Shown in pieces: positions 1-64,000 of a stretch of 64,000 bases of DNA (positions are counted from its first letter, which is position 1; each line of letters opens with the position of its first letter). This DNA comes from Sulfurospirillum halorespirans DSM 13726 (GTDB lineage Bacteria > Campylobacterota > Campylobacteria > Campylobacterales > Sulfurospirillaceae): positions 558,001 to 622,000 of the forward strand of contig NZ_CP017111.1 of the NCBI RefSeq assembly GCF_001723605.1, given 5' to 3'. A model generated the notes under the pieces. It was not told the origin of the DNA. It worked only from the letters and a program-made list of their open reading frames with translations, and did no database searches. The position numbers and the translations under genes are program-made.

Positions 1-582
1 ATTCAAAACGAAGTCAACGACAAAAACCGTTTGGTCTACCGCTCTTTGGAGCAGGGCATTTTGAAATGGCAAGCGCCCTACGAAGTGATTCGCAAGAGTG
101 AAGAGCTTCACTCTGACATCGAGTTTGCCAACATGCGCCGTTTCGCCTCCAAGGCGTACGAGAGCATTTTGAAGCCTTTCAATGATGAGATTGCAGCTTC
201 GTACGCAAAGATCAGCTCTGAGTTTAACCATCTTTCCAGTGCGGTGAGTTTTAACTACCAAAACGCCACCGAAGTGTGTGTCGCATTTTTGGAAAACAAG
301 ATCGAAAAGTCCGTCAAACTGTACGAGGAAAACCCCACAAAATTTTCACTCTATACTCCCAAACTCGATGAGATCAAAGAGCGCCTTCGAACGTCATTTC
401 ACCTCTACGAGCTTGAAAATATGATGAACACACGCAACACGTTTCTGAGTAAAGATTACGACCGCCTGATCAGCCAATTTACCGCCATAAAAGAGGAAAA
501 AGTAGCGTTCTTGGAAGAGCGAAAAGCGCGCCACTACAAGATTTTAGAGCAGATAGAAGCATTGGTAAAAGAGGTAGAATAA
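1..582 (+). CDS. C-terminal part of an unknown helical protein
   Basis: The reading frame is open from the first base of the window, so the start lies upstream and only about 193 C-terminal residues are seen. The visible part is rich in Glu, Lys and Leu and looks almost entirely alpha-helical, with coiled-coil character in the last 60 residues. There is no signal peptide, membrane segment or catalytic motif in what can be seen. I do not recognise the family. The TAA stop is followed by an 86-base gap before the amidohydrolase, so the two genes need not be co-transcribed. Confidence 0.6.
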   Translation: MQNEVNDKNRLVYRSLEQGILKWQAPYEVIRKSEELHSDIEFANMRRFASKAYESILKPFNDEIAASYAKISSEFNHLSSAVSFNYQNATEVCVAFLENKIEKSVKLYEENPTKFSLYTPKLDEIKERLRTSFHLYELENMMNTRNTFLSKDYDRLISQFTAIKEEKVAFLEERKARHYKILEQIEALVKEVE

Positions 583-668
583 AAACCTAGCTCTTTTACA
601 CGATTCTCTTTAAGAACATTATGCTATTGTTTTCTCAGCCTTTTAAAAGCTTGTGCAGGAGGTGTGTG

Positions 669-1745
669 ATGAAAACATTAGTCCTCATTCTTTGGGTCGT
701 TTCCGCTTTAATGGCACAAGAGATTAGCCCCCTTCCAAGCGCTAAAAGCCTCTCATCGGTCGAAAAAATTGACACCCCTTTTGAGATAGAGAAGCTTAAA
801 CTCGTGTGGGCAAAACGGATAGAACTGATGCGCTCAAATGGCATCATCCCTCTCATCGATATAGAATCCTCCTTTAATCCAGGTAAATTTGACCTCGTAG
901 AGTATGCCAAAATGATGGATGCCTCAAGTGTCGCACTCATCGCTTTTTCACCTCAGATAGGGGATGATGCGTACGAAAAAGAGGCAAAAGTCTGGCACGA
1001 TGCACCAAGGTCTTTGCTAAATGCTGACCCGTATCGCTATGTTCCAACAACGACTGCTGGGATTTATCCCTCTTGGACAAAAGAGCCTGTGCGATTTGTG
1101 AAAGAGACCATCGCTAAAGCGACTAAAGACAATTATCCACTTTTAGGCGAGTTTGAATTTCGCCATTATCCTTCACCAAGACATGTCAAACGCAATGAAC
1201 TTTACCGCGATGTAAACATTCCCATCGACTCCGAAGCGGGACATCTTTTGTTTGCTTACGCCCAAAGATCAGGGAAATCATTTCAAATTCACTATGAAGC
1301 CGAAGATGCTTTATTTGAACCCTTAGAAAAGATGCTTCAAATTTACCCAAATGCGAAAGTCATCTGGTGTCATCTGGCACAAATTCGCTACAGTAACCGT
1401 GCACAACACTATACTCCTGAGTTTATCCGAGGCTTGATGGAGCGCCATCCCAACCTTTACTTTGACCTCGCCTTTGGCGATGCAAACTCGATATACAAGC
1501 CAAGCGGCGAATACCACGCGACCATTTGGAGCAAACGAAATGTCCTTAAACCCGAGTGGGCAAAACTGATAGAAGAGTACCCGTACCGCTTTTTAACTGC
1601 GTTCGATATAGGCGGCGACCGTCATGACGAGTTGCTCGAAAAAGTTGAAGTTTCAAGAGACGTGCTGAAAAATCTATCACCAAAAACGCAAGAAATCATC
1701 GCATATAAGGCTTTTTGGAAGTTAGTGTTTGGGGAAGATATTTAG
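669..1745 (+). CDS. Secreted amidohydrolase-type metal hydrolase
   Basis: This 358-residue protein begins with a hydrophobic signal peptide (MKTLVLILWVVSALMAQ), so it is probably periplasmic. The rest resembles an amidohydrolase-2 TIM barrel: a strand with IPLIDIESSF near the start, E and H residues in GEFEFRH around residue 155, an IHYEAED strand, an IWCHLAQ strand, and FLTAFDIGGD near the end, where a metal-binding Asp is expected. Substrate unknown. An AGGAGG Shine-Dalgarno at 657-662 places the start at 669; an in-frame ATG at 621 has no such site and would bury the signal peptide. The gene is convergent with the next one. Confidence 0.75.
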   Translation: MKTLVLILWVVSALMAQEISPLPSAKSLSSVEKIDTPFEIEKLKLVWAKRIELMRSNGIIPLIDIESSFNPGKFDLVEYAKMMDASSVALIAFSPQIGDDAYEKEAKVWHDAPRSLLNADPYRYVPTTTAGIYPSWTKEPVRFVKETIAKATKDNYPLLGEFEFRHYPSPRHVKRNELYRDVNIPIDSEAGHLLFAYAQRSGKSFQIHYEAEDALFEPLEKMLQIYPNAKVIWCHLAQIRYSNRAQHYTPEFIRGLMERHPNLYFDLAFGDANSIYKPSGEYHATIWSKRNVLKPEWAKLIEEYPYRFLTAFDIGGDRHDELLEKVEVSRDVLKNLSPKTQEIIAYKAFWKLVFGEDI

Positions 1746-1813
1746 ATTTTCATCTTTACATGTAAAGGGTTTTATACGAGGGCTAAACGTTTAACTTTTA
1801 GTCCCATTTCTCT

Positions 1814-2854
1814 TTACATGTAATGTTTTTCTTTGAGCAATTTGTAGAGTTTCAAAAGCGATAAAAAGAGCGTAGTAATAGCAGGTCCTAAGATCATTCC
1901 CCAGAAACCAAACGTGGTGAGTCCCGCAAAAATTGCGAAGAAAATGAGAAGTTCGTTAACGGCGGTGGGTGTTTTGACCATCTTGTCATTGATGTATTTG
2001 ATGATGAGTGGTTTGATGAAGGTATCTGCGATGATGGAGATCACGACAATTGAGTAGGTCGCGATGATAATCGCTGTGGTGGTATTGCCATGTGCCACTT
2101 CAATCGCGCAGAGTGGAATCCACATGATGGCTCCTCCAATGACGGGAATGAGCGACGCAAAACCGTAGAAAATGCCCAGCAATAGTCCGTCATACCCAAA
2201 ATACATTCCGATAAAAGAGAAAAGAGCACCTTGTAAAATGGCGCTGAGCAAAATGGAGTAGAAAACCACACTCATCACATTGGTGACTTCGGAGAAGACA
2301 ATGTTTACCTCTTTGGCGTCAATGGGCATCACGCTTTTAAAATAATCCACTAAATCCTTACCATTAAGTAGTGCAAAGAAGAAAAAGACAACAATAAGAA
2401 GCATATCTTTTAAAAAGCCAGCACTGTTTTTGCCGATAGATCCAAAATACGAAAGGGCGGTACTTGAGAGCTGAGCGATGTTCAGTGAGTTGATAAAATC
2501 ATCTAAGGGTGCTTGCATAAAAGCTATCGGAGCTGGCAGTTTATAATCAAGTGTATGCAGATACGCTTGAACGCGCTCAATCATTGAAAAATCAAAATTA
2601 TTCACAATGCTCCCCACCGAAGTGATGGTATAGACGATTGGACCAAAGAGAAGCAAGGAAAGAAGCATCGTGGATAAAACAGCCGCAAGATGCCTATTTT
2701 TAGTGACTCCATAGAGTTTGAAGTTGAGATTGTACGTAGCCATTGCAAGCAGGGATGCGATGGCGATAATCATCAAAAAAGGTTCATACAGTTTAATAAT
2801 TGAAAAGAGAACGGCTAGAAAAATAGCCGTTAAAAAGAAGCGATGTTCATTCAT
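1814..2854 (-). CDS. AI-2E family transporter / PerM-type permease
   Basis: A 346-residue polytopic membrane protein with about seven to eight hydrophobic segments and the family's typical layout: an N-terminal pair of helices, a periplasmic stretch around residues 75-140, then a helical bundle ending in a Gly-rich [13 protein letters not shown] motif. The family (formerly UPF0118) includes proteins proposed to export autoinducer-2 and Na+/H+ antiporters, so the substrate cannot be assigned. Its start overlaps the ruvB stop by four bases, so it is translationally coupled downstream of ruvB. The stop codon lies inside a TTACATGTAA palindrome at 1814-1823, which encodes the final Tyr-Met-stop. 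Confidence 0.85.
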
Positions 2855-3873
2855 GCATGATCCTCAAATAATCCATTTTGCAATATCGGTGGTGTGAGAC
2901 GAAAAAGCTCATAAGTTTTAGGTGTTGCAACTCTTCCACGCGCTGTACGTTCGATGTAACTGTTCGCAAGCAGATAAGGCTCTATGACATCTTCGATGGT
3001 TCCTTCATCTTCACTCAGTGCTGCTGCCATAGTACTTAGACCCAAAGGGCGACCTTTGCTTTGCAGTAGAAGTTCGAGGTACTTAATGTCCAACTCATCA
3101 AAACCAAGGTCGTTGACACCTAGTTCATTCAAGCCATATTGTGCGCGTTCAATGCTGATGCTCTCTTCATCCACCACATCGGCATAATCACGAATACGCT
3201 TTAAAAGACGAAGCGCAATTCTAGGCGTTCCACGAGAGCGCCGTGCCATTTCGCTTGCAGCATTTTGTTGGCAGATTTTCTCCAACTTGTGCGACGCTTT
3301 GGTGATGATGATGGAGAGTTCATCTTTGGTGTAAAACTGTAGGCGAAAGTGCATACCAAAACGATCGCGAAGTGGCGAGCTAATCATACCCGCACGCGTA
3401 GTCGCACCAATAAGCGTAAAATGGGGCAGGTCGATCTTAATCGTCTGTGCCGCAGGCCCAGAGCCGATGATGATGTCAAGACGAAAATCTTCCATCGCAG
3501 GGTAGAGAATCTCTTCAATGGCAGGAGAAAGCCTGTGAATCTCATCAATGAAGAGAATATCTCCTTCTTGGAGGTTGGTCAAAATAGCGGCTAAATCGCC
3601 ACTTTTTTCGATCATAGGAGCGGCGGTTATTTTCATATTGGCGCGCATTTCGTTGGAGATGATATGCGCTAAAGTCGTCTTACCAAGACCAGGAGGGCCA
3701 AAAAAGAGAATGTGGTCTAAACACTCGGAACGTTTTTGTGCAGCTTGGATGAAGACTTGTAAATTTTTTTTGATCTTCTCTTGCCCGATGTAATCCTCAA
3801 ACGAAGAGGGGCGTAAGCTTTTTTCATACTCGTTCTCAAAAGAGATTTTTTCGATTTCGACGATGCGTTCCAT
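2851..3873 (-). CDS. ruvB: Holliday junction branch migration helicase RuvB
   Basis: RuvB is the hexameric AAA+ motor that drives branch migration with RuvA during recombinational repair. The 340-residue protein has Walker [13 protein letters not shown] near residue 60, Walker [10 protein letters not shown] near residue 108, the GATTRAG sensor/arginine-finger region near residue 155, and a C-terminal winged helix with [10 protein letters not shown]. Length is normal for the family. The gene is followed with a four-base overlap by the AI-2E-type permease and preceded by panB five bases upstream, so panB-ruvB-permease probably form one transcript. Confidence 0.97.
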
Positions 3874-3878
3874 TTATC

Positions 3879-4667
3879 TCACTTTGTGTAGGTGTAAGAA
3901 GCTTCAGGAAAACTTCGTTCTTGCACCTCTTTGACATAGGCATCAACTGCATCTTGTACCAGTGTGGCACCTTCTAAATAGCGTTTGACAAATTTAGGTT
4001 GAAACGCTTGAAAAAAGCCTAGCATGTCACTCCACACCAATACTTGACCGTCAGTGTATTTTCCTGCTCCAATACCAATGGTTGGAATAGAAATCGCTTC
4101 AGAAATACGACGTGCGGCTTCTTCAACAACACCTTCGATGACTACACTAAATGCACCTGCTTCTTCGACTGCCTTAGCATCTTCGATCAATGCGAGTATA
4201 TCTTCTTCTGTGCGACCACGTACTTTATAGCCACCTTCACTGCGTACATACTGAGGCATAAGTCCGATGTGTCCCATAACGGCAATAGAGTTTTGGGTCA
4301 GTGCTCTGATAATGTGAGCCCGACTCACACCACCTTCAATTTTCACTGCATGCGCATTGGTTTGGCTGTAGACAAGAGAGGCATTATGCAATGCCATCTT
4401 TTCATCAGTATACGTACCAAAAGGCATATCACAAACGATAAAGGTCTCTTTGGCTCCTGCACACACCGCTTTAGTGTGGTACAACATCACTTCCATAGAA
4501 GCTGAAAGTGTGTCGGGTTTGGCGTTGAAACTCATATTAAGGCTATCACCCACAAGAATAATGTCGACCTTTTGATCGAACAGTGAGGCAAAGAGTGCAT
4601 CGTAGGCTGTAATGACGGTAAGGGGTGTTTGCCCTTTGTGCTGTTTAATGGATGTAATTGTTTTCAT
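3879..4667 (-). CDS. panB: Ketopantoate hydroxymethyltransferase PanB
   Basis: PanB transfers a hydroxymethyl group from methylene-tetrahydrofolate to 2-oxoisovalerate, the first committed step of pantothenate synthesis. The 262-residue protein shows the family's N-terminal LTVITAYDALFA and LVGDSLNMS, the Mg-binding DMPFGTY, VKIEGG, and VMGHIGLMPQ; the catalytic Glu is expected in FSVVIEGVVE. The start at 4667 is chosen because family homology begins there; the frame extends 39 codons further but that sequence is unrelated. A TATAAT sits only six bases upstream of the ATG and no Shine-Dalgarno is present, suggesting a leaderless message. panC lies separately at 35.8 kb. Confidence 0.96.
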   Translation of the reverse strand: MKTITSIKQHKGQTPLTVITAYDALFASLFDQKVDIILVGDSLNMSFNAKPDTLSASMEVMLYHTKAVCAGAKETFIVCDMPFGTYTDEKMALHNASLVYSQTNAHAVKIEGGVSRAHIIRALTQNSIAVMGHIGLMPQYVRSEGGYKVRGRTEEDILALIEDAKAVEEAGAFSVVIEGVVEEAARRISEAISIPTIGIGAGKYTDGQVLVWSDMLGFFQAFQPKFVKRYLEGATLVQDAVDAYVKEVQERSFPEASYTYTK

Positions 4668-4673
4668 GGAGGA

Positions 4674-4679
4674 ATTATA
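4674..4679 (-). promoter_or_regulatory. -10 element directly upstream of panB
   Basis: A consensus TATAAT on the minus strand ends six bases before the panB ATG. Transcription normally starts about seven bases after the -10, which would place the first transcribed base at the A of the ATG. Confidence 0.6.
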
Positions 4680-4714
4680 CCCTATTTTATGACAAGAAAT
4701 TTTTAGATTAAACA

Positions 4715-4723
4715 TGATACAAT
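4715..4723 (+). promoter_or_regulatory. Extended -10 promoter for the Hpt gene
   Basis: TGATACAAT fits an extended -10 (TGn followed by TACAAT). It is followed by a GGAGGG ribosome-binding site at 4734-4739 and the ATG at 4747. It diverges from the panB promoter. Confidence 0.5.
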
Positions 4724-4746
4724 GAGCTACTTCGGAGGGTAACGAC

Positions 4747-5157
4747 ATGGGTGTTTTGGCACAATTGGAAGTTGAATTTGACATCGAAATTGTCGGAGAT
4801 TTTATCTCTCACTATGCCATTATGTTTGAAAATATGGAACCTCTGATTATTGGACTCAGTAAAAAAGAGCGTTATGCTGACAATATCGGAGACATTTTTC
4901 GCATTTTTCACAATATGAAATCAGCCGCAGGATTTTTAAAACTGGATCCTATTATTAAACTGGCAGTCTTGTGTGAAGATATCGTCGAAGAAGCGCGCGT
5001 CCTTAAAGGCCCTGCAAGCGAAGAGTTTATTGACTGGTTATTATTAGTCAGTGATCAGTTTGAAAAGTACCGCAAAGATGTCGAAGATGATGCTGATTTT
5101 TTTACCGTTTTAAATCCCTTGATTATTAAAGTACCTCATACGTTGGAGAGAGCGTGA
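4747..5157 (+). CDS. Stand-alone Hpt (histidine phosphotransfer) domain protein
   Basis: The 136-residue protein is all-helical and carries HNMKSAAGF at His55, matching the HxxKGxxG signature of phosphotransfer domains; His55 would be the phosphorylated residue. Hpt proteins shuttle phosphate between hybrid kinases and response regulators. No kinase or regulator is adjacent, so its partner is elsewhere. The stop overlaps the trpA start by four bases, coupling it to tryptophan synthase, an unrelated function; this is probably only operon economy. A similar-sized gene upstream of trpA may be a family habit of the group, but I cannot verify that here. Confidence 0.75.
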   Translation: MGVLAQLEVEFDIEIVGDFISHYAIMFENMEPLIIGLSKKERYADNIGDIFRIFHNMKSAAGFLKLDPIIKLAVLCEDIVEEARVLKGPASEEFIDWLLLVSDQFEKYRKDVEDDADFFTVLNPLIIKVPHTLERA

Positions 5158-5894
5158 AGCAATTAGTTGCCTACATTACGGCGGGTTTTCCCGATAAAAT
5201 TTTTTCATTAGATTTAGTTTCTGCCTTAAAAGAAGCAGGTGTCGATAAGTTAGAGTTAGGCATTCCTTTCTCCGATCCTGTTGCGGATGGTCCTATTATT
5301 GAGGTGGCAAATTTACATGCACTGCAAAATGGGTTTAAAATGGAGACGCTTTTTGAAATCTCTTCCATCGTTGCGCCTACAATTGAGACCTACTGGATGG
5401 GCTATTTTAATCCTTTTTACCATAAAGGCATGGAGACATTTGCCCAAAAAGCAACCGAGTTTGGCGTTAAAGGGTTTATTATTCCCGATCTTCCGCATGA
5501 AGAAGCCACTCCTTACATTCCGTTGATGAATCAGTATAACATCTCATTGATTAGTTTTGTAGCGCCAACGCACAGTAAAGAGCGCATCGCCACTGTTGTG
5601 AAAGATGCTAAAGGGTTTATCTATTTGGTCGCGTATGCTGGCATCACAGGAGCGCACGCGAGTGAAGACTTGAGCAAAACGATCCAAACCATTAAAGAAC
5701 AGAGCAACACCCCTTTGTTTGTAGGATTTGGTGTCAATGAAAAGACCGCAAAAGAGCGTGTACGCGGTGTGGATGGCGTTATCGTAGGCAGTGCTTTTGT
5801 GGAAGTGCTTTTAAATGAAAGTCTCAGTGGAAGTGAAAAGATTGCGAGTATTGCTCAAAAAGCACGAATCATTAAAGAGAAAATTAACGCGTAA
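5154..5894 (+). CDS. trpA: Tryptophan synthase alpha subunit
   Basis: TrpA cleaves indole-3-glycerol phosphate to indole and glyceraldehyde-3-phosphate, passing indole to TrpB. The 246-residue protein has YITAGFP at the N-terminus, LELGIPFSDPVADGP with the catalytic Glu and Asp, GFIIPDLPHEE, FVAPTH, and the phosphate-binding GFGVNEK and GVIVGSAFV. GTG start overlapping the upstream Hpt stop. No trpB or other trp gene is in the window, so the gene sits away from the rest of its pathway. A bidirectional terminator follows. Confidence 0.97.
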   Translation: MKQLVAYITAGFPDKIFSLDLVSALKEAGVDKLELGIPFSDPVADGPIIEVANLHALQNGFKMETLFEISSIVAPTIETYWMGYFNPFYHKGMETFAQKATEFGVKGFIIPDLPHEEATPYIPLMNQYNISLISFVAPTHSKERIATVVKDAKGFIYLVAYAGITGAHASEDLSKTIQTIKEQSNTPLFVGFGVNEKTAKERVRGVDGVIVGSAFVEVLLNESLSGSEKIASIAQKARIIKEKINA

Positions 5895-5902
5895 AAAAGT
5901 GC

Positions 5903-5934
5903 GTAGCAGTGATGGTGATCTCACTGCTACTTTT
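5903..5934. terminator. Bidirectional terminator between trpA and mlaC
   Basis: GTAGCAGTGA (5903-5912) pairs perfectly with TCACTGCTAC (5921-5930) around an eight-base loop. It is followed by TTTT and preceded by an A-run, so it can end transcripts on both strands. The 3' arm overlaps the last codons of mlaC. Confidence 0.8.
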
Positions 5935-6523
5935 GTGCTGGCTCATCAGGCTGTTTGAGTTTTTCAAGCAGGGACTCAAACGAATCTTTGGTTAAAATAT
6001 CAGCAAACTGCGTACGATACGTTTGAATAATGCTCACCCCTAAAATATCGACATCGTAAATCATCCAGCTGTTATTTTTATCTTTATAAAATTTGTAAAT
6101 AATCTCATACACTTCGCTGTTTTTCATCAGATGCGTCGTTAAATGAATCCGCGTATCTTTGATCTTTTCCAAATTCTTAATGACAATCTTCTCATCGGTG
6201 TAAAGATCAAGCTTTTCCATGTACGATGTTTTGAGTTTCATCTCAAAAAGTTTGGTAAATTCCGTCTGCTTGGAAGATGAAAGCGATGCCCACTGTTTTC
6301 CACCCAGGGAAAGTTGCGACATTAACGTATAATCAAAAATAGAGTCAAAAATGGCGAAAAGTTTTTCGGTTTTTTGAGGCTTTGGCATTTTTTTATCGCG
6401 TAAAATCGTGGTTGCAAGGTCGATATTGCTTTGCATAAACGAAGGAATATCCGCTTCTGGAATCGCAAAAGAGATGTTACATGTAAAGAGTAATGCTAAA
6501 AAGATACGTGCAAAAAAGTTCAT
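5927..6523 (-). CDS. mlaC: Periplasmic phospholipid shuttle MlaC
   Basis: A 198-residue protein with a signal peptide (LLFTCNISFA region) and the Tol-Tol-Ttg2 fold: FAIFDSIFDYTLMSQLSLGGKQW, a conserved helix-strand pair around residues 65-90, and VDILGVSIIQTYRTQF near the C-terminus. MlaC ferries phospholipids between the outer-membrane MlaA complex and the inner-membrane MlaFEDB transporter. It lies four bases downstream of mlaA, as expected for partners; mlaFED genes are not in the window. A TTACATGTAA copy falls inside the signal peptide, read as Phe-Thr-Cys-Asn. Confidence 0.88.
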   Translation of the reverse strand: MNFFARIFLALLFTCNISFAIPEADIPSFMQSNIDLATTILRDKKMPKPQKTEKLFAIFDSIFDYTLMSQLSLGGKQWASLSSSKQTEFTKLFEMKLKTSYMEKLDLYTDEKIVIKNLEKIKDTRIHLTTHLMKNSEVYEIIYKFYKDKNNSWMIYDVDILGVSIIQTYRTQFADILTKDSFESLLEKLKQPDEPAQK

Positions 6524-6526
6524 ACG

Positions 6527-7276
6527 TTACTCACTGATCAGTTTGGTTCTGCGTGATTCATAGACATCGCGCAAGAAAGGATAGAGCTCAATCGCATCTT
6601 TTTTAAAGTTGTCATACTCTTTTACATGTAAAGAAGTTTTATTGATGGTGTAAAAGGCAGTAGCCGCCATTGCTTGATTAGAATTATCGAGCAGATTCGC
6701 ATCGTGGCGTCCTTTCATGTAGGTGATTGGGTTAAGCCACATATCGCCAGCAAGTCCTGCAATATCGCGAACATTGGATGGTCCAAAGAGCGGAAGGACA
6801 ACGTGGAAGCCATTGCCAACACCGTAATGCCCCAGTGTCTGACCCAAGTCTTCATCGTGCGCTTTGATGCCAAGCTCTTCGCCCGCCACATCACGAAAGC
6901 CTAAAATTCCCATGGTGGAGTTGAGTACAAACCGTTCTGTCTCTTCCAAACTGTTGTAAAATTTGAGTTGCAAAAGGTTGTTCACGAGACGAATAGGATA
7001 AAAAATATTCTCAAAAAAGTTTGAAACACCGTGACGCGCCATTTCAGGCACGACGTACGCGTAGCCTTGTGCGGTTGGTCTTAGAAGGTATTCGTAAAAT
7101 GTGTCATTGACGCTTGTCATCACTTCGTTGTAGCCACTGAGTGGATCGAAAAGATTTTCGCTATTTTTAGTATTAAATTCAGCCTCAAAGTCGTCATTGT
7201 TCTGTGTCGTCGTGCCAATATAGTCACTTGCGGACAAGAAGGAAAGGCTTATTAAACAGGCTAAAATAAAACGCAA
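6527..7276 (-). CDS. mlaA: MlaA/VacJ family outer-membrane lipid asymmetry protein
   Basis: The 249-residue protein has the MlaA core: DPLSGYNEVMTSVNDTFYEYLLRP, the NFFENIFYP region, RFVLNSTMGILGFRD, and GQTLGHYGVGNGFHVVLPLFGPS. MlaA extracts misplaced phospholipids from the outer leaflet. The start is TTG at 7276 with AGAGGT eight bases upstream. The signal peptide (FILACLISLSFLSASD) has no lipobox Cys near its end, although MlaA is a lipoprotein in enteric bacteria; here it may be anchored only through the ring embedded in the membrane. Co-transcribed with mlaC. Confidence 0.88.
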   Translation of the reverse strand: MRFILACLISLSFLSASDYIGTTTQNNDDFEAEFNTKNSENLFDPLSGYNEVMTSVNDTFYEYLLRPTAQGYAYVVPEMARHGVSNFFENIFYPIRLVNNLLQLKFYNSLEETERFVLNSTMGILGFRDVAGEELGIKAHDEDLGQTLGHYGVGNGFHVVLPLFGPSNVRDIAGLAGDMWLNPITYMKGRHDANLLDNSNQAMAATAFYTINKTSLHVKEYDNFKKDAIELYPFLRDVYESRRTKLISE

Positions 7277-7306
7277 AATAGTACCTCTTTCTTTTTAAAT
7301 TGCGCA

Positions 7307-7312
7307 ATTATA
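7307..7312 (-). promoter_or_regulatory. -10 element for mlaA-mlaC
   Basis: A consensus TATAAT on the minus strand lies 30 bases upstream of the mlaA TTG start. It diverges from the rpsB promoters. Confidence 0.55.
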
Positions 7313-7355
7313 GGATTTTTTTGATTTAAAGTAAATTAAAGCAGGCATCTTTGCT

Positions 7356-7403
7356 TATAATTAGATTAAAACAAGCAAAATTTAATCTTATTTTGACTAT
7401 AAT
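7356..7403 (+). promoter_or_regulatory. Tandem -10 elements for rpsB-tsf
   Basis: Two perfect TATAAT hexamers lie at 7356-7361 and 7398-7403. The downstream one would start transcription near 7410 and give a 90-base leader. Confidence 0.6.
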
Positions 7404-7409
7404 TACCGT

Positions 7410-7501
7410 CCAAATCTCACACACACCAATCCTTTACGGTTGCAGTTTACGCTGTTGATGGGTGTGGAGGCAAAACCAAAAAAAACACAAGGAGCAAATT
7501 C
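7410..7501 (+). promoter_or_regulatory. Structured 5' leader of rpsB
   Basis: Between the downstream promoter and the rpsB ATG, CACACCAATC (7422-7431) pairs with GATGGGTGTG (7457-7466), nine of ten positions, enclosing a 25-base loop. A clear AAGGAGC ribosome-binding site follows at the 3' end of the leader. S2 represses its own leader in enteric bacteria, so an autoregulatory role is plausible but is inference here. Confidence 0.5.
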
Positions 7502-8293
7502 ATGGTAACCATGAAAGACCTATTAGAATGCGGTGTACACTTCGGACACCAAACTAGACGTTGGAATCCAAAGATGAAAAAATTCATCTTCGGGGAGAGA
7601 AAAAACATCTATATCGTAGATTTACAAAAAACGTTGCGTTATTTTAGATACACGTACAATGTTGTTAAAGATGCAGCAGCAGAAGGCAAAACAATGCTTT
7701 TTGTTGGTACCAAAAAACAAGCAAGCCAAGCGGTTAAAGAGTATGCAGAAAAATGCGGTATGCCATACGTTAACCACAGATGGTTAGGCGGAATGCTCAC
7801 AAACTACCAAACAATCAGACAATCAATCCGTAAACTTGACATCATCGAGAAGATGGAAGAAGATGGACAAATTGACCTTCTTACGAAAAAAGAAGCGTTG
7901 ATGCTTAGAAGAAAAAAAGAGAAACTTCTTGATTACCTTGGTGGTATCAGAAACATGAAAAACTTACCCGATATGATCTTTGTTATCGACACTGTAAAAG
8001 AAAAAATTGCGGTTCAAGAAGCAAGAAGACTTGGAATTACCGTTGTAGCTCCACTTGATACCAACTGTGATCCAGACGTTGTTGATCTTCCAATCCCTGG
8101 AAATGATGATGCGATTCGTTCAATTCAACTTTTCTGTAAAGAGATGTGTGAAGCGATGACTGAGGGTTACGAAATCCGTTCAAAAGATGCTCCAGCTGCA
8201 GAAGAAGTAGCCGATATTAACGAAGATGAGAAAAAAGAGTTGATCGCAGAAGTGGTCAGCGAAGCAGAGTTTGCAGTAGAGGAAGGCGAATAA
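7502..8293 (+). CDS. rpsB: 30S ribosomal protein S2
   Basis: S2 binds late to the 30S subunit at the head-body junction. The 263-residue protein shows the family hallmarks: [22 protein letters not shown] at the start, [35 protein letters not shown] and [12 protein letters not shown]. The acidic C-terminal tail ([10 protein letters not shown] onward) is longer than in enteric S2. The stop overlaps the tsf ATG by one base (TAATG), so the two are coupled, the standard rpsB-tsf arrangement. Confidence 0.98.
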
Positions 8294-9360
8294 TGGCTGA
8301 GATTACTGCTGCTTCGGTCAAAGAACTTCGTGAGTCCACTGGGGCTGGTATGATGGACTGCAAAAAAGCACTAGTCGATACCGATGGTGATTTTGAAGCA
8401 GCCAAAGATCTTTTAAGAGAAAAAGGTCTTGGTAAAGCGGCTAAAAAAGCTGACAGACTTGCTAGCGAAGGTTTGGTCAACGTTTTCGTTGATCCAAGTC
8501 TTAAAATAGCAACGGTCAGTGAAATCAATGCTGAAACAGACTTCGTTGCAAAAAATGAAGGCTTTATCAATTTAACCAAAGACACCACAGCACATATTCA
8601 AACGACCAATGTTGAAACAACAGAAGAGTTGATGAAAACAACGATTAATGGGACTGTGTTTGAAGAGTATTTTGCAACGAAAGTTGCAACGATTGGTGAG
8701 AACTTGGTCGTTAGACGTTTTGCAACGCTTAAAGCGGGCGCAAATGGCGTTGTTAATGGGTATGTTCACTCAAACGGTCGTGTAGGTGTTTTAATTGCGG
8801 CAAATTGTGATAGCGAAAAAACAGCAGCAGCAGCGGGTGAGTTTATCCGTAACTTGTGTATGCACGCAGCGGCAATGAAACCAAGTTTTTTAAGCTACAC
8901 GGAGCTTGATGCTGAGTTTGTTGAAAAAGAGACCGTTGGTATTAAAGCGGATATTGAAAAAGAGAATGAGGAGTTGAAAAGACTTCAAAAACCTCTTAAG
9001 CGTATGCCTCTTTTTGTTTCTCGTGTGCAGTTAACCGATGCTGTTTTAGAAGATGCTAAAGCTGAGATGCAAGCGGAACTTAAAGCACAGGGTAAACCTG
9101 AGCAAATCTGGGACAAAATTATTCCTGGACAAATTGATCGCTTTATCGCTGACAATACACAGCTCGACCAACAATACACACTTTTAAGTCAATTCTATGT
9201 TATGGATGATAAAAAAACCATTGCACAAGTGGTTGAAGAAAAAGCTAAAGAGCTTGGTGGTAAAATTGAGCTCGTAGGCTACGTTCGTTTTGAACTTGGC
9301 GAAGGCTTAGAGAAAAAAGCATGTGACTTCGCGAGCGAAGTTGCTGAGCAACTCAAATAA
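8293..9360 (+). CDS. tsf: Elongation factor Ts
   Basis: EF-Ts is the nucleotide-exchange factor for EF-Tu. The 355-residue protein has the UBA-like start VKELRESTGAGMMDCKKAL, the TDFVAKNEGF motif that contacts EF-Tu, and HVHSNGRVGVL-like dimerisation-core sequence near residue 155. It is longer than enteric EF-Ts (about 283 residues) through an insertion in the second half (residues about 220-300), similar to the longer EF-Ts of this phylum. Coupled to rpsB and followed by a strong hairpin terminator. Confidence 0.98.
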   Translation: MAEITAASVKELRESTGAGMMDCKKALVDTDGDFEAAKDLLREKGLGKAAKKADRLASEGLVNVFVDPSLKIATVSEINAETDFVAKNEGFINLTKDTTAHIQTTNVETTEELMKTTINGTVFEEYFATKVATIGENLVVRRFATLKAGANGVVNGYVHSNGRVGVLIAANCDSEKTAAAAGEFIRNLCMHAAAMKPSFLSYTELDAEFVEKETVGIKADIEKENEELKRLQKPLKRMPLFVSRVQLTDAVLEDAKAEMQAELKAQGKPEQIWDKIIPGQIDRFIADNTQLDQQYTLLSQFYVMDDKKTIAQVVEEKAKELGGKIELVGYVRFELGEGLEKKACDFASEVAEQLK

Positions 9361-9377
9361 ATCTAAAAATTTTTCGT

Positions 9378-9404
9378 GGTGAAGAGGCAACTCTTCACCC
9401 TCTT
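9378..9404 (+). terminator. Rho-independent terminator after tsf
   Basis: GGTGAAGAG (9378-9386) and CTCTTCACC (9391-9399) form a perfect nine-base stem closed by the GNRA-type tetraloop GCAA, followed by a pyrimidine-rich TCTTTCTT tract. Confidence 0.8.
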
Positions 9405-9419
9405 TCTTGAAGGACATTG

Positions 9420-10064
9420 ATGTCTTTACTACATGCACAAAATATCTCTCATGCTTTTGATTATCTTCTATTTGAAAATGTTAATTTTACACTTTCCCCT
9501 AAAGAATCGATGGCGATTTTAGGTGTCAGTGGTAGTGGAAAATCAACCTTACTTCATATCTGTTCGACACTGCTTCAACCTAATCAGGGCGAAGTGATTT
9601 TGTGTGATCATACTATTTACAGCGATAGTGATGATGCAAGGTTAAAACTAAGACGTTACGATGTAGGGATTATTTTTCAATCTCACTACCTTTTTAAAGG
9701 CTTTTTTGCCAATGAGAATGTGGAACTTGCCTCTTTTATCAGTGATCAAGAAATTGACCCTAGCATTTTAGAACGTTTGGGCATCGCTGATTTTATGCAC
9801 TACCGTGTAGGAGATCTTTCAGGTGGTCAACAACAACGTGTCTCCATAGCGCGCGTACTGGCTAAAAAACCCAAAATTATCTTTGCCGATGAGCCCACGG
9901 GAAATTTGGATGATAAAACCGCTCAAGAGGTTATGAACGTTTTGTTTGAGTACATTGAAAAAGAAAACGCGGCTCTTCTTTTGGTCACTCATAATCATCA
10001 ATTAGCCAAACAGTGCACCTATACCAGACATCTCCATGTGGATGGACTCAAAGAGGAAGCATAA
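9420..10064 (+). CDS. LolD-like ABC transporter ATPase
   Basis: A 214-residue ABC ATPase with Walker A GVSGSGKST near residue 38, signature LSGGQQQR near residue 136, Walker B IIFADEPTG and the H-loop VTHNHQLA. Sequence and length fit the LolD/MacB/FtsE group, and LolD (lipoprotein release from the inner membrane) is the best guess. No membrane partner such as LolC/E is adjacent, so the assignment is by similarity only. Start taken at the ATG at 9420, seven bases after an AAGGA. The fliR GTG begins two bases after its stop. Confidence 0.8.
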   Translation: MSLLHAQNISHAFDYLLFENVNFTLSPKESMAILGVSGSGKSTLLHICSTLLQPNQGEVILCDHTIYSDSDDARLKLRRYDVGIIFQSHYLFKGFFANENVELASFISDQEIDPSILERLGIADFMHYRVGDLSGGQQQRVSIARVLAKKPKIIFADEPTGNLDDKTAQEVMNVLFEYIEKENAALLLVTHNHQLAKQCTYTRHLHVDGLKEEA

Positions 10065-10065
10065 C

Positions 10066-10842
10066 GTGGAATCACTTGTAAAACTTTTTGGTGAAGGGCA
10101 GGTTATTCTCTTTCTTCTTCTTTTTGCGAGGCTCAGTGGTCTTTTTGCTTTTTTCCCTTTTTACTCTCATGCCAATATTCCACTCAGCATTAAATCATCC
10201 ATCACGTTTTTTATGGTCATTTTTTTATTTCCACTTCTCCCTCCAGCTTTACATGTAAACGCAACACTGCTCAACCTTTCGCTGGCGATTGTCGGAGAAC
10301 TGTTGATTGGTTTTGTGGCAGGACTTTTTTTAACCATAACGATTTCCATTTTGCAAATGGCGGGAATGCAGATTTCGTTTGTGATGGGTTTTACGATGGC
10401 GAGTGTTGTGGACCCTCAAACGAGTACCTCGATTCCTCTTTTGTCACAAATGCTCTCTTTAATCGGTCTGATGGTCATTTTAGCCTTTAATGGGCATCAC
10501 CAAATGCTCCTTTTTATCGCCGATTCCTTAACGCTTTTGCCGCTAGGAAGTTTTTATCCACAAACCAATATTCTCACCTATCTTCTCAAAGCGATGACAG
10601 GAATGTTTGTGTATGGGTTTATCCTCTCTTTCCCTGTCGTAGGCTTTTCGCTTCTGTTGGATGTTGTTTTTGGAATGCTGATGAAAACCATGCCTCAATT
10701 TAACCTTTTGGTTATCGGATTTCCTATTAAAATCATGGTTTCATTGGTGGTACTTGTTGCGACATTGGCGTCCATTATGCTGCTCTTTAAGAAAGAATTT
10801 ATCGAAGCGCTCAACCATTTGACCATTCTTTTTGTGCGTTAA
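10066..10842 (+). CDS. fliR: Flagellar export apparatus protein FliR
   Basis: FliR is part of the FliPQR export gate of the flagellar type III secretion system. The 258-residue protein has six or more membrane helices, an N-terminal FARLSGLFAFFPF, a conserved VGELLIGFVAGL and FVMGFTMASVVDPQT segment in the middle, and PQFNLLVIGFPIKI near residue 210. The GTG at 10066 with an upstream GAGGA is preferred to an earlier in-frame start that would overlap the ATPase gene. It is separated from the rest of the flagellar genes, except that a ChePep-type protein follows. Confidence 0.93.
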   Translation: MESLVKLFGEGQVILFLLLFARLSGLFAFFPFYSHANIPLSIKSSITFFMVIFLFPLLPPALHVNATLLNLSLAIVGELLIGFVAGLFLTITISILQMAGMQISFVMGFTMASVVDPQTSTSIPLLSQMLSLIGLMVILAFNGHHQMLLFIADSLTLLPLGSFYPQTNILTYLLKAMTGMFVYGFILSFPVVGFSLLLDVVFGMLMKTMPQFNLLVIGFPIKIMVSLVVLVATLASIMLLFKKEFIEALNHLTILFVR

Positions 10843-10860
10843 AGCAATCATAAATTTTTT

Positions 10861-10866
10861 TATACT
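10861..10866 (+). promoter_or_regulatory. -10 element upstream of chePep
   Basis: TATACT lies 37 bases upstream of the chosen ATG. It overlaps the first possible ATG (10870), which argues that translation starts at 10903, where AGGAG sits five bases upstream. Confidence 0.45.
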
Positions 10867-10902
10867 ACAATGAGTGTTAATAATTCTCATTCAGGAGTGA
10901 GC

Positions 10903-12327
10903 ATGCGCCTGTTACTACTCAATAATAATCCCGCTGTTTCAAGATTGATCAAACTTAGTGCCGAAAAAGCTGGGTATGAGTTAGACGAGTTTGAAGATTA
11001 CGGCTTAGTGCCACTCACAACGTACGACCTCATTTTAGTGGACAATGAACTCTATGATGAGAATGCCCTCGTAGCACTTCGTGAACATACAGACTGTGAC
11101 TATGTCGTCTACATCTGCCAAAGAGGTTCCAAAAAACCTGAAGCGGTCAATGTGGTACTTGAAAAACCTTTTTTACCAACCGATTTTTTAGTCCTTTTAG
11201 AGAAGATTAAAAATGTGATTGAAAGTCATAAAGCTGAAGAGGTCACTGAAGATCTCGTAGTGACATCTTCTGCAACAACCGATGCTTTTGATATTGATCA
11301 AATCGATACGCTTGAAAGCGAAGATGATATGCTTCCTATCAACCTTCTTGAAGAGTATGACAATGACTTTAAAAAAGAAGAATCAAGCGATCAAAGGGAT
11401 AGCTTTGACGACCTTGAATTGGATGATTTGAATTTAGATGATAACGCTTTGGAAGATAAACAGAGTGATCTTGAAGAAAAAGAGTTGACACTGGAAGATC
11501 CATTCTCATTTGATGCGGTTGACTCTTTGGATAAAGAGGCTCCAACATCTTTTGAAGATTTTGATTTTGAAGAAGAACCAAGTGCTGTTTCGTCATCTCT
11601 TGATGAAGAAGAGGAAAAGAGCGAGGAAGAAGAGGCACATAACCCTTCTATTTTGGATAAAGATGATATTGATGAAGTGAAGCAGCTTTTAGACGAAAGT
11701 GAAGAGGAAGAAGAAAAAGAAGATGAAAAAGAGATTGACGCGTTGTCACTGGATGCACTTGGCATCGAAGAAGACGATGCAGGAACCTTTTTCTTGGATG
11801 AAGATGAAAAAGAAGAACCTTTGGTAAAAGAGGAGAATCCTTTAGCGCTTGAAGCAGATGATATGTCTGATTTGACCTTTGAAGATGTTCCTCCCGTAGA
11901 AGATGAGATGGAAGAAGAGCCGGAAGAAGATGCTGTGGTTGCAGAAGATCAAGAAGAGATTATTGATGATTTTGCAGAAGTGATCGAGGAAAAAATAGAA
12001 GAAGAGAAAGAACAGGCATTGGAAGAAGAGGAATTCCTCCCAAGTCTTGATAGTGCCCTTAGTGGATTGGATGATGCGCTAGGAGAGATTGATTCTTTGG
12101 ATGATCTGAATGAAACTATGCTCAAAGTGGCTTTTGGTGAAGATGTTGAAGAAGAAGCTGAAGCTCCTGCTACTGTAGCTCCAAAAAGCCAAGATATTGA
12201 AGTAATTCGCGATGAGATTGAAAATAGCATTGCGCGTAGTATCTCAAGCTTAGCGCAAAGCGATATTTTACGTGAAGCGCTTAAGGGAATGCGTCTGAAT
12301 ATCTCCATTACCTTTGATGAGAAGTAG
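10903..12327 (+). CDS. ChePep-type acidic polar chemotaxis regulator
   Basis: This 474-residue protein has three parts. Residues 1-120 look like a response-regulator receiver fold, with LILVDNE at the phospho-acceptor strand and the conserved Lys in LEKPFLPTDF. Residues about 120-420 are extremely rich in Glu and Asp with repeated ED, EE and LDDL patches. The C-terminal 50 residues (from IEVIRDEIENS) are helical and more conserved-looking. This layout and the position next to gmk match H. pylori HP0322 (ChePep), a poly-Glu protein reported to sit at the flagellar pole and control swimming reversals. Adjacent fliR fits a motility role. Two bases separate it from gmk. Confidence 0.75.
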   Translation: MRLLLLNNNPAVSRLIKLSAEKAGYELDEFEDYGLVPLTTYDLILVDNELYDENALVALREHTDCDYVVYICQRGSKKPEAVNVVLEKPFLPTDFLVLLEKIKNVIESHKAEEVTEDLVVTSSATTDAFDIDQIDTLESEDDMLPINLLEEYDNDFKKEESSDQRDSFDDLELDDLNLDDNALEDKQSDLEEKELTLEDPFSFDAVDSLDKEAPTSFEDFDFEEEPSAVSSSLDEEEEKSEEEEAHNPSILDKDDIDEVKQLLDESEEEEEKEDEKEIDALSLDALGIEEDDAGTFFLDEDEKEEPLVKEENPLALEADDMSDLTFEDVPPVEDEMEEEPEEDAVVAEDQEEIIDDFAEVIEEKIEEEKEQALEEEEFLPSLDSALSGLDDALGEIDSLDDLNETMLKVAFGEDVEEEAEAPATVAPKSQDIEVIRDEIENSIARSISSLAQSDILREALKGMRLNISITFDEK

Positions 12328-12329
12328 CC

Positions 12330-12944
12330 GTGAAGGGTAACCTTTTAGTGATTTCAGGACCGAGTGGCTCGGGGAAAAGCTCTTTAATGAAAGAGGTGCT
12401 TCAAGAGATTCCCGATGCGTACTTTTCAATTTCAAGCACAACCCGCTCCATTCGTGAAGGGGAAAAAGAGGGTGTCAATTACCATTTTATCTCCAAAGCA
12501 GAGTTTGAAAAAGATATGGATGAAGGGTTCTTCTTAGAGTGGGCGAAAGTGCATGATAACTACTATGGTACATCACTCAAGCCTATTTTAAAAGAGCTTC
12601 ATGAAGGTAAATTGGTCATCTGTGATATTGATGTGCAAGGACATAAAATTGCACGGGAAAAATTTGGAAGTATCATCACCTCTGTTTTCATCACAACACC
12701 CGATCAAAAGTCACTCAAAGAGCGCCTGATCAACCGAGGAACCGATAGTGCAGAAGTCATTGAAAAGCGTTTAGATAATGCTGTTTCTGAGATGACACGC
12801 ATCCGAGAATACGATTATCTTTTAATTAATGACGATTTTAAAACCACACTGCACGCATTGTTTGCCATTGCGCATGCTTCACGAAAAAAAATGGCGTTAA
12901 TGGATTTGGGTGAATTTATGAGTGCGTGGGCAAACATCGAATAG
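12330..12944 (+). CDS. gmk: Guanylate kinase
   Basis: Gmk phosphorylates GMP to GDP. The 204-residue protein starts with GTG and has the P-loop ISGPSGSGKSSL, the GMP-binding STTRSIREGEKEGVNYHF, EWAKVHDNYYGT, and DIDVQGHKIA. Length is standard. It follows the ChePep-type gene by two bases, as in H. pylori where gmk is next to HP0322. Confidence 0.97.
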   Translation: MKGNLLVISGPSGSGKSSLMKEVLQEIPDAYFSISSTTRSIREGEKEGVNYHFISKAEFEKDMDEGFFLEWAKVHDNYYGTSLKPILKELHEGKLVICDIDVQGHKIAREKFGSIITSVFITTPDQKSLKERLINRGTDSAEVIEKRLDNAVSEMTRIREYDYLLINDDFKTTLHALFAIAHASRKKMALMDLGEFMSAWANIE

Positions 12945-12967
12945 ACTTTTTGTTTATCAAAAAATGG

Positions 12968-12973
12968 TACAAT
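12968..12973 (+). promoter_or_regulatory. -10 element for tatA-argS
   Basis: TACAAT preceded by TGG lies 41 bases upstream of the tatA ATG, in the 70-base gap after gmk. An AAAGGAGAGAG ribosome-binding site precedes the ATG. Confidence 0.45.
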
Positions 12974-13014
12974 ACCAATAACTATATATATCGTTATCAG
13001 ACAAAGGAGAGAGT

Positions 13015-13257
13015 ATGGGTTCGTTTAGTATTTCACATTGGTTAGTCATCTTAGCAGTGGTTGTTTTGCTTTTTGGTGCAAAAAAAATACCAGAACTTGC
13101 TAAAGGTGTAGGTCAAGGTATTAAAGATTTTAAAAAAGCGATTAAAGAAGATGAACAAGCAAAAACAACAGTCGATCAAGTAGAGACAAAACCTGAATCA
13201 AGTGCTACACCAACGGCTACGACATCAACACCCGCAGACGAAAAAAAGTCTGTATAA
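13015..13257 (+). CDS. tatA: Twin-arginine translocase subunit TatA
   Basis: An 80-residue protein with the TatA/E plan: short N-terminal periplasmic tail, one transmembrane helix ([20 protein letters not shown], residues 8-27), the FGxKKIPEL hinge, an amphipathic helix with [13 protein letters not shown], and a Thr/Pro/Ala-rich acidic tail. TatA multimers form the pore that exports folded proteins such as the Rieske protein encoded at 56 kb. tatB and tatC are not nearby. argS follows nine bases downstream. Confidence 0.95.
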
Positions 13258-13266
13258 GGTTACGTA

Positions 13267-14853
13267 TTGAAAAAATCGGTTATTCGTGCTATTAAAGAAA
13301 AATTACAAAGAGAGTTTGTTTTAGAGAAACCTACCAATCTCTCTTTTGGTCATTATGCAACCCCCATCGCTTTTTCACTTGCGAAAGAGCTCAAAAAATC
13401 CCCTATTGCCATTGCAGAAGAGATTGCTACGCAGTTTGATCTTGGTGAGATTTTTCAAGAAGTGACCCCGATTAAAGGGTACATTAACTTCAAACTCAGT
13501 GAAAGCTTTTTGAATCAGTATGCCACGTGGGCGATTCAAAATGAAGCGCTTTTTGGAAAAGACGATCAAACTGAGACGATACTGCTTGAGTATGTCAGTG
13601 CCAATCCAACCGGTCCCTTGCATATTGGTCATGCCAGAGGTGCCGTTTTTGGTGATGCCCTTGCACGCATTGGAAAACATTTAGGGTATAAGATTACCAC
13701 AGAGTATTATGTCAATGATGCGGGTAATCAAGTAGATCTTTTAGGACTTTCCCTTTATCTCTCAGGACGTGAGCACATTTTAGGCTTACATGTAAACTGG
13801 CCAGAAGAGTTTTACAGAGGTGAATACATCATCGATCTCGCGCATGTTGCTAAAGTTGAACTGGGTGATGCTATTTTTGAAGATGAAGCCAATATTAAAA
13901 CGCTCTCCGTCTGGGGCAAAGATAAGATGTTAGAGCTTATCAAGTCCAATCTTGCCGACGTTGGCATTGAATTTGAGCAATTTGTTAGCGAAAAATCCCT
14001 TTACGATAAATGGGATGAGAGCTTTGTCAAACTTCAGAAGCATGACAAAACCTACAAAGAGGGTGGTAAAACCTGGATTCGCTCGACCGAACTTGGCGAT
14101 GAAAAAGATCGTGTGGTCGTGAGAGAAGACGGCAGACCCACCTATCTTGCAGGCGATATTATCTACCACGATAACAAATTTCAACGAGGGTATGATCGGT
14201 ACATCAATATCTGGGGTGCAGATCATCATGGGTATATTGCACGGGTCAAAGCGGCGATTAACTTCTTAGGGTATGATGAGCAAAAACTTGAGGTTTTGCT
14301 GGCTCAAATGGTCTCTTTGCTTAAAGGTGGCGAACCGTATAAAATGAGCAAACGCGCGGGCAATTTCATCTTGATGAGCGATGTGGTGAGTGAAGTAGGC
14401 AGTGATGCACTGCGTTTTGTCTTTTTAAGCAAAAAGTCTGACACTCATTTAGAGTTTGATGTCGATGTTTTTAAACAAGAAGACAGCAATAACCCCATTT
14501 TTTACATCAACTACGCCCATGCGCGCATCAATCAAATTTTTGCAAAAGCAGAAAAAAGCCTGAGCGATGTCCAAGATGTTACGTTGGAAAATTTGAGCGA
14601 AGAGGCACACAATCTTCTCTTTAGCGCACTTTTATTGCCAGAAGTGCTTGAAGATGCTTTTAACTCGCGTCAAGTGCAAAAGGTAACAGAGTACCTCAAA
14701 AATTTAGCGGCAAGCTTGCATAAATTCTACAATGAAAACCGTGTTGTCGGCAGTGAAGATGAAGAAAAATTTCTCAAGCTCTTCGCCGTTGTAGCCCTTT
14801 CACTTCGCGTAGGACTTAAACTGATAGGCATTAACGCAAAAGACAAAATGTAG
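13267..14853 (+). CDS. argS: Arginyl-tRNA synthetase
   Basis: A 528-residue class I synthetase that charges tRNA-Arg. It has the ArgS N-terminal domain (residues 1-75), the EYVSANPTGPLHIGHARGA segment containing HIGH, WGADHHGYIAR, and the KMSKRAG loop near residue 360, followed by the helical anticodon-binding domain. TTG start with weak upstream purines; length matches the short ArgS of this phylum. Contains an in-frame TTACATGTAA read as Leu-His-Val. Confidence 0.97.
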   Translation: MKKSVIRAIKEKLQREFVLEKPTNLSFGHYATPIAFSLAKELKKSPIAIAEEIATQFDLGEIFQEVTPIKGYINFKLSESFLNQYATWAIQNEALFGKDDQTETILLEYVSANPTGPLHIGHARGAVFGDALARIGKHLGYKITTEYYVNDAGNQVDLLGLSLYLSGREHILGLHVNWPEEFYRGEYIIDLAHVAKVELGDAIFEDEANIKTLSVWGKDKMLELIKSNLADVGIEFEQFVSEKSLYDKWDESFVKLQKHDKTYKEGGKTWIRSTELGDEKDRVVVREDGRPTYLAGDIIYHDNKFQRGYDRYINIWGADHHGYIARVKAAINFLGYDEQKLEVLLAQMVSLLKGGEPYKMSKRAGNFILMSDVVSEVGSDALRFVFLSKKSDTHLEFDVDVFKQEDSNNPIFYINYAHARINQIFAKAEKSLSDVQDVTLENLSEEAHNLLFSALLLPEVLEDAFNSRQVQKVTEYLKNLAASLHKFYNENRVVGSEDEEKFLKLFAVVALSLRVGLKLIGINAKDKM

Positions 14854-14856
14854 CGT

Positions 14857-15690
14857 ATGCGTGTGAAAAGATCGTTTGTTGTTTCTGCTCTAACGTTTTG
14901 CCTTAAATATCCCAAAGCATTTTTAGTAGCCTTCCTTTTAGGAGGGCTATCTTACTCGTACGAAGTTTTCATCGCACGCGATACGATGAGCTTTCAAGGC
15001 ATTCCCACTGCGACGCAAAGCGCATCCTACACACGCATCTTTCGCAACCATGCTTATATGGTCGGTTACTCTGATCTTAAAGGCAATCCTCTGTGGGTTG
15101 TGTATAAACTGACGCCTGTAAAAGAAAATGCCCCTCACCTGAAACGTCCGGATGGTTTTCATGCAGATTGGCGCAATGTGGGGTTCATAACCAGCAGTGA
15201 TTATACGAACAGCGGTTACGATAGAGGACATATGGCGCCTAATCATGCTATCTCGATTCTGTATGGCAAAGAGGCGCAGTATGAGACCTTTTTGATGACC
15301 AATATTACCCTTCAAAAACCCTCTTTAAACCAAAAACTGTGGCAACAGTTAGAAGAGAAAGAATTAGAGATGTTTGCGCCAAAATTTAAAGCACTGTGGG
15401 TCTATACAGGTCCTTTGTTTGATGCAAAGGTTACGCGACTGAAAAGCTCGTATTTTGTGGAGATTCCCGATGCGTTTTATAAAATGTATGTGGGTATAGA
15501 AGAGGATGGTACGCTTAGAACCTTAGCGTTTATTCTCCCTCAAAATGCGAAAGCGACGGATCGTTTAGAGAAGTATGCGGTAAGTATTGATGAAGTAGAG
15601 CGCCGTAGCAGGTTTGATTTTTTACATGAGCTTGAAGATGAAATTGAAGAAGCACTTGAAAAAAAGATAGATGCTAAAGCGTGGTTTTGA
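14857..15690 (+). CDS. Membrane-anchored or secreted non-specific DNA/RNA endonuclease (NUC1 family)
   Basis: The 277-residue protein has a short basic start, a hydrophobic segment at residues 17-32 (signal anchor), then the His-Me finger nuclease domain: YDRGHMAPNHA near residue 123 contains the DRGH catalytic His, and MTNITLQKPSLNQKLW contains the Mg-binding Asn. Family members cut single- and double-stranded DNA and RNA outside the cytoplasm, for nutrition, DNA turnover or uptake-related processing. It follows argS by three bases. The operon ends at a TTTACATGTAAA palindrome. Confidence 0.88.
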   Translation: MRVKRSFVVSALTFCLKYPKAFLVAFLLGGLSYSYEVFIARDTMSFQGIPTATQSASYTRIFRNHAYMVGYSDLKGNPLWVVYKLTPVKENAPHLKRPDGFHADWRNVGFITSSDYTNSGYDRGHMAPNHAISILYGKEAQYETFLMTNITLQKPSLNQKLWQQLEEKELEMFAPKFKALWVYTGPLFDAKVTRLKSSYFVEIPDAFYKMYVGIEEDGTLRTLAFILPQNAKATDRLEKYAVSIDEVERRSRFDFLHELEDEIEEALEKKIDAKAWF

Positions 15691-15709
15691 TCTTTACATG
15701 TAAAGATTT

Positions 15710-17614
15710 TTAGGCGTCTATTAATGGGCTAGGCGTTGAGAAAAAGAGTCCTTGCGCGTACTCAATGCCCAAAGATTGGATCATCTCGTAAATCAACGCA
15801 TCACTTACATACTCAGCAATCACTTTAATCTGTGCTTCCTTCGCAAAGGCAACAATATTTTTGACCAATAAAAAAGAGATTTTATCATCTAAAACTTTTT
15901 GGATAATCGCCCCATCGATTTTAATATAATCGGTTTTTATCTCTGCCAGATAGATGAAATTGGAGTAGCCACTACCAAAATCATCGATATAAATAGTATA
16001 GCCCAACGATTTGAGCATCAAAAGATTGTTTTTGGCATCTTCTCTGTTGGTAATATCTTCGGTTTCGATGATCTCAAGTCCAAGCCTTGGGGCAATATTT
16101 TCTTGCCGAGCATAGTTTTTTAAAATACCTAGAATGGACTCATCAATCACATCATGTGGATTGAGATTGACGCTAATGCTCACCTTTGGATGGCGTAGCA
16201 GCTCTTCGTAACAGATACTCAGCACCTCTTTGGTGATATTGCGTAAAATGAAGGTGCCTTTAATGGTCGGAAGAATGCGATCAGGCAAAATAACGTTGCC
16301 ATTTTTATCGATGATGCGAAGCAGTGCCTCGTAGTGTGAAAGCTCTTGAGTAGTTGTGTGGACAATTTTTTGATAGTAGCACTCGATACGATGCTCTTCA
16401 ATCGCTGCTTTAATCTCATTAAGTGACATACAGGTATTTTGCGTATTTTCGTTCTCGTCGTAAATTTCTATAGTATTGCGACCTTTTGTTTTGGCATTAT
16501 AGAGTGCAATATCAGCTAGTTTAAAAGCCTCTTGGAAGGTTCGTGATTTATGGGGAACAAGGTTAACCCCGATGGAAACGGTGATTTTAATCGACTCTTC
16601 GTCTGAGATAGCAAAGGCATTTTCTTGGATAGCGTAAAAAATGCGCTCAATCATATTAAGAGCAATCAAATGCCCATCTCTGCGTGTTTTGGCAAGGATC
16701 AAAAACTCTTCACCGCCATAGCGTATGACAATGTCTTCTTTATGCCTGATGGTCAGTAAAATGGTGTTGGCGACTTGTTTTAAAATTTTATCACCGACAT
16801 CATGCCCGTAGGTATCATTGACTTTTTTGAAATAGTCAATGTCCAATGTTGCGAGAATGTAATCGTCAAGATTAATAAAATCTTCGTATTTTTGAAGGTA
16901 ATTTCGATTGTAGACATTCGTCAGTTTATCGATAAAAGCACTCTTCCTAACAGCACTAAACCGTCTAGTTTGAATGGTAACAAAGATCAGTATGGCAAAA
17001 ATAACGCTCATAACACCTATAATGCCGTTTTGGATGGTATGAATAATTTGGTTGATCTCTTCAATTTTATCGATGGAAAAATCAATTGCTAAAATGAGCT
17101 CGACATCGCCTTTGTTTAAGATGGGAACCAAATAACTGATCGAGAGTTGTTGTAAGAGGGTATGACGAATGATAAGTGGCGCTTTTGTGCTATAAATTTG
17201 CAGCCATTCAAGGCTTTCGACATCCAGTTTTTGATCAATAAAGGCTTTTTCCTCATGAATAGAAGCATCGCTTAAAAAGCGAAAAACGCCTCTGTTATCT
17301 CGGTACAAAAGGTAAGCATATTTGATATGGGGTGTTAAGAGTGTTTTTAAACTCTCTTCAATTTTGCGCTGAAGAAAACTATTTTTTTTAATATCCTCAG
17401 AGAAATGGGTACTCTCTTTTAAAAGCGTTTCGATATAGGTTGCACTGTTATGGGTAATGGAAAAAACATCGGAGGTCGAAATTTCAAAAATTTTAGTTTC
17501 AATGCTTTTTTCAAGCCGCATCGTTGCTAAGAGCAAAAAAAGCAAAATAGAGGCGATGACGATAATGGGAACGAGCATATAAAAAGGATTTTTAAACAAA
17601 GGCTTCTTATGCAT
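15710..17614 (-). CDS. Membrane GGDEF-EAL protein with periplasmic sensor
   Basis: 634 residues: transmembrane helix at about 12-32, a periplasmic region to about 190, a second helix (GVMSVIFAILIFVTIQT), a GGDEF domain with RYGGEEFLIL near residue 300, and a complete EAL domain. The EAL signatures are present (YEALLR, SVNLNP, EIIETED, DDFGSGYS, KIDGA, VIAEY), so c-di-GMP hydrolysis is likely. The GGEEF active site is intact but the RxxD product-inhibition site is degenerate. It is the last gene of a three-gene operon; its ATG overlaps the preceding stop (TAATG), so its output is probably set by the small periplasmic protein and the barrel encoded upstream. Confidence 0.9.
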   Translation of the reverse strand: MHKKPLFKNPFYMLVPIIVIASILLFLLLATMRLEKSIETKIFEISTSDVFSITHNSATYIETLLKESTHFSEDIKKNSFLQRKIEESLKTLLTPHIKYAYLLYRDNRGVFRFLSDASIHEEKAFIDQKLDVESLEWLQIYSTKAPLIIRHTLLQQLSISYLVPILNKGDVELILAIDFSIDKIEEINQIIHTIQNGIIGVMSVIFAILIFVTIQTRRFSAVRKSAFIDKLTNVYNRNYLQKYEDFINLDDYILATLDIDYFKKVNDTYGHDVGDKILKQVANTILLTIRHKEDIVIRYGGEEFLILAKTRRDGHLIALNMIERIFYAIQENAFAISDEESIKITVSIGVNLVPHKSRTFQEAFKLADIALYNAKTKGRNTIEIYDENENTQNTCMSLNEIKAAIEEHRIECYYQKIVHTTTQELSHYEALLRIIDKNGNVILPDRILPTIKGTFILRNITKEVLSICYEELLRHPKVSISVNLNPHDVIDESILGILKNYARQENIAPRLGLEIIETEDITNREDAKNNLLMLKSLGYTIYIDDFGSGYSNFIYLAEIKTDYIKIDGAIIQKVLDDKISFLLVKNIVAFAKEAQIKVIAEYVSDALIYEMIQSLGIEYAQGLFFSTPSPLIDA

Positions 17615-18069
17615 TAAAAATTCTCAACAAACTGATCAAACGTTTTCGGCAGCTCTATTGCTTTTATTTCAAGTCTTTTTTGGATAAAGACGATGTTTGG
17701 CCTGCTTTTATTCCAAAAAAGTGCCCCAAAATACTTCTCATCGGAGAGAAGTTTGCGGTAGTTGTTGGTAAAAAAGAGTCGGTTTGTATTATCGCATAAA
17801 CTCTCTTTTTCGACAGCTTTATTGACAAAAACAAAATTGGATGTTTCACATTTTGAACTCAGTGTAAAATATTTTGAATAGACCTTTTCTTCCATCTCTG
17901 ACATGTGTGGAATAAAGAGCTTTATCTTTCCATGCAGCGAAGCCGTAGCAATTTCAGCAATAATTTTTGCTTCAAGCTCAACCTCTTTACTATAGGGCTG
18001 TACCAAAAAAGTATAGTTTTCAGAACTCAAAAAGCTTAAAAGAGTAAAAAGAAGGATAAGTACTCTCAT
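17614..18069 (-). CDS. Small secreted protein, putative periplasmic regulator of the GGDEF-EAL protein
   Basis: A 151-residue protein with a signal peptide (MRVLILLFTLLSFLSS) and no membrane segment in the mature part. It contains two Cys (in SKCETSN and SLCDNTN) that could form a disulfide, and ends with NIVFIQKRLE and FDQFVENF. The order barrel - small periplasmic protein - membrane GGDEF protein recalls the YfiBNR logic, where a periplasmic protein holds an inner-membrane cyclase in check. I do not see clear similarity to YfiR itself. Both ends overlap neighbouring genes as TAATG, so expression is tightly coupled. The start at 18069 rather than 18081 follows from that coupling. Confidence 0.7.
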   Translation of the reverse strand: MRVLILLFTLLSFLSSENYTFLVQPYSKEVELEAKIIAEIATASLHGKIKLFIPHMSEMEEKVYSKYFTLSSKCETSNFVFVNKAVEKESLCDNTNRLFFTNNYRKLLSDEKYFGALFWNKSRPNIVFIQKRLEIKAIELPKTFDQFVENF

Positions 18070-19973
18070 TAGAATACCCACCTTATTGAGAAGGTGACAC
18101 TTCGATCGTTATCATCTAAAGCAAAAATAGCGCCATCTGGTCTTTCTGAGTAGAGCGATTTGGTTGATTTATCTAAAATATTGGAGGCTTTAATGCTGTA
18201 GCTAAGATCTTTGGTAACATGATAGGTCGCACCAAGGCTCATGTCAAAGCTATCGGGAATATCAAGACCCAAGTATTCATACCCATTTCGATAGATAATC
18301 GAAGTAAAGTAATCAAACTTCTGGTACCCTCCCATAAATTTTACATAACCCCCTTTTGTGGAGTTGTTAATGGCTTCACTGAGCGTGGATGTATAGTAAT
18401 TTAAGTGGATTTTATCTCGTTTGGAGAAGCTGTATTCATAGTCAAAAAGAAGTCCATCTGTTTTAATTCTGTGATCAACATTGATAAACCCAACGGGTGT
18501 GAGATAGAGAAAATCATCAATCTCCACATGATCAAACGTCACCCCAAATTTTGAGTTACCTTCGGTATAAACACCTTCTAATGAGTAGATATAGTACTGT
18601 TGCGATGTGAGTGCTGGCTTACTGGTATCGGCATAATCAACGTTATAAAAAGAAGGCGCTAGAGCTGTTTGGGTGTAAAAGCTTTTAAAGCCCCAGTTAT
18701 CAGTAGGGGTGTAGATGGCTCCCACTCGCAACAGTGTCTCTGAACTGTCTTTCAAATAGGCATTTCGGTCGTAATAATCAAGTTTTGTGTTAGCGACTAA
18801 AATGAGGTCATCTTGAAGTTTATAGCTGTCTTGAAAGAGGATCGACGAGGTGGTCTCTTCATCAAAACTATTGTAATGTCCTACACTGTTTGTTTGATTG
18901 ATAAAATTGGTGGTCTCACGATTTTGCACATCGTAAGTTTTATTTTTAACATTGAGTGCTGCGATAAATGAGTTGTTCTCGGTGTCAAATGATTTGGAGA
19001 GATAAGCATTCGTTTTGACAAAGCGTAGATCTTCTGTAAAATTTTTAGGGATGCTCAATGGATTAGAGAAATTAATAACAGGAATGACGTCGATACCTTG
19101 TGCATTGGCTTCCTCGTAACTTCGATCATTCACATCAACTGAGAGGTTGACTTTAAGGGATTTGTCTTCTAAGAAAGAGTGTGTGACATCAACAAAAAAA
19201 TCTTTCGAGAGACTCTTCCCACTATTGGGTGTGGCATCAAATGCAAGGCCAGTGTAGTTGTTTTTAGAGACATCGGTATAGCCCATATTGATTTTTGTGG
19301 TTTCGTTGCTAATGTCAGCATAGAAGTATTGTTTTGTGCCATTGCTATTAAGTTTTTGACCGTTATAAATGGAGGTATATTTGATCTTTTCTTGATTCAA
19401 GAACATCAAATAAGACCAGCCATTTTCAAAACTGGAAGAATTGGTAAAACTTTGTGAGTTAGAGCCTTTAGAGGTAATCCAGCTATTGATCTCAGAACTA
19501 TTCTCTTTGAGCGCGGATTTGGTGTAGATGCGTACAAAATAGATGCCCGTCTCATTACCATACGAAAATGAGCTCTCTCCATAATAAATTTCAACGTGAT
19601 CAACAAAATCTAAGGGTAAATCGCCCCAAGAGAGGGAAGTGGATTGATCGTAGCCTGAACTGATTTCATGGTCGTTAATAAAGAAGCGAAAAAAGCCGCT
19701 GGTGGTTGTTTTAGAACCTGTGAGCGAGTAGTTGGTGAGTCCAAATTGGTTGGTATTGATGTTAAAAAGAGGCAGCTCTTTTAAAATATCGTTGAGCTTG
19801 GTGTATTGCATGAGGCGGATCTCTTTTTGAGAATAAATCACCACATGCCCGATCTTTTCATTGACGGTTTGCAAAGAGTTATCGGACGTTGATTTATACT
19901 CTTGCAAGAGTGCATCAAGTGAGTCAGAAAAGAGCAGACTACTAAGGAGTCCAAGCAGCACAATAATCTTCAT
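18069..19973 (-). CDS. TonB-receptor-like outer-membrane barrel with plug domain
   Basis: 634 residues: a signal peptide (IIVLLGLLSSLLFSDS), then a plug-like domain (VNEKIGHVVIYSQKEI, DILKELPLFNIN, FFINDHEIS, HVEIYYG), then about 480 residues of alternating amphipathic strands ending in an aromatic residue (FSIRWVF), the outer-membrane insertion signal. The plug resembles TonB-dependent receptors but I see no convincing TonB box. It heads an operon with the periplasmic protein and the GGDEF-EAL protein, so it may serve as a sensor rather than, or as well as, a transporter. Ligand unknown. Confidence 0.82.
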   Translation of the reverse strand: MKIIVLLGLLSSLLFSDSLDALLQEYKSTSDNSLQTVNEKIGHVVIYSQKEIRLMQYTKLNDILKELPLFNINTNQFGLTNYSLTGSKTTTSGFFRFFINDHEISSGYDQSTSLSWGDLPLDFVDHVEIYYGESSFSYGNETGIYFVRIYTKSALKENSSEINSWITSKGSNSQSFTNSSSFENGWSYLMFLNQEKIKYTSIYNGQKLNSNGTKQYFYADISNETTKINMGYTDVSKNNYTGLAFDATPNSGKSLSKDFFVDVTHSFLEDKSLKVNLSVDVNDRSYEEANAQGIDVIPVINFSNPLSIPKNFTEDLRFVKTNAYLSKSFDTENNSFIAALNVKNKTYDVQNRETTNFINQTNSVGHYNSFDEETTSSILFQDSYKLQDDLILVANTKLDYYDRNAYLKDSSETLLRVGAIYTPTDNWGFKSFYTQTALAPSFYNVDYADTSKPALTSQQYYIYSLEGVYTEGNSKFGVTFDHVEIDDFLYLTPVGFINVDHRIKTDGLLFDYEYSFSKRDKIHLNYYTSTLSEAINNSTKGGYVKFMGGYQKFDYFTSIIYRNGYEYLGLDIPDSFDMSLGATYHVTKDLSYSIKASNILDKSTKSLYSERPDGAIFALDDNDRSVTFSIRWVF

Positions 19974-20015
19974 GGTTGAGTGCAAAATCCTTACATGTAA
20001 TTTATAAGCAATATT

Positions 20016-20021
20016 AGTATA
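20016..20021 (-). promoter_or_regulatory. Possible -10 for the barrel-periplasmic-GGDEF/EAL operon
   Basis: TATACT on the minus strand lies 42 bases upstream of the barrel ATG. A second weak element, TATAAA, lies at 20001-20006. A TTACATGTAA palindrome (19991-20000) would sit in the short leader. Confidence 0.35.
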
Positions 20022-20080
20022 GGAAAGAAGAGCTTAATAATCTCTATGGAAGAAGGAAAGTGTAATCTAATGGTAATAGA

Positions 20081-20506
20081 CTATAAAGATGCCCTCAACG
20101 TTTTAGCAGCACATACTTTACACATACCATTCATAACGATAAAACTATGACTAATATGAAAACCACTTCGCAAAGAAATTGTCTCTAAAAAGGGTTTTGT
20201 CTCCATAAACATATCTTCAACACTGCCGCATTCTGAACATAAAAGATGAATATGGGGTACTTTTTTTATCTCGTACTGCTGTTTTTGCTGTGGAAGTTTA
20301 ACCTCTTCTAAGATGTGAAATGAGATGAGGTCGTTGATATTTCGGTAAAGCGTTGCTTTGGACATCGTCGGGTATTTATGAAAAATGGAGTCGTAAAGTG
20401 TGTCAATATCGACATGTCCAAACTGATCGATTGAATCTAAAATCGCAAGTCTTTGGTGCGTTGATTTGAGATTGCTTGCTTTTAAAACGTCTTTAAACCG
20501 ATCCAT
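20081..20506 (-). CDS. Fur/PerR family metalloregulator
   Basis: 141 residues: an N-terminal winged helix (STHQRLAILDSI, DTLYDSIFHKYPTMSKATLYRNINDL) and a C-terminal metal/dimerisation domain with HIHLLCSECGS and MCKVCAA, the two CxxC pairs that bind structural zinc. It is divergent from a cytochrome c peroxidase gene, which favours a PerR-like peroxide sensor over an iron-sensing Fur. The family requires His and Asp/Glu ligands in the central HIH region; I cannot separate the subtypes from sequence alone. An AAAGGA ribosome-binding site precedes the ATG. Confidence 0.88.
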   Translation of the reverse strand: MDRFKDVLKASNLKSTHQRLAILDSIDQFGHVDIDTLYDSIFHKYPTMSKATLYRNINDLISFHILEEVKLPQQKQQYEIKKVPHIHLLCSECGSVEDMFMETKPFLETISLRSGFHISHSFIVMNGMCKVCAAKTLRASL

Positions 20507-20538
20507 CTGAATGCTGTCCTTTACATGTAATGTAAAAT

Positions 20539-20544
20539 TTTATA
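20539..20544 (-). promoter_or_regulatory. -10 element for the Fur/PerR-type gene
   Basis: TATAAA on the minus strand, 33 bases upstream of the regulator ATG, with a TTACATGTAA palindrome (20521-20530) in the leader. Confidence 0.4.
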
Positions 20545-20602
20545 GGAGCTGAACTTAATAAGATATTAACTATCCTATTTATTCCTCCAATATAATAAGA
20601 AA

Positions 20603-20620
20603 TAATTCTAAATAAGATTA
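20603..20620. promoter_or_regulatory. Candidate Fur/PerR-type operator dyad
   Basis: TAATTCTAAATAAGATTA matches its own reverse complement at 12 of 18 positions in a TAAT-n2-TA-n2-TA-n2-ATTA pattern. It is centred about 45 bases before the expected peroxidase transcript start (-10 TATACT at 20645-20650). The very AT-rich gap between a Fur-type gene and its likely target is where such an operator is expected. Assignment is by pattern only. Confidence 0.4.
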
Positions 20621-20644
20621 ATTACTATTTAAGATTTAAATTCA

Positions 20645-20650
20645 TATACT
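20645..20650 (+). promoter_or_regulatory. -10 element for the cytochrome c peroxidase gene
   Basis: TATACT 28 bases upstream of the ATG, followed by an AAAAAGGAGAAG ribosome-binding site. Confidence 0.5.
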
Positions 20651-20678
20651 TCTATCACAAACTTAAAAAGGAGAAGAA

Positions 20679-21707
20679 ATGCAAATTTCTAAGGTACTTA
20701 GCCTTTGTGCACTCAGTGCAACCGTTGTTTTCGGAGCAAACACGCTGGTAGATAAGGTGAAACAAAATGGAATCGAAGCCATTCCTGTAAGTCAACTGGA
20801 AGTTTTAAAGCTAATTGATGATCCTAAGGATCCAATCACAACTGCAAAAGTAGAACTGGGCAAAAAACTCTACTTTGATCCTCGTATGTCACGAAGTTCC
20901 ATCATTAGTTGTAACACCTGTCACAATCTTGCCACAGGAGGAACGGATGGCGTTAGTGCTGCAATTGGTCATGGTTGGACCGCCAACCCGCATCATCTCA
21001 ACTCTCCAACGGTTTATAACTCCGCTTTTTTTAAAGCACAATTTTGGGATGGCAGAAGCCCACACCTAGCCGATCAAGCACAAGGCCCTGTTCAAGCAGG
21101 TCCTGAGATGGCAGCACCTCCTAAATTGGTCGAAGAGCGCATTAACTCCATTCCTGCCTATGTGGAAGAGTTTAAAGGTGCGTATGGCGATAACGTGAAA
21201 ATTTCATTTGAGAAAATCACATCCACGATTGCCATTTTTGAAAAAACGTTGGTCACACCTTCGCGCTTTGATGATTTCCTCAATGGCAATGAAAACGCCC
21301 TGAGTAAAGCTGAAAAAGAGGGGTTGGAACTCTTTATGGATAAAGGGTGTGCGAGTTGTCATAATGGCATTGCCCTTGGAGGAACCATGCAACCGTTCCA
21401 AGTTGCTGGCAAATATAAATTTGCACAAGTCGGTGATTTCGTGGGCGATAAAAACGGGTTAGTCAAAACACCAACGCTTCGCAATATCACAGAAACAGCG
21501 CCATACTTCCACAATGGAGCGATTTGGACACTTAAAGACGCCATTAAAGAGATGGGAAGTACGCAGTTAGGTATTACGATTACAGATGCGGATAGTGCCA
21601 AGATTGAGACATTTCTCAAAGCACTAAAAGGGCGAAAACCTGTGGTGATTTACCCTGAGCTTCCTGAGAGCAGTGAGAAAACGCCAAAACCTGACGCAAA
21701 ACTTTAA
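20679..21707 (+). CDS. Periplasmic di-haem cytochrome c peroxidase
   Basis: 342 residues with a signal peptide (ending VVFGA) and two CxxCH haem c sites: CNTCH near residue 82 and CASCH near residue 226. The family reduces hydrogen peroxide to water in the periplasm with electrons from small c-type cytochromes fed by the quinol oxidation chain. The HNGAIWTLKDAIKEM segment and NPHHLNSPTVYN region are typical. Divergent from a Fur/PerR-type regulator with a dyad between them, consistent with peroxide- or iron-responsive control. Confidence 0.95.
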   Translation: MQISKVLSLCALSATVVFGANTLVDKVKQNGIEAIPVSQLEVLKLIDDPKDPITTAKVELGKKLYFDPRMSRSSIISCNTCHNLATGGTDGVSAAIGHGWTANPHHLNSPTVYNSAFFKAQFWDGRSPHLADQAQGPVQAGPEMAAPPKLVEERINSIPAYVEEFKGAYGDNVKISFEKITSTIAIFEKTLVTPSRFDDFLNGNENALSKAEKEGLELFMDKGCASCHNGIALGGTMQPFQVAGKYKFAQVGDFVGDKNGLVKTPTLRNITETAPYFHNGAIWTLKDAIKEMGSTQLGITITDADSAKIETFLKALKGRKPVVIYPELPESSEKTPKPDAKL

Positions 21708-21714
21708 TGAAGTG

Positions 21715-21743
21715 GTGCCTTCCTAGCAAACCTAGGAAGGCGC
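21715..21743. terminator. Hairpin between the peroxidase and nadD-rsfS genes
   Basis: GCCTTCCTAG (21717-21726) pairs perfectly with CTAGGAAGGC (21732-21741), loop CAAAC; the stem extends three more base pairs if one G-T pair is allowed. There is no T-run on either side, so it may act as a transcript-end stabiliser for the convergent genes rather than a classical terminator. Confidence 0.55.
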
Positions 21744-21753
21744 ATTGACAAAG

Positions 21754-22635
21754 CTACTCTACGCCTCTTACTTTTTTCATCTCGTCTTCGCGCTCTTTGA
21801 GGAAAAGTTCAAGATTGTATTTTTGACGATACGCGGGTGTCATAAGGTGAATTAAAATGTCTCCCATATCAATAACCGTCCAGTTATCATCGGCGTCAAC
21901 GTTTAAAAAACTCTCCCCCGCACCTTTGAGTTCGGTTTTGAGGTGATCTAAAAGTGAAAGACCATGTCTCTCGCCCATCGTGGTTGCAATCACAACCGTG
22001 TTGACAAAATAGTCTTTGCCTGTCATATCAAACACTTGTATCTCTTCTGCTTTTTTATCACTGAGTGCTGTGACAATTCTTTCGATTCTGCTATCCATTG
22101 GATTCCTTGTATAAAACGCCATCACTTCATTTTCGATGCTTTTGGGAATAAATCTTCGATCTAAAAATGAGCGGAGCTTTGAAGAACTGATATTAACATT
22201 AATTGGTAAAATTTTCAAGTCTTCAGGCGGGTGAAAAGCACCACGAGGTGCTACGACAAATTCTACGTGAGAGCAAAGCTCGTCATAGCGGTTCCATTTG
22301 GGCAAAGCGGTGAAACTGTCACTTCCCACAATGAGATAAATCTTGGCATTTTTGTAAAGATGCTTTACATGTAAAACCGTTTCAATCGTTGGAACCTGTC
22401 TTTTTTGATCGCATTCGTACGAAAAAATCTCTACTTTTTCCATGCCTTCAAACATCTTTGCAAGCCAACGTTGACGCATCGGAGCAGGGGCACAGAAGCT
22501 CTCTTTAAAAGGGCTTAAGTAAGTGGTTACAACTAAAAGTTTGTCAATATCAAGGATTTCAAGGGCTTTTTGGACGATGAGTTCGTGCCCTGTGTGCGGA
22601 GGATCGAAAGAGCCTCCAAAAATAGCTATGTTCAA
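21754..22635 (-). CDS. nadD-rsfS: NadD nicotinate-nucleotide adenylyltransferase joined in frame to RsfS ribosome silencing factor
   Basis: Residues 1-179 are NadD: FGGSFDPPHTGHELIVQKAL nucleotidyltransferase motif and ISSSKLRSFL near the end; it adenylylates nicotinate mononucleotide in NAD synthesis. Residues 180-293 are RsfS/Iojap: ALSDKKAEEIQVFDM, VIATTMGERH, and DNWTVIDMGDILIHLM; it binds L14 and blocks subunit joining in starvation. The two are usually separate neighbouring genes. No stop separates them here, yet AAGGA lies six bases upstream of an in-frame ATG at 22098, exactly where rsfS would start. Both a fusion and a free RsfS may be made. Confidence 0.92.
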   Translation of the reverse strand: MNIAIFGGSFDPPHTGHELIVQKALEILDIDKLLVVTTYLSPFKESFCAPAPMRQRWLAKMFEGMEKVEIFSYECDQKRQVPTIETVLHVKHLYKNAKIYLIVGSDSFTALPKWNRYDELCSHVEFVVAPRGAFHPPEDLKILPINVNISSSKLRSFLDRRFIPKSIENEVMAFYTRNPMDSRIERIVTALSDKKAEEIQVFDMTGKDYFVNTVVIATTMGERHGLSLLDHLKTELKGAGESFLNVDADDNWTVIDMGDILIHLMTPAYRQKYNLELFLKEREDEMKKVRGVE

Positions 22636-22690
22636 CGGTGTGTCTCCATGGACTTTAAACTTTTTTATACATCATTTTTGCTAAAATAAT

Positions 22691-22708
22691 TCGCTTTTCT
22701 AAAAGCGA
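22691..22708. repeat. Perfect inverted repeat between nadD-rsfS and gap
   Basis: TCGCTTTT and AAAAGCGA arms of eight bases are separated by CT. It lies just upstream of the gap -10 (TATTAT, 22726-22731) in the divergent promoter region, so it may be an operator rather than a terminator. Confidence 0.4.
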
Positions 22709-22725
22709 GTATGGATTAAAACGAC

Positions 22726-22731
22726 TATTAT
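22726..22731 (+). promoter_or_regulatory. -10 element for gap-pgk-tpiA
   Basis: TATTAT lies 16 bases upstream of the gap ATG, giving a leader of only about ten bases that still contains AAAGGAAG. The prfB gene has a very similar arrangement (TATTAT at 36715-36720). Confidence 0.4.
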
Positions 22732-22747
22732 ATCAAAAGGAAGACCT

Positions 22748-23746
22748 ATGGCACTCAAAATTGCTATAAATGGATTTGGTCGCATTGGAAGATGCGTTGC
22801 TAGAATTATTGATTCACGCGATGACGTTGAGCTCGTATGCGTTAACGATACGGCTGATCGTGCTATGACAAAACAGTTACTCAAATACGATAGCGTCCAT
22901 GGAGTTTTCCAAGGTCACGTTGAATTACTCGAAGATGATTATATGCAGATAGGAAAAGCAAACGTTAAAATGTTTTCAACCCGCGATCCTAAAGCTTTAA
23001 ATTTTGCAGATTACGGTGTCGATGTCGTTCTTGAATGTACGGGCGCACTTTTAACGCTCAAAGATACACAGGTTTTTATTGACAACGGCATCAAAAGAGT
23101 CGTCATGTCTGCTCCTGCAAAAGATGATACACCAACCTTTGTGATGGGTGTTAATGAACACACCTATGCAGGTCAGAGCATTGTTTCTAATGCCAGCTGT
23201 ACGACAAACTGTTTAGGACCTGTCGCCAAAATTTTGGACGATGCGTTTGGCATTGACAAAGGGTTGATGACAACCGTTCACTCGTATACCAACGATCAAA
23301 ATATTTTAGATGTCAAACACAGCAAAGATTTGCGTCGTGCACGTGCTGCTGCGATCAATATGATTCCAACGAGTACTGGAGCTGCTAAAGCGATTGGGCT
23401 GGTTCTTCCACACCTCAAAGGACGTTTGCACGGACAAAGTATACGTGTTCCAACACCGAACGTTTCGATGGTCGATCTCAACGTTCTTCTTAAAAAAGAG
23501 ACCACCAAAGAGGAGATCAATGCCCTCTTTACCGAGCAAGCCAATGGCAAACTCAAAGGCATTTTGGAAGTCGATGTGGAGCAGAGAGTTTCTCAAGATT
23601 TCGTCACCAGCACGCTCAGTTCCATTGTTGCCTTAGATCTTACACAAGTCATCGGCGGCACTATGGTCAAAGTGATGGCGTGGTATGACAATGAGTGGGG
23701 CTATTCAACCCGTTTGGTTGATATGGCTTTACATGTAAGCAAATAA
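22748..23746 (+). CDS. gap: Glyceraldehyde-3-phosphate dehydrogenase
   Basis: 332 residues, with NAD-binding INGFGRIGRCVARI at the start and the catalytic Cys in SNASCTTNCLGP near residue 152. It interconverts glyceraldehyde-3-phosphate and 1,3-bisphosphoglycerate. First gene of the run gap-pgk-tpiA, with pgk 15 bases downstream. The last codons contain TTACATGTAA read as Leu-His-Val. Confidence 0.98.
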   Translation: MALKIAINGFGRIGRCVARIIDSRDDVELVCVNDTADRAMTKQLLKYDSVHGVFQGHVELLEDDYMQIGKANVKMFSTRDPKALNFADYGVDVVLECTGALLTLKDTQVFIDNGIKRVVMSAPAKDDTPTFVMGVNEHTYAGQSIVSNASCTTNCLGPVAKILDDAFGIDKGLMTTVHSYTNDQNILDVKHSKDLRRARAAAINMIPTSTGAAKAIGLVLPHLKGRLHGQSIRVPTPNVSMVDLNVLLKKETTKEEINALFTEQANGKLKGILEVDVEQRVSQDFVTSTLSSIVALDLTQVIGGTMVKVMAWYDNEWGYSTRLVDMALHVSK

Positions 23747-23761
23747 ACGTAAGGATAAGGA

Positions 23762-24961
23762 ATGATTCGCTCCATTAGAGACCTCGATATTGCAGGTAAA
23801 AAAGTATTTATTCGTTGTGATTTCAATGTGCCTTTAGATGAATTTACCAATATCACGGATGACAGGCGTGTACGCTCTGCGATTCCTACGATTCGCTACT
23901 GCTTGGATCATGGCTGTTCGATTATTTTAGCCAGCCACTTGGGTCGCCCCAAAGGTGCTGTGGATGAAAAATATTCTTTAGCTCCCGTTCAAATGAGACT
24001 CAAACGCCTTTTGGATAAAGAGGTGCTTTTAAGCTCCGATGTCATCGGCAAAGACGCAATGGAAAAAGCGGCTGCGTTGCAACCAGGTGAAATTTTACTC
24101 TTAGAAAACCTTCGTTTTAGCAAGGGTGAAACGGCAAACGATGAAGAGTTTGCTAAAGCCCTTGCGGATATGGCAGAAGTGTACATCAACGATGCCTTTG
24201 GTGTGTGTCACCGTGCGCATGCTTCGGTGGAAGCCATTACGCACTATTTCAATGAAAAAAGTTCTGCCGCTGGTTTTTTACTTCAAAAAGAGGTTGAGTT
24301 TTCCAAAAACTTGCTTCGCCGTCCAACACGTCCGTTTGTCGCAGTTGTGGGTGGTAGTAAAGTCAGTGGAAAACTCCAAGCACTGGTAAATTTACTTCCT
24401 CGTGTCGATAAACTCGTTATTGGCGGCGGTATGGCGTTTACGTTTTTAAAAGCGCAAGGGCTTGATATTGGAAATTCATTGGTGGAAGATGAACTTCTAG
24501 ATGAAGCCAACCGCGTTATGGAAGAGGCAAAACGCTTGGGCGTTAAACTTTACTTGCCAGTGGATGTTGTGGCGGCACAAACCTGCTCACAAGACGCAAC
24601 GATCAAATTTGTGACGGTTCAAGAGATTCCTAAAGGCTGGATGGGCTTGGACATTGGGCCTGCAACATCACGTCTGTTTAGAGAAGCACTCGCCGATGCA
24701 CAAACGATTCTTTGGAATGGGCCGATGGGTGTTTTTGAGCTTGAAAAATTCTCCAAAGGCAGTTTCAAGATGTCTCATGTGATCGCAGAAGCGCACGCAA
24801 CAACCGTTGTGGGTGGTGGTGATACCGCCGATGTCGTCGCTCGTGCAGGTGACGCGGATGAGATGACCTTTATCTCCACAGGTGGGGGAGCGAGCTTAGA
24901 ATTGATCGAAGGCAAAGAGCTTCCTGGCGTTAAAGTACTGAGCCAAAGTGAGACTGAGTAA
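23762..24961 (+). CDS. pgk: Phosphoglycerate kinase
   Basis: 399 residues, normal length. Motifs: [12 protein letters not shown] at the start, [40 protein letters not shown] and the C-terminal [10 protein letters not shown] with [11 protein letters not shown]. It transfers phosphate between 1,3-bisphosphoglycerate and ADP. tpiA starts three bases after the stop. Confidence 0.98.
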
Positions 24962-24963
24962 GC

Positions 24964-25677
24964 ATGATCATTGCTTCAAATTTTAAAACCAATTACACCA
25001 GAGGCTCTGCAAAGGCGTTTATCCAAGCGATCCAAGCGTTTATTGCCAACACCAAAAGTGAGCAACAGGTCCGCATTTTTGCCCCCTTTACAGCGTTAGA
25101 TCGCTTTGATGAGGTTGCGACTCTTAAAGTGGGAGCACAAAATTTTTACCCTGTGCAAAATGGCTCCTTTACGGGCGAAATTGGCTTTGAACAGCTCGAA
25201 GAGTTTGGCATTCAAACCGTTTTGATCGGGCACAGTGAGAGACGTCATATCTTAAAAGAGTCCCAAAATTTGAGTGCACAGAAGTATGATTTTGCCAAAG
25301 CTAGGGAATCTGAGATTATCTATTGTATTGGTGAGCCTGCTGAGATTCGAGTGCAAGGCATTGATGCTGTGATGAGCTATCTTTGGGAACAGTTTGAAGG
25401 CATTGATATCAGCTACGACAAACTCATTATTGCGTATGAGCCTGTTTGGGCGATTGGCACGGGTTTAACGGCTAGCTTGGAAGACATTGAAGAGGTGTTA
25501 ACACGCCTACGTGATAAACTCTGTGCACCTCTGCTGTATGGCGGTAGCGTGAAAGTTGAAAACATTGAAACGATCTTACATGTAAACGCATGCGATGGTG
25601 TTTTAGTGGGAACGGCGAGTTGGAATGAAAATGCGTTTTGCGAGATGATTCGCATCGCAGATAACGTCAAAAAATAA
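24964..25677 (+). CDS. tpiA: Triosephosphate isomerase
   Basis: 237 residues, slightly short but usual for the phylum. Motifs: ASNFKTNYT at the start (Asn-Lys pair), LIGHSERRH with the catalytic His, AYEPVWAIGTG with the catalytic Glu, and LLYGGSVK and VLVGTASW near the end. Completes the gap-pgk-tpiA block, and fabI follows 15 bases on. Confidence 0.97.
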   Translation: MIIASNFKTNYTRGSAKAFIQAIQAFIANTKSEQQVRIFAPFTALDRFDEVATLKVGAQNFYPVQNGSFTGEIGFEQLEEFGIQTVLIGHSERRHILKESQNLSAQKYDFAKARESEIIYCIGEPAEIRVQGIDAVMSYLWEQFEGIDISYDKLIIAYEPVWAIGTGLTASLEDIEEVLTRLRDKLCAPLLYGGSVKVENIETILHVNACDGVLVGTASWNENAFCEMIRIADNVKK

Positions 25678-25688
25678 GAGGAGAGTGA

Positions 25689-26513
<825 letters not shown>

Positions 26514-26522
26514 GGAAATCGC

Positions 26523-27488
26523 ATGAAATTAGTGCTGCAAAAACTAGGATATGTAGTACTGATGCTCTGCATTATTTCTCTGATCTCTTTTGGAGCCATT
26601 CATTTGGCTCCCAACTCTTTCTTCGCCAGTGGCGAGCTCAATCCCAACATTACCCCCGAATCACTCGAACAACTCAAACGTGTCTACGGGCTCGATCAAT
26701 CCCTCCCAGCACAATTTTTCGCATGGTTTAAAGCGATGCTCCAGCTTGATTTTGGCATCTCGTTTGCCAGTGGAAAAGCCGTACGTGATGAGATATTAGA
26801 ACGTCTTCCGATCACCCTTTTGATGAATGTGATTAGTATGATTTTGGTCTTTATTTTAGCGCTGTATTGGGGTATCAAATCAGCCATGAAGCATTCAAAG
26901 CTTTACGATAAAAGCATCAAACAAGTGGCGCTCATTAGCTATGCGATGCCTTCGTTTTACCTTGCCCTTTTGCTGGTCATTCTTTTGGCGGTGCAGTGGA
27001 AACTGTTCCCTATCTCTGGGCTCCACTCACAAGGTGTGAGCAGCGATACTTTCGCGTATATGACAGATATGGCGTGGCATTTAGTTTTACCCATTTTCGT
27101 CATGGTGTTTGGAGGTTTGGGAAGTTTGATTTTGTATGTGCGAAGTTTGACACTCAATATTTTAAAAAGTGACTACATCTTCTTTGCCAAAAGCAGAGGC
27201 ATTGAAGGGAAAGCGCTTTTGATGCGTTTTATTTTACCCAATCTCTCCCCTCCGATTGTGACAATTTTAGGGCTTTCCCTACCTGGACTTATTGGAGGCA
27301 GTGTCATCTTAGAGTCGATTTTTGCGATCAATGGTATGGGATTGCTCTTTTACCAAAGTGCTTTAAGCAGGGATTACCCTGTGATTATGGGGATACTGAT
27401 TATCTCCTCTTTTTTGACGTTACTGGGCAATATGATTGCCGATTTGATTTTAACAAAACTCAATCCTCATTTTAAACGTAGAGGATAA
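26523..27488 (+). CDS. Orphan DppB/OppB-type ABC permease
   Basis: 321 residues with six membrane helices and the binding-protein-dependent permease motif: SRGIEGKALLMRFILPN (EAA-like loop) near residue 235, and LIGGSVILESIFAINGMG near residue 262. It matches the first permease of peptide/nickel importers. No second permease, ATPase or substrate-binding gene is adjacent, which is unusual because this family works as a heterodimer. Either the partners are elsewhere or the gene is a remnant kept by its operon; the frame is intact and full length. Confidence 0.85.
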   Translation: MKLVLQKLGYVVLMLCIISLISFGAIHLAPNSFFASGELNPNITPESLEQLKRVYGLDQSLPAQFFAWFKAMLQLDFGISFASGKAVRDEILERLPITLLMNVISMILVFILALYWGIKSAMKHSKLYDKSIKQVALISYAMPSFYLALLLVILLAVQWKLFPISGLHSQGVSSDTFAYMTDMAWHLVLPIFVMVFGGLGSLILYVRSLTLNILKSDYIFFAKSRGIEGKALLMRFILPNLSPPIVTILGLSLPGLIGGSVILESIFAINGMGLLFYQSALSRDYPVIMGILIISSFLTLLGNMIADLILTKLNPHFKRRG

Positions 27489-27509
27489 AACACTTTAAAG
27501 GAAAAAACA

Positions 27510-27662
27510 ATGAAAACTACTTTTTTTACGCTCATCATCGTTGGACTGATGAGTGGGTGTGCGACGTGGGGAGGCATTAAAAAAGATGCCAAAGATGGTG
27601 CTGAATGGACGAAAGAGAAGGTCAATAAAGGGGCTGAATACGTGAAAGAGAAGACGGAATAA
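27510..27662 (+). CDS. Small entericidin-like lipoprotein
   Basis: A 50-residue protein: MKTTFFTLIIVGLMSGC is a lipoprotein signal with lipobox LMSGC, so cleavage would leave a lipidated Cys at position 17. The mature 34 residues (ATWGGIKKDAKDGAEWTKEK onward) form one charged amphipathic helix. Size, lipobox and helix resemble entericidins, small lipoproteins linked to envelope stress. A good AAAGGA precedes the ATG, 22 bases after the permease stop, so it probably ends the gap-to-permease transcript. Name by resemblance only. Confidence 0.75.
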   Translation: MKTTFFTLIIVGLMSGCATWGGIKKDAKDGAEWTKEKVNKGAEYVKEKTE

Positions 27663-27676
27663 AGAGGAAAAAGAGG

Positions 27677-27710
27677 TTTACATGTAAAGCGTTTTCGCTT
27701 TACATGTAAA
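27677..27710. terminator. Hairpin made of two facing TTTACATGTAAA palindromes
   Basis: TTTACATGTAAAGCG (27677-27691) and CGCTTTACATGTAAA (27696-27710) form a perfect 15-base stem with a TTTT loop. It lies between the convergent lipoprotein gene and nusA, and can serve as a bidirectional terminator. Each arm is itself a self-complementary palindrome. Confidence 0.7.
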
Positions 27711-27715
27711 GTAGA

Positions 27716-28840
27716 TTAAAGTCCGCCAAAAAGGTTTTTAAGGGCGTTTGGATCGCGCTGTTCGGCTGTCTCATCGCTGTTTGGATTCGCATTTGCGCTT
27801 GCACCACCTGATTCGACCAGTTCGATTTCAAACCCTGTCAGCATGGATGTAAGGCGAATGTTGATGCCGTTTTTGCCAATCGCTTTTGATTTTTGATCAC
27901 TTGGAAGCGTGACGATGGCTTTGCCATTTTGGATTTTGACATTGGAGATAATGGCAGGACTAAGAGCGCGCGCGATGAAAATTTCAGGAACGTTTGAGAA
28001 CTCAATACAGTCGATATTTTCATTGTGAAGCTCTCTACTGACCGCATTAATTCTCACACCTTTGGTTCCAACGGTTGCACCCACGGCGTCAATATTGGGG
28101 TGAAGTGAGGTTAATGCAACCTTCGCTCGCTCCCCTGGGATTCTGGCACTGCCGATGATTTTAATAAACTCATCTTTGATTTCAGGCACTTCAAGTTCTA
28201 AAAGTGACTCTAAAAATTTCGGGCTGGTACGTGAAAGTTCAACATACATGCCTTGTGATTTATCGATTAACACTTTACGGATCACGCTCTTAACGACGTT
28301 TCCGACTTTAAATTTTTCACCTTTAATACGGTTTTTACGCGGCAGCACCGCTCTAATTTCTTCAATTTCAATGTAGGTATTTTCATCATTATCCACGCGT
28401 ACCACGGTTCCAAAAACGGTTTTGCCCACAAGTTTTTGGTATTTTTCAAAAATATTATTTTCTAAAAGGCGTTGAATGTGATACTCTAGCTCTTTTTGAA
28501 GGGTTGCCGCAGCCGTTCTTCCTAGGTTATCGAGTGGCAATTCATAGGTCAGTTCATCGCCAATTTCAATATCAGGATCAACCTCTTTCGCCTCTTTAAT
28601 GGCGATAAAATTTTCATTTCCTTCTAAAAGTCTTGCATCATCAGGTTCGACTACGATGACTTTTTGATACAGTTTAAGTGTTTTTGTCGCAGGGTCAATC
28701 TCTGCGCCGTATTCGTATTCTGCGCCGTAAATACGTTTTGCAGTCTTGATGAGTGCCAAGGTTACGGTGTTCTTAACTTCTTTAATGTCGAGCCCTTTTT
28801 CATGGGCAATAGATTCTATAATGTCTACAATTTTTTCCAT
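27716..28840 (-). CDS. nusA: Transcription termination/antitermination factor NusA
   Basis: 374 residues: N-terminal RNA-polymerase-binding domain (residues 1-125), S1 domain (about 130-200, GTVVRVDNDENTYIEI), then two KH domains (PGERAKVALTSLHPNIDAVGATVG and SDQKSKAIGKNGINIRL). It lacks the C-terminal acidic repeats of enteric NusA, as usual outside gammaproteobacteria. NusA modulates pausing and Rho or intrinsic termination; rho is also in this window. The gene stands alone, without rimP or infB beside it. Confidence 0.96.
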   Translation of the reverse strand: MEKIVDIIESIAHEKGLDIKEVKNTVTLALIKTAKRIYGAEYEYGAEIDPATKTLKLYQKVIVVEPDDARLLEGNENFIAIKEAKEVDPDIEIGDELTYELPLDNLGRTAAATLQKELEYHIQRLLENNIFEKYQKLVGKTVFGTVVRVDNDENTYIEIEEIRAVLPRKNRIKGEKFKVGNVVKSVIRKVLIDKSQGMYVELSRTSPKFLESLLELEVPEIKDEFIKIIGSARIPGERAKVALTSLHPNIDAVGATVGTKGVRINAVSRELHNENIDCIEFSNVPEIFIARALSPAIISNVKIQNGKAIVTLPSDQKSKAIGKNGINIRLTSMLTGFEIELVESGGASANANPNSDETAEQRDPNALKNLFGGL

Positions 28841-29093
28841 AAGTTTCCTTAAAAAGATGCATATTTTTTATGTCATGTGTGATATTCGCAATGATGAAAA
28901 ATCAAAAATGGAAATTTAAACGATTGCGGTGAAGAGTAAGGATTATAACTAAAATCTTCTTTTATTTTTCTTTATGAGAAAGCAGTTGTTTGCTTTTAAT
29001 GAGGAATTTATCGAAAACAAAGTATACTTCGCGATATATCTTTGTGCATGTTGTACACATACGATAATTTTTGCGATAGAAAAGAGGTTTACA

Positions 29094-29336
29094 ATGGAAA
29101 TCAAATTAGCACGAAATGAAATTAATGGAAAACCAAAGACAATTACATTGGACAAAGTGACGGAGATTATTGAGAAAGAGGGACAAAAGATTTTTTATTT
29201 TGACAAAGAAAATTCTCATAAAGACCTCGTAGCTCTGGTTGAGCACTTTGAAGCACAAGGCTTTAGTGTCTATTTAAGAGACATTCGTTATGGCTTGGGC
29301 GAGAGCGATTACATGTACGAAGTACATATTCTCTAA
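29094..29336 (+). CDS. HP0268-like 80-residue conserved protein
   Basis: An 80-residue protein beginning MEIKLARNEING, with IFYFDKENSHKDLVALV, YLRDIRYG and a YMYEVHIL end. Length, layout and position directly before miaB match H. pylori HP0268, a small alpha/beta protein for which nicking nuclease and RNase activities have been reported. The ATG at 29094 is chosen because it follows AAGAGG and gives the family length; 40 extra upstream codons in frame look non-coding. A 252-base gap to nusA upstream carries the divergent promoters and nothing else I can identify. Confidence 0.72.
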   Translation: MEIKLARNEINGKPKTITLDKVTEIIEKEGQKIFYFDKENSHKDLVALVEHFEAQGFSVYLRDIRYGLGESDYMYEVHIL

Positions 29337-29345
29337 GGCTGGATT

Positions 29346-30662
29346 TTGGGTATAGCAGAAGCGAAAAAGCTTTATATCGAGACCCTAGGTTGTGCGATGA
29401 ATGTGCGGGACTCTGAGCACATTATCGCCGAGCTTGGGGATAAAGAAAATTATGTTTTAACGAACAATCTACAAGAAGCAGACCTGATCTTGGTCAACAC
29501 CTGTAGTGTACGTGAAAAACCGGTCAGTAAACTTTTTTCAGAGATCGGTAAATACAACCTTCAAAAAAAAGAGGGCGCGAAGATCGGCGTGTGCGGATGT
29601 ACGGCAAGTCATTTGGGTAAAGAGATCTTTAGACGTGCTCCTTACGTGAGTTTTGTCATTGGCGCACGCAATGTCTCCAAAATCTCCACAGCGGTTAATA
29701 CCGAAAAATTCTTAAGTGTTGACACCGACTACGATGAGAGTACCTACGCCTTTGGTGAATACCGCAACAGTCTGTATAAAGCCTACGTCAACATCTCCAT
29801 CGGGTGCGATAAAAAATGTACCTACTGCATCGTGCCCCAAACCAGAGGCGATGAGATTTCTATTCCTGCGGATTTGATTGTCAATGAAGCACGAAAAGCA
29901 GCCCAAAATGGGGCTAAAGAGATCTTTTTACTCGGGCAAAATGTTAACAATTATGGCAGACGTTTTAGTGGTAATGTCGAGCGCTCTATGGATTTTTCAG
30001 ACCTGCTTAACCTTATCAGTGAAATCCCCGAAGTCGAGCGCATTCGTTTTACCTCTCCTCATCCCCTTCACATGGACGATAAATTTTTAGAAACCTTTGC
30101 TAACAATCCAAAAGTCTGCAAATCAATGCACATGCCATTGCAAAGCGGTTCAACGCATATTTTAGAACAGATGAAGCGCGGCTACAGCAAAGAGTGGTTT
30201 TTAAATCGCGCGTTAAAGCTTCGCGAGATGATCCCCGATGTTTCGATCAGCACTGACATTATCGTCGCTTTCCCAGGCGAGAGTGAAGCTGATTTTGACG
30301 ATACACTTGATGTCATAAGACAGGTCAAATTTGAGCAGATTTTTGCGTTTAAATACTCTCCACGACCTCTTACCAAAGCGGCTGAGTTTACGAACCAAAT
30401 TGATGCTGAAATAGGCTCAGCTAGATTGGAGCGCTTGCAGCTTTTACAAGATGAAATTTTAGATGAGATTGCTGCAAAACACCTGAATAAAACCTACCCA
30501 GTTTATATTGACGAACTTCGTAACAGTGGCTTTTTAGCCGGTCGAAGTGATAACAATGCCCTTGTGCAAATTAAAGGTGATGAGAGCTTGCTCGGGCAAA
30601 CGGTCAACATCAAAGTCACCAATCCAAAACGTCTTTCATTGTATGGCGAAATTGTTCTCTAA
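29346..30662 (+). CDS. miaB: tRNA-2-methylthio-N6-dimethylallyladenosine synthase MiaB
   Basis: 438 residues: UPF0004 domain with Cys ligands ([23 protein letters not shown]), radical-SAM site [11 protein letters not shown] near residue 157, and a C-terminal TRAM domain. It adds the methylthio group to i6A37 of tRNAs. TTG start nine bases after the HP0268-like stop. The window also encodes the related RimO (34.5 kb). Confidence 0.97.
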
Positions 30663-31287
30663 AGAGACCAAACGCAAACTCTTGGTGTGGATTCTTCCAC
30701 GCCTTGCTTACGCGCTCATGAACCTTCTTTTCTTTACATGTAAAAAGAAATTCCACCATCAGCAACATCTTTTTGGCACCCCCACGCTGTATGCTATGTG
30801 GCATGGTGAGTTACTGATGGCAGCGTTAGCCTACCAACATTATTCGCAACGCATCCACATTAATACCGTTGATACGATCATCAGCAACCATTTTGATGGG
30901 GAGATGATCGCAAAATTGATGGATTTGCATGGCGCAAAAACGATTCGTGGAAGTTCTTCAAAAGGAGGTGTGTCTGTTTTGAGACATGCGTTAAAATCGC
31001 TTCAAAATGGACGCGATATTGGCATCACCCCTGATGGACCCAGAGGGCCAAGGCACAGTGTCGCCGATGGCGTTGTAGCGCTTGCACGGATGAAAAAAGT
31101 GCCTATTATTGCTATGAATTGCAGACCAACGTCGTATTGGAAAATGAAAAGTTGGGATCAGTTTTGCATTCCAAAACCCTTTTGCACGTTAGAGTTCTAC
31201 TACAGTGATCCTTTCTATGTGCATGAGCTTTCACTCGAAGAGGCAAAGACGTTGATTCAAAAACGTCTTTTAGAACACGCTGTTTGA
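30643..31287 (+). CDS. Lysophospholipid acyltransferase family protein (DUF374)
   Basis: 214 residues, starting inside the last codons of miaB. One hydrophobic helix lies at about residues 12-30. Acyltransferase-type features follow: [11 protein letters not shown] (the HxxxE-like site), [16 protein letters not shown] and [12 protein letters not shown], the DUF374 signature. It probably acylates a lipid or lipid A precursor at the inner membrane. In H. pylori a similar gene follows miaB. Contains TTTACATGTAAA read as Thr-Cys-Lys. Confidence 0.85.
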
Positions 31288-31411
31288 TGCACTTCACCCA
31301 AATGGTACCGCTTTTGCTTGATATTTTACAAAACTTAAGCAAGATTAGTCTAATATATAGTACAAATACAAATTAACACAAGAGTAGTGATGTGAACAAA
31401 GAGTCAGTAAC

Positions 31412-32497
31412 ATGGGCATAAGAACTGTTCTTCAGAAAAAATTTCAGAACCTTTTTGTGGCTGTTGTGTTAAGTGAGACTGAATGTACACTGCGTTGCAA
31501 GGTGCTCAAAGAGGGCGCCATTACCAGAACGTTTACCAAAACCTTTACGTTGTCTCCTCCACTGGATGCGCTTGATAAAAACCTTGAAAATTATTTGATG
31601 AATTTGCAAGATGAGTATCAGTTTGTCTACATCGCTTTTTTACTGGGTTCTCTAGGGCAAGGTGCCATTTCAGGTACTGGGAACAGTGCTTTTAGCAAGC
31701 ACAGCGTTGATATGCAAAATGTTTACAACGTCGCTTTATTCAACCAATGGTCCGCGTATGCTTCGTTTATCGAGATCAAATGGGCTAAGAATCTTTTTTC
31801 TGAAGTAGGACTGGATTTTATCTACTCACCGTTTATTCTTTTAAGTGATTTTGTGGTTTCACAAAAACTCAAAAATAAGCCTACGTGCTATATTCTCAAC
31901 TGCCAAGATTTCTTTATTTTAGCGATTTTTGAAGAGCGACAATTACACTTTGGTGCTTTTTTCAAAACGCAAACGGACACGGCATTTACCCACAGCAATG
32001 ATATGAATGATTGGGAAAATGAACAAGAAGAAGAGGGTGTGATTGATTCGCCTGAAGAGATGTCTGAAATGGCAACAGCCAATGATGATGAAGAGGCACA
32101 AGAAGAAGGCATTGAAGAACTCAGCGAACTTGGCGAACTCAGTGAGCTTGAAGATATTGATGATTTGCGTTCCACCGACTCTTTTTCAGATGTGAATGAT
32201 CGCTCCTTGAGTCAATTAAGAGGCATGGATGTTCTTAAAGATGAAGACATCAGCCTAGAGCTTTATGGGCGCGATCTTTTAGTCTATAAATACCTTAAAA
32301 CAGCACTCGAAGAGTATTATCACAACCCTTTGTATGTCAGCGAATTTATCGATGAGATTATCATTTTTGATGGCTATGAGATCAGTTCCGATTTGATTCA
32401 TCAACTCGAAGATGAGCTGATGATGGACGTGGAAATTCACAAAGTCGATGTGAGTGATCGTATGTGTGACATCGCGATTAAAGAGGTTTTTAAATGA
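31412..32497 (+). CDS. PilM-like cytoplasmic protein with an acidic insertion
   Basis: A 361-residue soluble protein, first of three overlapping genes. Residues about 1-195 and 280-361 could form an actin-like fold as in PilM/GspL cytoplasmic domains. Between them is a strongly acidic segment (residues 205-265, many Glu and Asp, with ELSELGELSELED). The link to PilM rests mainly on context: the next two proteins have the size and topology of PilN and PilO. No other pilus gene is near, and no clear Shine-Dalgarno precedes the ATG. Confidence 0.55.
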   Translation: MGIRTVLQKKFQNLFVAVVLSETECTLRCKVLKEGAITRTFTKTFTLSPPLDALDKNLENYLMNLQDEYQFVYIAFLLGSLGQGAISGTGNSAFSKHSVDMQNVYNVALFNQWSAYASFIEIKWAKNLFSEVGLDFIYSPFILLSDFVVSQKLKNKPTCYILNCQDFFILAIFEERQLHFGAFFKTQTDTAFTHSNDMNDWENEQEEEGVIDSPEEMSEMATANDDEEAQEEGIEELSELGELSELEDIDDLRSTDSFSDVNDRSLSQLRGMDVLKDEDISLELYGRDLLVYKYLKTALEEYYHNPLYVSEFIDEIIIFDGYEISSDLIHQLEDELMMDVEIHKVDVSDRMCDIAIKEVFK

Positions 32498-33015
32498 GAC
32501 TAAGTTTCATCGCACCTCGTCCAAAGCCCTTTTTATCGCTCTTTAGTAAAATGTGGGTGATTTTTATTGCTCTGATGTCTCTGTTTATGATTATTTTCAA
32601 TTTTTACATCGTGATTGAGATGAGCTCCTTTAAAAGTGGCGTGGTTGATCTGACCAAAGAGCGTGAAATGCTTGAACTCAAGATCGATGAAGACGATGCA
32701 ACCATTGGCTTGATTTTGCGCCAAAAAGCGCTCTCCGAAGAGATCTTTTCAAACAATACCCTTTTAAAAGAGAGTATGAAAAATCTGTTTGATTTAGTGC
32801 CGGATCAGATTACGCTCAAAAAAGTGCAAATGGAGCGCAACTCGCTTATTTTATACGGCATCTCCCCAACGCAAGATACCTTTAATTTCTTGTTAGCCGC
32901 ACCGCTCAAATCAATTTTTCATACCAGTAACACCAACTTTTACCTGACAAAAGAGGGATGGTATAACTTTGTGAGCATTAACAAAATTATTGGCGAGGAT
33001 GGCTTACGTGAATAG
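32494..33015 (+). CDS. PilN-like inner-membrane protein
   Basis: 173 residues: a basic cytoplasmic start, one transmembrane helix (residues 20-43, WVIFIALMSLFMIIFNFYIV), a coiled coil at about 50-95, then a small alpha/beta domain with LFDLVPDQITLKKV and SLILYGISPT, the pattern seen in PilN/GspL periplasmic domains. It overlaps the PilM-like gene by four bases and the PilO-like gene by eight. Confidence 0.65.
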   Translation: MRLSFIAPRPKPFLSLFSKMWVIFIALMSLFMIIFNFYIVIEMSSFKSGVVDLTKEREMLELKIDEDDATIGLILRQKALSEEIFSNNTLLKESMKNLFDLVPDQITLKKVQMERNSLILYGISPTQDTFNFLLAAPLKSIFHTSNTNFYLTKEGWYNFVSINKIIGEDGLRE

Positions 33016-33547
33016 TTTTGACCGCAGTTTAGACAAAATCGACATGATGAAATTGCTCATTTTCTTAATGGTTTTTATCATTGTGACCTTTGCGTTTGTC
33101 TTTTTATTGATTATCCCCAATGTGAAAGATCACCGTATTTTACAAGCAGAATACAAACGCGTTTTGGTGCATAAAACCAGAGTTGAAAACCTCTTTTTTG
33201 AACGCGAAACGGAACTTTCTAAATTAAAAGCTGAAAATGTACATGTGATTTCTGCCTTCAAACATCCTTTTACGCAAGAGGAGTTTATGCGCTATGCAGG
33301 GAAATTTTTCACCCACGTTTCACTTACCGAAATCACCAAGTCGGAGTATAAAAAAGAGTTTGTTGAGTATGAACTCAATGCCACGTCGACACTCAAAACA
33401 CCGACCAATTTTTATAGCTTTTTAGAAGGGCTAAATCGCTACACCAGCATCGTTCAAGCCGATTTTCCGATCTATCTGGAATCGAGCCAAGAGAGCATTA
33501 GCGCGACCTTTAAAATCAAGGTGTATGACTTTAACGCAACGCGTTAG
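33008..33547 (+). CDS. PilO-like inner-membrane protein
   Basis: 179 residues from a GTG at 33008, chosen because GAGGA lies eight bases upstream; an in-frame ATG at 32999 lacks one. It has a short cytoplasmic start, one transmembrane helix (LIFLMVFIIVTFAFVFLLII), a coiled coil, and a periplasmic alpha/beta domain (LKTPTNFYSFLEGLNRYTSIVQ) as in PilO/GspM. The trio resembles an alignment subcomplex. I recall, uncertainly, that PilMNO-like proteins have been reported in the Campylobacter flagellar motor. The 3' end overlaps tilS by 17 bases, convergently. Confidence 0.65.
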   Translation: MNSFDRSLDKIDMMKLLIFLMVFIIVTFAFVFLLIIPNVKDHRILQAEYKRVLVHKTRVENLFFERETELSKLKAENVHVISAFKHPFTQEEFMRYAGKFFTHVSLTEITKSEYKKEFVEYELNATSTLKTPTNFYSFLEGLNRYTSIVQADFPIYLESSQESISATFKIKVYDFNATR

Positions 33548-34502
33548 GATCAAGACCACGCGCGTGGAGGTAAGGGCGTATTTTTAGAGGAATGCGCGCT
33601 TTCCGACACGCCTCTTTAAACTTTTTCTCCATCGCATGCTTAAGATAAGGCGCTATAAAGATTCTCTCTTCTTCAAAACAAACGGCAATTTTCCCACCCA
33701 CAACACAGTTTTTGGTTTTTAAAATCTCATCCCTTTGCGCTTTGGTCAAAAGCGTTCCCAGTTGTTTGATGATTTTATCAATTTGACGAATGTTAATAAG
33801 ATCATCTGCATCTCGTAGCACTATAAAAAGATCCCCAATGCGTTTAGCCTGATGGGGCAAAAGTCGTTTGCGATCTTCGCTCAAATACGCAAAACTTTTA
33901 GCAATACCCTCTTCGTACGCATCAATCAGTGGGGTCGCGTAGTCGTGTCGAAATTGGTTGCGTAGGTGTTTGAGCGACGCATTGCTTTCATCGTTAAAGT
34001 AGGTAATTTTGTGTTCATGCAGATAATTTTGAAGCGTTTTTTTGCTTACATGTAAAAGCGGACGAACCAGCGTATACGCTTTTCGCATTTCCACCTCTTG
34101 CATACCTAACATCTCCACAAGCCCCGCTCCACGGCTGAGTTGCATTAAAAACCATTCGAGCTGGTCTCCTAAATGGTGCGCCATTAAAAGCGTATCGTAG
34201 CTGTGTTCGTGGAGGATTGTTTCAAAAAAGGCGTAGCGCTCTTCTCTGGCATGGTGCTCAAAATTGCTTTCTTCCAGTTTACATGTAAGGCTAAAAAGGT
34301 GTTTATGATGTGTTGTGGCAAGCGTTTTAGCATACGCCTCTTCGGCATCACTTTGCGCGCGTGTTTGGTAATTGACATGCGCTATATCAAAAGTAATGCC
34401 GTGTTCTAGCAGTAAAAAGAAGAGCGCGGTGGAGTCTCCACCGCCTGAAAATGCCACTAAATTTTTAGATGTTTTAAGAAGCTCAATCGTTGCGTTATGC
34501 AA
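33531..34502 (-). CDS. tilS: tRNA(Ile)-lysidine synthetase TilS
   Basis: 323 residues from a TTG at 34502 (a longer version would overlap rimO by 62 bases). The ATP-binding loop [13 protein letters not shown] is near the start, followed by the PP-loop ATPase motifs [21 protein letters not shown] and FNDESNAS. TilS converts cytidine 34 of tRNA-Ile2 to lysidine so that it reads AUA. The protein lacks the long C-terminal domains of enteric TilS, typical for the phylum. Two TTACATGTAA copies lie inside the gene. Confidence 0.93.
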
Positions 34503-35805
34503 CAGTGGTAATGGTTGCAATGAGTTGATTCCCAGCACATTCGCTAATCGTCGCACGGTAGCACTTGCCTACTTCAATGTTTGCAACATCCGAGTCATTG
34601 ACCAAGACTTCCCCATCAATGCTCGGTGCCCATAGAAGTTCGCGTGCCCCCATAAAATACTCATGTTCGCTACTTTCACCTTCAACCAAAATAATGACCT
34701 CTTTGCCAATCTCGTTTTCAAAACTTTTTTTGGTTTTTGTTTGAACAATTTTATCGAGTTGTTTGATACGTTTATTGATCGTTTTGGTATCGATTTTTTC
34801 ATCCATCTCGTAAGCGCTGGTATCTTCTTCATCGGAATACGCAAAGATGTTGACACGGTCAAAATCAAACGCTTTGGCAAAGTCCAAAAGCTCTTTAAAT
34901 TCCGCGTCGCTTTCGCCGGGATGTCCGACAATAAAACTGGTGCGAATAAAGCTATTGGGAGCTTTTTTCATGAGCTCTAACTGTTCAATGATGCGCTCAC
35001 GTCCAGCGCCACGTTTCATGCGTTTGAGCATCGAATCGCTGATGTGTTGGATCGGCATATCAAAGTAGTTATGAAAGAGTGGTGAAGCGATAATGCGCTC
35101 AATCAGAGCGTTTGACGTCGTGGTTGGGTAAAGATACAAAATACGTGCACTTTTAACCCCTTCGATTTGCTCAACGGCGTCAATGAGCTTAATCAGCCCC
35201 TCTTTTTCGCCCACATCACGAAGAAACGAACTGCTATCTTGCGAGATGAAACTAAAGTCATAAAAACCTTTTGCAACAAGCGCTTTGACCTCTTTAATCA
35301 GTGATTCAAGGGTACGTGAATGCAGTTTGCCTTTAAAGCCAGGAATGGCGCAAAAGCTACAGGCTTGATTACAGCCTTCAGAGAGTTTGACATACGCATG
35401 TGCGTTAGAACCTGTGATAACGCGCTCTTCTTCGTTTAGGAGGTAGGTTGCTGGGCTAAAACGGTTTTGGCGAAGGGCAATGATCTCATCGATCTTGTCA
35501 TAATCACCCACGCCCGTAAAAAGATCGACCTCTTTAAGCTCTTTGGTCAGATCTTCTTTATATCGTTCGGTCAAACAGCCTGCCATCACGAGCACAGAGC
35601 CTTTTTTACGTGCTTCGTGGAGTGAAAAGATGGTGTTGAGACTCTCCTCTTTGGCAGGTCCGATGAAGCCACAGGTATTGACGATCAGCACGTCAGCCTG
35701 ACTGGGGTCATCGCACATCTCATAGGCTTGAAGTTTGCCTAACATCACTTCGCTATCGACGAGATTTTTATTGCATCCTAATGAAACAAGATGTAGTTTT
35801 TTCAA
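34495..35805 (-). CDS. rimO: Ribosomal protein S12 methylthiotransferase RimO
   Basis: 436 residues from a TTG at 35805, preferred to an ATG at 35823 because AAGGA lies a few bases before it and the first conserved residues are [13 protein letters not shown]. Cys ligands of the UPF0004 domain ([24 protein letters not shown]) and the radical-SAM motif [11 protein letters not shown] near residue 145 are present, with a C-terminal TRAM domain. It methylthiolates Asp88 of S12. The accessory factor YcaO is encoded at 61.6 kb. Overlaps tilS; starts just after panC. Confidence 0.96.
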
Positions 35806-35813
35806 TGTATTCC

Positions 35814-36635
35814 TTAAATCCATAAATTATCAATGAGGCGGGTGGTGCCAACTTTGGCGCAGACGAGAATGATAGAGTTGCCTATTTCAATGGTTTCTAT
35901 TGTATCAAAATCACGATTTAAAATTTCCACGTATTCTACATGTAAAGACTCTAGGGTGTGCACCATTTCAGCTTTAAGGGTTGCAATATCGCGTTCTCCT
36001 GCAATCACAGCGTGCGTCGCAACTTTCAAAGATTCACACAGAAGCAGTGCTTTTTGGCGCTCTTGGGCGTTTAGATAAGCATTGCGACTGGAAAGCGCTA
36101 GACCGTCATCTTCGCGGATAATTTCACACGGAACGATCTCCAAATCCAAAAAGAAGCTTTTGACCATATTTTGCAAAAGATAGAGCTGTTGTGCATCTTT
36201 TTTACCAAAATAGGCGCGTGTTGGCTTCGTGAGATTAAAGAGTTTGAGCACGACACGTAAAACGCCATCAAAATGCCCCGGGCGCGCTAATCCTTCCAAA
36301 ATATAGGCTTTGGCACTGGGTGCTAGAATCGTTGGCTCCATTTTGGCGTACATCATCTCAGATGTGGGCATAAAAAGAATACTCACGCCTGCAAGTTCGC
36401 AAATTTTGATGTCGGCTTGGGTGCGTTGAGGGTAGGTACTAAAATCTTCTCCTGCTAAAAACTGTGTAGGATTGACAAAAACAGAGACAATGGTATGCTC
36501 ATTCTCAGCGATGGATTGTTGCATCAACGAGAGGTGTCCGTTGTGCAAGGCTCCCATGGTTGGCACGAAGCCAATGGAGCCTTGAAGCTCTTTTCTTGCT
36601 TGGGATAAATCTTCGATGGTTTTTACTATTTTCAT
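35814..36635 (-). CDS. panC: Pantothenate synthetase PanC
   Basis: 273 residues; ligates pantoate and beta-alanine. Motifs: [16 protein letters not shown] (HIGH-like), [19 protein letters not shown] and [10 protein letters not shown]. The ATG at 36635 is used; a GTG three codons earlier is possible. A TATATT -10 lies at 36655-36660 (minus). panC-rimO-tilS form one unit. panB is 31 kb away, so the pathway genes are scattered. Confidence 0.97.
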
Positions 36636-36654
36636 TTTAGGCACTTTTGAGTAA

Positions 36655-36720
36655 AATATAAGAATAGACTTCTAAGAAACGGTCCTTATGAGAGGTCTCT
36701 TAAATTGAAGCGAGTATTAT
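36655..36720. promoter_or_regulatory. Divergent promoters for panC and prfB
   Basis: TATATT on the minus strand (36655-36660) serves panC, and TATTAT on the plus strand (36715-36720) serves prfB. The prfB leader would be only about ten bases long but contains AAAAGGAAACC. Confidence 0.4.
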
Positions 36721-36736
36721 AGCAAAAGGAAACCAT

Positions 36737-37831
36737 TTGGATAGTTACGAATACACCGAACTTCTCAAAAAATTAACCACAAAAGTGGACAACATCGCGC
36801 AGATTATCAAGCCAGAAGATTTGACTTCAAGGCTAGGTGAGATTGAGATGATCGAGCAAGACCCCGAATTTTGGAATGATGCGAAGAAGGCTGCTGAGTT
36901 ACAAAAAGAAAAAACCGCTTTAAACTCCTTACTGACCCGTTATACCAAAGCTAAAAATGTGGTTGTGGACGCAGTGGATTTGTACGAGATGGCAAACAGT
37001 GAAAACGATGAAGCGACCATCGAAGAGCTTTACAAAGATGCAGAACATCTTGAAGATCACATCACCAATTTAGAGATCGCCATGATGCTCAGTGGCGAAA
37101 ATGATAACAACAATGCCATCATCTCGATTCATCCAGGAGCGGGTGGAACGGAGAGCCAAGACTGGGCGAGTATGTTGTACCGTATGTATTTAAGATGGGC
37201 GGAACGTTCAGGTTTTAAAGTCGAAGTGCTCGACTACCAAGAGGGTGATGAGGCGGGGCTTAAGGATGTGAGTTTTATCATCAGTGGCGAGAATGCGTAT
37301 GGCTACCTTAAAGTCGAAAATGGCATTCACCGTTTGGTGCGTATTAGCCCCTTTGATGCCAATGCCAAACGTCACACGTCGTTTAGTTCTGTGATGGTTT
37401 CGCCTGAGGTGGATGATGACATTGACATCGTCATCGAAGATCGTGATCTTAAAGTGGACACCTACCGTTCAGGCGGATCAGGTGGACAACACGTCAATAA
37501 AACCGATAGTGCGATTCGCATTACGCACATGCCAACAGGCATTGTGGTACAGTGTCAAAATGATCGCTCACAACATAAAAACAGAGCAACAGCGATGAAA
37601 ATGTTGAAGTCACGTTTGTATGAGTTTGAACTTGAAAAACAACAAGCGGTGAAAGATGGTGTTGAAAAGAGCGAAATTGGCTGGGGACACCAGATACGCA
37701 GTTACGTTTTAGCGCCATACCAACAAGTCAAAGACAATCGAAGTACCATCGCGTATTCGCAAGTCAATAACATTTTAGATGGCGATATTTCAAAAATGAT
37801 CGAAGATGTGCTGATCGCACAAAAACGTTAA
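36737..37831 (+). CDS. prfB: Peptide chain release factor 2
   Basis: 364 residues. The SPF tripeptide ([11 protein letters not shown]) that recognises UGA/UAA marks RF2, and [14 protein letters not shown] carries the catalytic GGQ. TTG start behind AAAAGGAAACC. The gene reads through in one frame: there is no in-frame TGA near codon 26, so the programmed +1 frameshift that controls RF2 in enteric bacteria is absent. Confidence 0.97.
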
Positions 37832-37857
37832 AAACACTCTATACAAGGATGAAACCA

Positions 37858-38181
37858 ATGGAAAAACAAGCAATCTTAACACAACTAGGCTACAGTGTTA
37901 CACCAAAGTCTGAAGCGCAACTTGAGTGCGTTATCAACAATACCATAGGGTTTGAACATGTTGGCAAACATCTGCTTGCACTGCACGATGCACTGAAAGT
38001 TCATCACTCTTTTGTGGCACTCTCTAGTAACAAAGATTACTTCAAAATTAAAAACGAAGCCACCAGCGCTGATCTGATTGATGAAGTCAATGACATGATT
38101 AGCAAATGGGCGGCAAAATATAAAGTTACTTTGGAAAAAGTTCCTCACAAAAACACCTATTACGTCATAGGCTACAAATAA
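37858..38181 (+). CDS. Unknown 107-residue protein
   Basis: A small, soluble alpha/beta protein (MEKQAILTQLGYSVTPKSEA at the start, NTYYVIGYK at the end) with no signal peptide, membrane helix or catalytic motif. I do not recognise it. The ATG at 37858 is preferred to 37849 because AAGGA overlaps the earlier ATG. It lies 26 bases after prfB and 12 before the DUF945-like gene, so the three are probably co-transcribed. Confidence 0.6.
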   Translation: MEKQAILTQLGYSVTPKSEAQLECVINNTIGFEHVGKHLLALHDALKVHHSFVALSSNKDYFKIKNEATSADLIDEVNDMISKWAAKYKVTLEKVPHKNTYYVIGYK

Positions 38182-38193
38182 CAAAGGCTCTGT

Positions 38194-39588
38194 ATGTCAA
38201 AAACAAAATACCTGATTATTGCGGCAGTGGTTGCATCAGCCCTTGGCGTAATGCCACTGGTTGTTTCTCACAACGTTGATAGCGTCATTGAAACCAATAG
38301 CGCACTGCTTGAAAAAAATGGGCTTAAGCAAGAGATTTTAAGCAAAAGTGGCTATTTCACCAGTGTGCGAACCTTTAGCCTTGAAGTGATCGATGCCAAA
38401 AAAGCACGCGACTTTTTACTGACGCAGTTGGTTGCGAAAAACGCCCAGTACACGCTTTTTGCCGAGGCGATGAAAGAAGAGAGTAACCGTGGCATCAACG
38501 AATCGTTTGATGGTCTCACATTCAAAGGGCAAATGATCCACTCCAATCTTTTGCCAGGCGACGTCAAACTCTCTTTATCCTTGGATCAACTCCCCAAATC
38601 AGTTCAAGAAGAGCTTGCCAATAACAAAGCAGCCAGCGATGCGATTATCCCGCTGTTGACGCGCGGTGTTTTAGCAGTTGATATGATCTTAACCAGCGAT
38701 CAAAAACTCAAAGATCTAAAGCTCAAAGATATTAAAGAAGAGATCAAAGCTGAGGGTGCTGTGCTAAATATTGACACGCAAAACCAGCGAATGACGTTAA
38801 ACGAGCGTGGTGGCGTCGTGCAAGGTGTTTTAGGTGTTGGCAAACAAAACCTTGGTGTCACAGGTGAGATGTTTATGTTTAAAAGTGAGCTCAAAGATTT
38901 TGTCTATAACTTTAACTACAAAGATGAGCTCAATAACAGAGGCGATATGAGCGTTGGAGCGTACGCACTTGAAATGAACGATGAGTATACCAATGTCAAA
39001 CTTGACCTAGGTTTCCTTAAAGCGAACAGCAGTATTGAGGATGTGCAAAAAGATCTTCAGGTCAAAGCAGACTATACGCTGGGGAACATCGCGCTGCTCA
39101 GCGATACCGATGACATTAAACTGGACACACTTTTTGCCAAACTCTTTTTACGTGGGGTTCATTCCGACACGATGAAAAAAGTACAAGCAGACTACAATGC
39201 GTTGCTCCTTGGTACCACAACGGTTGAAGACAAAGTGCTGATTGATGACTTTGTAGCGCTGGTAAACCATGGGGTAAAAATAGATTTAGACATCGCTCTG
39301 AAAGGGCTTGCAACACAAATGCTGAACTTGAAAGACGTGAGTGTCGATACTAAGCTTGAGATTGCTCCCAACAGTTACAACGATACCCAAAGCCCACTTG
39401 CGCTCATTGGACTTGTGGACATTACCTCTAAAGTGAAAGTGCACAAAGATGACCGTGTGATGCTTGAATTGATGGGGTTGACTTCAGCGGAAGATTTTGC
39501 GCGAGGCAAGGCTGAGGGTGATTTTTTCATCTATGAAATTGCGATGAAAAAAGGTGCCATTAGCGTTAATGGTCAGACCATCCAGTAA
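38194..39588 (+). CDS. DUF945/YdgA-like envelope protein
   Basis: 464 residues with an N-terminal signal anchor (YLIIAAVVASALGVMPLVV) and a long beta-rich, repetitive region without Cys, in which alternating short hydrophobic and charged segments recur. This is the layout of the YdgA/DUF945 family, whose function is unknown; related large proteins resemble lipid-bridge or AsmA-like beta scaffolds, but I infer no specific role. An EI24-type membrane gene follows three bases downstream. Confidence 0.65.
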   Translation: MSKTKYLIIAAVVASALGVMPLVVSHNVDSVIETNSALLEKNGLKQEILSKSGYFTSVRTFSLEVIDAKKARDFLLTQLVAKNAQYTLFAEAMKEESNRGINESFDGLTFKGQMIHSNLLPGDVKLSLSLDQLPKSVQEELANNKAASDAIIPLLTRGVLAVDMILTSDQKLKDLKLKDIKEEIKAEGAVLNIDTQNQRMTLNERGGVVQGVLGVGKQNLGVTGEMFMFKSELKDFVYNFNYKDELNNRGDMSVGAYALEMNDEYTNVKLDLGFLKANSSIEDVQKDLQVKADYTLGNIALLSDTDDIKLDTLFAKLFLRGVHSDTMKKVQADYNALLLGTTTVEDKVLIDDFVALVNHGVKIDLDIALKGLATQMLNLKDVSVDTKLEIAPNSYNDTQSPLALIGLVDITSKVKVHKDDRVMLELMGLTSAEDFARGKAEGDFFIYEIAMKKGAISVNGQTIQ

Positions 39589-39591
39589 GTC

Positions 39592-40338
39592 ATGAACACA
39601 CCCACTCAAACCAACATTTTTGCCCTAGCTCTTGGAGATACACTCTCTCCAAGGGTTTTACTGGTTTCTCTGCTCTCGTTTATTTTAACCATTGTCGTTT
39701 TTATAGGTGCAATTTGGCTGTTATTTGGCGGTATGGGCGCACTTTCCGAATGGGTCGCGCAGAGTTTGCAAAGCTTTGAAGGGAGCATCGAGCAGAGTTG
39801 GTTTTTGAGTATGGTTTCACTCATTTTCATCACCAAAACGGTGGTGGCGATTCTCTTCTTTTTTACCTCTGCGATGGTTACGTACTATCTTTTTTTGATG
39901 GTTTACTCGGTGATCGTCGGGCTTTTTGCGGGCTATTTTATCAAAGAGATCGGCACAACGTACTACCCAAGTGTTGCCTTTCGTGGCATTGGGCTTTTAA
40001 GTTATCTGTGGATGGTGCTAAAGACGCTCTTATGGACGACGCTGATGTTTCTGCTGCTCTCACCTTTGGTCTTTATCCCTGTGCTGAATTTCGCGCTTCT
40101 CGTACCCGTGTATTACCTGTTTCATAAACTCTTAGTCTTGGATGTCGCTTCGATGCTTAATTCAACGCAGGAGTATAAGGAGCTTAAACGCTTGTATGCA
40201 GGGCAGATGAGGGGAATTTCGTTGGTCTGTTTTGCGCTGACGGTTATTCCGTTTTTAGGGGTGGTCATCTATCCTTATTATGTGATTGTGATGAGTCACT
40301 TTCTGTTTCGTAAAACGAAGGGGATGCGAGCTCTTTAA
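39592..40338 (+). CDS. EI24/CysZ-like integral membrane protein
   Basis: 248 residues with about six hydrophobic helices arranged as in the EI24 family (CysZ, YheB-like). CysZ members move sulfate, but the epsilonproteobacterial versions are not characterised. The C-terminus ends HFLFRKTKGMRAL. The stop overlaps the convergent asparaginase stop by four bases. Confidence 0.7.
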   Translation: MNTPTQTNIFALALGDTLSPRVLLVSLLSFILTIVVFIGAIWLLFGGMGALSEWVAQSLQSFEGSIEQSWFLSMVSLIFITKTVVAILFFFTSAMVTYYLFLMVYSVIVGLFAGYFIKEIGTTYYPSVAFRGIGLLSYLWMVLKTLLWTTLMFLLLSPLVFIPVLNFALLVPVYYLFHKLLVLDVASMLNSTQEYKELKRLYAGQMRGISLVCFALTVIPFLGVVIYPYYVIVMSHFLFRKTKGMRAL

Positions 40339-40829
40339 CAGAGCTCAAAAATCCCTTTTTGGCGGTTTTTATAGATCGTTCCATGGCTGGCAATCGCTCC
40401 GTGCATCGCAAGGTAGACGCCGTTTTTCTCTCTTACATGTAAATCACCCAGTGCCATCATAAAATTTGCGGTTGCCTCGACTGTGTCGATGCTAAAAGGC
40501 ACCATTGCGCCTGTTAGGGTGATGATTTTATCTTTTACATGTAAGGCTAAAAACGTAGCGGTTACATCCATCGTGTCAGTACCGTGGATGATCAAAACTC
40601 TACGAGCGGATGATGTTTGAATCGTTTGAACGATCAGCTCACGATCTTCTTCGCTCATCTCAAGACTGTCTTTGTGAATAATGTTTAAAAGTTCATACGA
40701 AGTGTTGTAACAGTAGCGTAAAATGGACTCAACAGCGATGCCATCTTGGGGAACTTCAAGCTCTCCTTTGAGGGGATTGTAGCGTTTGTTAAACGTGCCA
40801 CCGGTGTTGAGAATAAGGATTTTCTCCAT
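40335..40829 (-). CDS. Half-size asparaginase-domain protein
   Basis: 164 residues that match only the N-terminal domain of type I/II asparaginases: LILNTGGTFNKRYNPL (first catalytic Thr), VLIIHGTDTMDVTATF (second catalytic Thr-Asp), LTGAMVPF and YLAMHGAI. The C-terminal domain that completes the active site of the full enzyme (about 330 residues) is missing. Frame and ends look intact, so it is probably a genuine short family rather than a broken gene; activity is uncertain. Contains two TTACATGTAA copies. dnaX ends four bases upstream. Confidence 0.82.
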   Translation of the reverse strand: MEKILILNTGGTFNKRYNPLKGELEVPQDGIAVESILRYCYNTSYELLNIIHKDSLEMSEEDRELIVQTIQTSSARRVLIIHGTDTMDVTATFLALHVKDKIITLTGAMVPFSIDTVEATANFMMALGDLHVREKNGVYLAMHGAIASHGTIYKNRQKGIFELC

Positions 40830-40832
40830 AGA

Positions 40833-42494
40833 TCAGACCTTTTGACGAATTTGAATTTTTTGAGGATCAAACAGCTCCGTGGCTTTTTGAACAAAAGGGG
40901 TGTTAAGCACCTCTTTAGCATCGATCTCTTTTTTATCTGCCATCAACGCACCTGCGGCACAACTATCACCCTGAGGTGCCTCTTCAAATGCAAGATTTTC
41001 CATCATTGAGGAGCTTTGATCGTTGGCGTTGAACTCTGCTTCACTCATTTGAAGCGCTTCGTTTGGGTCAAATATGGGCTCAGGCGGAAGCGATTGGATT
41101 TTCGTGATCTTTATTTTGGCTTCCACACCAAAAAGATCTTGAACAAAATGTTTAATGATGCTGTAGTGGGTATTGAGCGTTTTACTCGCTTCCCCTTCGG
41201 CATTAGAGGTAAGGGCCAATAATTCATCTTCAAAGCTGATAAATCGAATGTGCGTTTTAAAGCATTCGCCTAGTTCCGCGTTACGGTCATACAGTTTGTC
41301 GCAAAGACGTGCAAAAAGTATCGCAGGAGTGACACCTTGGTCGTTTACATGTAAAGGCGCTTCAGCCTTTGGCGTCGGTGTTTGCGCACTTGGTTCCATC
41401 TCAGGTTTTGCCTGAATCGCTGGAAGGCGATACTTCTCATTTTCAAGCGAATCGATCATCTCTTCAACGGTTTTAATATTGGTCGCTTCTATCATTTTAA
41501 AGAAGATCAGTGAAAGCACAAACCCATTGTTAGCGTTGATGTAAAGAAGACTCTTCGCTTCACTGAGAATTTTGAAAAAGCGCTCATACAACAGCGTTGA
41601 GAAACGGCGATCTTGTGCAAAAAAAGCATTTTTAAGATAGGCAATCAACTCATCGATGACGATTTCGCACTCATAACTCTCAAGCTCTTTGATGAGGTGA
41701 AGCATCTCGTTTTTGTTCCCGCTTAAAAGGGTGGTAAAGATGGATTCGAGCTGATTTGGATCTAAAAGCCCCAGCATCGTAGCAACGTTCTCAGGGGTAA
41801 TGTACCCTTTGGAGAAGATGATAGCTTGATCCATCAGTGTCAAGGTATCACGAAGTGAACCGTTTCCAGCGCGCGAAAGCATCTCTAACGCTTCTTTTTC
41901 ATACTCGATATTTTCAAGATTTAAAATATGGCAGAGGTGGTTGACGACGTCACTTTGTTTGATCTGTTTAAATCGAAAATGTTGTGCACGCGATAAAATC
42001 GTTGCGGGCAGTTTCAGTGGATCGGTTGTCGCAAGGATGAATTTCACATAACTTGGAGGCTCTTCCAATGTCTTCAAAAGCGCATTAAACGCTTGCGTGG
42101 TGAGCATGTGGACTTCATCGATGATGAAGATTTTAAAACGCGCACTGGTGGGTTTGTATTTGGTACTCTCAATCAGTTCGCGAATATCATCAATGCCACG
42201 GTTGGATGCTGCGTCCATTTCGATGATGTCGATGTGACGGTTTTCATTGGCACTCAGGCAGTGTTCACACACTTCGCAGGGTGTTGAGGTTGGTCCTTGG
42301 TCACACACGAGTGCTTTGGCAAAGATACGCGCGGTTGAAGTCTTGCCACTTCCTCTGAGCCCCGAGAAAAGATAAGCATGTGAGAGCCTATCTTGATTCA
42401 GTGCCAATGAAAGTGTTTGGGTGATCGACTCTTGGCCGATCAACTTATCAAACGAGGAAGGACGATATTTTAGAGCAAGTACTTGATGTGACAC
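40833..42494 (-). CDS. dnaX: DNA polymerase III subunits gamma/tau
   Basis: 553 residues: AAA+ clamp-loader ATPase with P-loop SGLRGSGKTSTARIFA near residue 45, a Cys zinc module (CDQGPTSTPCEVCEHC), DEVHMLTTQAFNALLK and the LATTDPLKLPATILSR sensor, then collar domain III and a short C-terminal tail. It loads the sliding clamp. No credible slippage site for a truncated gamma product was found in the expected middle region. Confidence 0.95.
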   Translation of the reverse strand: MSHQVLALKYRPSSFDKLIGQESITQTLSLALNQDRLSHAYLFSGLRGSGKTSTARIFAKALVCDQGPTSTPCEVCEHCLSANENRHIDIIEMDAASNRGIDDIRELIESTKYKPTSARFKIFIIDEVHMLTTQAFNALLKTLEEPPSYVKFILATTDPLKLPATILSRAQHFRFKQIKQSDVVNHLCHILNLENIEYEKEALEMLSRAGNGSLRDTLTLMDQAIIFSKGYITPENVATMLGLLDPNQLESIFTTLLSGNKNEMLHLIKELESYECEIVIDELIAYLKNAFFAQDRRFSTLLYERFFKILSEAKSLLYINANNGFVLSLIFFKMIEATNIKTVEEMIDSLENEKYRLPAIQAKPEMEPSAQTPTPKAEAPLHVNDQGVTPAILFARLCDKLYDRNAELGECFKTHIRFISFEDELLALTSNAEGEASKTLNTHYSIIKHFVQDLFGVEAKIKITKIQSLPPEPIFDPNEALQMSEAEFNANDQSSSMMENLAFEEAPQGDSCAAGALMADKKEIDAKEVLNTPFVQKATELFDPQKIQIRQKV

Positions 42495-42519
42495 GTAAAG
42501 ACCTTTATCTAATTTATAA

Positions 42520-42662
42520 CCAATTTTACACTATTTTGAGATTTTTTCCAAAACCTCATTCTGCCAACATCGTTGGCTAGCTTTAGCGTCCTAGTGGCTA
42601 ACGTAGTCAAAAGAGCTTTGCTTTTTTGACGTTCTTAACTAGATTTTTTGAAAAAAATCTAG
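42520..42662. other. Hairpin-rich gap between rho and dnaX
   Basis: Four inverted repeats follow each other: GCCAAC/GTTGGC (42563-42577), TTAGC/GCTAA (42583-42601), GTCAAAAGAGC/GCTTTTTTGAC (42606-42630, one G-T pair) and AGATTTTTT/AAAAAATCT (42641-42660, at the rho stop). The last is a plausible rho terminator; the others may be a mobile or regulatory RNA element. No ORF is present. Confidence 0.55.
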
Positions 42663-44074
42663 TCATTCATAATAGAGAGGAGTTCTTCATTGTCCTTGGT
42701 TTTAAGCATTTTAGCATACAAGAATTTAAGCGCTTCAATGTCATCCATTTGGCTGATAGCACTACGAAGTGCCCAGATTTTTTGAAGACGATCAGGGGTA
42801 AGAAGAAGCTCTTCTTTTCTCGTTCCTGATTTCATAATGTTAATTGCAGGGTAAATTCTTCTATCGGAGATATTTCTATCCAGAACGATTTCGCTGTTAC
42901 CCGTACCTTTGAACTCTTCAAAGATCACTTCGTCCATTCTACTTCCAGTCTCGATCAATGCGGTTGAAATGATAGTCAAACTGCCACCAAATTCGATGTT
43001 TCTTGCCGCACCAAAAAAGCGTTTTGGTTTGTGCAATGCGTTGGCATCCACACCACCGCTGAGTACTTTTCCGCTCGATGGTGTTACGGTGTTGTACGCA
43101 CGAGCAAGTCTTGTGATCGAATCTAAAAGAATGATGACATCTTTGCCCATTTCAACGCGTCTTTTGGCTTTTTCAATGACGAGGTTGGCAACGCGAACAT
43201 GGTTGGACGCAGGCATATCAAAGGTTGAGCTGTAGACTTCGCCTTGAACACAACGTTGCATATCGGTCACCTCTTCAGGTCGTTCATCGACCAGTAAAAC
43301 GATCAGCTCTGCTTCAGGATGATTGCGTGAGATACCGTGTGCGAGCTCTTTCATCAGTTCGGTTTTACCACTTCTAGGAGGTGCAACGATCAAACCTCTT
43401 TGACCTTTTCCAAGAGGCGTGAAAAGATCGAGCACGCGTCCTGTGATTTTCATTGGATCGTATTCAAGTTTGATTTTTTCGGTTGGATACAGCGGGGTTA
43501 AGTTTTCAAAAAGAGGGCGTTTTTTGCTCTCAACAAGAGGAAGATAGTTGATCGCTTCGATTTTAAGAAGGGCGTAATAACGCTCTTGATCTTTAGGAGG
43601 TCTGACTTGTCCTGTGACGATGTCACCCGTACGAAGTGCGAACTTTTTAACTTGCGTACTGCTGACGTAGGCGTCATTGGCACTGTCTGAGAAGTTGGCG
43701 TCTGTGGCACGTAAGAAACCATACCCTTCACCCGCAATTTCCAAAATACCCGTAAACAGAATGAATCCGCCTTGGTTGACTTGCGATTTTAAAATTTCAA
43801 ACATCAAATCTTGGCGTTTTAATTCGTTGGGATTTTCAATGCCAAGTTCCGTCGCGATCTCTAAGAGTTTTTCCAGAGGCGTGGTTCTAAGACCTTCGAT
43901 TTTGTAGCCATCGACGGGAACGTGCGTTCGTGTTTTGTTATAGTGGGTTGGTTTTGCTTGTCCGTTTCCGTTCGTGTTCCCGTTGGGTTGGGTTGTATTC
44001 GCGCAGGGTTGATTGTTCGAGGTAGGAGTGTTTCCGCTCATTGTGCCTTCTTTGTTGTTAGTTTGATCGTTCAT
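42659..44074 (-). CDS. rho: Transcription termination factor Rho
   Basis: 471 residues. The first 50 are rich in Asn, Gln, Thr and Gly (low complexity), followed by the Rho N-terminal helical domain ([14 protein letters not shown]), cold-shock RNA-binding domain ([13 protein letters not shown]), P-loop [14 protein letters not shown], Walker [13 protein letters not shown], the Q-loop and R-loop. It is a hexameric helicase that ends transcripts. The extra Asn-rich N-terminus is longer than in enteric Rho (419 residues). Preceded by a consensus promoter and a 100-base leader. Confidence 0.97.
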
Positions 44075-44143
44075 GAAGCTAGAGTCTCTTAATATGGTGA
44101 AAGATCCCCAAAAGTAGAGTTGCTTGAGTCGATTGTTATGAGA

Positions 44144-44172
44144 CTACTTTGTGAGAATTCTAAAAAGTAGTG
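44144..44172 (-). promoter_or_regulatory. Inverted repeat in the rho leader
   Basis: ACTACTTT (44144-44151) and AAAGTAGT (44165-44172) lie at the very start of the predicted rho transcript and could form a 5' hairpin with a 13-base loop. rho is autoregulated by attenuation in enteric bacteria; a similar role here is inference. Confidence 0.4.
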
Positions 44173-44181
44173 ATGGCGTAA

Positions 44182-44210
44182 TTTTAGTCAAAGTGGCAAG
44201 ATTTGTCAAG
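44182..44210 (-). promoter_or_regulatory. Consensus sigma-70-type promoter for rho
   Basis: On the minus strand TTGACA (44205-44210) is separated by exactly 17 bases from TAAAAT (44182-44187). This is the only promoter in the window where I see a perfect -35. Transcription would begin near 44175, about 100 bases before the rho ATG. Confidence 0.65.
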
Positions 44211-44235
44211 TAAAGCTAAAGGCAAAGAGGATAAA

Positions 44236-44952
44236 ATGCCACCCAACAATACTGGACACAAAGAAGTCGAAATTATGAATGATTTAGTGCATTTGGCGAT
44301 TATTATGGATGGCAATGGCAGATGGGCTCAGCGTCAAGGCAAAGAGCGCTCTTTTGGACACAAAGAAGGTGCTAAAAAGGTACGCGAGATCACGAAGTAT
44401 GCCGCAAAAATGGGCATCAAATACCTAACACTCTACGCGTTTAGTACCGAAAACTGGGATCGCCCCAAAGCGGAAGTCACGGTTTTGATGAAACTCCTCT
44501 CCAAATATTTGCACAGTGAAATTTCTACTCTGCTAGAAAACAACATTCGTTTTGACGTCATCGGCGATATGAGTAAATTTTCCACATCGCTTCAAAAAGA
44601 GATCGCCTATGCCAAAGAGATGACAGAACACTGCACGGGGCTTAGACAAGTCCTTGCGATCAATTATGGCGCGCACGATGAGATCCTTCGCGCGATCAAT
44701 AAATGCTTACATGTAAAGGGTGAAATCACCAAAGAGATATTAGAGTCTAACCTCGATACTGCAGGCATTCCCGATGTCGATCTTCTGCTCAGAACGGGAG
44801 GTGACTACCGTCTTTCAAACTTCTTACTCTGGCAGGCTGCGTACGCGGAACTTTTCTTTACCAAAACGCTCTGGCCAGAATTTTCCACAGGAGAACTCGA
44901 AGCGATTATCTCCGAATACACATCCACCGAAAGACGTTATGGCAAAATTTAA
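44236..44952 (+). CDS. uppS: Undecaprenyl diphosphate synthase
   Basis: 238 residues. LAIIMDGNGRWAQRQGKER carries the catalytic Asp and FPP site, YAFSTENWDRP and DVDLLLRTGGDYRLSNFLLWQ the isopentenyl-diphosphate site. It makes the lipid carrier for peptidoglycan and other wall polymers. The ATG at 44236 follows GAGGA; family homology begins near residue 17, so an ATG at 44275 is also possible. Divergent from rho. Confidence 0.94.
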   Translation: MPPNNTGHKEVEIMNDLVHLAIIMDGNGRWAQRQGKERSFGHKEGAKKVREITKYAAKMGIKYLTLYAFSTENWDRPKAEVTVLMKLLSKYLHSEISTLLENNIRFDVIGDMSKFSTSLQKEIAYAKEMTEHCTGLRQVLAINYGAHDEILRAINKCLHVKGEITKEILESNLDTAGIPDVDLLLRTGGDYRLSNFLLWQAAYAELFFTKTLWPEFSTGELEAIISEYTSTERRYGKI

Positions 44953-45039
44953 TCCATTTAATGTAAAAAACAAAAACGTGACACTTTAATTTTTGGTATA
45001 ATAAGAAAGAATTACAAATATCATTAAATAGAATAGTGC

Positions 45040-45048
45040 TATACTGAT
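45040..45048 (+). promoter_or_regulatory. Extended -10 for the PhnD-PAS-GGDEF-EAL gene
   Basis: TGCTATACT fits TGn-TATACT, 41 bases upstream of the ATG, in a 137-base gap that contains no other gene. Confidence 0.5.
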
Positions 45049-45089
45049 CTTAGAAGTTTTGATAATTCGTTAAATTACAGTGAGTTATC

Positions 45090-48000
45090 ATGAAAAAGAT
45101 TATCGTAAGCCTCTTATTTTGTTTATGTCAATTTTTAAGTGCAGAAGAAGCCCTTCGCCTTGGAATTTTAGCGTTTCGCCCTAAAGAGCAAGCTCTGAGT
45201 CAGTGGCAACCTTTTGCAACTTACCTGCAAGATACTATCAAGAAACCTATTGCCCTTCACATCTACAATTACCCAGAATTTACACAAGCCGTTGCCAATC
45301 ATGAAGTCGACATCATTTTGACCAATCCTGGGCATTACATCGTTCTCAAAAACAGGCATAAACTCTCTGCGCCTCTTGTGACACAAATTACTCAAAAAAA
45401 TAGCACCATTCTTACCCAATTTGCGGGGGTCATTTTCACGCGCCACGACTCACCGCTAAGAGCGCTGAACGATCTTAAAAACGCGAAAATTGCTGTTACC
45501 GACACAGACTCTCTTGGCGGGTATCAGATGCAAGCGTATGAGTTGGCACTGAAGGGCATTATGCCAAAGCAGACGCATTTGGTAATAACAGGTATGCCCC
45601 ATGACAAGGTGATCGAAGCAGTTCTCTCACGTAAAGTCGATGCAGGATTTGTGCGCACCAACGTTATAGAAGACATGATGGATGAAGGCAAATTGGCGTT
45701 ATCCGATATTAAAATCATCAATGAACAAAACGATTCAAACTTCTCCTACATTCGCTCCACCAGACTCTACCCTGAGTGGCCTTTGGTGGTGGTTGCAGGC
45801 TTTGATGAGCATATCGCACGAGCCTTAACGGTGGCGCTTTTAGCCCTTTCTCCTGAGAGTGAAGCGGCTAGAAGTGCGCAGATTTATGGTTTTACGGTTC
45901 CTGCAGATTATAAAGGGGTGGAAGATGCGCTCAGAACCCTTCGCGTACCACCGTTTGAAGAGGCTCCAAAATTTACCTTAGCCGATTTTTGGGCACGTTA
46001 TGCCAACCATATTGCCCTGATACTCTTTGCTTTTCTTCTGTTTCTGATGAGCGTTGGTTTTCAGTTGTACCGTCAAAACAAGCGTATTCGCCACAATGAA
46101 AAGCACCTGCTTTTGGTTCAAGACAACCTGCAAAGCACCCTCGATGCCATTCCCGATGCGCTGTTTGAAATGAGCCTTGATGGGGTCTATTTTCGTGTAG
46201 GGCGAGCGCATGCCAATGTGAGTGCCTCTTTGTCTCAAGAGATGATGGGTAAAAATGTTTATGAGATTTACCCAAAGGATGTTGCGGACATTTTTATCCA
46301 AGCACTGCGCGAAGCCGACCAAGAGGGGCATGCGTTTGGGTATCAATTTTCCATCGAGGAGAAGGGTAAAACGCTCTGGTTTGAACTCTCGGTTTCAAAG
46401 AAAAAAGACTCTCATGGGATGGCACATTTTATTGTTTTATCTCATGATTTTACCGATCGTAAAGAGGCAGAAGCAAAGCTCAAACTGGCTGCTAGTGTCT
46501 TTACCTACGCAAGGGAAGGCATTATGATCACCAATGCTTCGGGTGAGATCGTTGAGGTTAACGATACCTTTACCTGTATTACGGGCTACTCCCACCAAGA
46601 GGTGGTTGGGCAGAATCCACGACTGCTAAAATCAGGCAGGCAAAGTGAGTCGTTTTACAAACAAATGTGGCAATCCCTGCTTGAAAAAGGGCACTGGTAC
46701 GGCGAAATCTCTAACCGTCGCAAGTCGGGCGAAGTCTATGTGCAGATGACAAGCATCAGCGCTATCTACGATGAACATGAGGTCGTTCAGTCTTATGTTG
46801 CACTTTTTACGGACATTACAACGATGAAAGAGCATGAAAAGCAGTTGGAGTATGTTGCGCATTATGACGCGCTGACTTCGTTACCGAACCGTGTTTTATT
46901 TGCCGATCGACTCCGTCAAGCGATGGCGCAAACGGAGCGAAGGAAAAAAGAGTTGGCGGTTGTCTATTTGGATCTCGATGGCTTTAAAGTCATCAATGAC
47001 CAATACGGACACCACGTAGGTGACGAGCTTTTAGTCATTATCGCTGAACGTATGCAAGAGGCATTGCGCCAAGGTGATACCATTTCAAGGCTTGGTGGCG
47101 ATGAGTTTGTGGCTGTTTTGACCGACCTTTCCAATCAAGACGAGTGTATCCCTATCTTAGATCGCCTTCTTAAAGCAACGTCTGATCCTATCGTGATCAA
47201 TGAAAATATCATCCAATTTTCCAGTAGCATTGGTGTGACACTCTATCCCAGGGACGGTGTCGATGCCGATCAGCTTTTGAGGCACGCTGATCTTGCGATG
47301 TATCAGTCGAAACAATCGGGGAAAAACCGTTACCACTTTTTTGACATTGAGTCTGATCGTGCGATTAAAAAACACAATGAGAGCCTTGAGAGTATTTTAT
47401 CGGCGATTATCAATGATGAATTTTTGCTCTATTACCAACCCAAAGTGAACCTTGAAACACGCGAACTTGTTAGTGTCGAGGCGCTGATACGGTGGCAACA
47501 TCCCGAAAAAGGTTTTTTGCTTCCGCACGCTTTTTTGCCGACCGTGGAAGATCATGTCCTGAGCATTAGGCTTGGCGAATGGGTCATCGAGCAAGCATTT
47601 AAGCAGATGAGCGCTTGGATAAAAGAGGGGCTTAGCATCTCGGTGAGCATCAACGTTGGGGCTCGTCAACTACAAGATTCGAGCTTTACGGAGTATCTGC
47701 AAACGATGTTGCTTCGCTATCCTGATGTGCCTGCACACCTTGTTGAGTTGGAGATTTTAGAGACGAGCGCGCTTGAAGATATGGTGCATGTTTCGCAAAT
47801 CATGCACGCGTGTAAAAGCCTTGGTGTGCGCTTTGCGCTTGATGACTTTGGGACGGGGTATTCGTCGCTGAGTTATTTGCGAAAATTGCCGATTGATATT
47901 TTGAAAATCGACCAAAGCTTTATCTGCAATTTGTTGCATGACAACGACGATCTCGCCATTGTCGAGGCGATTGTGGGCTTAAGCAAAGCGTTTGATCTAA

Positions 48001-48146
48001 GCGTCATCGCCGAGGGCGTTGAGACGCAAGAACATGCAGAACTTCTCTTAAAACATGGCTGTGAGCTAGCGCAAGGTTATGGCATAGCCCGCCCGATGCA
48101 CCCAGATGCCATCATCGCTTGGAAAGATTCGAGTCTTTACATGTAA
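45090..48146 (+). CDS. PhnD-type sensor with PAS-PAS-GGDEF-EAL output
   Basis: 1018 residues: signal peptide (1-18), a PhnD/TroA-like solute-binding domain (20-275; LRLGILAFRPKEQ, DIILTNPGHYIVLK, KVDAGFVRTNV), one transmembrane helix near 300, two PAS domains (about 340-455 and 465-580, GITGYSHQEVVGQNPRLLKSG-like), GGDEF (RLGGDEFVAVL, with an RQGD inhibition site) and EAL. EAL residues are complete (EALIRW, DDFGTGYS, KIDQS, VIAEGVE). It probably senses a small anion or amine in the periplasm and changes c-di-GMP. The stop codon lies within a TTTACATGTAAA palindrome (48136-48147). Confidence 0.93.
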   Translation: MKKIIVSLLFCLCQFLSAEEALRLGILAFRPKEQALSQWQPFATYLQDTIKKPIALHIYNYPEFTQAVANHEVDIILTNPGHYIVLKNRHKLSAPLVTQITQKNSTILTQFAGVIFTRHDSPLRALNDLKNAKIAVTDTDSLGGYQMQAYELALKGIMPKQTHLVITGMPHDKVIEAVLSRKVDAGFVRTNVIEDMMDEGKLALSDIKIINEQNDSNFSYIRSTRLYPEWPLVVVAGFDEHIARALTVALLALSPESEAARSAQIYGFTVPADYKGVEDALRTLRVPPFEEAPKFTLADFWARYANHIALILFAFLLFLMSVGFQLYRQNKRIRHNEKHLLLVQDNLQSTLDAIPDALFEMSLDGVYFRVGRAHANVSASLSQEMMGKNVYEIYPKDVADIFIQALREADQEGHAFGYQFSIEEKGKTLWFELSVSKKKDSHGMAHFIVLSHDFTDRKEAEAKLKLAASVFTYAREGIMITNASGEIVEVNDTFTCITGYSHQEVVGQNPRLLKSGRQSESFYKQMWQSLLEKGHWYGEISNRRKSGEVYVQMTSISAIYDEHEVVQSYVALFTDITTMKEHEKQLEYVAHYDALTSLPNRVLFADRLRQAMAQTERRKKELAVVYLDLDGFKVINDQYGHHVGDELLVIIAERMQEALRQGDTISRLGGDEFVAVLTDLSNQDECIPILDRLLKATSDPIVINENIIQFSSSIGVTLYPRDGVDADQLLRHADLAMYQSKQSGKNRYHFFDIESDRAIKKHNESLESILSAIINDEFLLYYQPKVNLETRELVSVEALIRWQHPEKGFLLPHAFLPTVEDHVLSIRLGEWVIEQAFKQMSAWIKEGLSISVSINVGARQLQDSSFTEYLQTMLLRYPDVPAHLVELEILETSALEDMVHVSQIMHACKSLGVRFALDDFGTGYSSLSYLRKLPIDILKIDQSFICNLLHDNDDLAIVEAIVGLSKAFDLSVIAEGVETQEHAELLLKHGCELAQGYGIARPMHPDAIIAWKDSSLYM

Positions 48147-48150
48147 AGTC

Positions 48151-48164
48151 TTGATTGAGATCAA
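48151..48164. promoter_or_regulatory. FNR/NnrR-type operator upstream of hcp
   Basis: TTGATTGAGATCAA is a perfect TTGAT-N4-ATCAA box, the consensus of FNR/CRP-family anaerobic and nitrosative regulators. It lies 61 bases upstream of the hcp ATG and about 40-45 bases before the likely start (-10 TAAGAT at 48191-48196), the position for activation. Confidence 0.7.
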
Positions 48165-48224
48165 TCAATGACATAAATACCTCCTCTTGCTAAGATGCTG
48201 GAAATTTTAAGAAGAGGATAAAAA

Positions 48225-49556
48225 ATGTCTTTAAACATGTTATGTGATCAATGCTCTATGAGTGCCATCAATGGCTGTGGTTCTAAAGGTCAAGATGTAG
48301 GAACGTGTGGCAAAGATGCCAACTTGGCGAAACTTCAAGACATCATGATTTACGGTCTTAAAGGTCTTAGTGCTTATAGAACGCATGCCAATGAATTTGG
48401 TGCCAATACCAAAGAAGTCGATGACGTCATCGCTCAAACACTTTATTTCACCCTTACCAACGTCAACTTCAACTTTGACGATCACATCGCTCAACTGATG
48501 AAAATCGGCTCTGCGGGTGTTAAAATGATGGACATCTTAAGTGATGCACACACCTCTCACCTTGGCGTTCCAACCCCTGTTAAAATCAGTCAAAACAAAG
48601 CGGAAGGTAAAGCGATCTTAGTAAGCGGTCACAATCTTGACATGTTCTTGGAGCTTTTGAAACAAACCGAAGGTAAAGGCATCAATGTCTATACGCATTC
48701 AGAAATGCTTCCAGCCCATGCGTATCCTGAGCTTAAAAAATACCCTCACCTTAAAGGTAACATCGGTAAATCATGGTTTGATCAAACCAAACTCTTTGAG
48801 CAATGGGGCGGAACGATCATCGTCAACACGAACTGTATCGTTCCTCCAAAATCAAACTCTACGTATATCGATAGACTCTATACTTACGACATCGTCGGCA
48901 TCAAAGAGGGCAAAAAAATCCACAATAACGACTTCAGTGAAGTCATCGCTCAAACACTCGCACTTCCTGATGTAACAGGTTTTGACAGTGAAGAGACTCT
49001 CGTAACAGGTCACCACTACAAAACCATCCTAGGACTTGCACCACAAATCTTAGAAGCAGTTCAAGCAGGCAAAATCAGCCAATTCTTTGTCATTGCGGGT
49101 TGTGACGCTCCAGGAAGCGGCGGCGAATACTACCGAAAAATGGCAGAAAGTCTTCCAAATGACTGCGTGATTTTGACATCAAGTTGTGGTAAATTTAGAT
49201 TTAACGACATCGACTTTGGTACGGTGGCAGACACAGGCATTCCTCGTTACCTAGACCTCGGTCAATGCAATGACAGCAATGGCGCAGTTCACATCGCTCT
49301 TGCCCTTGCAGGCGCACTGGGTGTGACTGTACATGACTTACCAGTTTCTATCGTTCTTAGCTGGATGGAGCAAAAAGCAGTTCTTATCCTTTTAGGACTC
49401 TTTAGCCTTGGCATCAAAAATATCTACCTCGGACCAAAACCACCACAATTTGTCAACGATGACATCTTCGCTTTCTTACAAGAGAACTTTAACTTGCATT
49501 TGACCGATGATGCAGCAAGTGACACGGAAAAATTATTGCTTAGAAAACCTGCGTAA
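48225..49556 (+). CDS. hcp: Hybrid cluster protein / hydroxylamine reductase (short form)
   Basis: 443 residues. N-terminal CDQCSMSAINGCGSKGQDVGTC binds the cubane cluster; hybrid-cluster ligands follow in VSGHN, NTNCIVPP, FVIAGCDAPGSGGEYY, TSSCGKFRF and DLGQCND. Hcp reduces NO or hydroxylamine and is induced in nitrate/nitrite respiration. The protein is about 100 residues shorter than enteric Hcp (550), consistent with the class that lacks part of the N-terminal helical bundle. An FNR-type box precedes it; a bulged terminator follows. Confidence 0.93.
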   Translation: MSLNMLCDQCSMSAINGCGSKGQDVGTCGKDANLAKLQDIMIYGLKGLSAYRTHANEFGANTKEVDDVIAQTLYFTLTNVNFNFDDHIAQLMKIGSAGVKMMDILSDAHTSHLGVPTPVKISQNKAEGKAILVSGHNLDMFLELLKQTEGKGINVYTHSEMLPAHAYPELKKYPHLKGNIGKSWFDQTKLFEQWGGTIIVNTNCIVPPKSNSTYIDRLYTYDIVGIKEGKKIHNNDFSEVIAQTLALPDVTGFDSEETLVTGHHYKTILGLAPQILEAVQAGKISQFFVIAGCDAPGSGGEYYRKMAESLPNDCVILTSSCGKFRFNDIDFGTVADTGIPRYLDLGQCNDSNGAVHIALALAGALGVTVHDLPVSIVLSWMEQKAVLILLGLFSLGIKNIYLGPKPPQFVNDDIFAFLQENFNLHLTDDAASDTEKLLLRKPA

Positions 49557-49576
49557 ATCTTTTACATGTAAAGATG

Positions 49577-49601
49577 GGGAAGCCTTGAGAGAGGCTTTCC
49601 C
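49577..49601 (+). terminator. Terminator hairpin after hcp
   Basis: GGGAAGCCT pairs with AGGCTTTCCC (one bulged base), loop TGAGAG. It is flanked by two TTTACATGTAAA palindromes (49561-49572 and 49626-49637). Confidence 0.6.
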
Positions 49602-49700
49602 AAACTTCTTACCCCTTCATCTTTCTTTACATGTAAAGAAGAAAAAGCTTTGAAAAAATATGCTAAAATGAGCTTATTAAAGATTAATAAGGAGCATAGG

Positions 49701-49925
49701 ATGAGCACAACGGTTACCATTAAGTCATCGAAACGAAGCGGTAAGCCTTGTATTAGAAATTTACGAATTACAGTTTATGATGTACTCAATATGCTTGCAA
49801 ACGGTATGAGTTACGATGAAATTTTAGAAGACTTCCCAAAACTGACCAAAGAAGACATTTTAGCCGCCCTTGCTTATGCCGCCGATAGAGAGCATAAAAC
49901 GCTTACGGCAAAACTCAGTGCATAA
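49701..49925 (+). CDS. DUF433 antitoxin-like protein
   Basis: 74 residues from an ATG with AAGGAG upstream. It has the DUF433 pattern: GKPCIRNLRITVYDVLNMLANGMS (helix-turn-helix-like), YDEILEDFPKLTKEDILAAL. Such proteins are the DNA-binding half of DUF433/DUF5615 pairs, viewed as toxin-antitoxin-like modules. The stop overlaps the next gene's GTG by eight bases. Confidence 0.8.
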   Translation: MSTTVTIKSSKRSGKPCIRNLRITVYDVLNMLANGMSYDEILEDFPKLTKEDILAALAYAADREHKTLTAKLSA

Positions 49926-50250
49926 ACTCCTTTTTGACAATAACATCTCCCATCGTGTCTTGTCAAAAATAGCAGACATCTTCCCCAATTCATTACATGT
50001 AATGCTTAAAAACCTTGACGAATCAACCGACTTGGAAGTATGGCGATATGCAAAAATTCACGGCTTTGCCATCGTTACCAAAGATTCTGATTTTAACGAT
50101 TTGGCAATTTACCGAGGGATTCCACCCAAAATCATCTGGATTAAACTTGGAAATTGCAAGGTGGATGCTATTGCTACGGTGTTGCGAGAGAATTATGAGA
50201 GCATTATAGAATTTTTAGACGATGAGGTTAGTGCTATTTTGGAGATATAA
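49918..50250 (+). CDS. DUF5615 PIN-like toxin candidate
   Basis: 110 residues from a GTG inside the end of the DUF433 gene. LLFDNNISHRVL at the start and AIVTKDSDFNDLAIYRG in the middle are the conserved acidic motifs of DUF5615 PIN-like RNase domains (Asp residues of the LFDNN and TKDSDF strands). A frame extending further upstream lacks a ribosome-binding site. Followed by a hairpin terminator. Confidence 0.8.
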   Translation: MHKLLFDNNISHRVLSKIADIFPNSLHVMLKNLDESTDLEVWRYAKIHGFAIVTKDSDFNDLAIYRGIPPKIIWIKLGNCKVDAIATVLRENYESIIEFLDDEVSAILEI

Positions 50251-50326
50251 AGTTAAAAGTTTAGCCTCTCTTTTCCTTTACTGATTAAAAGACCTTTGTA
50301 AATATCTTTACATGTAAAAGATGAAT

Positions 50327-50346
50327 AAGCCTTGAAAAAGGCTTTT
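50327..50346 (+). terminator. Terminator after the DUF433/DUF5615 pair
   Basis: AAGCCTT and AAGGCTT form a seven-base stem with a GAAA tetraloop, followed by TTTAAA. A TTTACATGTAAA palindrome (50307-50318) lies just upstream. Confidence 0.55.
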
Positions 50347-50352
50347 AAATGA

Positions 50353-53300
50353 TTAATGAAGCAATCGACTTTCTTCATCTCTAATTTGTTCTCTGTCTCG
50401 TTTATATTCAAATCCTTTTTTTACCCATTTTAAAAATTCGACCACACTCTCGTTATTCTCATATAACTTTAACATACTGGTTATATTTGATATTTTTTCA
50501 TTAGCAACGGGTACATAAGAACCACTCCAACTTTCACTCCTCGTTTGTATACTACTGTATAAATCTTCATCATTAGGAAATTCAGTTAAAAGCTTAATGA
50601 CAATATCTGGTAAAGTGTCACTTTCGAAATCAATATTTAGAGAATCTGCAACTATATATTTGGCTTTTTTATAATTTGTAGTTTTTAACCAACTTATTAC
50701 ATTATCGGGGTTTATATATGAAAATATTGAATGATTGAACCAACGAGATAAATAGCCACCTTGCATAAAATCAATAAAACGACTGTATAGAGGATAAGTT
50801 CTTGGTTTCAACTCATCAAGTCTATTTTTTATTTTTTCCCAAAAAAACTCTGGGTATTTTTGTATGATTTTATATATTGAATGAAATCCTCTATCTTCAA
50901 ATTTGCCCTCATTGTCAAATTCGCTTAAAATAGCTTCCCATATATGCGATAATAAGCCATCATCCAGTTCCAATTCATTTATAAAATAACTATCAATCAT
51001 TTCATCTATATCATGATGAAGTTTGTGCAACGAAATACAATTAAAGATTTTATGTTCTAGATAATATTTAGTATATTTTTCTATTAACTCTTTATCTTTT
51101 TGATGATTTACATATTGCATACATAAAATAAAACTATCGCATTTGTTGTCAATACAAGAATTTAGTCTATCAATAAAATTAACAAATTCATGCTTAGCTA
51201 AATCTCTAAGCCAAAACCCAAAAGTCAAATTCTCTAACAGGCGGGATTCTATTTCTTTTTTTTCCAGTAGCATATATAAATATTTTATACTTACTTCCGT
51301 AGGTTTCGAATAATGTATAAAATCAAGCATCATACTTTTATTATTTAGTTTTGTATATATATCATCAAACATTAAATGATAGTTATCTGTATCTATTGGA
51401 CTATTAAACAAATATGCTAATATAAACCTATTATTTGAATTTTTCGTTAGAGTGGGGATAAGATTTAATATATCTTCATATAAATTGCCTTCAATATCTA
51501 TTTTGGCAAGTTCTTTTCCAAGGTCGAAAACATTTGAAGTGCTCTTTGCTAATAAACCAGTATAGTTTCTATTTACCCAAATATCCTGAGCAATAACTTT
51601 ACAATGCTTTTCAAAAGCCTCTTCTGAGATATATCTATACCTTTCTGTTTGAAAAAATAGTTCTTTTGCCTCTTTTATATCAGTTGTATCAGTAAATTTA
51701 TTGTAGAGACTCTTTAATCTTTTGATAATGGCTTTGGATAATTTTTCATCCTTGTCATATTTAAGGATCATTGATATTTCTTCAAATAGTAAAGATTTCA
51801 AATACGGATATGCACTTAATAATTTTTCAATAAACTCTAAAAGCCAAATATTAATTTGATTATATTGCATCATCATTCTGCTTGAATGTAGCAAATCATT
51901 TAATATTTTTGACTGCAAATTTATAGATGAATTCTCATAGGCAAATTTTATGAGTTCTTTCAATTTTTCAAAATATGCATCTATCTCATCTTGAGTTGTA
52001 GGATAATAGTTTTCTGGAATATTTTCAGGAAAAGTTGAATTGTTTTTATGAGTTGCCATATAATTATGCTTTGGATATGAAGTTTCTAAAGCTTCCAATA
52101 ATATCAGTCTGTCTTCATCTGATGTAAATTCTTGATATAAACTTTTTAATAATTCAAGCCTCTTTACAATATTGACTTCTGTTCCTCCCAGAATCCATTG
52201 AAAAGTTTCAGTGAAAATTCCTTTAGAATTATTACTCCAAGATTCATTCTCAGCTCTTGCAAGCTGAAAAAGTATCTTTACACTGTCCTCAAATGTATCC
52301 TTAAAGGCTATTAACTCTTCAAGTGCATGAACTAAATACCTTCTTCCATATTCAAGTTTTAATAAATTTTCTTTTGTTTTATCTTCTAGTAATTTTTTTA
52401 AAATACCAATAGAATATTTTCTATCTTTTAGACACAATGTATAAAAGATTTTAGAACCAAATCCATCGCTTATTTGCTCATATGTAAGCTTTGATAAAAT
52501 TTGAAAAAGTAAATCCTTATGCTGAGATGTATCAAATTGTACACCTTGTAGTTTTTCAAAAAAACCATTCATAAGACCCTCATTATTTAACTTTTGAAAT
52601 AGCTTATCAATAAAGTTATAATCATTTATTTCAATAAATTGGTTAAATAAGTGAATAGAAATAGGTCGTGGACTAATATATAAAAATCTTCCAGCCTCTC
52701 TTACAATTCCCTTTTTTATAAAACTTTTTATTGTAATAGAAGCTGATGCATGATCAATGCCTAAATGCTCAAAAACAATTTTTTTGTACGGTTGAAATTC
52801 ATTAGTATTCGGAAACATTTTAAATATAGAAATTGCTTGAAGAATTTTTATATCTTCTGCTTTATCAGTAATTTTGCTTAAAATATTATCTAATAACTCT
52901 GATTTAAAATCTGGATTATTAGTATCACCTTTTTCAATGTCAAATGATTCTGCCATAAAATAGGCAAGTCTCGGATATCCCTCCGTATAATAAGCAATCT
53001 TTTTAGCTAAATCATCATTCAATAAATGATTTACTTCTTGAATTAATTTTACTGTCTCTGCTTCTTCTAAACCCTCTAACATAATTCTTTTTTCATCTTG
53101 ACAATGAATTTTATCTTGAGTAGATAAAACTTGGTCAATTGTAATTACAACTAAATTTGGATAGGTTTTTAAGTGTCTATAAATTTTAACATGATTGTCA
53201 TAAGGGCATTCATCAATTACAAATATCACTAATTCTTGACTGTTATCTGGAAGCTTTTTGCAAAATACTTGTAAATCGTTTAAAATAGAGTCATTATAGC

Positions 53301-54084
53301 TTTGAACATACAGAACAAAATTTTTATATTTTTCATCATTCAGTGTTTCGTAGATAAATCTCGTTTTTCCAATCCCTGAAAAACCCTCCACACGAATAAA
53401 TGATGAACTTTGAGAAGTTAATGTTCTATCAATTTCTTCTCGTATTTGAGCGATACTAGCTTCTCTTTTTTTATCGTTTATATATTTTACATCATCACTA
53501 AACTGGTTTATCTCACGCTCATAAAAATGAAATGACTCAAAATATTTTGTATGTAGGTTGCGGCTTAAATATATCTGGGGAATACTACTAGCCCACTCTG
53601 TAAGTTTTGTTAATCCAAAAATTTTTACCGATACATTTTGGTAACCTTTACTTCCAAATACTTCTTTTAGCACTCTCTCTTTTTCTTCAAACCTGATTGC
53701 AGGTAAGTCTGTTTTATTTGTAATAAGTAAATAGGTATACCCACTTTGAATCAATTCTTTAAGTTTTGGTTTTAAATCTGTTTTATCGCTTTTGAGTATT
53801 TCATGTTCAAACCAAGGTTTATCACCTATTTCTGTCGCTTTGAATTGAAATACTACATTTGAATTTGGCAAAAATAGATGATTTACAGGAATGGGTTTAT
53901 TAAAATTATTAAACTCTCCATCTGAACCACCATCACCAGTTTTAGTATTCAAAGAGATATCTAACCCTTGATTTAGCAAATTTAACTTTGCAATTTCATA
54001 ATACATAATTTGATAAACTAATGTTGGTAGTCCCACTTCATCTAACTTTTTTATATCATTCATATCAATGTCAGATAGTGCCAT
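50353..54084 (-). CDS. Nuclease-STAND NTPase, candidate anti-phage sensor
   Basis: 1243 residues. The N-terminus (about 20-170) looks like a PD-(D/E)xK restriction-type nuclease: GDGGSDGEF supplies the acidic residue and VVFQFKAT the QxK. A STAND/AAA-type NTPase follows (about 215-480) with Walker A VEGFSGIGKTRFIYETL and Walker B LVIFVIDECPYD. The remaining 750 residues are long helical repeats with few Gly or Pro, as expected of a ligand-sensing C-terminus. This architecture is that of Avs-like defence proteins, in which phage-protein binding activates a nuclease. The gene is visibly more AT-rich than its flanks, pointing to transfer. Confidence 0.72.
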   Translation of the reverse strand: MALSDIDMNDIKKLDEVGLPTLVYQIMYYEIAKLNLLNQGLDISLNTKTGDGGSDGEFNNFNKPIPVNHLFLPNSNVVFQFKATEIGDKPWFEHEILKSDKTDLKPKLKELIQSGYTYLLITNKTDLPAIRFEEKERVLKEVFGSKGYQNVSVKIFGLTKLTEWASSIPQIYLSRNLHTKYFESFHFYEREINQFSDDVKYINDKKREASIAQIREEIDRTLTSQSSSFIRVEGFSGIGKTRFIYETLNDEKYKNFVLYVQSYNDSILNDLQVFCKKLPDNSQELVIFVIDECPYDNHVKIYRHLKTYPNLVVITIDQVLSTQDKIHCQDEKRIMLEGLEEAETVKLIQEVNHLLNDDLAKKIAYYTEGYPRLAYFMAESFDIEKGDTNNPDFKSELLDNILSKITDKAEDIKILQAISIFKMFPNTNEFQPYKKIVFEHLGIDHASASITIKSFIKKGIVREAGRFLYISPRPISIHLFNQFIEINDYNFIDKLFQKLNNEGLMNGFFEKLQGVQFDTSQHKDLLFQILSKLTYEQISDGFGSKIFYTLCLKDRKYSIGILKKLLEDKTKENLLKLEYGRRYLVHALEELIAFKDTFEDSVKILFQLARAENESWSNNSKGIFTETFQWILGGTEVNIVKRLELLKSLYQEFTSDEDRLILLEALETSYPKHNYMATHKNNSTFPENIPENYYPTTQDEIDAYFEKLKELIKFAYENSSINLQSKILNDLLHSSRMMMQYNQINIWLLEFIEKLLSAYPYLKSLLFEEISMILKYDKDEKLSKAIIKRLKSLYNKFTDTTDIKEAKELFFQTERYRYISEEAFEKHCKVIAQDIWVNRNYTGLLAKSTSNVFDLGKELAKIDIEGNLYEDILNLIPTLTKNSNNRFILAYLFNSPIDTDNYHLMFDDIYTKLNNKSMMLDFIHYSKPTEVSIKYLYMLLEKKEIESRLLENLTFGFWLRDLAKHEFVNFIDRLNSCIDNKCDSFILCMQYVNHQKDKELIEKYTKYYLEHKIFNCISLHKLHHDIDEMIDSYFINELELDDGLLSHIWEAILSEFDNEGKFEDRGFHSIYKIIQKYPEFFWEKIKNRLDELKPRTYPLYSRFIDFMQGGYLSRWFNHSIFSYINPDNVISWLKTTNYKKAKYIVADSLNIDFESDTLPDIVIKLLTEFPNDEDLYSSIQTRSESWSGSYVPVANEKISNITSMLKLYENNESVVEFLKWVKKGFEYKRDREQIRDEESRLLH

Positions 54085-54148
54085 AATAATTTTCCTATTT
54101 TATTTCTTGGAAAGTTTATCATAAACAAATTTTAGAAAAAAGGTAAAG

Positions 54149-54928
54149 CTAAATTTTAAACTTTTTACCTATTCTTTCGCTATCTACTTTAACAACATTT
54201 CGACACTTTGGATACCCACTACACCCGTAAAACGGCTCACCCGTTTGTCTATTGTGTCTTAAAACCAGCTCTTTACCACATCGTGAACATATTTTTGTTG
54301 ATGCGGTTGATGTAGGTTTTGCATTGTGTCGTTCATGTAAGTTGGAAACATGTTCTCTATCGGTTAAAAAGCTTTGTTTGAGGCGTTTTTGATTTAGGGT
54401 TTCAATCGTCATGTCAAATTGATAGGCAGAGAGTTTTTCTTCTTGGAAAGATTCGATGTAAGACGTGTATTTTGCATTGATAAAAACATTTTTTGGCATA
54501 GCGGTTTTAAATTTGCAATCACCGATGAAAACAACGATGGGAATAATGCTTTCTGAGGGCAATGCCAATATCTCTTCTAAGGCTTTGGTATGGCGATAAT
54601 TTTGGCGTAAAGGATTTTGAAAACGGTGCTTTTCTTTGAAGATTTGCTGTGTCCACATGCTCTGGTGCTCATCGCCAAAAATCCACCCTTTCATGTTTTT
54701 TGTTTCAATCACAAAAACACCATAACGAGAGACAATGACATGATCTATTTGGGTAGTTGAGCCATCATTGAGTTGTAAAGTGATGTTTTTAATATTGACA
54801 TATTCGTCTTTATTGAGGTGCAAAGAAGTCGCAATATTGACCGTAAATTCGCCAACTTTACCTTTCATCCATGGAGTTTTAAATAAAATACCCAGTACAA
54901 AAACAGAACCAAGGAACCAAAAAATCAA
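54149..54928 (-). CDS. NERD-domain protein with topoisomerase-type zinc ribbon
   Basis: 259 residues: an N-terminal membrane helix (MIFWFLGSVFVLGILF), a NERD nuclease-related domain (LNDGSTTQIDHVIVSRYGVFVIETKN, with D and ExK in place for a PD-(D/E)xK centre), then a four-Cys zinc ribbon (CSRCGKEL, GCSGYPKCRN) like the C-terminal fingers of topoisomerase I. The function of such proteins is not established. It lies 64 bases upstream of, and in the same direction as, the STAND gene, so they may be co-expressed. Confidence 0.85.
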   Translation of the reverse strand: MIFWFLGSVFVLGILFKTPWMKGKVGEFTVNIATSLHLNKDEYVNIKNITLQLNDGSTTQIDHVIVSRYGVFVIETKNMKGWIFGDEHQSMWTQQIFKEKHRFQNPLRQNYRHTKALEEILALPSESIIPIVVFIGDCKFKTAMPKNVFINAKYTSYIESFQEEKLSAYQFDMTIETLNQKRLKQSFLTDREHVSNLHERHNAKPTSTASTKICSRCGKELVLRHNRQTGEPFYGCSGYPKCRNVVKVDSERIGKKFKI

Positions 54929-55000
54929 TGTAAAATCCTTTACATGTAAGAAATAAAATTACGTTATTGTACCTCTTTTGAAAAGAACCTCATGCTTCTA

Positions 55001-55876
55001 TTACTCTTCCTCAACCAACCTCTGTCTTATCCCCTTCAACTCATCTTTCCGCTTGTCATCCGTTTCAGGGTAGTGCATATCGAGCGCTTTAAAGGTATCC
55101 AGAAGAATATTTGAGATGATGAGGCGAGCATTTTTTTTGTCGTCAGCAGGTACGATGTACCATGGGGCATTTTTGGTGCTGGTGGCGCTTAGGCAGGACT
55201 CGTAGGCGTGCATGTACTCTTTCCAGTATTTTCGCTCTTCAAGGTCTGCGATGCTAAATTTCCAATTTTTATTGGGTTTGTCGATGCGCTCAAGAAAGCG
55301 TTTTTTCTGCTCATCTTTGGAGAGATGGAGGAAAAATTTGACGATTTTTGTGCCGTTACGGTGGAGATGGTTTTCCAAATCTGTGATAGAACGGTACCTC
55401 TCTTTCCAAACGCTCTCTTCATCAAGCACGCTGTCTGGCAGTCCTTGTCCTTGTAAAATCTCAGGATGAACACGAACAATGAGTACTTCTTCATAATAGG
55501 AACGATTAAAAACGCCTATTTTCCCGCGTTCTGGAAGAACACACGTCGTGCGCCATAGAAAATCATGCTCAAGTTCAGCGGCAACAGGGTGTTTGAAACT
55601 AAAGACTTGACACCCTTGGGGATTGATGCCTGAGAGAACATGCCTGATGACGCCGTCTTTTCCTGCCGCGTCCATCGCTTGAAAGATCAACAGTACGGCA
55701 TATTTGTTGGATGCGTAAAGCAGTTCTTGCAAGTCGCTTAACTCTTTTACGCCCTCTTTGAGCGCATCTTCGTAGTCTTCTTTGTCTTTGTAAAATGGTT
55801 TAACAAGGGTAGGGGACTTTTTAAGGTCAACCTTTGCGCCCTCGTGCACGAGAAAATCTTCTGTTTTTAGTTTCAT
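55001..55876 (-). CDS. ppk2: Polyphosphate kinase 2 family protein
   Basis: 291 residues with the PPK2 core: [27 protein letters not shown] (Walker A), [22 protein letters not shown] (Walker B region), and [28 protein letters not shown] lid. PPK2 enzymes phosphorylate nucleotides at the expense of polyphosphate; subgroup (ADP or AMP substrate) cannot be decided by eye. Confidence 0.93.
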
Positions 55877-55914
55877 AATTCATCTTTGTCCTTACATGTA
55901 AAGTCTAAATGGGG

Positions 55915-56136
55915 CTATTTTAAAGCACTTTCAACTTCTATCTTCTCATCACCCACTTCAATAATCTCGCCTGAAACAATCTTAGCGCGTTTTCTAAGCT
56001 CAACTTCACCGTTTCGCTTAACCTGTTCCTCTTCGATGAGCATTTTAGCTTGCGCGCCACTCTCTGCAACTCCTGTCACTTTGAGAAGTTTAAATAACTC
56101 TATGAACTCTTCTTCTAATTCAAATTTCATTTTCAT
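55915..56136 (-). CDS. S4-domain RNA-binding protein (YbcJ-like)
   Basis: 73 residues forming a single S4 domain: FIELFKLLKVTGVAESGAQAKMLIEEEQVKRNGEVELRKRAKI is the alpha-L RNA-binding motif. YbcJ-type proteins bind structured RNA; role unknown. Both the ATG at 56136 and one two codons later are possible. A 39-base gap with a TTACATGTAA separates it from ppk2. Confidence 0.88.
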   Translation of the reverse strand: MKMKFELEEEFIELFKLLKVTGVAESGAQAKMLIEEEQVKRNGEVELRKRAKIVSGEIIEVGDEKIEVESALK

Positions 56137-56278
56137 TCCTTATATTTATAGATAATAATATCCCAATCCATCTTTACATGTAAACCTCTTAGCACTTCCC
56201 AAAAGTCAGTAAAATTTTATTAATGGAAGTTTTTGGTAAAATGGCTATGCGTAAAGCATGGCATAAAGGAAAATGGGG

Positions 56279-56779
56279 ATGGATAGAAACCGAAGACTGG
56301 TGAATTACTCGCTCTTAGCGCTGACGGGGACGGGTGTGTATTACACGGTCGGTACGATGTTTCAGTCCTTAGAACCACCCAAAAAAGCACTCCTTGATGC
56401 GGCTACATTTATAGATACCACGTCATTACCACTCAATGAAATTGCCTATTTTTCGTGGCAGAAAAAACCACTTTTTATTCTCAAAAAAGATGCTTCGATG
56501 GTGTTAGATCAAAAAAGAGACATTAAAATCGGCGACTATTATTACACGTTGATGGTTGGGATTTGCACCCATTTAGGCTGTGTTCCCAAGTATGATGCCT
56601 CCTCAAAACGTTTTATCTGTCCGTGTCATAACGGGCAGTTTGACTACAATGGCAACGCGCTTGCTAGCCCTGTCACCAAGCCCTTAGTCATCCCTCCTTT
56701 TAAAGTGCATGATGAGATGATTATCGTCGGAGAAGTAGGCGAGGCGTACCTCCAACTGATGGAGGCGGCAAAAGCATGA
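56279..56779 (+). CDS. petA: Rieske iron-sulfur subunit of a cytochrome bc complex
   Basis: 166 residues. An N-terminal membrane anchor follows an RNRR pair (possible Tat signal), then a Rieske fold with CTHLGC and CPCHNG, the two Cys-His cluster boxes. It takes electrons from quinol. The ATG at 56279 is preferred to 56273, whose AAGGA would be only two bases away. Overlaps petB by four bases. Confidence 0.93.
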   Translation: MDRNRRLVNYSLLALTGTGVYYTVGTMFQSLEPPKKALLDAATFIDTTSLPLNEIAYFSWQKKPLFILKKDASMVLDQKRDIKIGDYYYTLMVGICTHLGCVPKYDASSKRFICPCHNGQFDYNGNALASPVTKPLVIPPFKVHDEMIIVGEVGEAYLQLMEAAKA

Positions 56780-57936
56780 ATGCGAAACTCAAAAACTTCA
56801 ATATTTTACTTTACACAGGCGCTATCATGGTGGTTTTGTGCCTTTTGATGTTGGTTTCGGGTATTTTCCTCTCTATGCACTATATCCCCGATGCGGAAAA
56901 AGCCTTTGAAAGTGTCCATACGACCATCATGCAAGAAGTTAATTACGGTTGGTTATGGCGAAAAATTCACGCGGTTGGATCAACTTTTTTCTTTTTACTG
57001 CTCTACATTCACCTCTTAGGCATGCTCTATTTTGGGTTTTACAAACACGGCAAAACGAAGTATTGGTACAGTGGCATGGTGCTCTATTTTTGCTGTATGG
57101 TCATTGGTTTTACGGGGTACGTACTTCCGATGGGGCAGATGAGTTACTGGGCGGCGCAGGTCATTACCAGTTTGTTGGAGTATATTCCAGGTGCGGGAGA
57201 AGACATCGTGCTGTGGGTTCGAGGCGATTTTAGCGTGAGTGGCATCACGTTGCTGCGCTTTTACACCTTGCACATTGTAGTGATGCCTTTGAGCATTGTT
57301 TTGATGATACTCGTGCATACCGATTTTGTGAAGTGGTACGCGACCACGAAGCTTTCATGGAATCGCAAAGGCTTACATGTAAGCAAAGAAGAGCGCTATA
57401 GCAAACACGACATCATCCCAAAAGAGCCAAAACCGTTTTTCTCTAATGCCGTTTTAAAGCCACTTTTAGCGTGTACACTCTTTTTGGCACTCTTTTTTTA
57501 TTGCGTCTTTTTTCATGATTATTTAGCGTTTGATGCCCTCAATTTTACTCCTGCCAATCCGAGCGATACACCCTCCCATATCTATCCGGAGTGGTATTTT
57601 CTGTGGATGTTGCAGTTGCTTAAGAGCTTTTTCTTTGACATTGGGATGATCAAAGGCTCGTACATCGGTATGGCGTCTTTGGTGGTGGTTAATGTGGGGC
57701 TTTTGTTGATGCCACTAATAGATAGAAACCCTCGTCGCATTCCTGCACATCAGCGCCCTTACTTTTTGGCATGGTTTTGGGCGTTGGTAATCTCTTTGGT
57801 AGGTCTTACGATTCTTGGAAAGTTACCAAGTTCGACGCTTACGTTGTGGATTGGGTTGTTCTTCTCCACGGTGCTGATGTCACTTTTTTTCATTTTGCCG
57901 TTTCTATCCAACAAGGAGTCTCATGCCAAATCTTAA
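56776..57936 (+). CDS. petB: Cytochrome b subunit
   Basis: 386 residues, eight or so helices. Haem ligands: IHAVGSTFFFLLLYIH (His-x13-His) and HIVVMPLSIVLMILVH (His-x14-His, the b6-like spacing). The Qo-site PEWYF motif is present, with the second half corresponding to subunit IV. It passes one electron across the membrane to reduce quinone. Its start overlaps petA and its end overlaps the next small gene by 14 bases. Confidence 0.94.
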   Translation: MNAKLKNFNILLYTGAIMVVLCLLMLVSGIFLSMHYIPDAEKAFESVHTTIMQEVNYGWLWRKIHAVGSTFFFLLLYIHLLGMLYFGFYKHGKTKYWYSGMVLYFCCMVIGFTGYVLPMGQMSYWAAQVITSLLEYIPGAGEDIVLWVRGDFSVSGITLLRFYTLHIVVMPLSIVLMILVHTDFVKWYATTKLSWNRKGLHVSKEERYSKHDIIPKEPKPFFSNAVLKPLLACTLFLALFFYCVFFHDYLAFDALNFTPANPSDTPSHIYPEWYFLWMLQLLKSFFFDIGMIKGSYIGMASLVVVNVGLLLMPLIDRNPRRIPAHQRPYFLAWFWALVISLVGLTILGKLPSSTLTLWIGLFFSTVLMSLFFILPFLSNKESHAKS

Positions 57937-58192
57937 AATTTTTGCGGCAATCGTGATGTGCGTTTTTGTACTTGTCATTGGGCTTGAGTGGCTACCCAAA
58001 CAGGTTGCCTCACAGAGTAACATTGTTGCAGAACAGACACTGAAAACACAAACGAATGAAGAAAAAGCGATTTACGAAAAAGAGATGAGCCGACGTGATA
58101 CCATCGGATACAGCATTGTAGGGTACTTTCTTTTACTCTCGGCGTTGCTGTACCTTAAAATTGCTCTGCAACGCTCCAAGCCAACCGAGTAA
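57923..58192 (+). CDS. Small two-helix protein in the place of cytochrome c1
   Basis: 89 residues with one hydrophobic helix near each end (KIFAAIVMCVFVLVIGLEW and IGYSIVGYFLLLSALLYLKI) and a charged loop between. There is no CxxCH, so it cannot be the di-haem cytochrome that normally completes the epsilonproteobacterial bc1 operon. It may anchor or stabilise the complex. I do not recognise a family. Confidence 0.7.
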   Translation: MPNLKIFAAIVMCVFVLVIGLEWLPKQVASQSNIVAEQTLKTQTNEEKAIYEKEMSRRDTIGYSIVGYFLLLSALLYLKIALQRSKPTE

Positions 58193-58214
58193 AGAAACGC
58201 TTTACATGTAAAGA

Positions 58215-58730
58215 TTAGGGTTTCTTTTTTCCATCCAAAATTACGTCAATAATCATCGCAAAAATACCCAACGTAATGAGGGTAAATGCCCATGAAAAGC
58301 TTTTGGTGATGACGTATCCGACAATCAAAATGGCAAGTGCTGTAGGAACTTCATTGTAAGCTCTGAAAAATTTTCCACTTTTAGTACAGGTGTCATTTGC
58401 AAGTTCCAAACGGTACTTTTCGAGTGAAAATGAATAAAGTGTGAGTGCAATGAGCACGGTAAACTTCGCATAAATCCACCCACCGCTTGAGAGCAGTTGT
58501 GAGTCAAAAAAAATCATGCCAAGACCGCTTGCAAGGGTTGCCCAAAAGGCAGGAAGCCCAATGTATTTATAGATTTTGTACTCTTGAATTTTAACAACTT
58601 CCACAAACTCTTTTTTTTCTGCATGCTCAACATGGTAAACAAAAAGCCGTGGCAAGTAAAACAACATCGCCATCCACGACATCAACGCTATAATGTGAAA
58701 GGCAAGCAACCATTTATAGTGTTCCAACAT
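58215..58730 (-). CDS. hemJ: Protoporphyrinogen oxidase HemJ
   Basis: 171 residues, four helices, with the family motifs KWLLAFHIIALMSWMAMLFYLPRLFVYH (conserved His residues) and AKFTVLIALTLYSF. HemJ oxidises protoporphyrinogen IX in haem synthesis. Convergent with the petAB operon and divergent from rhlE; a TGTTATAAT extended -10 lies at 58757-58762 (minus). Confidence 0.9.
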   Translation of the reverse strand: MLEHYKWLLAFHIIALMSWMAMLFYLPRLFVYHVEHAEKKEFVEVVKIQEYKIYKYIGLPAFWATLASGLGMIFFDSQLLSSGGWIYAKFTVLIALTLYSFSLEKYRLELANDTCTKSGKFFRAYNEVPTALAILIVGYVITKSFSWAFTLITLGIFAMIIDVILDGKKKP

Positions 58731-58756
58731 CTATCCTTTGTTCATTTTACAGATGC

Positions 58757-58838
58757 ATTATAACACCACAAACTTACCCTAAACTGGCTTTACATGTAAA
58801 CGTCTCAAACCTGCTCTAAAGTGAAACTATTCTACAAT
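58757..58838. promoter_or_regulatory. Divergent promoters for hemJ and the RhlE-type helicase
   Basis: TATAAT with an upstream TG (minus strand, 58757-58762) serves hemJ; TACAAT (58833-58838, plus) serves the helicase, with AAGGA nine bases before its ATG. A TTTACATGTAAA palindrome (58789-58800) sits between them. Confidence 0.45.
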
Positions 58839-58866
58839 GGCGAAAAGACTTAAAGGATGCCAAACC

Positions 58867-60108
58867 ATGCCATTTTCTACCCTCAAACTCTGCCCTCAAA
58901 TCCTCCAAGCCCTTGCTGAGGCTGGTTATACACAACCAACTTCCATTCAAGAAAAAGTGATCCCGCTTGTGTTGGAGCGAAAAGACATCATGGCGAGAGC
59001 GCAGACGGGAAGTGGTAAGAGTGCCTCTTTTGTGCTACCGATGTTGGAACTTTGGAGTGCAAATAAAGGCGAGGGTAAAGCGAAGATCAAGGCATTGGTT
59101 TTAACGCCTACGAGGGAGCTAACCGTACAAGTCGCGGAGGCGTTTGTCACCTTTGGAAAATTCTTACATGTAAAGCCCAAAGTAGTCAGTGTCATCGGTG
59201 GGGAGAAGATCGGCGAGCAACTTTACGACATCCAACAAGGGTGTGACATTGTGGTCGCAACTTCGGGGCGACTGCTTGACATCATGAGCAAAAAGCAGAT
59301 CGACCTTTCTCGTGTTGAGTTTTTTGTGCTTGATGAAGCGGATAAAATGCTTGACCTTGGGTTTGAGCAAGAGTTAGGCTCTATACTTGAGGCGTTGCCT
59401 GCCAAACGACAAAATCTTCTTTTCTCTGCGACCTATCCCGAAAAGATGCAAGCTATTGCTTCCAAGATAACCAAAAATGCTGTGGACGTGAGCATCGAAG
59501 CCGAAGCGCCAACAGTTGAGCTTATAAAGCAACGTGCTATCGAGGTCAACAAAGAGAACCGTGCACCACTTTTGCGCCAGTTACTACGTGAAAACAAATG
59601 GGAATTGGTGTTGGTTTTTATGGCAAACAAACGCGCCGCCGATAACATCGCCGTGAAGTTTCGTAAACATGGCTTTTTAGCGGAATCATTTCATGGAGAT
59701 TTGCTTCAAGAAGACCGTTCTTGGACGTTGAAGTCGTTTAAAGAGCGCAAGATTCGTGTTTTATTTGCCACCGATATCGCTTCGCGTGGACTTGACATCG
59801 ATGATGTGAGTTGTGTCATCAACTTTGATTTGCCTCGTGCGACGGAAGATTACATTCACCGCATCGGACGAACGGGACGTGCGGGTAAAGAGGGTTTGGC
59901 GATTTCGTTTATTGACCATGAAGACAAGGCACATTTTGCACTCATTCAAAAACGCTGTGGTATGAAGCTTGAAACAGAGCAGATCAAGGGTTTTGAGTTA
60001 GAAGGCGTTGCTCCCCAAAAAGAGAAGGGAAGTGCGCCCATCAAGGGAAAACGCAAGAGTAAAAAAGACAAATTACGAGAAGCACAAAAAGAGGGTGCAA
60101 GCTCCTAA
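58867..60108 (+). CDS. rhlE: RhlE-type DEAD-box RNA helicase
   Basis: 413 residues: Q-motif (YTQPTSIQEKVIPLVL), Walker A MARAQTGSGKSASF, PTRELTVQ, DEAD box VLDEADKMLD, SAT motif FSATYPEK and HRIGRTGRAG, with a basic tail rich in Lys. It unwinds RNA duplexes during ribosome assembly or mRNA decay. The ATG at 58867 is used; an earlier one (58837) overlaps the -10. The stop lies in the loop of the terminator hairpin. Confidence 0.94.
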   Translation: MPFSTLKLCPQILQALAEAGYTQPTSIQEKVIPLVLERKDIMARAQTGSGKSASFVLPMLELWSANKGEGKAKIKALVLTPTRELTVQVAEAFVTFGKFLHVKPKVVSVIGGEKIGEQLYDIQQGCDIVVATSGRLLDIMSKKQIDLSRVEFFVLDEADKMLDLGFEQELGSILEALPAKRQNLLFSATYPEKMQAIASKITKNAVDVSIEAEAPTVELIKQRAIEVNKENRAPLLRQLLRENKWELVLVFMANKRAADNIAVKFRKHGFLAESFHGDLLQEDRSWTLKSFKERKIRVLFATDIASRGLDIDDVSCVINFDLPRATEDYIHRIGRTGRAGKEGLAISFIDHEDKAHFALIQKRCGMKLETEQIKGFELEGVAPQKEKGSAPIKGKRKSKKDKLREAQKEGASS

Positions 60109-60119
60109 GAGCCTGCACC
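60094..60119 (+). terminator. Terminator whose loop contains the rhlE stop codon
   Basis: GGTGCA-A-GCTC pairs with GAGC-C-TGCACC (one A-C mismatch); the TAA stop (60106-60108) is in the four-base loop. An AAAAGAG stretch follows instead of T, so strength is uncertain. Confidence 0.45.
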
Positions 60120-60129
60120 TAAAAGAGCA

Positions 60130-61470
60130 TTAAATAAAAATAACAGACATAACATAAACGACTGCAATGGTCACAATTCCTTGAACCAAGGTTGCCATAG
60201 TAAATGCCTTGTATGCGGTTGGAACGTCCATCTGACTGAAACGTGAGACGACCCAGAAAAAGCTATCATTGGCATGGCTGACGGTAAGTGCGCCCGCGCC
60301 AATCGCCATGACGGTTAAGACTTTGCCCATTTCACTATCGAGTCCTAAACTTGCAAGCAATGGGTACATAATGGTCGAAGTCACCACCAGTGCCGTTGTT
60401 GAAGAGCCTTGTGCGGTTTTCAGTGCTGCTGAGATGATGAACGGTACAAAGATGCCAAGGCTAAGCGTTTGAAGCGTTAGTCCCAGATAATCACCAATGC
60501 CACTGGCTTTAAGAACAGCCCCCAGCGCACCACCCGCTCCTGTGATGATGAGAATTTCACCTGCATTTTTAACGCCTTCACCGACCCAGCCTGAAAGCGT
60601 CTCTTCGTTCCATTTTGGAAGTAAAAGGCTGGCAAAAAGTACACCGACAAAAAGCGCATTGGCAGGGTGACCTAAGAAAACAAAAAATTTATAGATAAAC
60701 GTTTCGCTAGAGTCCTTAAATGCAAGTTTTGCGATGCTCTCAATTGCCATTAAAAGAACAGGGACAAAAATAGGCGCAAAGGATTTAAACGCACTTGGAA
60801 GCGTGCCGTATTTGGCTTGGACTTCGCTGTCTTTTTCCAAGTCAATATCAAGGTCTTCGCCACTTTGATACAATGGGCCTCGTTTGATCGCCCAAAAATA
60901 ACCTGCAAGCATCGTAAAAATAGCGACAAACAGACCCACGAGAATAACAAGACCAAGATTTCCAACCATCAAGTTACCCGCCGCCGCAATAGGGCCAGGT
61001 GTCGGAGGAACCAGCGTATGGGTGGCATAAAGCCCCGTTGCAAGTGCCACACTCATAGCAACGCCAGAGACTTTGAGTTGTTTGACCATCGAGCGTTTGA
61101 GGGCATTTAAGATGACAAAACCGCTGTCACAAAACACAGGAATCGAGACGATGTAGCCGATGATGGACATCGCTAGAATTGGGCGCTCTTTACCCACAAG
61201 TTTAAGAACAACGTTTGCCATTTTAATCGCAGCGCCACTTTTTTCCAAGATGACACCAATGATGGTTCCAAGCACAATGACGATACCAATATACGCTAAA
61301 ATGCCGCCAAAACCTGATGTGATGGTTTTTGCGATGTCGGCGTACTTCATACCGACACTAAACGCGATTCCATACGCCGCAATAAGAAGGGCAATAAAAG
61401 GGTGCAATTTCCATTTGCTGGTTGAAAGTACGATAAATCCTATCGCTACGAGTAAGATAACGATTAACAT
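60130..61470 (-). CDS. GntP-family (gluconate/organic acid) permease
   Basis: 446 residues, about 12 membrane segments, with family motifs VLGTIIGVILEKSGAA, IPVFCDSGFVILNAL, HTLVPPTPGPIAAA, and GALTVSHANDSFFWVV near the C-terminus. Members transport gluconate, glycerate, D-serine and similar acids with protons. No catabolic gene is adjacent, so the substrate is unknown. Confidence 0.9.
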   Translation of the reverse strand: MLIVILLVAIGFIVLSTSKWKLHPFIALLIAAYGIAFSVGMKYADIAKTITSGFGGILAYIGIVIVLGTIIGVILEKSGAAIKMANVVLKLVGKERPILAMSIIGYIVSIPVFCDSGFVILNALKRSMVKQLKVSGVAMSVALATGLYATHTLVPPTPGPIAAAGNLMVGNLGLVILVGLFVAIFTMLAGYFWAIKRGPLYQSGEDLDIDLEKDSEVQAKYGTLPSAFKSFAPIFVPVLLMAIESIAKLAFKDSSETFIYKFFVFLGHPANALFVGVLFASLLLPKWNEETLSGWVGEGVKNAGEILIITGAGGALGAVLKASGIGDYLGLTLQTLSLGIFVPFIISAALKTAQGSSTTALVVTSTIMYPLLASLGLDSEMGKVLTVMAIGAGALTVSHANDSFFWVVSRFSQMDVPTAYKAFTMATLVQGIVTIAVVYVMSVIFI

Positions 61471-61604
61471 TCTGACTCCTTCGTGAGTTTTTTAACTTAA
61501 ACTATATGCTTAAATTTAAACAGGTAATTATAGTCTAAAAGGAGTCATTTGAAGACGAAAAAACGTAAAGAATGAATCGTTTACGTTTTTTACATGTAAA
61601 GGTT

Positions 61605-63227
61605 TTAAGCGACGATAGCAGCTTTCTTAACTTCGAGTCTATCGTACATATCGAGGATATTGACATAATGTTGATGTAGGCTAACATCGATGAGGTACGC
61701 TTTACCATCTAAGATGTTTAAGGCATGTTCGACTTTTTCTTTGCCAAAGATGTCCCAAAGGGCACTTTCATACTCAGCCCATACAAGTTTTTGCTCTCTC
61801 AAAGAGAGGATTTCGCAGAGAAGTTTGCTCATAGGGTTTTGACTAAAAGAGAGTAGCATTTGTGCCTCTTCGTAATTTTCCAAAAGCAGATGTACTTGTG
61901 CTTTAAGGTCGATCATCTGAAAGTTTTGTTCGAAAATGACGCCGATGTATTTTTCCATATTGAGTGAGTCTTCCAGCGGCTCGATCGCTTCAAGCAAGGC
62001 TTCGTGGTCTTCTTCTTTGAAGTTGAGCACACTATGTCGTATGAATTTACCGCTGTTTCGGTTCTGATAGACCATATCTTCGATAGGGTAAACCTCGGAG
62101 ATACTTGGAACGAGCATGTGGCATGAGTAAAAGTCTAAGTAGGTGTATTCACGCAGGTAAATCTCTTTGCCCATTGATTTGACGATGTCGCACAAAAAGG
62201 CGTACTCCACTTCACTTCCTTCGCCCTTATACTTCCATGGCGCATACTCAAAACTTTTGGTTGCGCTTAAAAAAGGAAAGCCTATTTTTCCGTTGGAGTC
62301 GATAAAGTGCGCTTCAAGGTTGAAGCTATCGCCCACGATGCTCATATCAAACGTTGGCATCTCAAACGCGTCAAGATTTTCAAGCCCTCGTCCTTGCATC
62401 AGTTCGCTCATGGTGCGCTCTAAACTGACCTCTAAAATCGGGTGTGCACCAAAGGAGACAAACAGCGTGCCATTGCGTGGATTGATCAGTGAGATGGCTG
62501 TAACAGGGAACTTTCCACCCAAAGAGGCATCAAGCACTTCAACGATAAAGCCTGCTTTTCTAAGCTCCAGCAAATCCGCCTGAAGTTTAGGAAACGTAGC
62601 GATGATGGACTCAGGGTATTTTGGAAGGGCGTAACCCTTTTGGATGATCTCAATTTTGGCATGACGCTCAAAGATCTCACTCAGCGCTTGCACTTTAGCT
62701 TCATCAGGCGTGTTTCCACTCGCAAGTCCGTTGCTGACATAAAGATTGCTCAAAATGTTGAGGGGAATGTAAACCTCTTCTTTCCCAAAAAAGCTCTGAA
62801 AGGGAAGCGCAACGATCTTGTCCAGATAGTCACTATTGAAGTCGACCAAGTCTTCGTGGCTCATTTCATGGGATGGATTATAGATTACATGTAAAGAGGG
62901 ATTGAGGTACTCACCGCCAAATTCAAACACTTTTTGGTCAGGGTAATAGGCACGATTAGGAAGGTGAAAGTCGATAAAACAGTTATTGGTTTGAAGGCGT
63001 TCGATGTACTCGCCAAGCGCGCTCGCTTTAGAAGCAAGAGAAAGTGTGCCTTTGCCGTTAGAATAGATATGATTTGGCGCTTCGATAGAAGCTAAATTGA
63101 CCGAGTAGCAGTGTGTAAGGGGATGCTTCTCGGTTGCAAATTTCATGCCACAACCAAGGTCTTTTAAAATCGTTTCCATTTTTAAAATAGAAGCTTCAAG
63201 GGGTGCATTTTTTGAGAGAATATTCAT
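61605..63227 (-). CDS. ycaO: YcaO-domain protein, RimO accessory factor
   Basis: 540 residues from an ATG at 63227 behind AAGGA. The YcaO ATP-binding fold shows SNGKGTLSLASKASALGEYIERL near residue 60, ALSEIFERHAKIE around 200, and GGKFPVTAISLINPRNG; the C-terminal half is helical and tetratricopeptide-like, as in E. coli YcaO. E. coli YcaO boosts S12 methylthiolation by RimO, which is encoded at 34.5 kb. No peptide-precursor gene is near, arguing against a bacteriocin-type YcaO. Confidence 0.88.
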   Translation of the reverse strand: MNILSKNAPLEASILKMETILKDLGCGMKFATEKHPLTHCYSVNLASIEAPNHIYSNGKGTLSLASKASALGEYIERLQTNNCFIDFHLPNRAYYPDQKVFEFGGEYLNPSLHVIYNPSHEMSHEDLVDFNSDYLDKIVALPFQSFFGKEEVYIPLNILSNLYVSNGLASGNTPDEAKVQALSEIFERHAKIEIIQKGYALPKYPESIIATFPKLQADLLELRKAGFIVEVLDASLGGKFPVTAISLINPRNGTLFVSFGAHPILEVSLERTMSELMQGRGLENLDAFEMPTFDMSIVGDSFNLEAHFIDSNGKIGFPFLSATKSFEYAPWKYKGEGSEVEYAFLCDIVKSMGKEIYLREYTYLDFYSCHMLVPSISEVYPIEDMVYQNRNSGKFIRHSVLNFKEEDHEALLEAIEPLEDSLNMEKYIGVIFEQNFQMIDLKAQVHLLLENYEEAQMLLSFSQNPMSKLLCEILSLREQKLVWAEYESALWDIFGKEKVEHALNILDGKAYLIDVSLHQHYVNILDMYDRLEVKKAAIVA

Positions 63228-63305
63228 AATGTCATAATTCCTTTTGGGTGTAACGCGATATGGTAAAAATAGGTAGAAGTGAATAAATAGAGATGAGAGA
63301 AGTCT

Positions 63306-63311
63306 ATTATA
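63306..63311 (-). promoter_or_regulatory. Extended -10 for ycaO
   Basis: TGCTATAAT on the minus strand, 79 bases upstream of the ycaO ATG. Confidence 0.5.
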
Positions 63312-63403
63312 GCATTCTAGGTCTCTTTTAAAATTAAATGTTCGCAATGCCTCTCATACGAAGGGCAAAAGGCATCTGTTTTTTTTAATACACTGTGCGT
63401 GTT

Positions 63404-64000
63404 TTAGATGCCATAAGCTCTCATGAAAACATCAATAGCCCTTTTTGAAATAGCTTTTATCTCTGGTTCTGTTATCTGAGTTTTAACATTCATTAAAAAG
63501 GGCATCAGTGTTTCTGCTTCGAGCAGAGCCAAAAGATGTTGTGCCGCAACAAGAGGATCATTCATGTGCAGTTTATTTAATTGCATAGCCTCGTTTAAGC
63601 ATACCGCAATCATTTCATAGCTTCTTCTGGCACCTTTTGTATAGGTTATTTTTCCTAGTTCAGTTTTGCCTGATTCTGTAATCGCCAATTTTCGCACTTC
63701 TTTTAAAGAGTCTGAGTAGATAAAATTGAGAAATTTCTCACCAAAAGTGTATAACGATTTGGAAATATCATCGGTATAAGGATCAAGTGCTTTATGTACC
63801 ATCTGAAATTCAGCTTCAATGACTATTTGGAGTGTTTCCAAAAACAGCTCTTCTTTTGATTTAAAATAGTTGTAAAGGGTTGCTTTTGAGCCACCGAGTC
63901 TGTTTGAAATCTCAGACATAGATGTTTTATCAAAACCAAGCTCTATAAAAACTTGCGTTGCAACAGCAATAATGGCTTGTCTTTTTTCTTCAGTCTTTGT
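63404..64000 (-). CDS. TetR-family transcriptional regulator, N-terminus cut by the window edge
   Basis: About 198 residues are visible and the frame runs off the window, probably only a few codons short of the start. The first 50 residues form the TetR helix-turn-helix (ATQVFIELGFDKTSMSEIS, ATLYNYFKSKEELF). The rest is a ligand-binding helical domain that resembles AcrR C-terminal families. The likely target is upstream of the window; ycaO, 176 bases away, has its own promoter. Confidence 0.88.
   Translation of the reverse strand, partial: TKTEEKRQAIIAVATQVFIELGFDKTSMSEISNRLGGSKATLYNYFKSKEELFLETLQIVIEAEFQMVHKALDPYTDDISKSLYTFGEKFLNFIYSDSLKEVRKLAITESGKTELGKITYTKGARRSYEMIAVCLNEAMQLNKLHMNDPLVAAQHLLALLEAETLMPFLMNVKTQITEPEIKAISKRAIDVFMRAYGI

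Follow-up and report, generated by a model that had tools for sequence, protein, structure and literature searches.

A putative YfiBNR-like relay in Campylobacterota with a TonB-type receptor as its outer-membrane part

In the YfiBNR systems of Pseudomonas and E. coli and the HmsCDE system of Yersinia, an outer-membrane part, a YfiR-fold periplasmic protein and an inner-membrane GGDEF protein with a Cache-clan periplasmic domain are encoded in one operon. TonB receptors can also pass a signal inward through the periplasm, as in surface signalling of the FecA-FecR type. The same three kinds of part as in YfiBNR and HmsCDE are predicted from the window analysed here (a stretch of 64,000 nucleotides from Sulfurospirillum halorespirans DSM 13726), again with a Cache-like periplasmic domain and with overlapping genes, as in YfiBNR, where the E. 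coli yfiR-dgcN overlap is 11 bp. In contrast to YfiBNR, a TonB-type receptor replaces the OmpA-like lipoprotein YfiB, which is absent from the operon. It is probable that these genes encode a three-part transenvelope relay of the YfiBNR/HmsCDE kind, with the receptor in the outer-membrane position. Yfi systems have been reported to swap their outputs, a behaviour shared by the modules described below, and Malone et al. (2012), who noted that nearly every one of the most divergent Yfi operons is without yfiB, did not settle what feeds into them (PMC3375315, in the main text of which the word ‘TonB’ is absent).

A coupled operon and its recurrence across Campylobacterota

The receptor gene (18069..19973; 634 aa from its ATG, within an ORF open from a TTG at 19985), the small gene (17614..18069; 151 aa) and the GGDEF-EAL gene (15710..17614; 634 aa) follow one another on the minus strand. 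As the sequence-only reading had stated, both junctions are TAATG overlaps of one base (18067..18071 between receptor stop and small-gene start, and 17612..17616 between small-gene stop and enzyme start, both on the minus strand), in which the final A of the stop codon TAA is also the A of the following ATG. That reading had also described a receptor-like barrel with a plug, and Pfam matches to Plug (9.4e-9) and TonB_dep_Rec_b-barrel (1.9e-8), both above cut-off, agree with it. By these domain matches the 634-residue protein, which ends in Phe, is a predicted TonB-dependent-receptor-like outer-membrane protein composed of a plug and a beta-barrel. No STN signalling domain was matched in it by the Pfam scan, on which ground a FecA-type transducer was rejected, and inspection by eye of the conserved segment ahead of the plug in 86 aligned receptors revealed no canonical TonB box. 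The operon also differs from FecA-FecR systems in lacking an anti-sigma/sigma pair and in the output of its module type, which is c-di-GMP or a kinase.

The third gene encodes GGDEF (2e-35) and EAL (8e-54) domains by Pfam. Degenerate GGDEF and EAL domains serve c-di-GMP binding in LapD-type receptors, a role rejected here because the GGEEF motif and all nine EAL positions checked (9/9) are intact; the I-site RxxD is spaced as RxxxD. In a model of residues 1-224 (pLDDT 87), a periplasmic alpha/beta domain lies between an N-terminal membrane helix and another that precedes the GGDEF domain, and its structure matches are Cache/PAS-like, so that residues of about 36-188 are predicted to form a periplasmic Cache-like domain. 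Unlike the YfiBNR enzyme, the protein has a GGDEF-EAL output and neither CHASE8 nor HAMP was detected in it by Pfam; homology of the periplasmic domain with CHASE8, the domain of YfiN, was likewise not detectable by profile comparison, where the score (16.1) stayed at chance level against a shuffle maximum of 18.1.

The three-gene arrangement recurs across the phylum and is therefore not a chance one. Among 100 loci gathered, 94 homologues of the small gene were confirmed, after the removal of six loci (L198, cut by a contig start, and L201 and L203-L206, which were weak matches) and of one duplicate row of L104, a locus in which a stop interrupts the small gene; two further loci (L177 and L178) were found outside the 100-locus set and are not among the 94. 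In 91/94 cases the gene immediately upstream of the small gene encodes the receptor, and a sensor with the window-type periplasmic domain lies downstream in 89/94, where this domain is joined to GGDEF-EAL (67), GGDEF (15) or a histidine kinase (7). The remaining cases comprise one histidine kinase in which the domain was not detected, one fragment of the domain at a contig end and three loci with no downstream sensor. Variants with an EAL domain behind a dead GGDEF also occur, and across 84 genomes these input parts are found with a cyclase, with a phosphodiesterase, with the two together or with a kinase. Conversely, all matches to the periplasmic domain at E<1e-40 in 397 genomes fell in small-gene clusters (93/93, 90 of them placed by coordinates and the remaining three on inspection), and 87/89 receptor HMM matches in module loci adjoin the small gene. 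Pairwise distances among the three proteins were strongly correlated over 81 modules (r 0.89-0.93, against a permutation maximum of 0.11 for the small protein–receptor pair), which shows co-inheritance, not contact. The set is thus inherited as a unit in many Campylobacterota, in keeping with the proposal of a path from surface to cytoplasm, and the co-occurrence elsewhere on which that proposal had been made to depend is found. A scan of genome contigs with one protein gave five close relatives. No relatives were found on plasmids, searched with the periplasmic domain and with two of the small proteins, or in a scan of viral contigs.

The small protein and the YfiR family

The 151-residue protein, which begins with a signal-peptide-like stretch and contains a C74 and a C92 as its two cysteines, is proposed to be an exported periplasmic adaptor. 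No credible Pfam match and no NCBIfam identity were obtained for it, and a search of solved structures by sequence with its profile gave no relevant match; no known enzyme or chaperone, the identities named beforehand as counting against a signalling role, emerged. Unlike YfiR it falls outside DUF4154 (PF13689) in Pfam, and this family was also absent among the 25 families listed for 78 homologues. In the organism’s own genome, where the small gene and the receptor gene each occur in one copy, no DUF4154 match exceeded the cut-off. The AF2 model of the protein (pLDDT 89) nevertheless matched YfiR chains in Foldseek (4zhu_B, 4yn9_B and 4yn7_B; probability 0.98-0.99, TM 0.52-0.56), and by VIA the YfiR entries gave Z 9.3-10.3 across 120-124 residues, suggesting that it has the YfiR fold. 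Comparable VIA scores were obtained for a single lobe of ABC_sub_bind proteins (3lkv, Z 10.9; 3lft, 10.6; 6hni, 9.2) and for a single-domain substrate-binding protein of R. marinus (6k1y, Z 10.6); as these share the fold, the role cannot be read from the fold alone.

Sequence homology to YfiR is only suggestive. With signal peptides kept, hhalign against DUF4154 gave a probability of 86.9 (P 4e-6), but after trimming the probability was 4.7 (P 0.008), with a score of 20.8, just above the highest of 60 shuffles (19.9). The match that at first seemed strong was thus mostly signal peptide, and the link to YfiR is therefore based on fold and on the position of the gene. Strictly conserved residues (G115, W119, K121, R123 and P124) lie in the last hairpin, adjoining the C-terminal helices. 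In YfiR these helices provide the surface for partner binding (PMC4655355), a correspondence mapped by topology only. Cysteines are paired or absent in 75/78 homologues (both in 57, neither in 18 and one in 3).

Canonical YfiR-family genes fill the same slot as the small gene. Of 20 DUF4154 loci in Campylobacterota, 19 have a TonB receptor next to the DUF4154 gene and the other is cut by a contig end; a TonB receptor is likewise adjacent in 4/4 non-enterobacterial plasmid loci recovered with two queries (two from Sphingobium and one each from Indioceanicola and Pseudoalteromonas). These DUF4154–TonB receptor operons (L157-L174, L176 and L187-L190) have the architecture of the window operon, many with CHASE8 sensors, but their adaptor is recognisable as YfiR by sequence and their order varies, with the receptor upstream or downstream. 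Two of them (L159 and L160) end in a kinase carrying the periplasmic domain family of the window (E 4e-22 and 1e-23), and in L176 a single ORF behind the receptor fuses DUF4154 to GGDEF. The sequence-only reading could not connect the small protein with YfiR; predicted fold and shared slot now supply a connection, and its parallel with YfiBNR gains support, the predicted plug-and-barrel receptor standing instead of YfiB.

Proposed relay and alternative readings

In the proposed relay, the YfiR-fold protein would bind the Cache-like domain of the enzyme in the periplasm and set its activity, probably holding it in one state by analogy with YfiR. A ligand outside the cell would bind the receptor, the plug or periplasmic face of which would capture or release the small protein. 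The Cache-like domain would then switch state, and c-di-GMP would rise or fall through the GGDEF and EAL activities in the cytoplasm. The physical contacts of this relay are inferred, as are its ligand, the sign of its control and any need for TonB energy. ‘Surface sensing’ in the sense of contact, as the locus had earlier been described, is so far not supported, since the presence of a TonB-type receptor suggests a ligand in solution.

It is also conceivable, if unlikely, that the receptor imports its ligand in a TonB-driven manner and that the single-lobe small protein captures it and, once loaded, activates the Cache domain, with no sequestration at the outer membrane. LuxP/LuxQ offers a comparable case of a ligand-loaded binding protein acting on a sensor. 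The ABC_sub_bind and 6k1y matches fit such delivery, as do the three TonB_C genes of the genome and the frequency of small-molecule sensing among Cache domains; genes for 6k1y-type proteins, of unknown function, are moreover reported to occur close to chemoreceptor genes (PMC10805632). However, YfiR was matched about equally well and across its full length, the corresponding position is filled elsewhere by true YfiR genes, a linked transporter gene is absent, and the conserved residues adjoin the helices that correspond to the partner-binding surface of YfiR.

A transport operon, in which the receptor takes up a nutrient, the small protein is an assembly helper or chaperone and the enzyme is co-transcribed without physical wiring, appears improbable. 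Most TonB receptors are transporters, and in most near relatives the operon is preceded by a gene of the Fur/PerR type, but the adherence of receptors to the small gene argues against it, and the confinement of the periplasmic domain to small-gene clusters while outputs swap freely would be difficult to account for if there were no link in the periplasm. Least probable is that the C74-C92 pair reads periplasmic redox state, as proposed for YfiR/HmsC, with the receptor as an accessory: the pairing of the cysteines, the PerR-like gene nearby and the redox response of HmsC (PMC5550408) would suit it, but a structural disulfide explains the pairing, and pure redox sensing was rejected because the 18/78 homologues with neither cysteine mostly keep the operon, so that it cannot be the general function.

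Wider implications and flanking features

No coupling of a TonB receptor to YfiR was found in published papers by literature search, and a TonB-type receptor serving a YfiBNR-like relay would be a previously unreported outer-membrane part. The balance tilts slightly towards TonB receptors being the outer-membrane input of YfiR-type adaptors in general, in a widespread and output-agnostic class of which the window is a divergent Campylobacterota branch. If so, the class would consist of a TonB receptor, a YfiR-fold adaptor and a Cache or CHASE8 sensor whose output is GGDEF, EAL or a kinase, would be distinct from FecA-FecR signalling and would provide many YfiB-less Yfi systems with the input they are missing, while the Campylobacterota branch would have its own pair of adaptor and sensor domain. 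A TonB receptor in the place of YfiB would give c-di-GMP control a ligand-specific outer-membrane input, making directly testable the question of which external molecules set c-di-GMP in Campylobacterota and beyond.

Around the operon, a consensus promoter scan gave no excess over the expected number of sites and an Rfam scan gave no matches, while terminator-like sites numbered 8 against 3.2 expected, every one within genes. The Fur/PerR-type gene upstream in near relatives, represented in the window by the nearby PerR-like gene, adjoins most Sulfurospirillum-like loci and not those of other genera, and was set aside as a part of the module.

Organisation and co-inheritance of the three-gene module

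The operon in the window comprises a receptor-like gene (19973–18069, minus strand; Pfam Plug and TonB_dep_Rec_b-barrel, each over cut-off), a small gene of 151 codons with no credible match in family scans (18069–17614, minus) and a gene with GGDEF and EAL domains (17614–15710, minus), with TAATG at both junctions and an overlap of one base at each. Small gene and receptor each occur once in the 3.03-Mb genome, and the nearest named relatives of the small protein are Sulfurospirillum records (78–91% identity). Directly upstream of the operon lies a Fur/PerR-type regulator gene (20081–20506, minus; below the NCBIfam PerR cut-off), which ends about 107 bases before the receptor ATG; such a regulator adjoins the module in Sulfurospirillum-like loci only, and in most of these. 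Divergent from the regulator gene is a gene at 20679–21707 (plus), whose product, judging by its CxxCH motifs, is presumably a di-haem cytochrome c peroxidase. A gene for a DNA/RNA non-specific endonuclease whose start resembles a membrane anchor (14857–15690, plus) is convergent with the operon and ends 19 bases downstream of it, and an ORF of the same size occupies this position in most close relatives.

The sequence-only reading had proposed that these genes form a surface-to-cytoplasm c-di-GMP relay, and their order does recur in other Campylobacterota. A profile built from six small proteins matched 89 of the 397 Campylobacterota genomes searched and 26 of 68 genera (E ≤ 0.01); DNA was fetched around all 100 match places, and the small gene was confirmed in 94, spread over 84 genomes. 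A receptor was directly upstream in 91 of the 94 loci, the exceptions being L049 (an orphan), L181 (a contig end) and L186. Downstream, the Cache-like periplasmic domain (residues about 36–188 of the window enzyme) was mostly present, joined to GGDEF-EAL in 67 loci, to GGDEF without EAL in 15 and to a histidine kinase in seven; one locus (L062) had a kinase in which the domain was not detected, another was broken off by the end of its contig and kept a fragment, and three (L049, L063 and L179) had no sensor on that side. At L049, the orphan small gene (5088–5507, minus), with neither receptor nor sensor, lies upstream of motA/motB-like genes. Two or three small-gene copies were found in nine genomes, some of them not in complete modules. 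Across 81 modules, the distances of the three proteins correlate at 0.89–0.93; the three are co-inherited.

When the periplasmic domain was searched alone in the same 397 genomes (E ≤ 1e-5), 111 matches were obtained in 96 genomes. At E < 1e-40, a small-gene match lay directly upstream by coordinates in 90 of 93 cases, and the other three (L177, L178 and L179), read by hand, likewise lay in a cluster with both the small gene and the receptor, in one case in the order sensor-receptor-small. The last 16 matches (E 3e-11 and weaker) are presumed to be generic Cache sensors, except a fragment in one genome (G392) that adjoins the small gene. Seven GGDEF genes in module loci lack the periplasmic domain, and not one of them adjoined the small gene or the receptor.

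Predicted fold and conserved residues of the small protein

The small protein was modelled from 78 homologues, 17–99% identical to the window protein (mean pLDDT 89). Among the best Foldseek matches in the PDB were the YfiR chains 4zhu_B, 4yn9_B and 4yn7_B (E 0.02–0.04, probability 0.98–0.99, TM about 0.52–0.56, identity 8–9%), with nothing at E 0.001. In VIA-align, YfiR entries (Z 9.3–10.3 over 120–124 residues), the ABC_sub_bind lobe (3lkv, 3lft and 6hni; Z 9.2–10.9) and the single-domain binding protein 6k1y (Z 10.6) scored alike, the next unrelated class starting from Z 7.2. Since YfiR and the ABC_sub_bind lobe score equally, the modelled fold is therefore of the YfiR/ABC_sub_bind-lobe type. 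The main rival to a YfiR-like role is that the small protein is a single-lobe binding protein delivering a ligand. An hhalign comparison with DUF4154, the Pfam family of YfiR/HmsC (PF13689), gave P 4e-6 with signal peptides and 0.008 without, the latter with a score of 20.8 against a maximum of 19.9 in 60 shuffled controls, suggesting a weak sequence link to that family.

Across the 78 homologues, G115, K121 and R123 are invariant and F100, Y104, W119 and P124 are kept at 90% or more; these residues sit in the last hairpin and the preceding strand, adjoining the C-terminal helices. The conserved partner surface of YfiR is described as beta7, alpha3, alpha4 and alpha1 (PMC4655355), and was mapped onto the small protein by topology, not coordinates. 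Both cysteines or neither are present in 75 of 78 homologues, as expected of a dispensable disulfide.

DUF4154 genes beside TonB receptors

DUF4154 itself matched in 36 of the 397 genomes (E ≤ 0.01), in 29 of them over cut-off. Among the 20 of 50 match places that were fetched, the stronger ones being chosen, a receptor gene (called by Pfam plug and barrel, or at L162 by a receptor HMM) adjoins DUF4154 in 19; the 20th, L175, is truncated by a contig end. For example, the order at L158, L165 and L168 is receptor, DUF4154, CHASE8-HAMP-GGDEF, with L157 and L169 similar, and from their domains the first three are read as YfiR with a YfiN-like enzyme, a TonB receptor replacing YfiB. DUF4154 and GGDEF are fused in one ORF directly behind a TonB receptor at L176 (4770–6293, plus), and also share one ORF at L175 (3675–5213, minus). 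Plasmid places outside the phylum were found with two of the DUF4154-locus proteins as queries; at all four non-enterobacterial ones (Sphingobium twice, Indioceanicola and Pseudoalteromonas, the last with its receptor split into two ORFs), DUF4154 is preceded by a receptor gene and followed by a CHASE8 kinase or CHASE8-HAMP-GGDEF-EAL gene, and the single Pantoea place inspected has the classical order YfiR, cyclase, OmpA.

In contrast to YfiBNR, the DUF4154-receptor operons have a TonB receptor where that system has YfiB. Yfi outputs are reported to be modular (GGDEF-EAL, HPT, kinases and MCP), and yfiB to be often absent from Yfi operons (Malone et al. 2012, PMC3375315). The term 'TonB' is absent from the main text of that paper, as are 'TonB' and 'YfiR' from the main text of a 2022 review of c-di-GMP sensory input, and no TonB receptor coupled to a YfiR protein was found among open-licence papers by title and abstract start. 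The window module is kept apart from YfiBNR and not counted as a member.

After the module sensors, the next-best matches to the periplasmic domain were the kinases of L160 (E 1e-23) and L159 (E 4e-22), whose operons combine a canonical DUF4154 gene, a plug-and-barrel receptor and the periplasmic-domain kinase. L159 (4757–9496, plus) and L160 are natural hybrids of the two system types.

Proposed mechanism and exchangeable outputs

YfiR/HmsC represses the enzyme via its periplasmic domain, and YfiB/HmsE counters this (PMC4655355, PMC5550408). The module has the gene coupling, order, predicted folds, motifs and co-inheritance reported here; by analogy with YfiBNR/HmsCDE, its small protein would bind the Cache domain of the enzyme, and the ligand-bound receptor would capture or free the small protein. 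The modelled N-terminal 224 residues of the enzyme (pLDDT 87) form a Cache/PAS-like domain flanked by two membrane helices. CHASE8, which belongs to the same Cache-like clan (PMC8846402), was not detected in the periplasmic domain.

The window enzyme has GGEEF and nine EAL positions intact, with I-site spacing RxxxD. In an alignment of 82 GGDEF-bearing partners, 15 lack an EAL domain and six have a broken GGDEF motif with the EAL domain kept; these six (L064, L069, L075, L076, L120 and L121), one at a contig end, all belong to one genus (g49) and probably output phosphodiesterase activity alone. Input parts are therefore constant, and the output may be that of a cyclase, of a phosphodiesterase, of both, or of a kinase. 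An EAL-domain gene follows six of eight kinase-type modules, and in a further one (L178) the following gene encodes a receiver-PAS-EAL protein; these modules therefore also point to c-di-GMP.

At L078 (512–4854, minus), the gene that comes after a kinase-type module encodes a protein of 963 aa, with N-terminal regions resembling binding proteins and a second, similar kinase. Elsewhere in the window, a Phosphonate-bd domain (PF12974; 45162–45896, plus) lies inside an open frame of 1020 aa that may join a binding protein to a signalling protein.

Follow-up and report, generated by a model that had tools for sequence, protein, structure and literature searches.

A divergent PD-λ-4A-family protein with a predicted nuclease-STAND architecture in a Sulfurospirillum defence hotspot

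The Avs proteins follow a tripartite plan of N-terminal effector, STAND NTPase and C-terminal sensor; in Avs1-4 the effector is a nuclease that cuts host and phage DNA once a terminase or portal is recognised, and in Avs5 it is Sir2 (PMC12931631). By description, proteins of a defence hotspot in P4 satellites are similar in that they combine a nuclease domain and a STAND NTPase with C-terminal repeats (PMC9122126). The PD-λ systems are described by Vassallo et al. 2022 (PMC9519451) as picked and validated against λvir in E. coli; one of them, PD-λ-4, comprises two genes, A and B, and a review names the E. coli PD-λ-4A protein only for its P-loop NTPase (PMC10952713).

Here we compare with these systems a gene in a 64,000-nucleotide stretch of the Sulfurospirillum halorespirans DSM 13726 genome, referred to as the window (Table 1). 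An earlier note on this DNA had proposed that the gene encodes an Avs-like nuclease-STAND protein, probably serving anti-phage defence and acquired by transfer. The window ORF check returned a single unbroken frame of 1243 codons, and the four motifs quoted in the note are all present in the expected order. They are not chance occurrences, as little or no variation is seen among 18-19 homologues at D51/G53/D55, Q80/K82, E95, G234/G237/G239/K240/R242, D291 and C293. The low GC content that the note had sampled was also borne out: the gene has a GC content of 0.28, falling to 0.19 at third positions, and the 2-kb profile drops to 0.27 at the gene against 0.40-0.46 around it (surrounding DNA about 43%).

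Table 1. Coordinates of the features discussed, as positions in the window.
Feature	Position	Strand	Basis
PD-λ-4A-family nuclease-STAND protein, 1243 aa	50353..54084	-	ORF; PADLOC PDLC03991 PD-Lambda-4_A, E 1e-24; homologue alignment
Predicted PD-(D/E)XK-type nuclease domain, residues 1-180	53545..54084	-	AlphaFold topology and invariant residues
GDGGSDG, residues 50-56, predicted metal-binding Asp of nuclease	53917..53937	-	Homologue alignments
FQFKAT, residues 79-84, (E/Q)xK motif, Q80 and K82 invariant	53833..53850	-	Homologue alignments
STAND NTPase and helical lid, residues 201-420	52825..53484	-	Model, fold searches; weak Pfam AAA_16 / nSTAND_NTPase5 / NB-ARC matches in homologues
Walker A GFSGIGKT, residues 234-241, R242 also invariant	53362..53385	-	Homologue alignments
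Walker B-like FVIDEC, residues 288-293, family signature D-x-C	53206..53223	-	Homologue alignments
GYPR, residues 369-372, STAND GxP-like motif between two lid helices	52969..52980	-	Alignment and model
Winged-helix-like domain, residues 421-480	52645..52824	-	Helix-helix-hairpin at 431-470 in model
Alpha-solenoid (HEAT-like), putative sensor, residues 481-1243, conserved patch 588-642	50356..52644	-	Model, fold searches, alignment
Terminator-like hairpin, immediately after the stop codon of the 1243-codon ORF	50327..50344	-	Consensus match only
NERD-domain nuclease-like protein, topoisomerase-type Zn ribbon, 64 bp upstream of the STAND gene; slot resident, not obligate partner	54149..54928	-	Also beside other cargo in L091, L101
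DUF5615 (PIN-like) gene, likely toxin of a toxin-antitoxin pair; slot resident	49870..50250	+	Without STAND gene in L089, L093, L094, L100, L103
DUF433 gene, likely antitoxin partner of the DUF5615 gene	49701..49925	+	Domain annotation and locus comparison
hcp-like core gene, left flank of slot	48225..49556	+	23/24 genus genomes
PPK2 gene, right flank of slot in this species group	55001..55876	-	Annotation and locus comparison

Judged by homology, the 1243-aa protein adds a divergent member to an established defence family, PD-λ-4A. Its one defence-profile match in PADLOC is PD-Lambda-4_A (PDLC03991, residues 1-705), and no other PADLOC model matched it. The match covers profile positions 1-715 and, in the genome search, a second stretch at 1149-1278, so that homology to PD-λ-4A runs from end to end. 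All 19 aligned homologues, from bacteria and haloarchaea, match the same model, and the family residues DGGxD, QxK, E, GxxGxGKTR and DxC are also kept in the window protein; searches of Pfam and NCBIfam gave no above-threshold name. With the E. coli PD-λ-4 A protein (1283 aa; Vassallo et al. 2022, PMC9519451) it shares this homology, the length class and the invariant residues of nuclease, Walker A and D-x-C, but it is only about 16% identical, lies on a deep separate branch and has no PD-λ-4B either at its locus or elsewhere in the genome. The link from the PD-λ-4 system to the PD-Lambda-4_A family is PADLOC's assignment.

In the tree, the window protein and a 91% homologue from a Sulfurospirillaceae MAG, the sole match in a single-protein scan of genome contigs, share a long branch distant from the E. 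coli clade; the grouping of this branch with a Cyanobacterium row may reflect long-branch attraction. Five further Campylobacterota genomes gave short, weak matches (24-29% identity, partial, with internal stops), which were rejected as homologues, and GiPD474 (PMC12724215) was discarded as a ParA-like ATPase. Searching plasmids by tblastn recovered homologues of 19-24% identity in cyanobacteria, rhizobia, Thalassobaculum, Vibrio, Legionella, Xanthomonas and haloarchaea. An Enterobacter homologue, with matches in 173 of 5426 genomes, led in turn to E. coli members, which are PD-λ-4A itself, in some cases with PD-λ-4B next to it. Family copies occur on plasmids and also in prophages. Phage records searched with the window protein yielded no match; homologues do lie on IMG/VR contigs (L107, L109, L110, L113), probably prophages, so the family seems to be carried by phages too. 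In Haloarcula marina the homologue consists of two overlapping ORFs (L012:5926-6966 and 6959-9703) that break after residue 346, between NTPase and lid, as a natural split or a frameshift.

The genomic setting is that of a variable slot. Only two of the 24 genus genomes (G000 and G034) carry the STAND gene, in agreement with the note's expectation that its orthologues would not be part of the core genome. Across relatives (L089-L095, L101), the interval between hcp and PPK2 (48225-55876) constitutes a Sulfurospirillum defence hotspot with at least six different cargoes. These comprise a type I-like methylase with a specificity gene (L090), McrBC (L092), a GHKL-ATPase with a methylase (L093), a PD-T4-6-like kinase (L101), an unknown 678-aa protein (L091) and small ORFs only (L089); the restriction-modification, McrBC, GHKL-ATPase/methylase and kinase genes provide a defence context for a gene that the note had read as probably anti-phage. 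The 678-aa protein (L091:955-2991, reverse strand, 25% GC) directly adjoins the NERD gene and is a candidate new defence gene with no match in Pfam or PADLOC. Comparison with the 91% homologue argues for transfer, as the note had supposed from base composition: fourfold-site divergence is 0.22 for the STAND gene against 0.80 for the flanking hcp, from which we infer a recent exchange between species, and 0.39 for the NERD and DUF5615 genes.

The window is also populated throughout by a highly iterated palindrome, TTACATGTAA / TTTACATGTAAA, for example at 49562, 49627, 50308 and 54940. The 10-mer occurs 35 times in 64 kb against 0.1 expected, and the 12-mer 785 times in this genome and 657-791 times in two congeners, compared with 0-2 copies in almost every one of the 118 further Campylobacterota genomes searched and 21 in one. 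Copies fall both within and between genes; an uptake signal, a HIP-like element or a protein site are candidate roles, and a literature search found no paper naming such a palindrome for this host. Between 50318 and 54939 there is no copy, a gap that fits foreign DNA, if weakly (Poisson about 0.08).

The neighbouring NERD gene raises the question of whether the two proteins form a two-gene defence operon. They are encoded on the same strand with a 64-bp gap, the pair is also kept in the Sulfurospirillaceae MAG, and PADLOC's second gene, PD-λ-4B, likewise adjoins A in E. coli. We nevertheless consider such an operon unlikely, given that the NERD gene stands beside unrelated cargo in L091 and L101, that it differs from the STAND gene in GC content (0.36 vs 0.28) as well as in divergence, and that no homologue looked at elsewhere has a NERD-annotated neighbour, though many of these neighbours are merely 'hypothetical'. 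The hotspot comparison rules NERD out as an obligate partner; because the NERD and DUF433/DUF5615 genes recur beside different cargo, they are best regarded as residents of the slot.

At the N-terminus, where the note had seen a PD-(D/E)xK-like domain, the AlphaFold model of residues 1-640 has a nuclease-like αβββαβ core (H18-33, E42-46, E54-59, E77-82, a helix and E117-122), in which the acidic loop precedes strand 2 and QxK sits on strand 3. All 18 aligned N-terminal domains have D51, G53, D55, Q80, K82, E95 and Y118, and nearly all have E30. This predicted fold and these residues fit a PD-(D/E)XK nuclease, with the model at moderate confidence (pLDDT 71; models built from 9 sequences) that is lowest around the nuclease loops. 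Profile searches with N-terminal domains returned no Pfam or PDB profile naming the domain as a nuclease.

The same model contains a STAND core, consistent with the NTPase assignment in the note: Walker A (G234-K240), Walker B (D291), GxP (G369-P371) and a winged-helix-like segment (431-470) are all present, and in the D-x-C Walker B (D291, C293) the middle residue varies among homologues as E, N, D or G. With residues 1-640 as query, the best Foldseek match is Avs4 (8dgf, E 2e-8), followed by Apaf-1, a STAND-TPR protein, SAMD9 and Avs5, and the top 15 also include Avs3. VIA-align matched EfAvs5 (PDB 9jap) to the STAND core and following helical part (residues 181-638; Z 12.2, 329 aligned, rmsd high at 17.8), but since its list consists mostly of generic AAA+ chains (NSF/Sec18) it supports the fold of the NTPase, a P-loop AAA/STAND core, and not its class. 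Other searches were less specific: phmmer against the PDB gave just a weak AAA match, PDB profile searches (queries A1, A7, A9) weak NLR, RFC or AAA matches or nothing useful, and BFVD generic AAA-type matches only; no Avs chain was matched in the PDB sequence and profile searches.

For the C-terminus, in which the note had seen about 750 helical residues, the model of residues 480-1243 is all helix (mean pLDDT 72) and matches HEAT-like solenoids of the PP2A-A, CAND1 and karyopherin type, with Z values in the usual range for repeats. A patch at 561-700 is the most conserved part besides nuclease and NTPase. Solenoids of the HEAT-like type are able to bind nucleic acid as well as protein, a property which, along with the restriction-modification and McrBC genes among the cargo of the same slot, would suit a direct restriction factor that uses its NTPase and solenoid to detect phage DNA or modified DNA and its nuclease to cut it, the cell surviving. 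The switch, however, is a STAND module with winged helix and GxPR, closest in fold to Avs4, Apaf-1 and Avs5, and neither a translocase nor an AAA ring of the McrB type, and no DNA-recognition domain was seen in the protein; direct restriction therefore appears improbable.

Taken together, alignment, model and Foldseek place the protein on the effector-switch-sensor plan that the note had recognised, with the solenoid as putative sensor. It resembles Avs4 and Avs3 (PDB 8dgf, 8dgc) in its predicted N-terminal nuclease effector, STAND switch and long helical C-terminus, although the latter models as a HEAT-like solenoid. It differs from Avs5 in having a nuclease-like effector instead of Sir2 (PMC12931631), and from the P4-satellite proteins (PMC9122126) in lying in a chromosomal slot. 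The sequence comparisons lend no support to placing the protein in a named Avs1-5 class: PADLOC assigns it to PD-λ-4A, in line with the note's failure to find a class for it, and gave no Avs1-5 match at E up to 1, which is informative only if the PADLOC copy contains Avs models.

We therefore propose that the product of this gene is quite probably an Avs-like receptor of the PD-λ-4A family that acts against phages on its own: it would sense through its solenoid, switch through its STAND module and stop infection by cutting DNA. The solenoid would bind a phage product made during infection, upon which the STAND module would exchange nucleotide and oligomerise; the N-terminal PD-(D/E)XK domains would thereby be brought together and cut DNA, which would stop the infection but probably kill the cell. 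What the analysis itself shows is that the protein belongs to the family, in what order its domains lie, that its nuclease and nucleotide-binding residues are conserved, that the gene is mobile and that it sits in a defence hotspot; ligand binding, oligomerisation, DNA cleavage and the abortive outcome are modelled here on Avs, Apaf-1 and NLR proteins. Some STAND proteins are transcription regulators, and a regulator without a role in defence, or a decayed relic, might be considered instead. This seems very improbable for an intact ORF that keeps its catalytic-type residues across very large divergence, is mobile and sporadic, occupies a slot full of defence genes and belongs to a family with a member in a tested defence system.

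The missing partner sets this receptor apart from the E. coli system. PD-λ-4B was found only in E. coli-type loci (L028, L029, L109, L123) and is missing at all other loci examined. The window gene therefore belongs to the PD-λ-4A family but does not form a two-gene PD-λ-4 system, and the activity tested against λvir may not carry over to its product, because the E. coli system includes gene B. It is conceivable, if somewhat short of an even chance, that the PD-λ-4A family is a separate and mostly single-gene class of nuclease-STAND receptors in bacteria and haloarchaea, to which PD-λ-4B was a late addition in one E. coli-type lineage.

These results tie E. coli PD-λ-4A to an Avs-like architecture that combines a nuclease with a STAND switch and a helical sensor, and extend its family to the Campylobacterota, cyanobacteria and haloarchaea. 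D55, K82 and K240 are concrete residues for mutation, and the hcp-PPK2 interval is marked as a defence hotspot in Sulfurospirillum. Should the family indeed be a separate single-gene class, the patch at 588-642 and a C-terminal WSGS motif would mark where the protein recognises a conserved phage feature that no Avs protein is yet known to detect.
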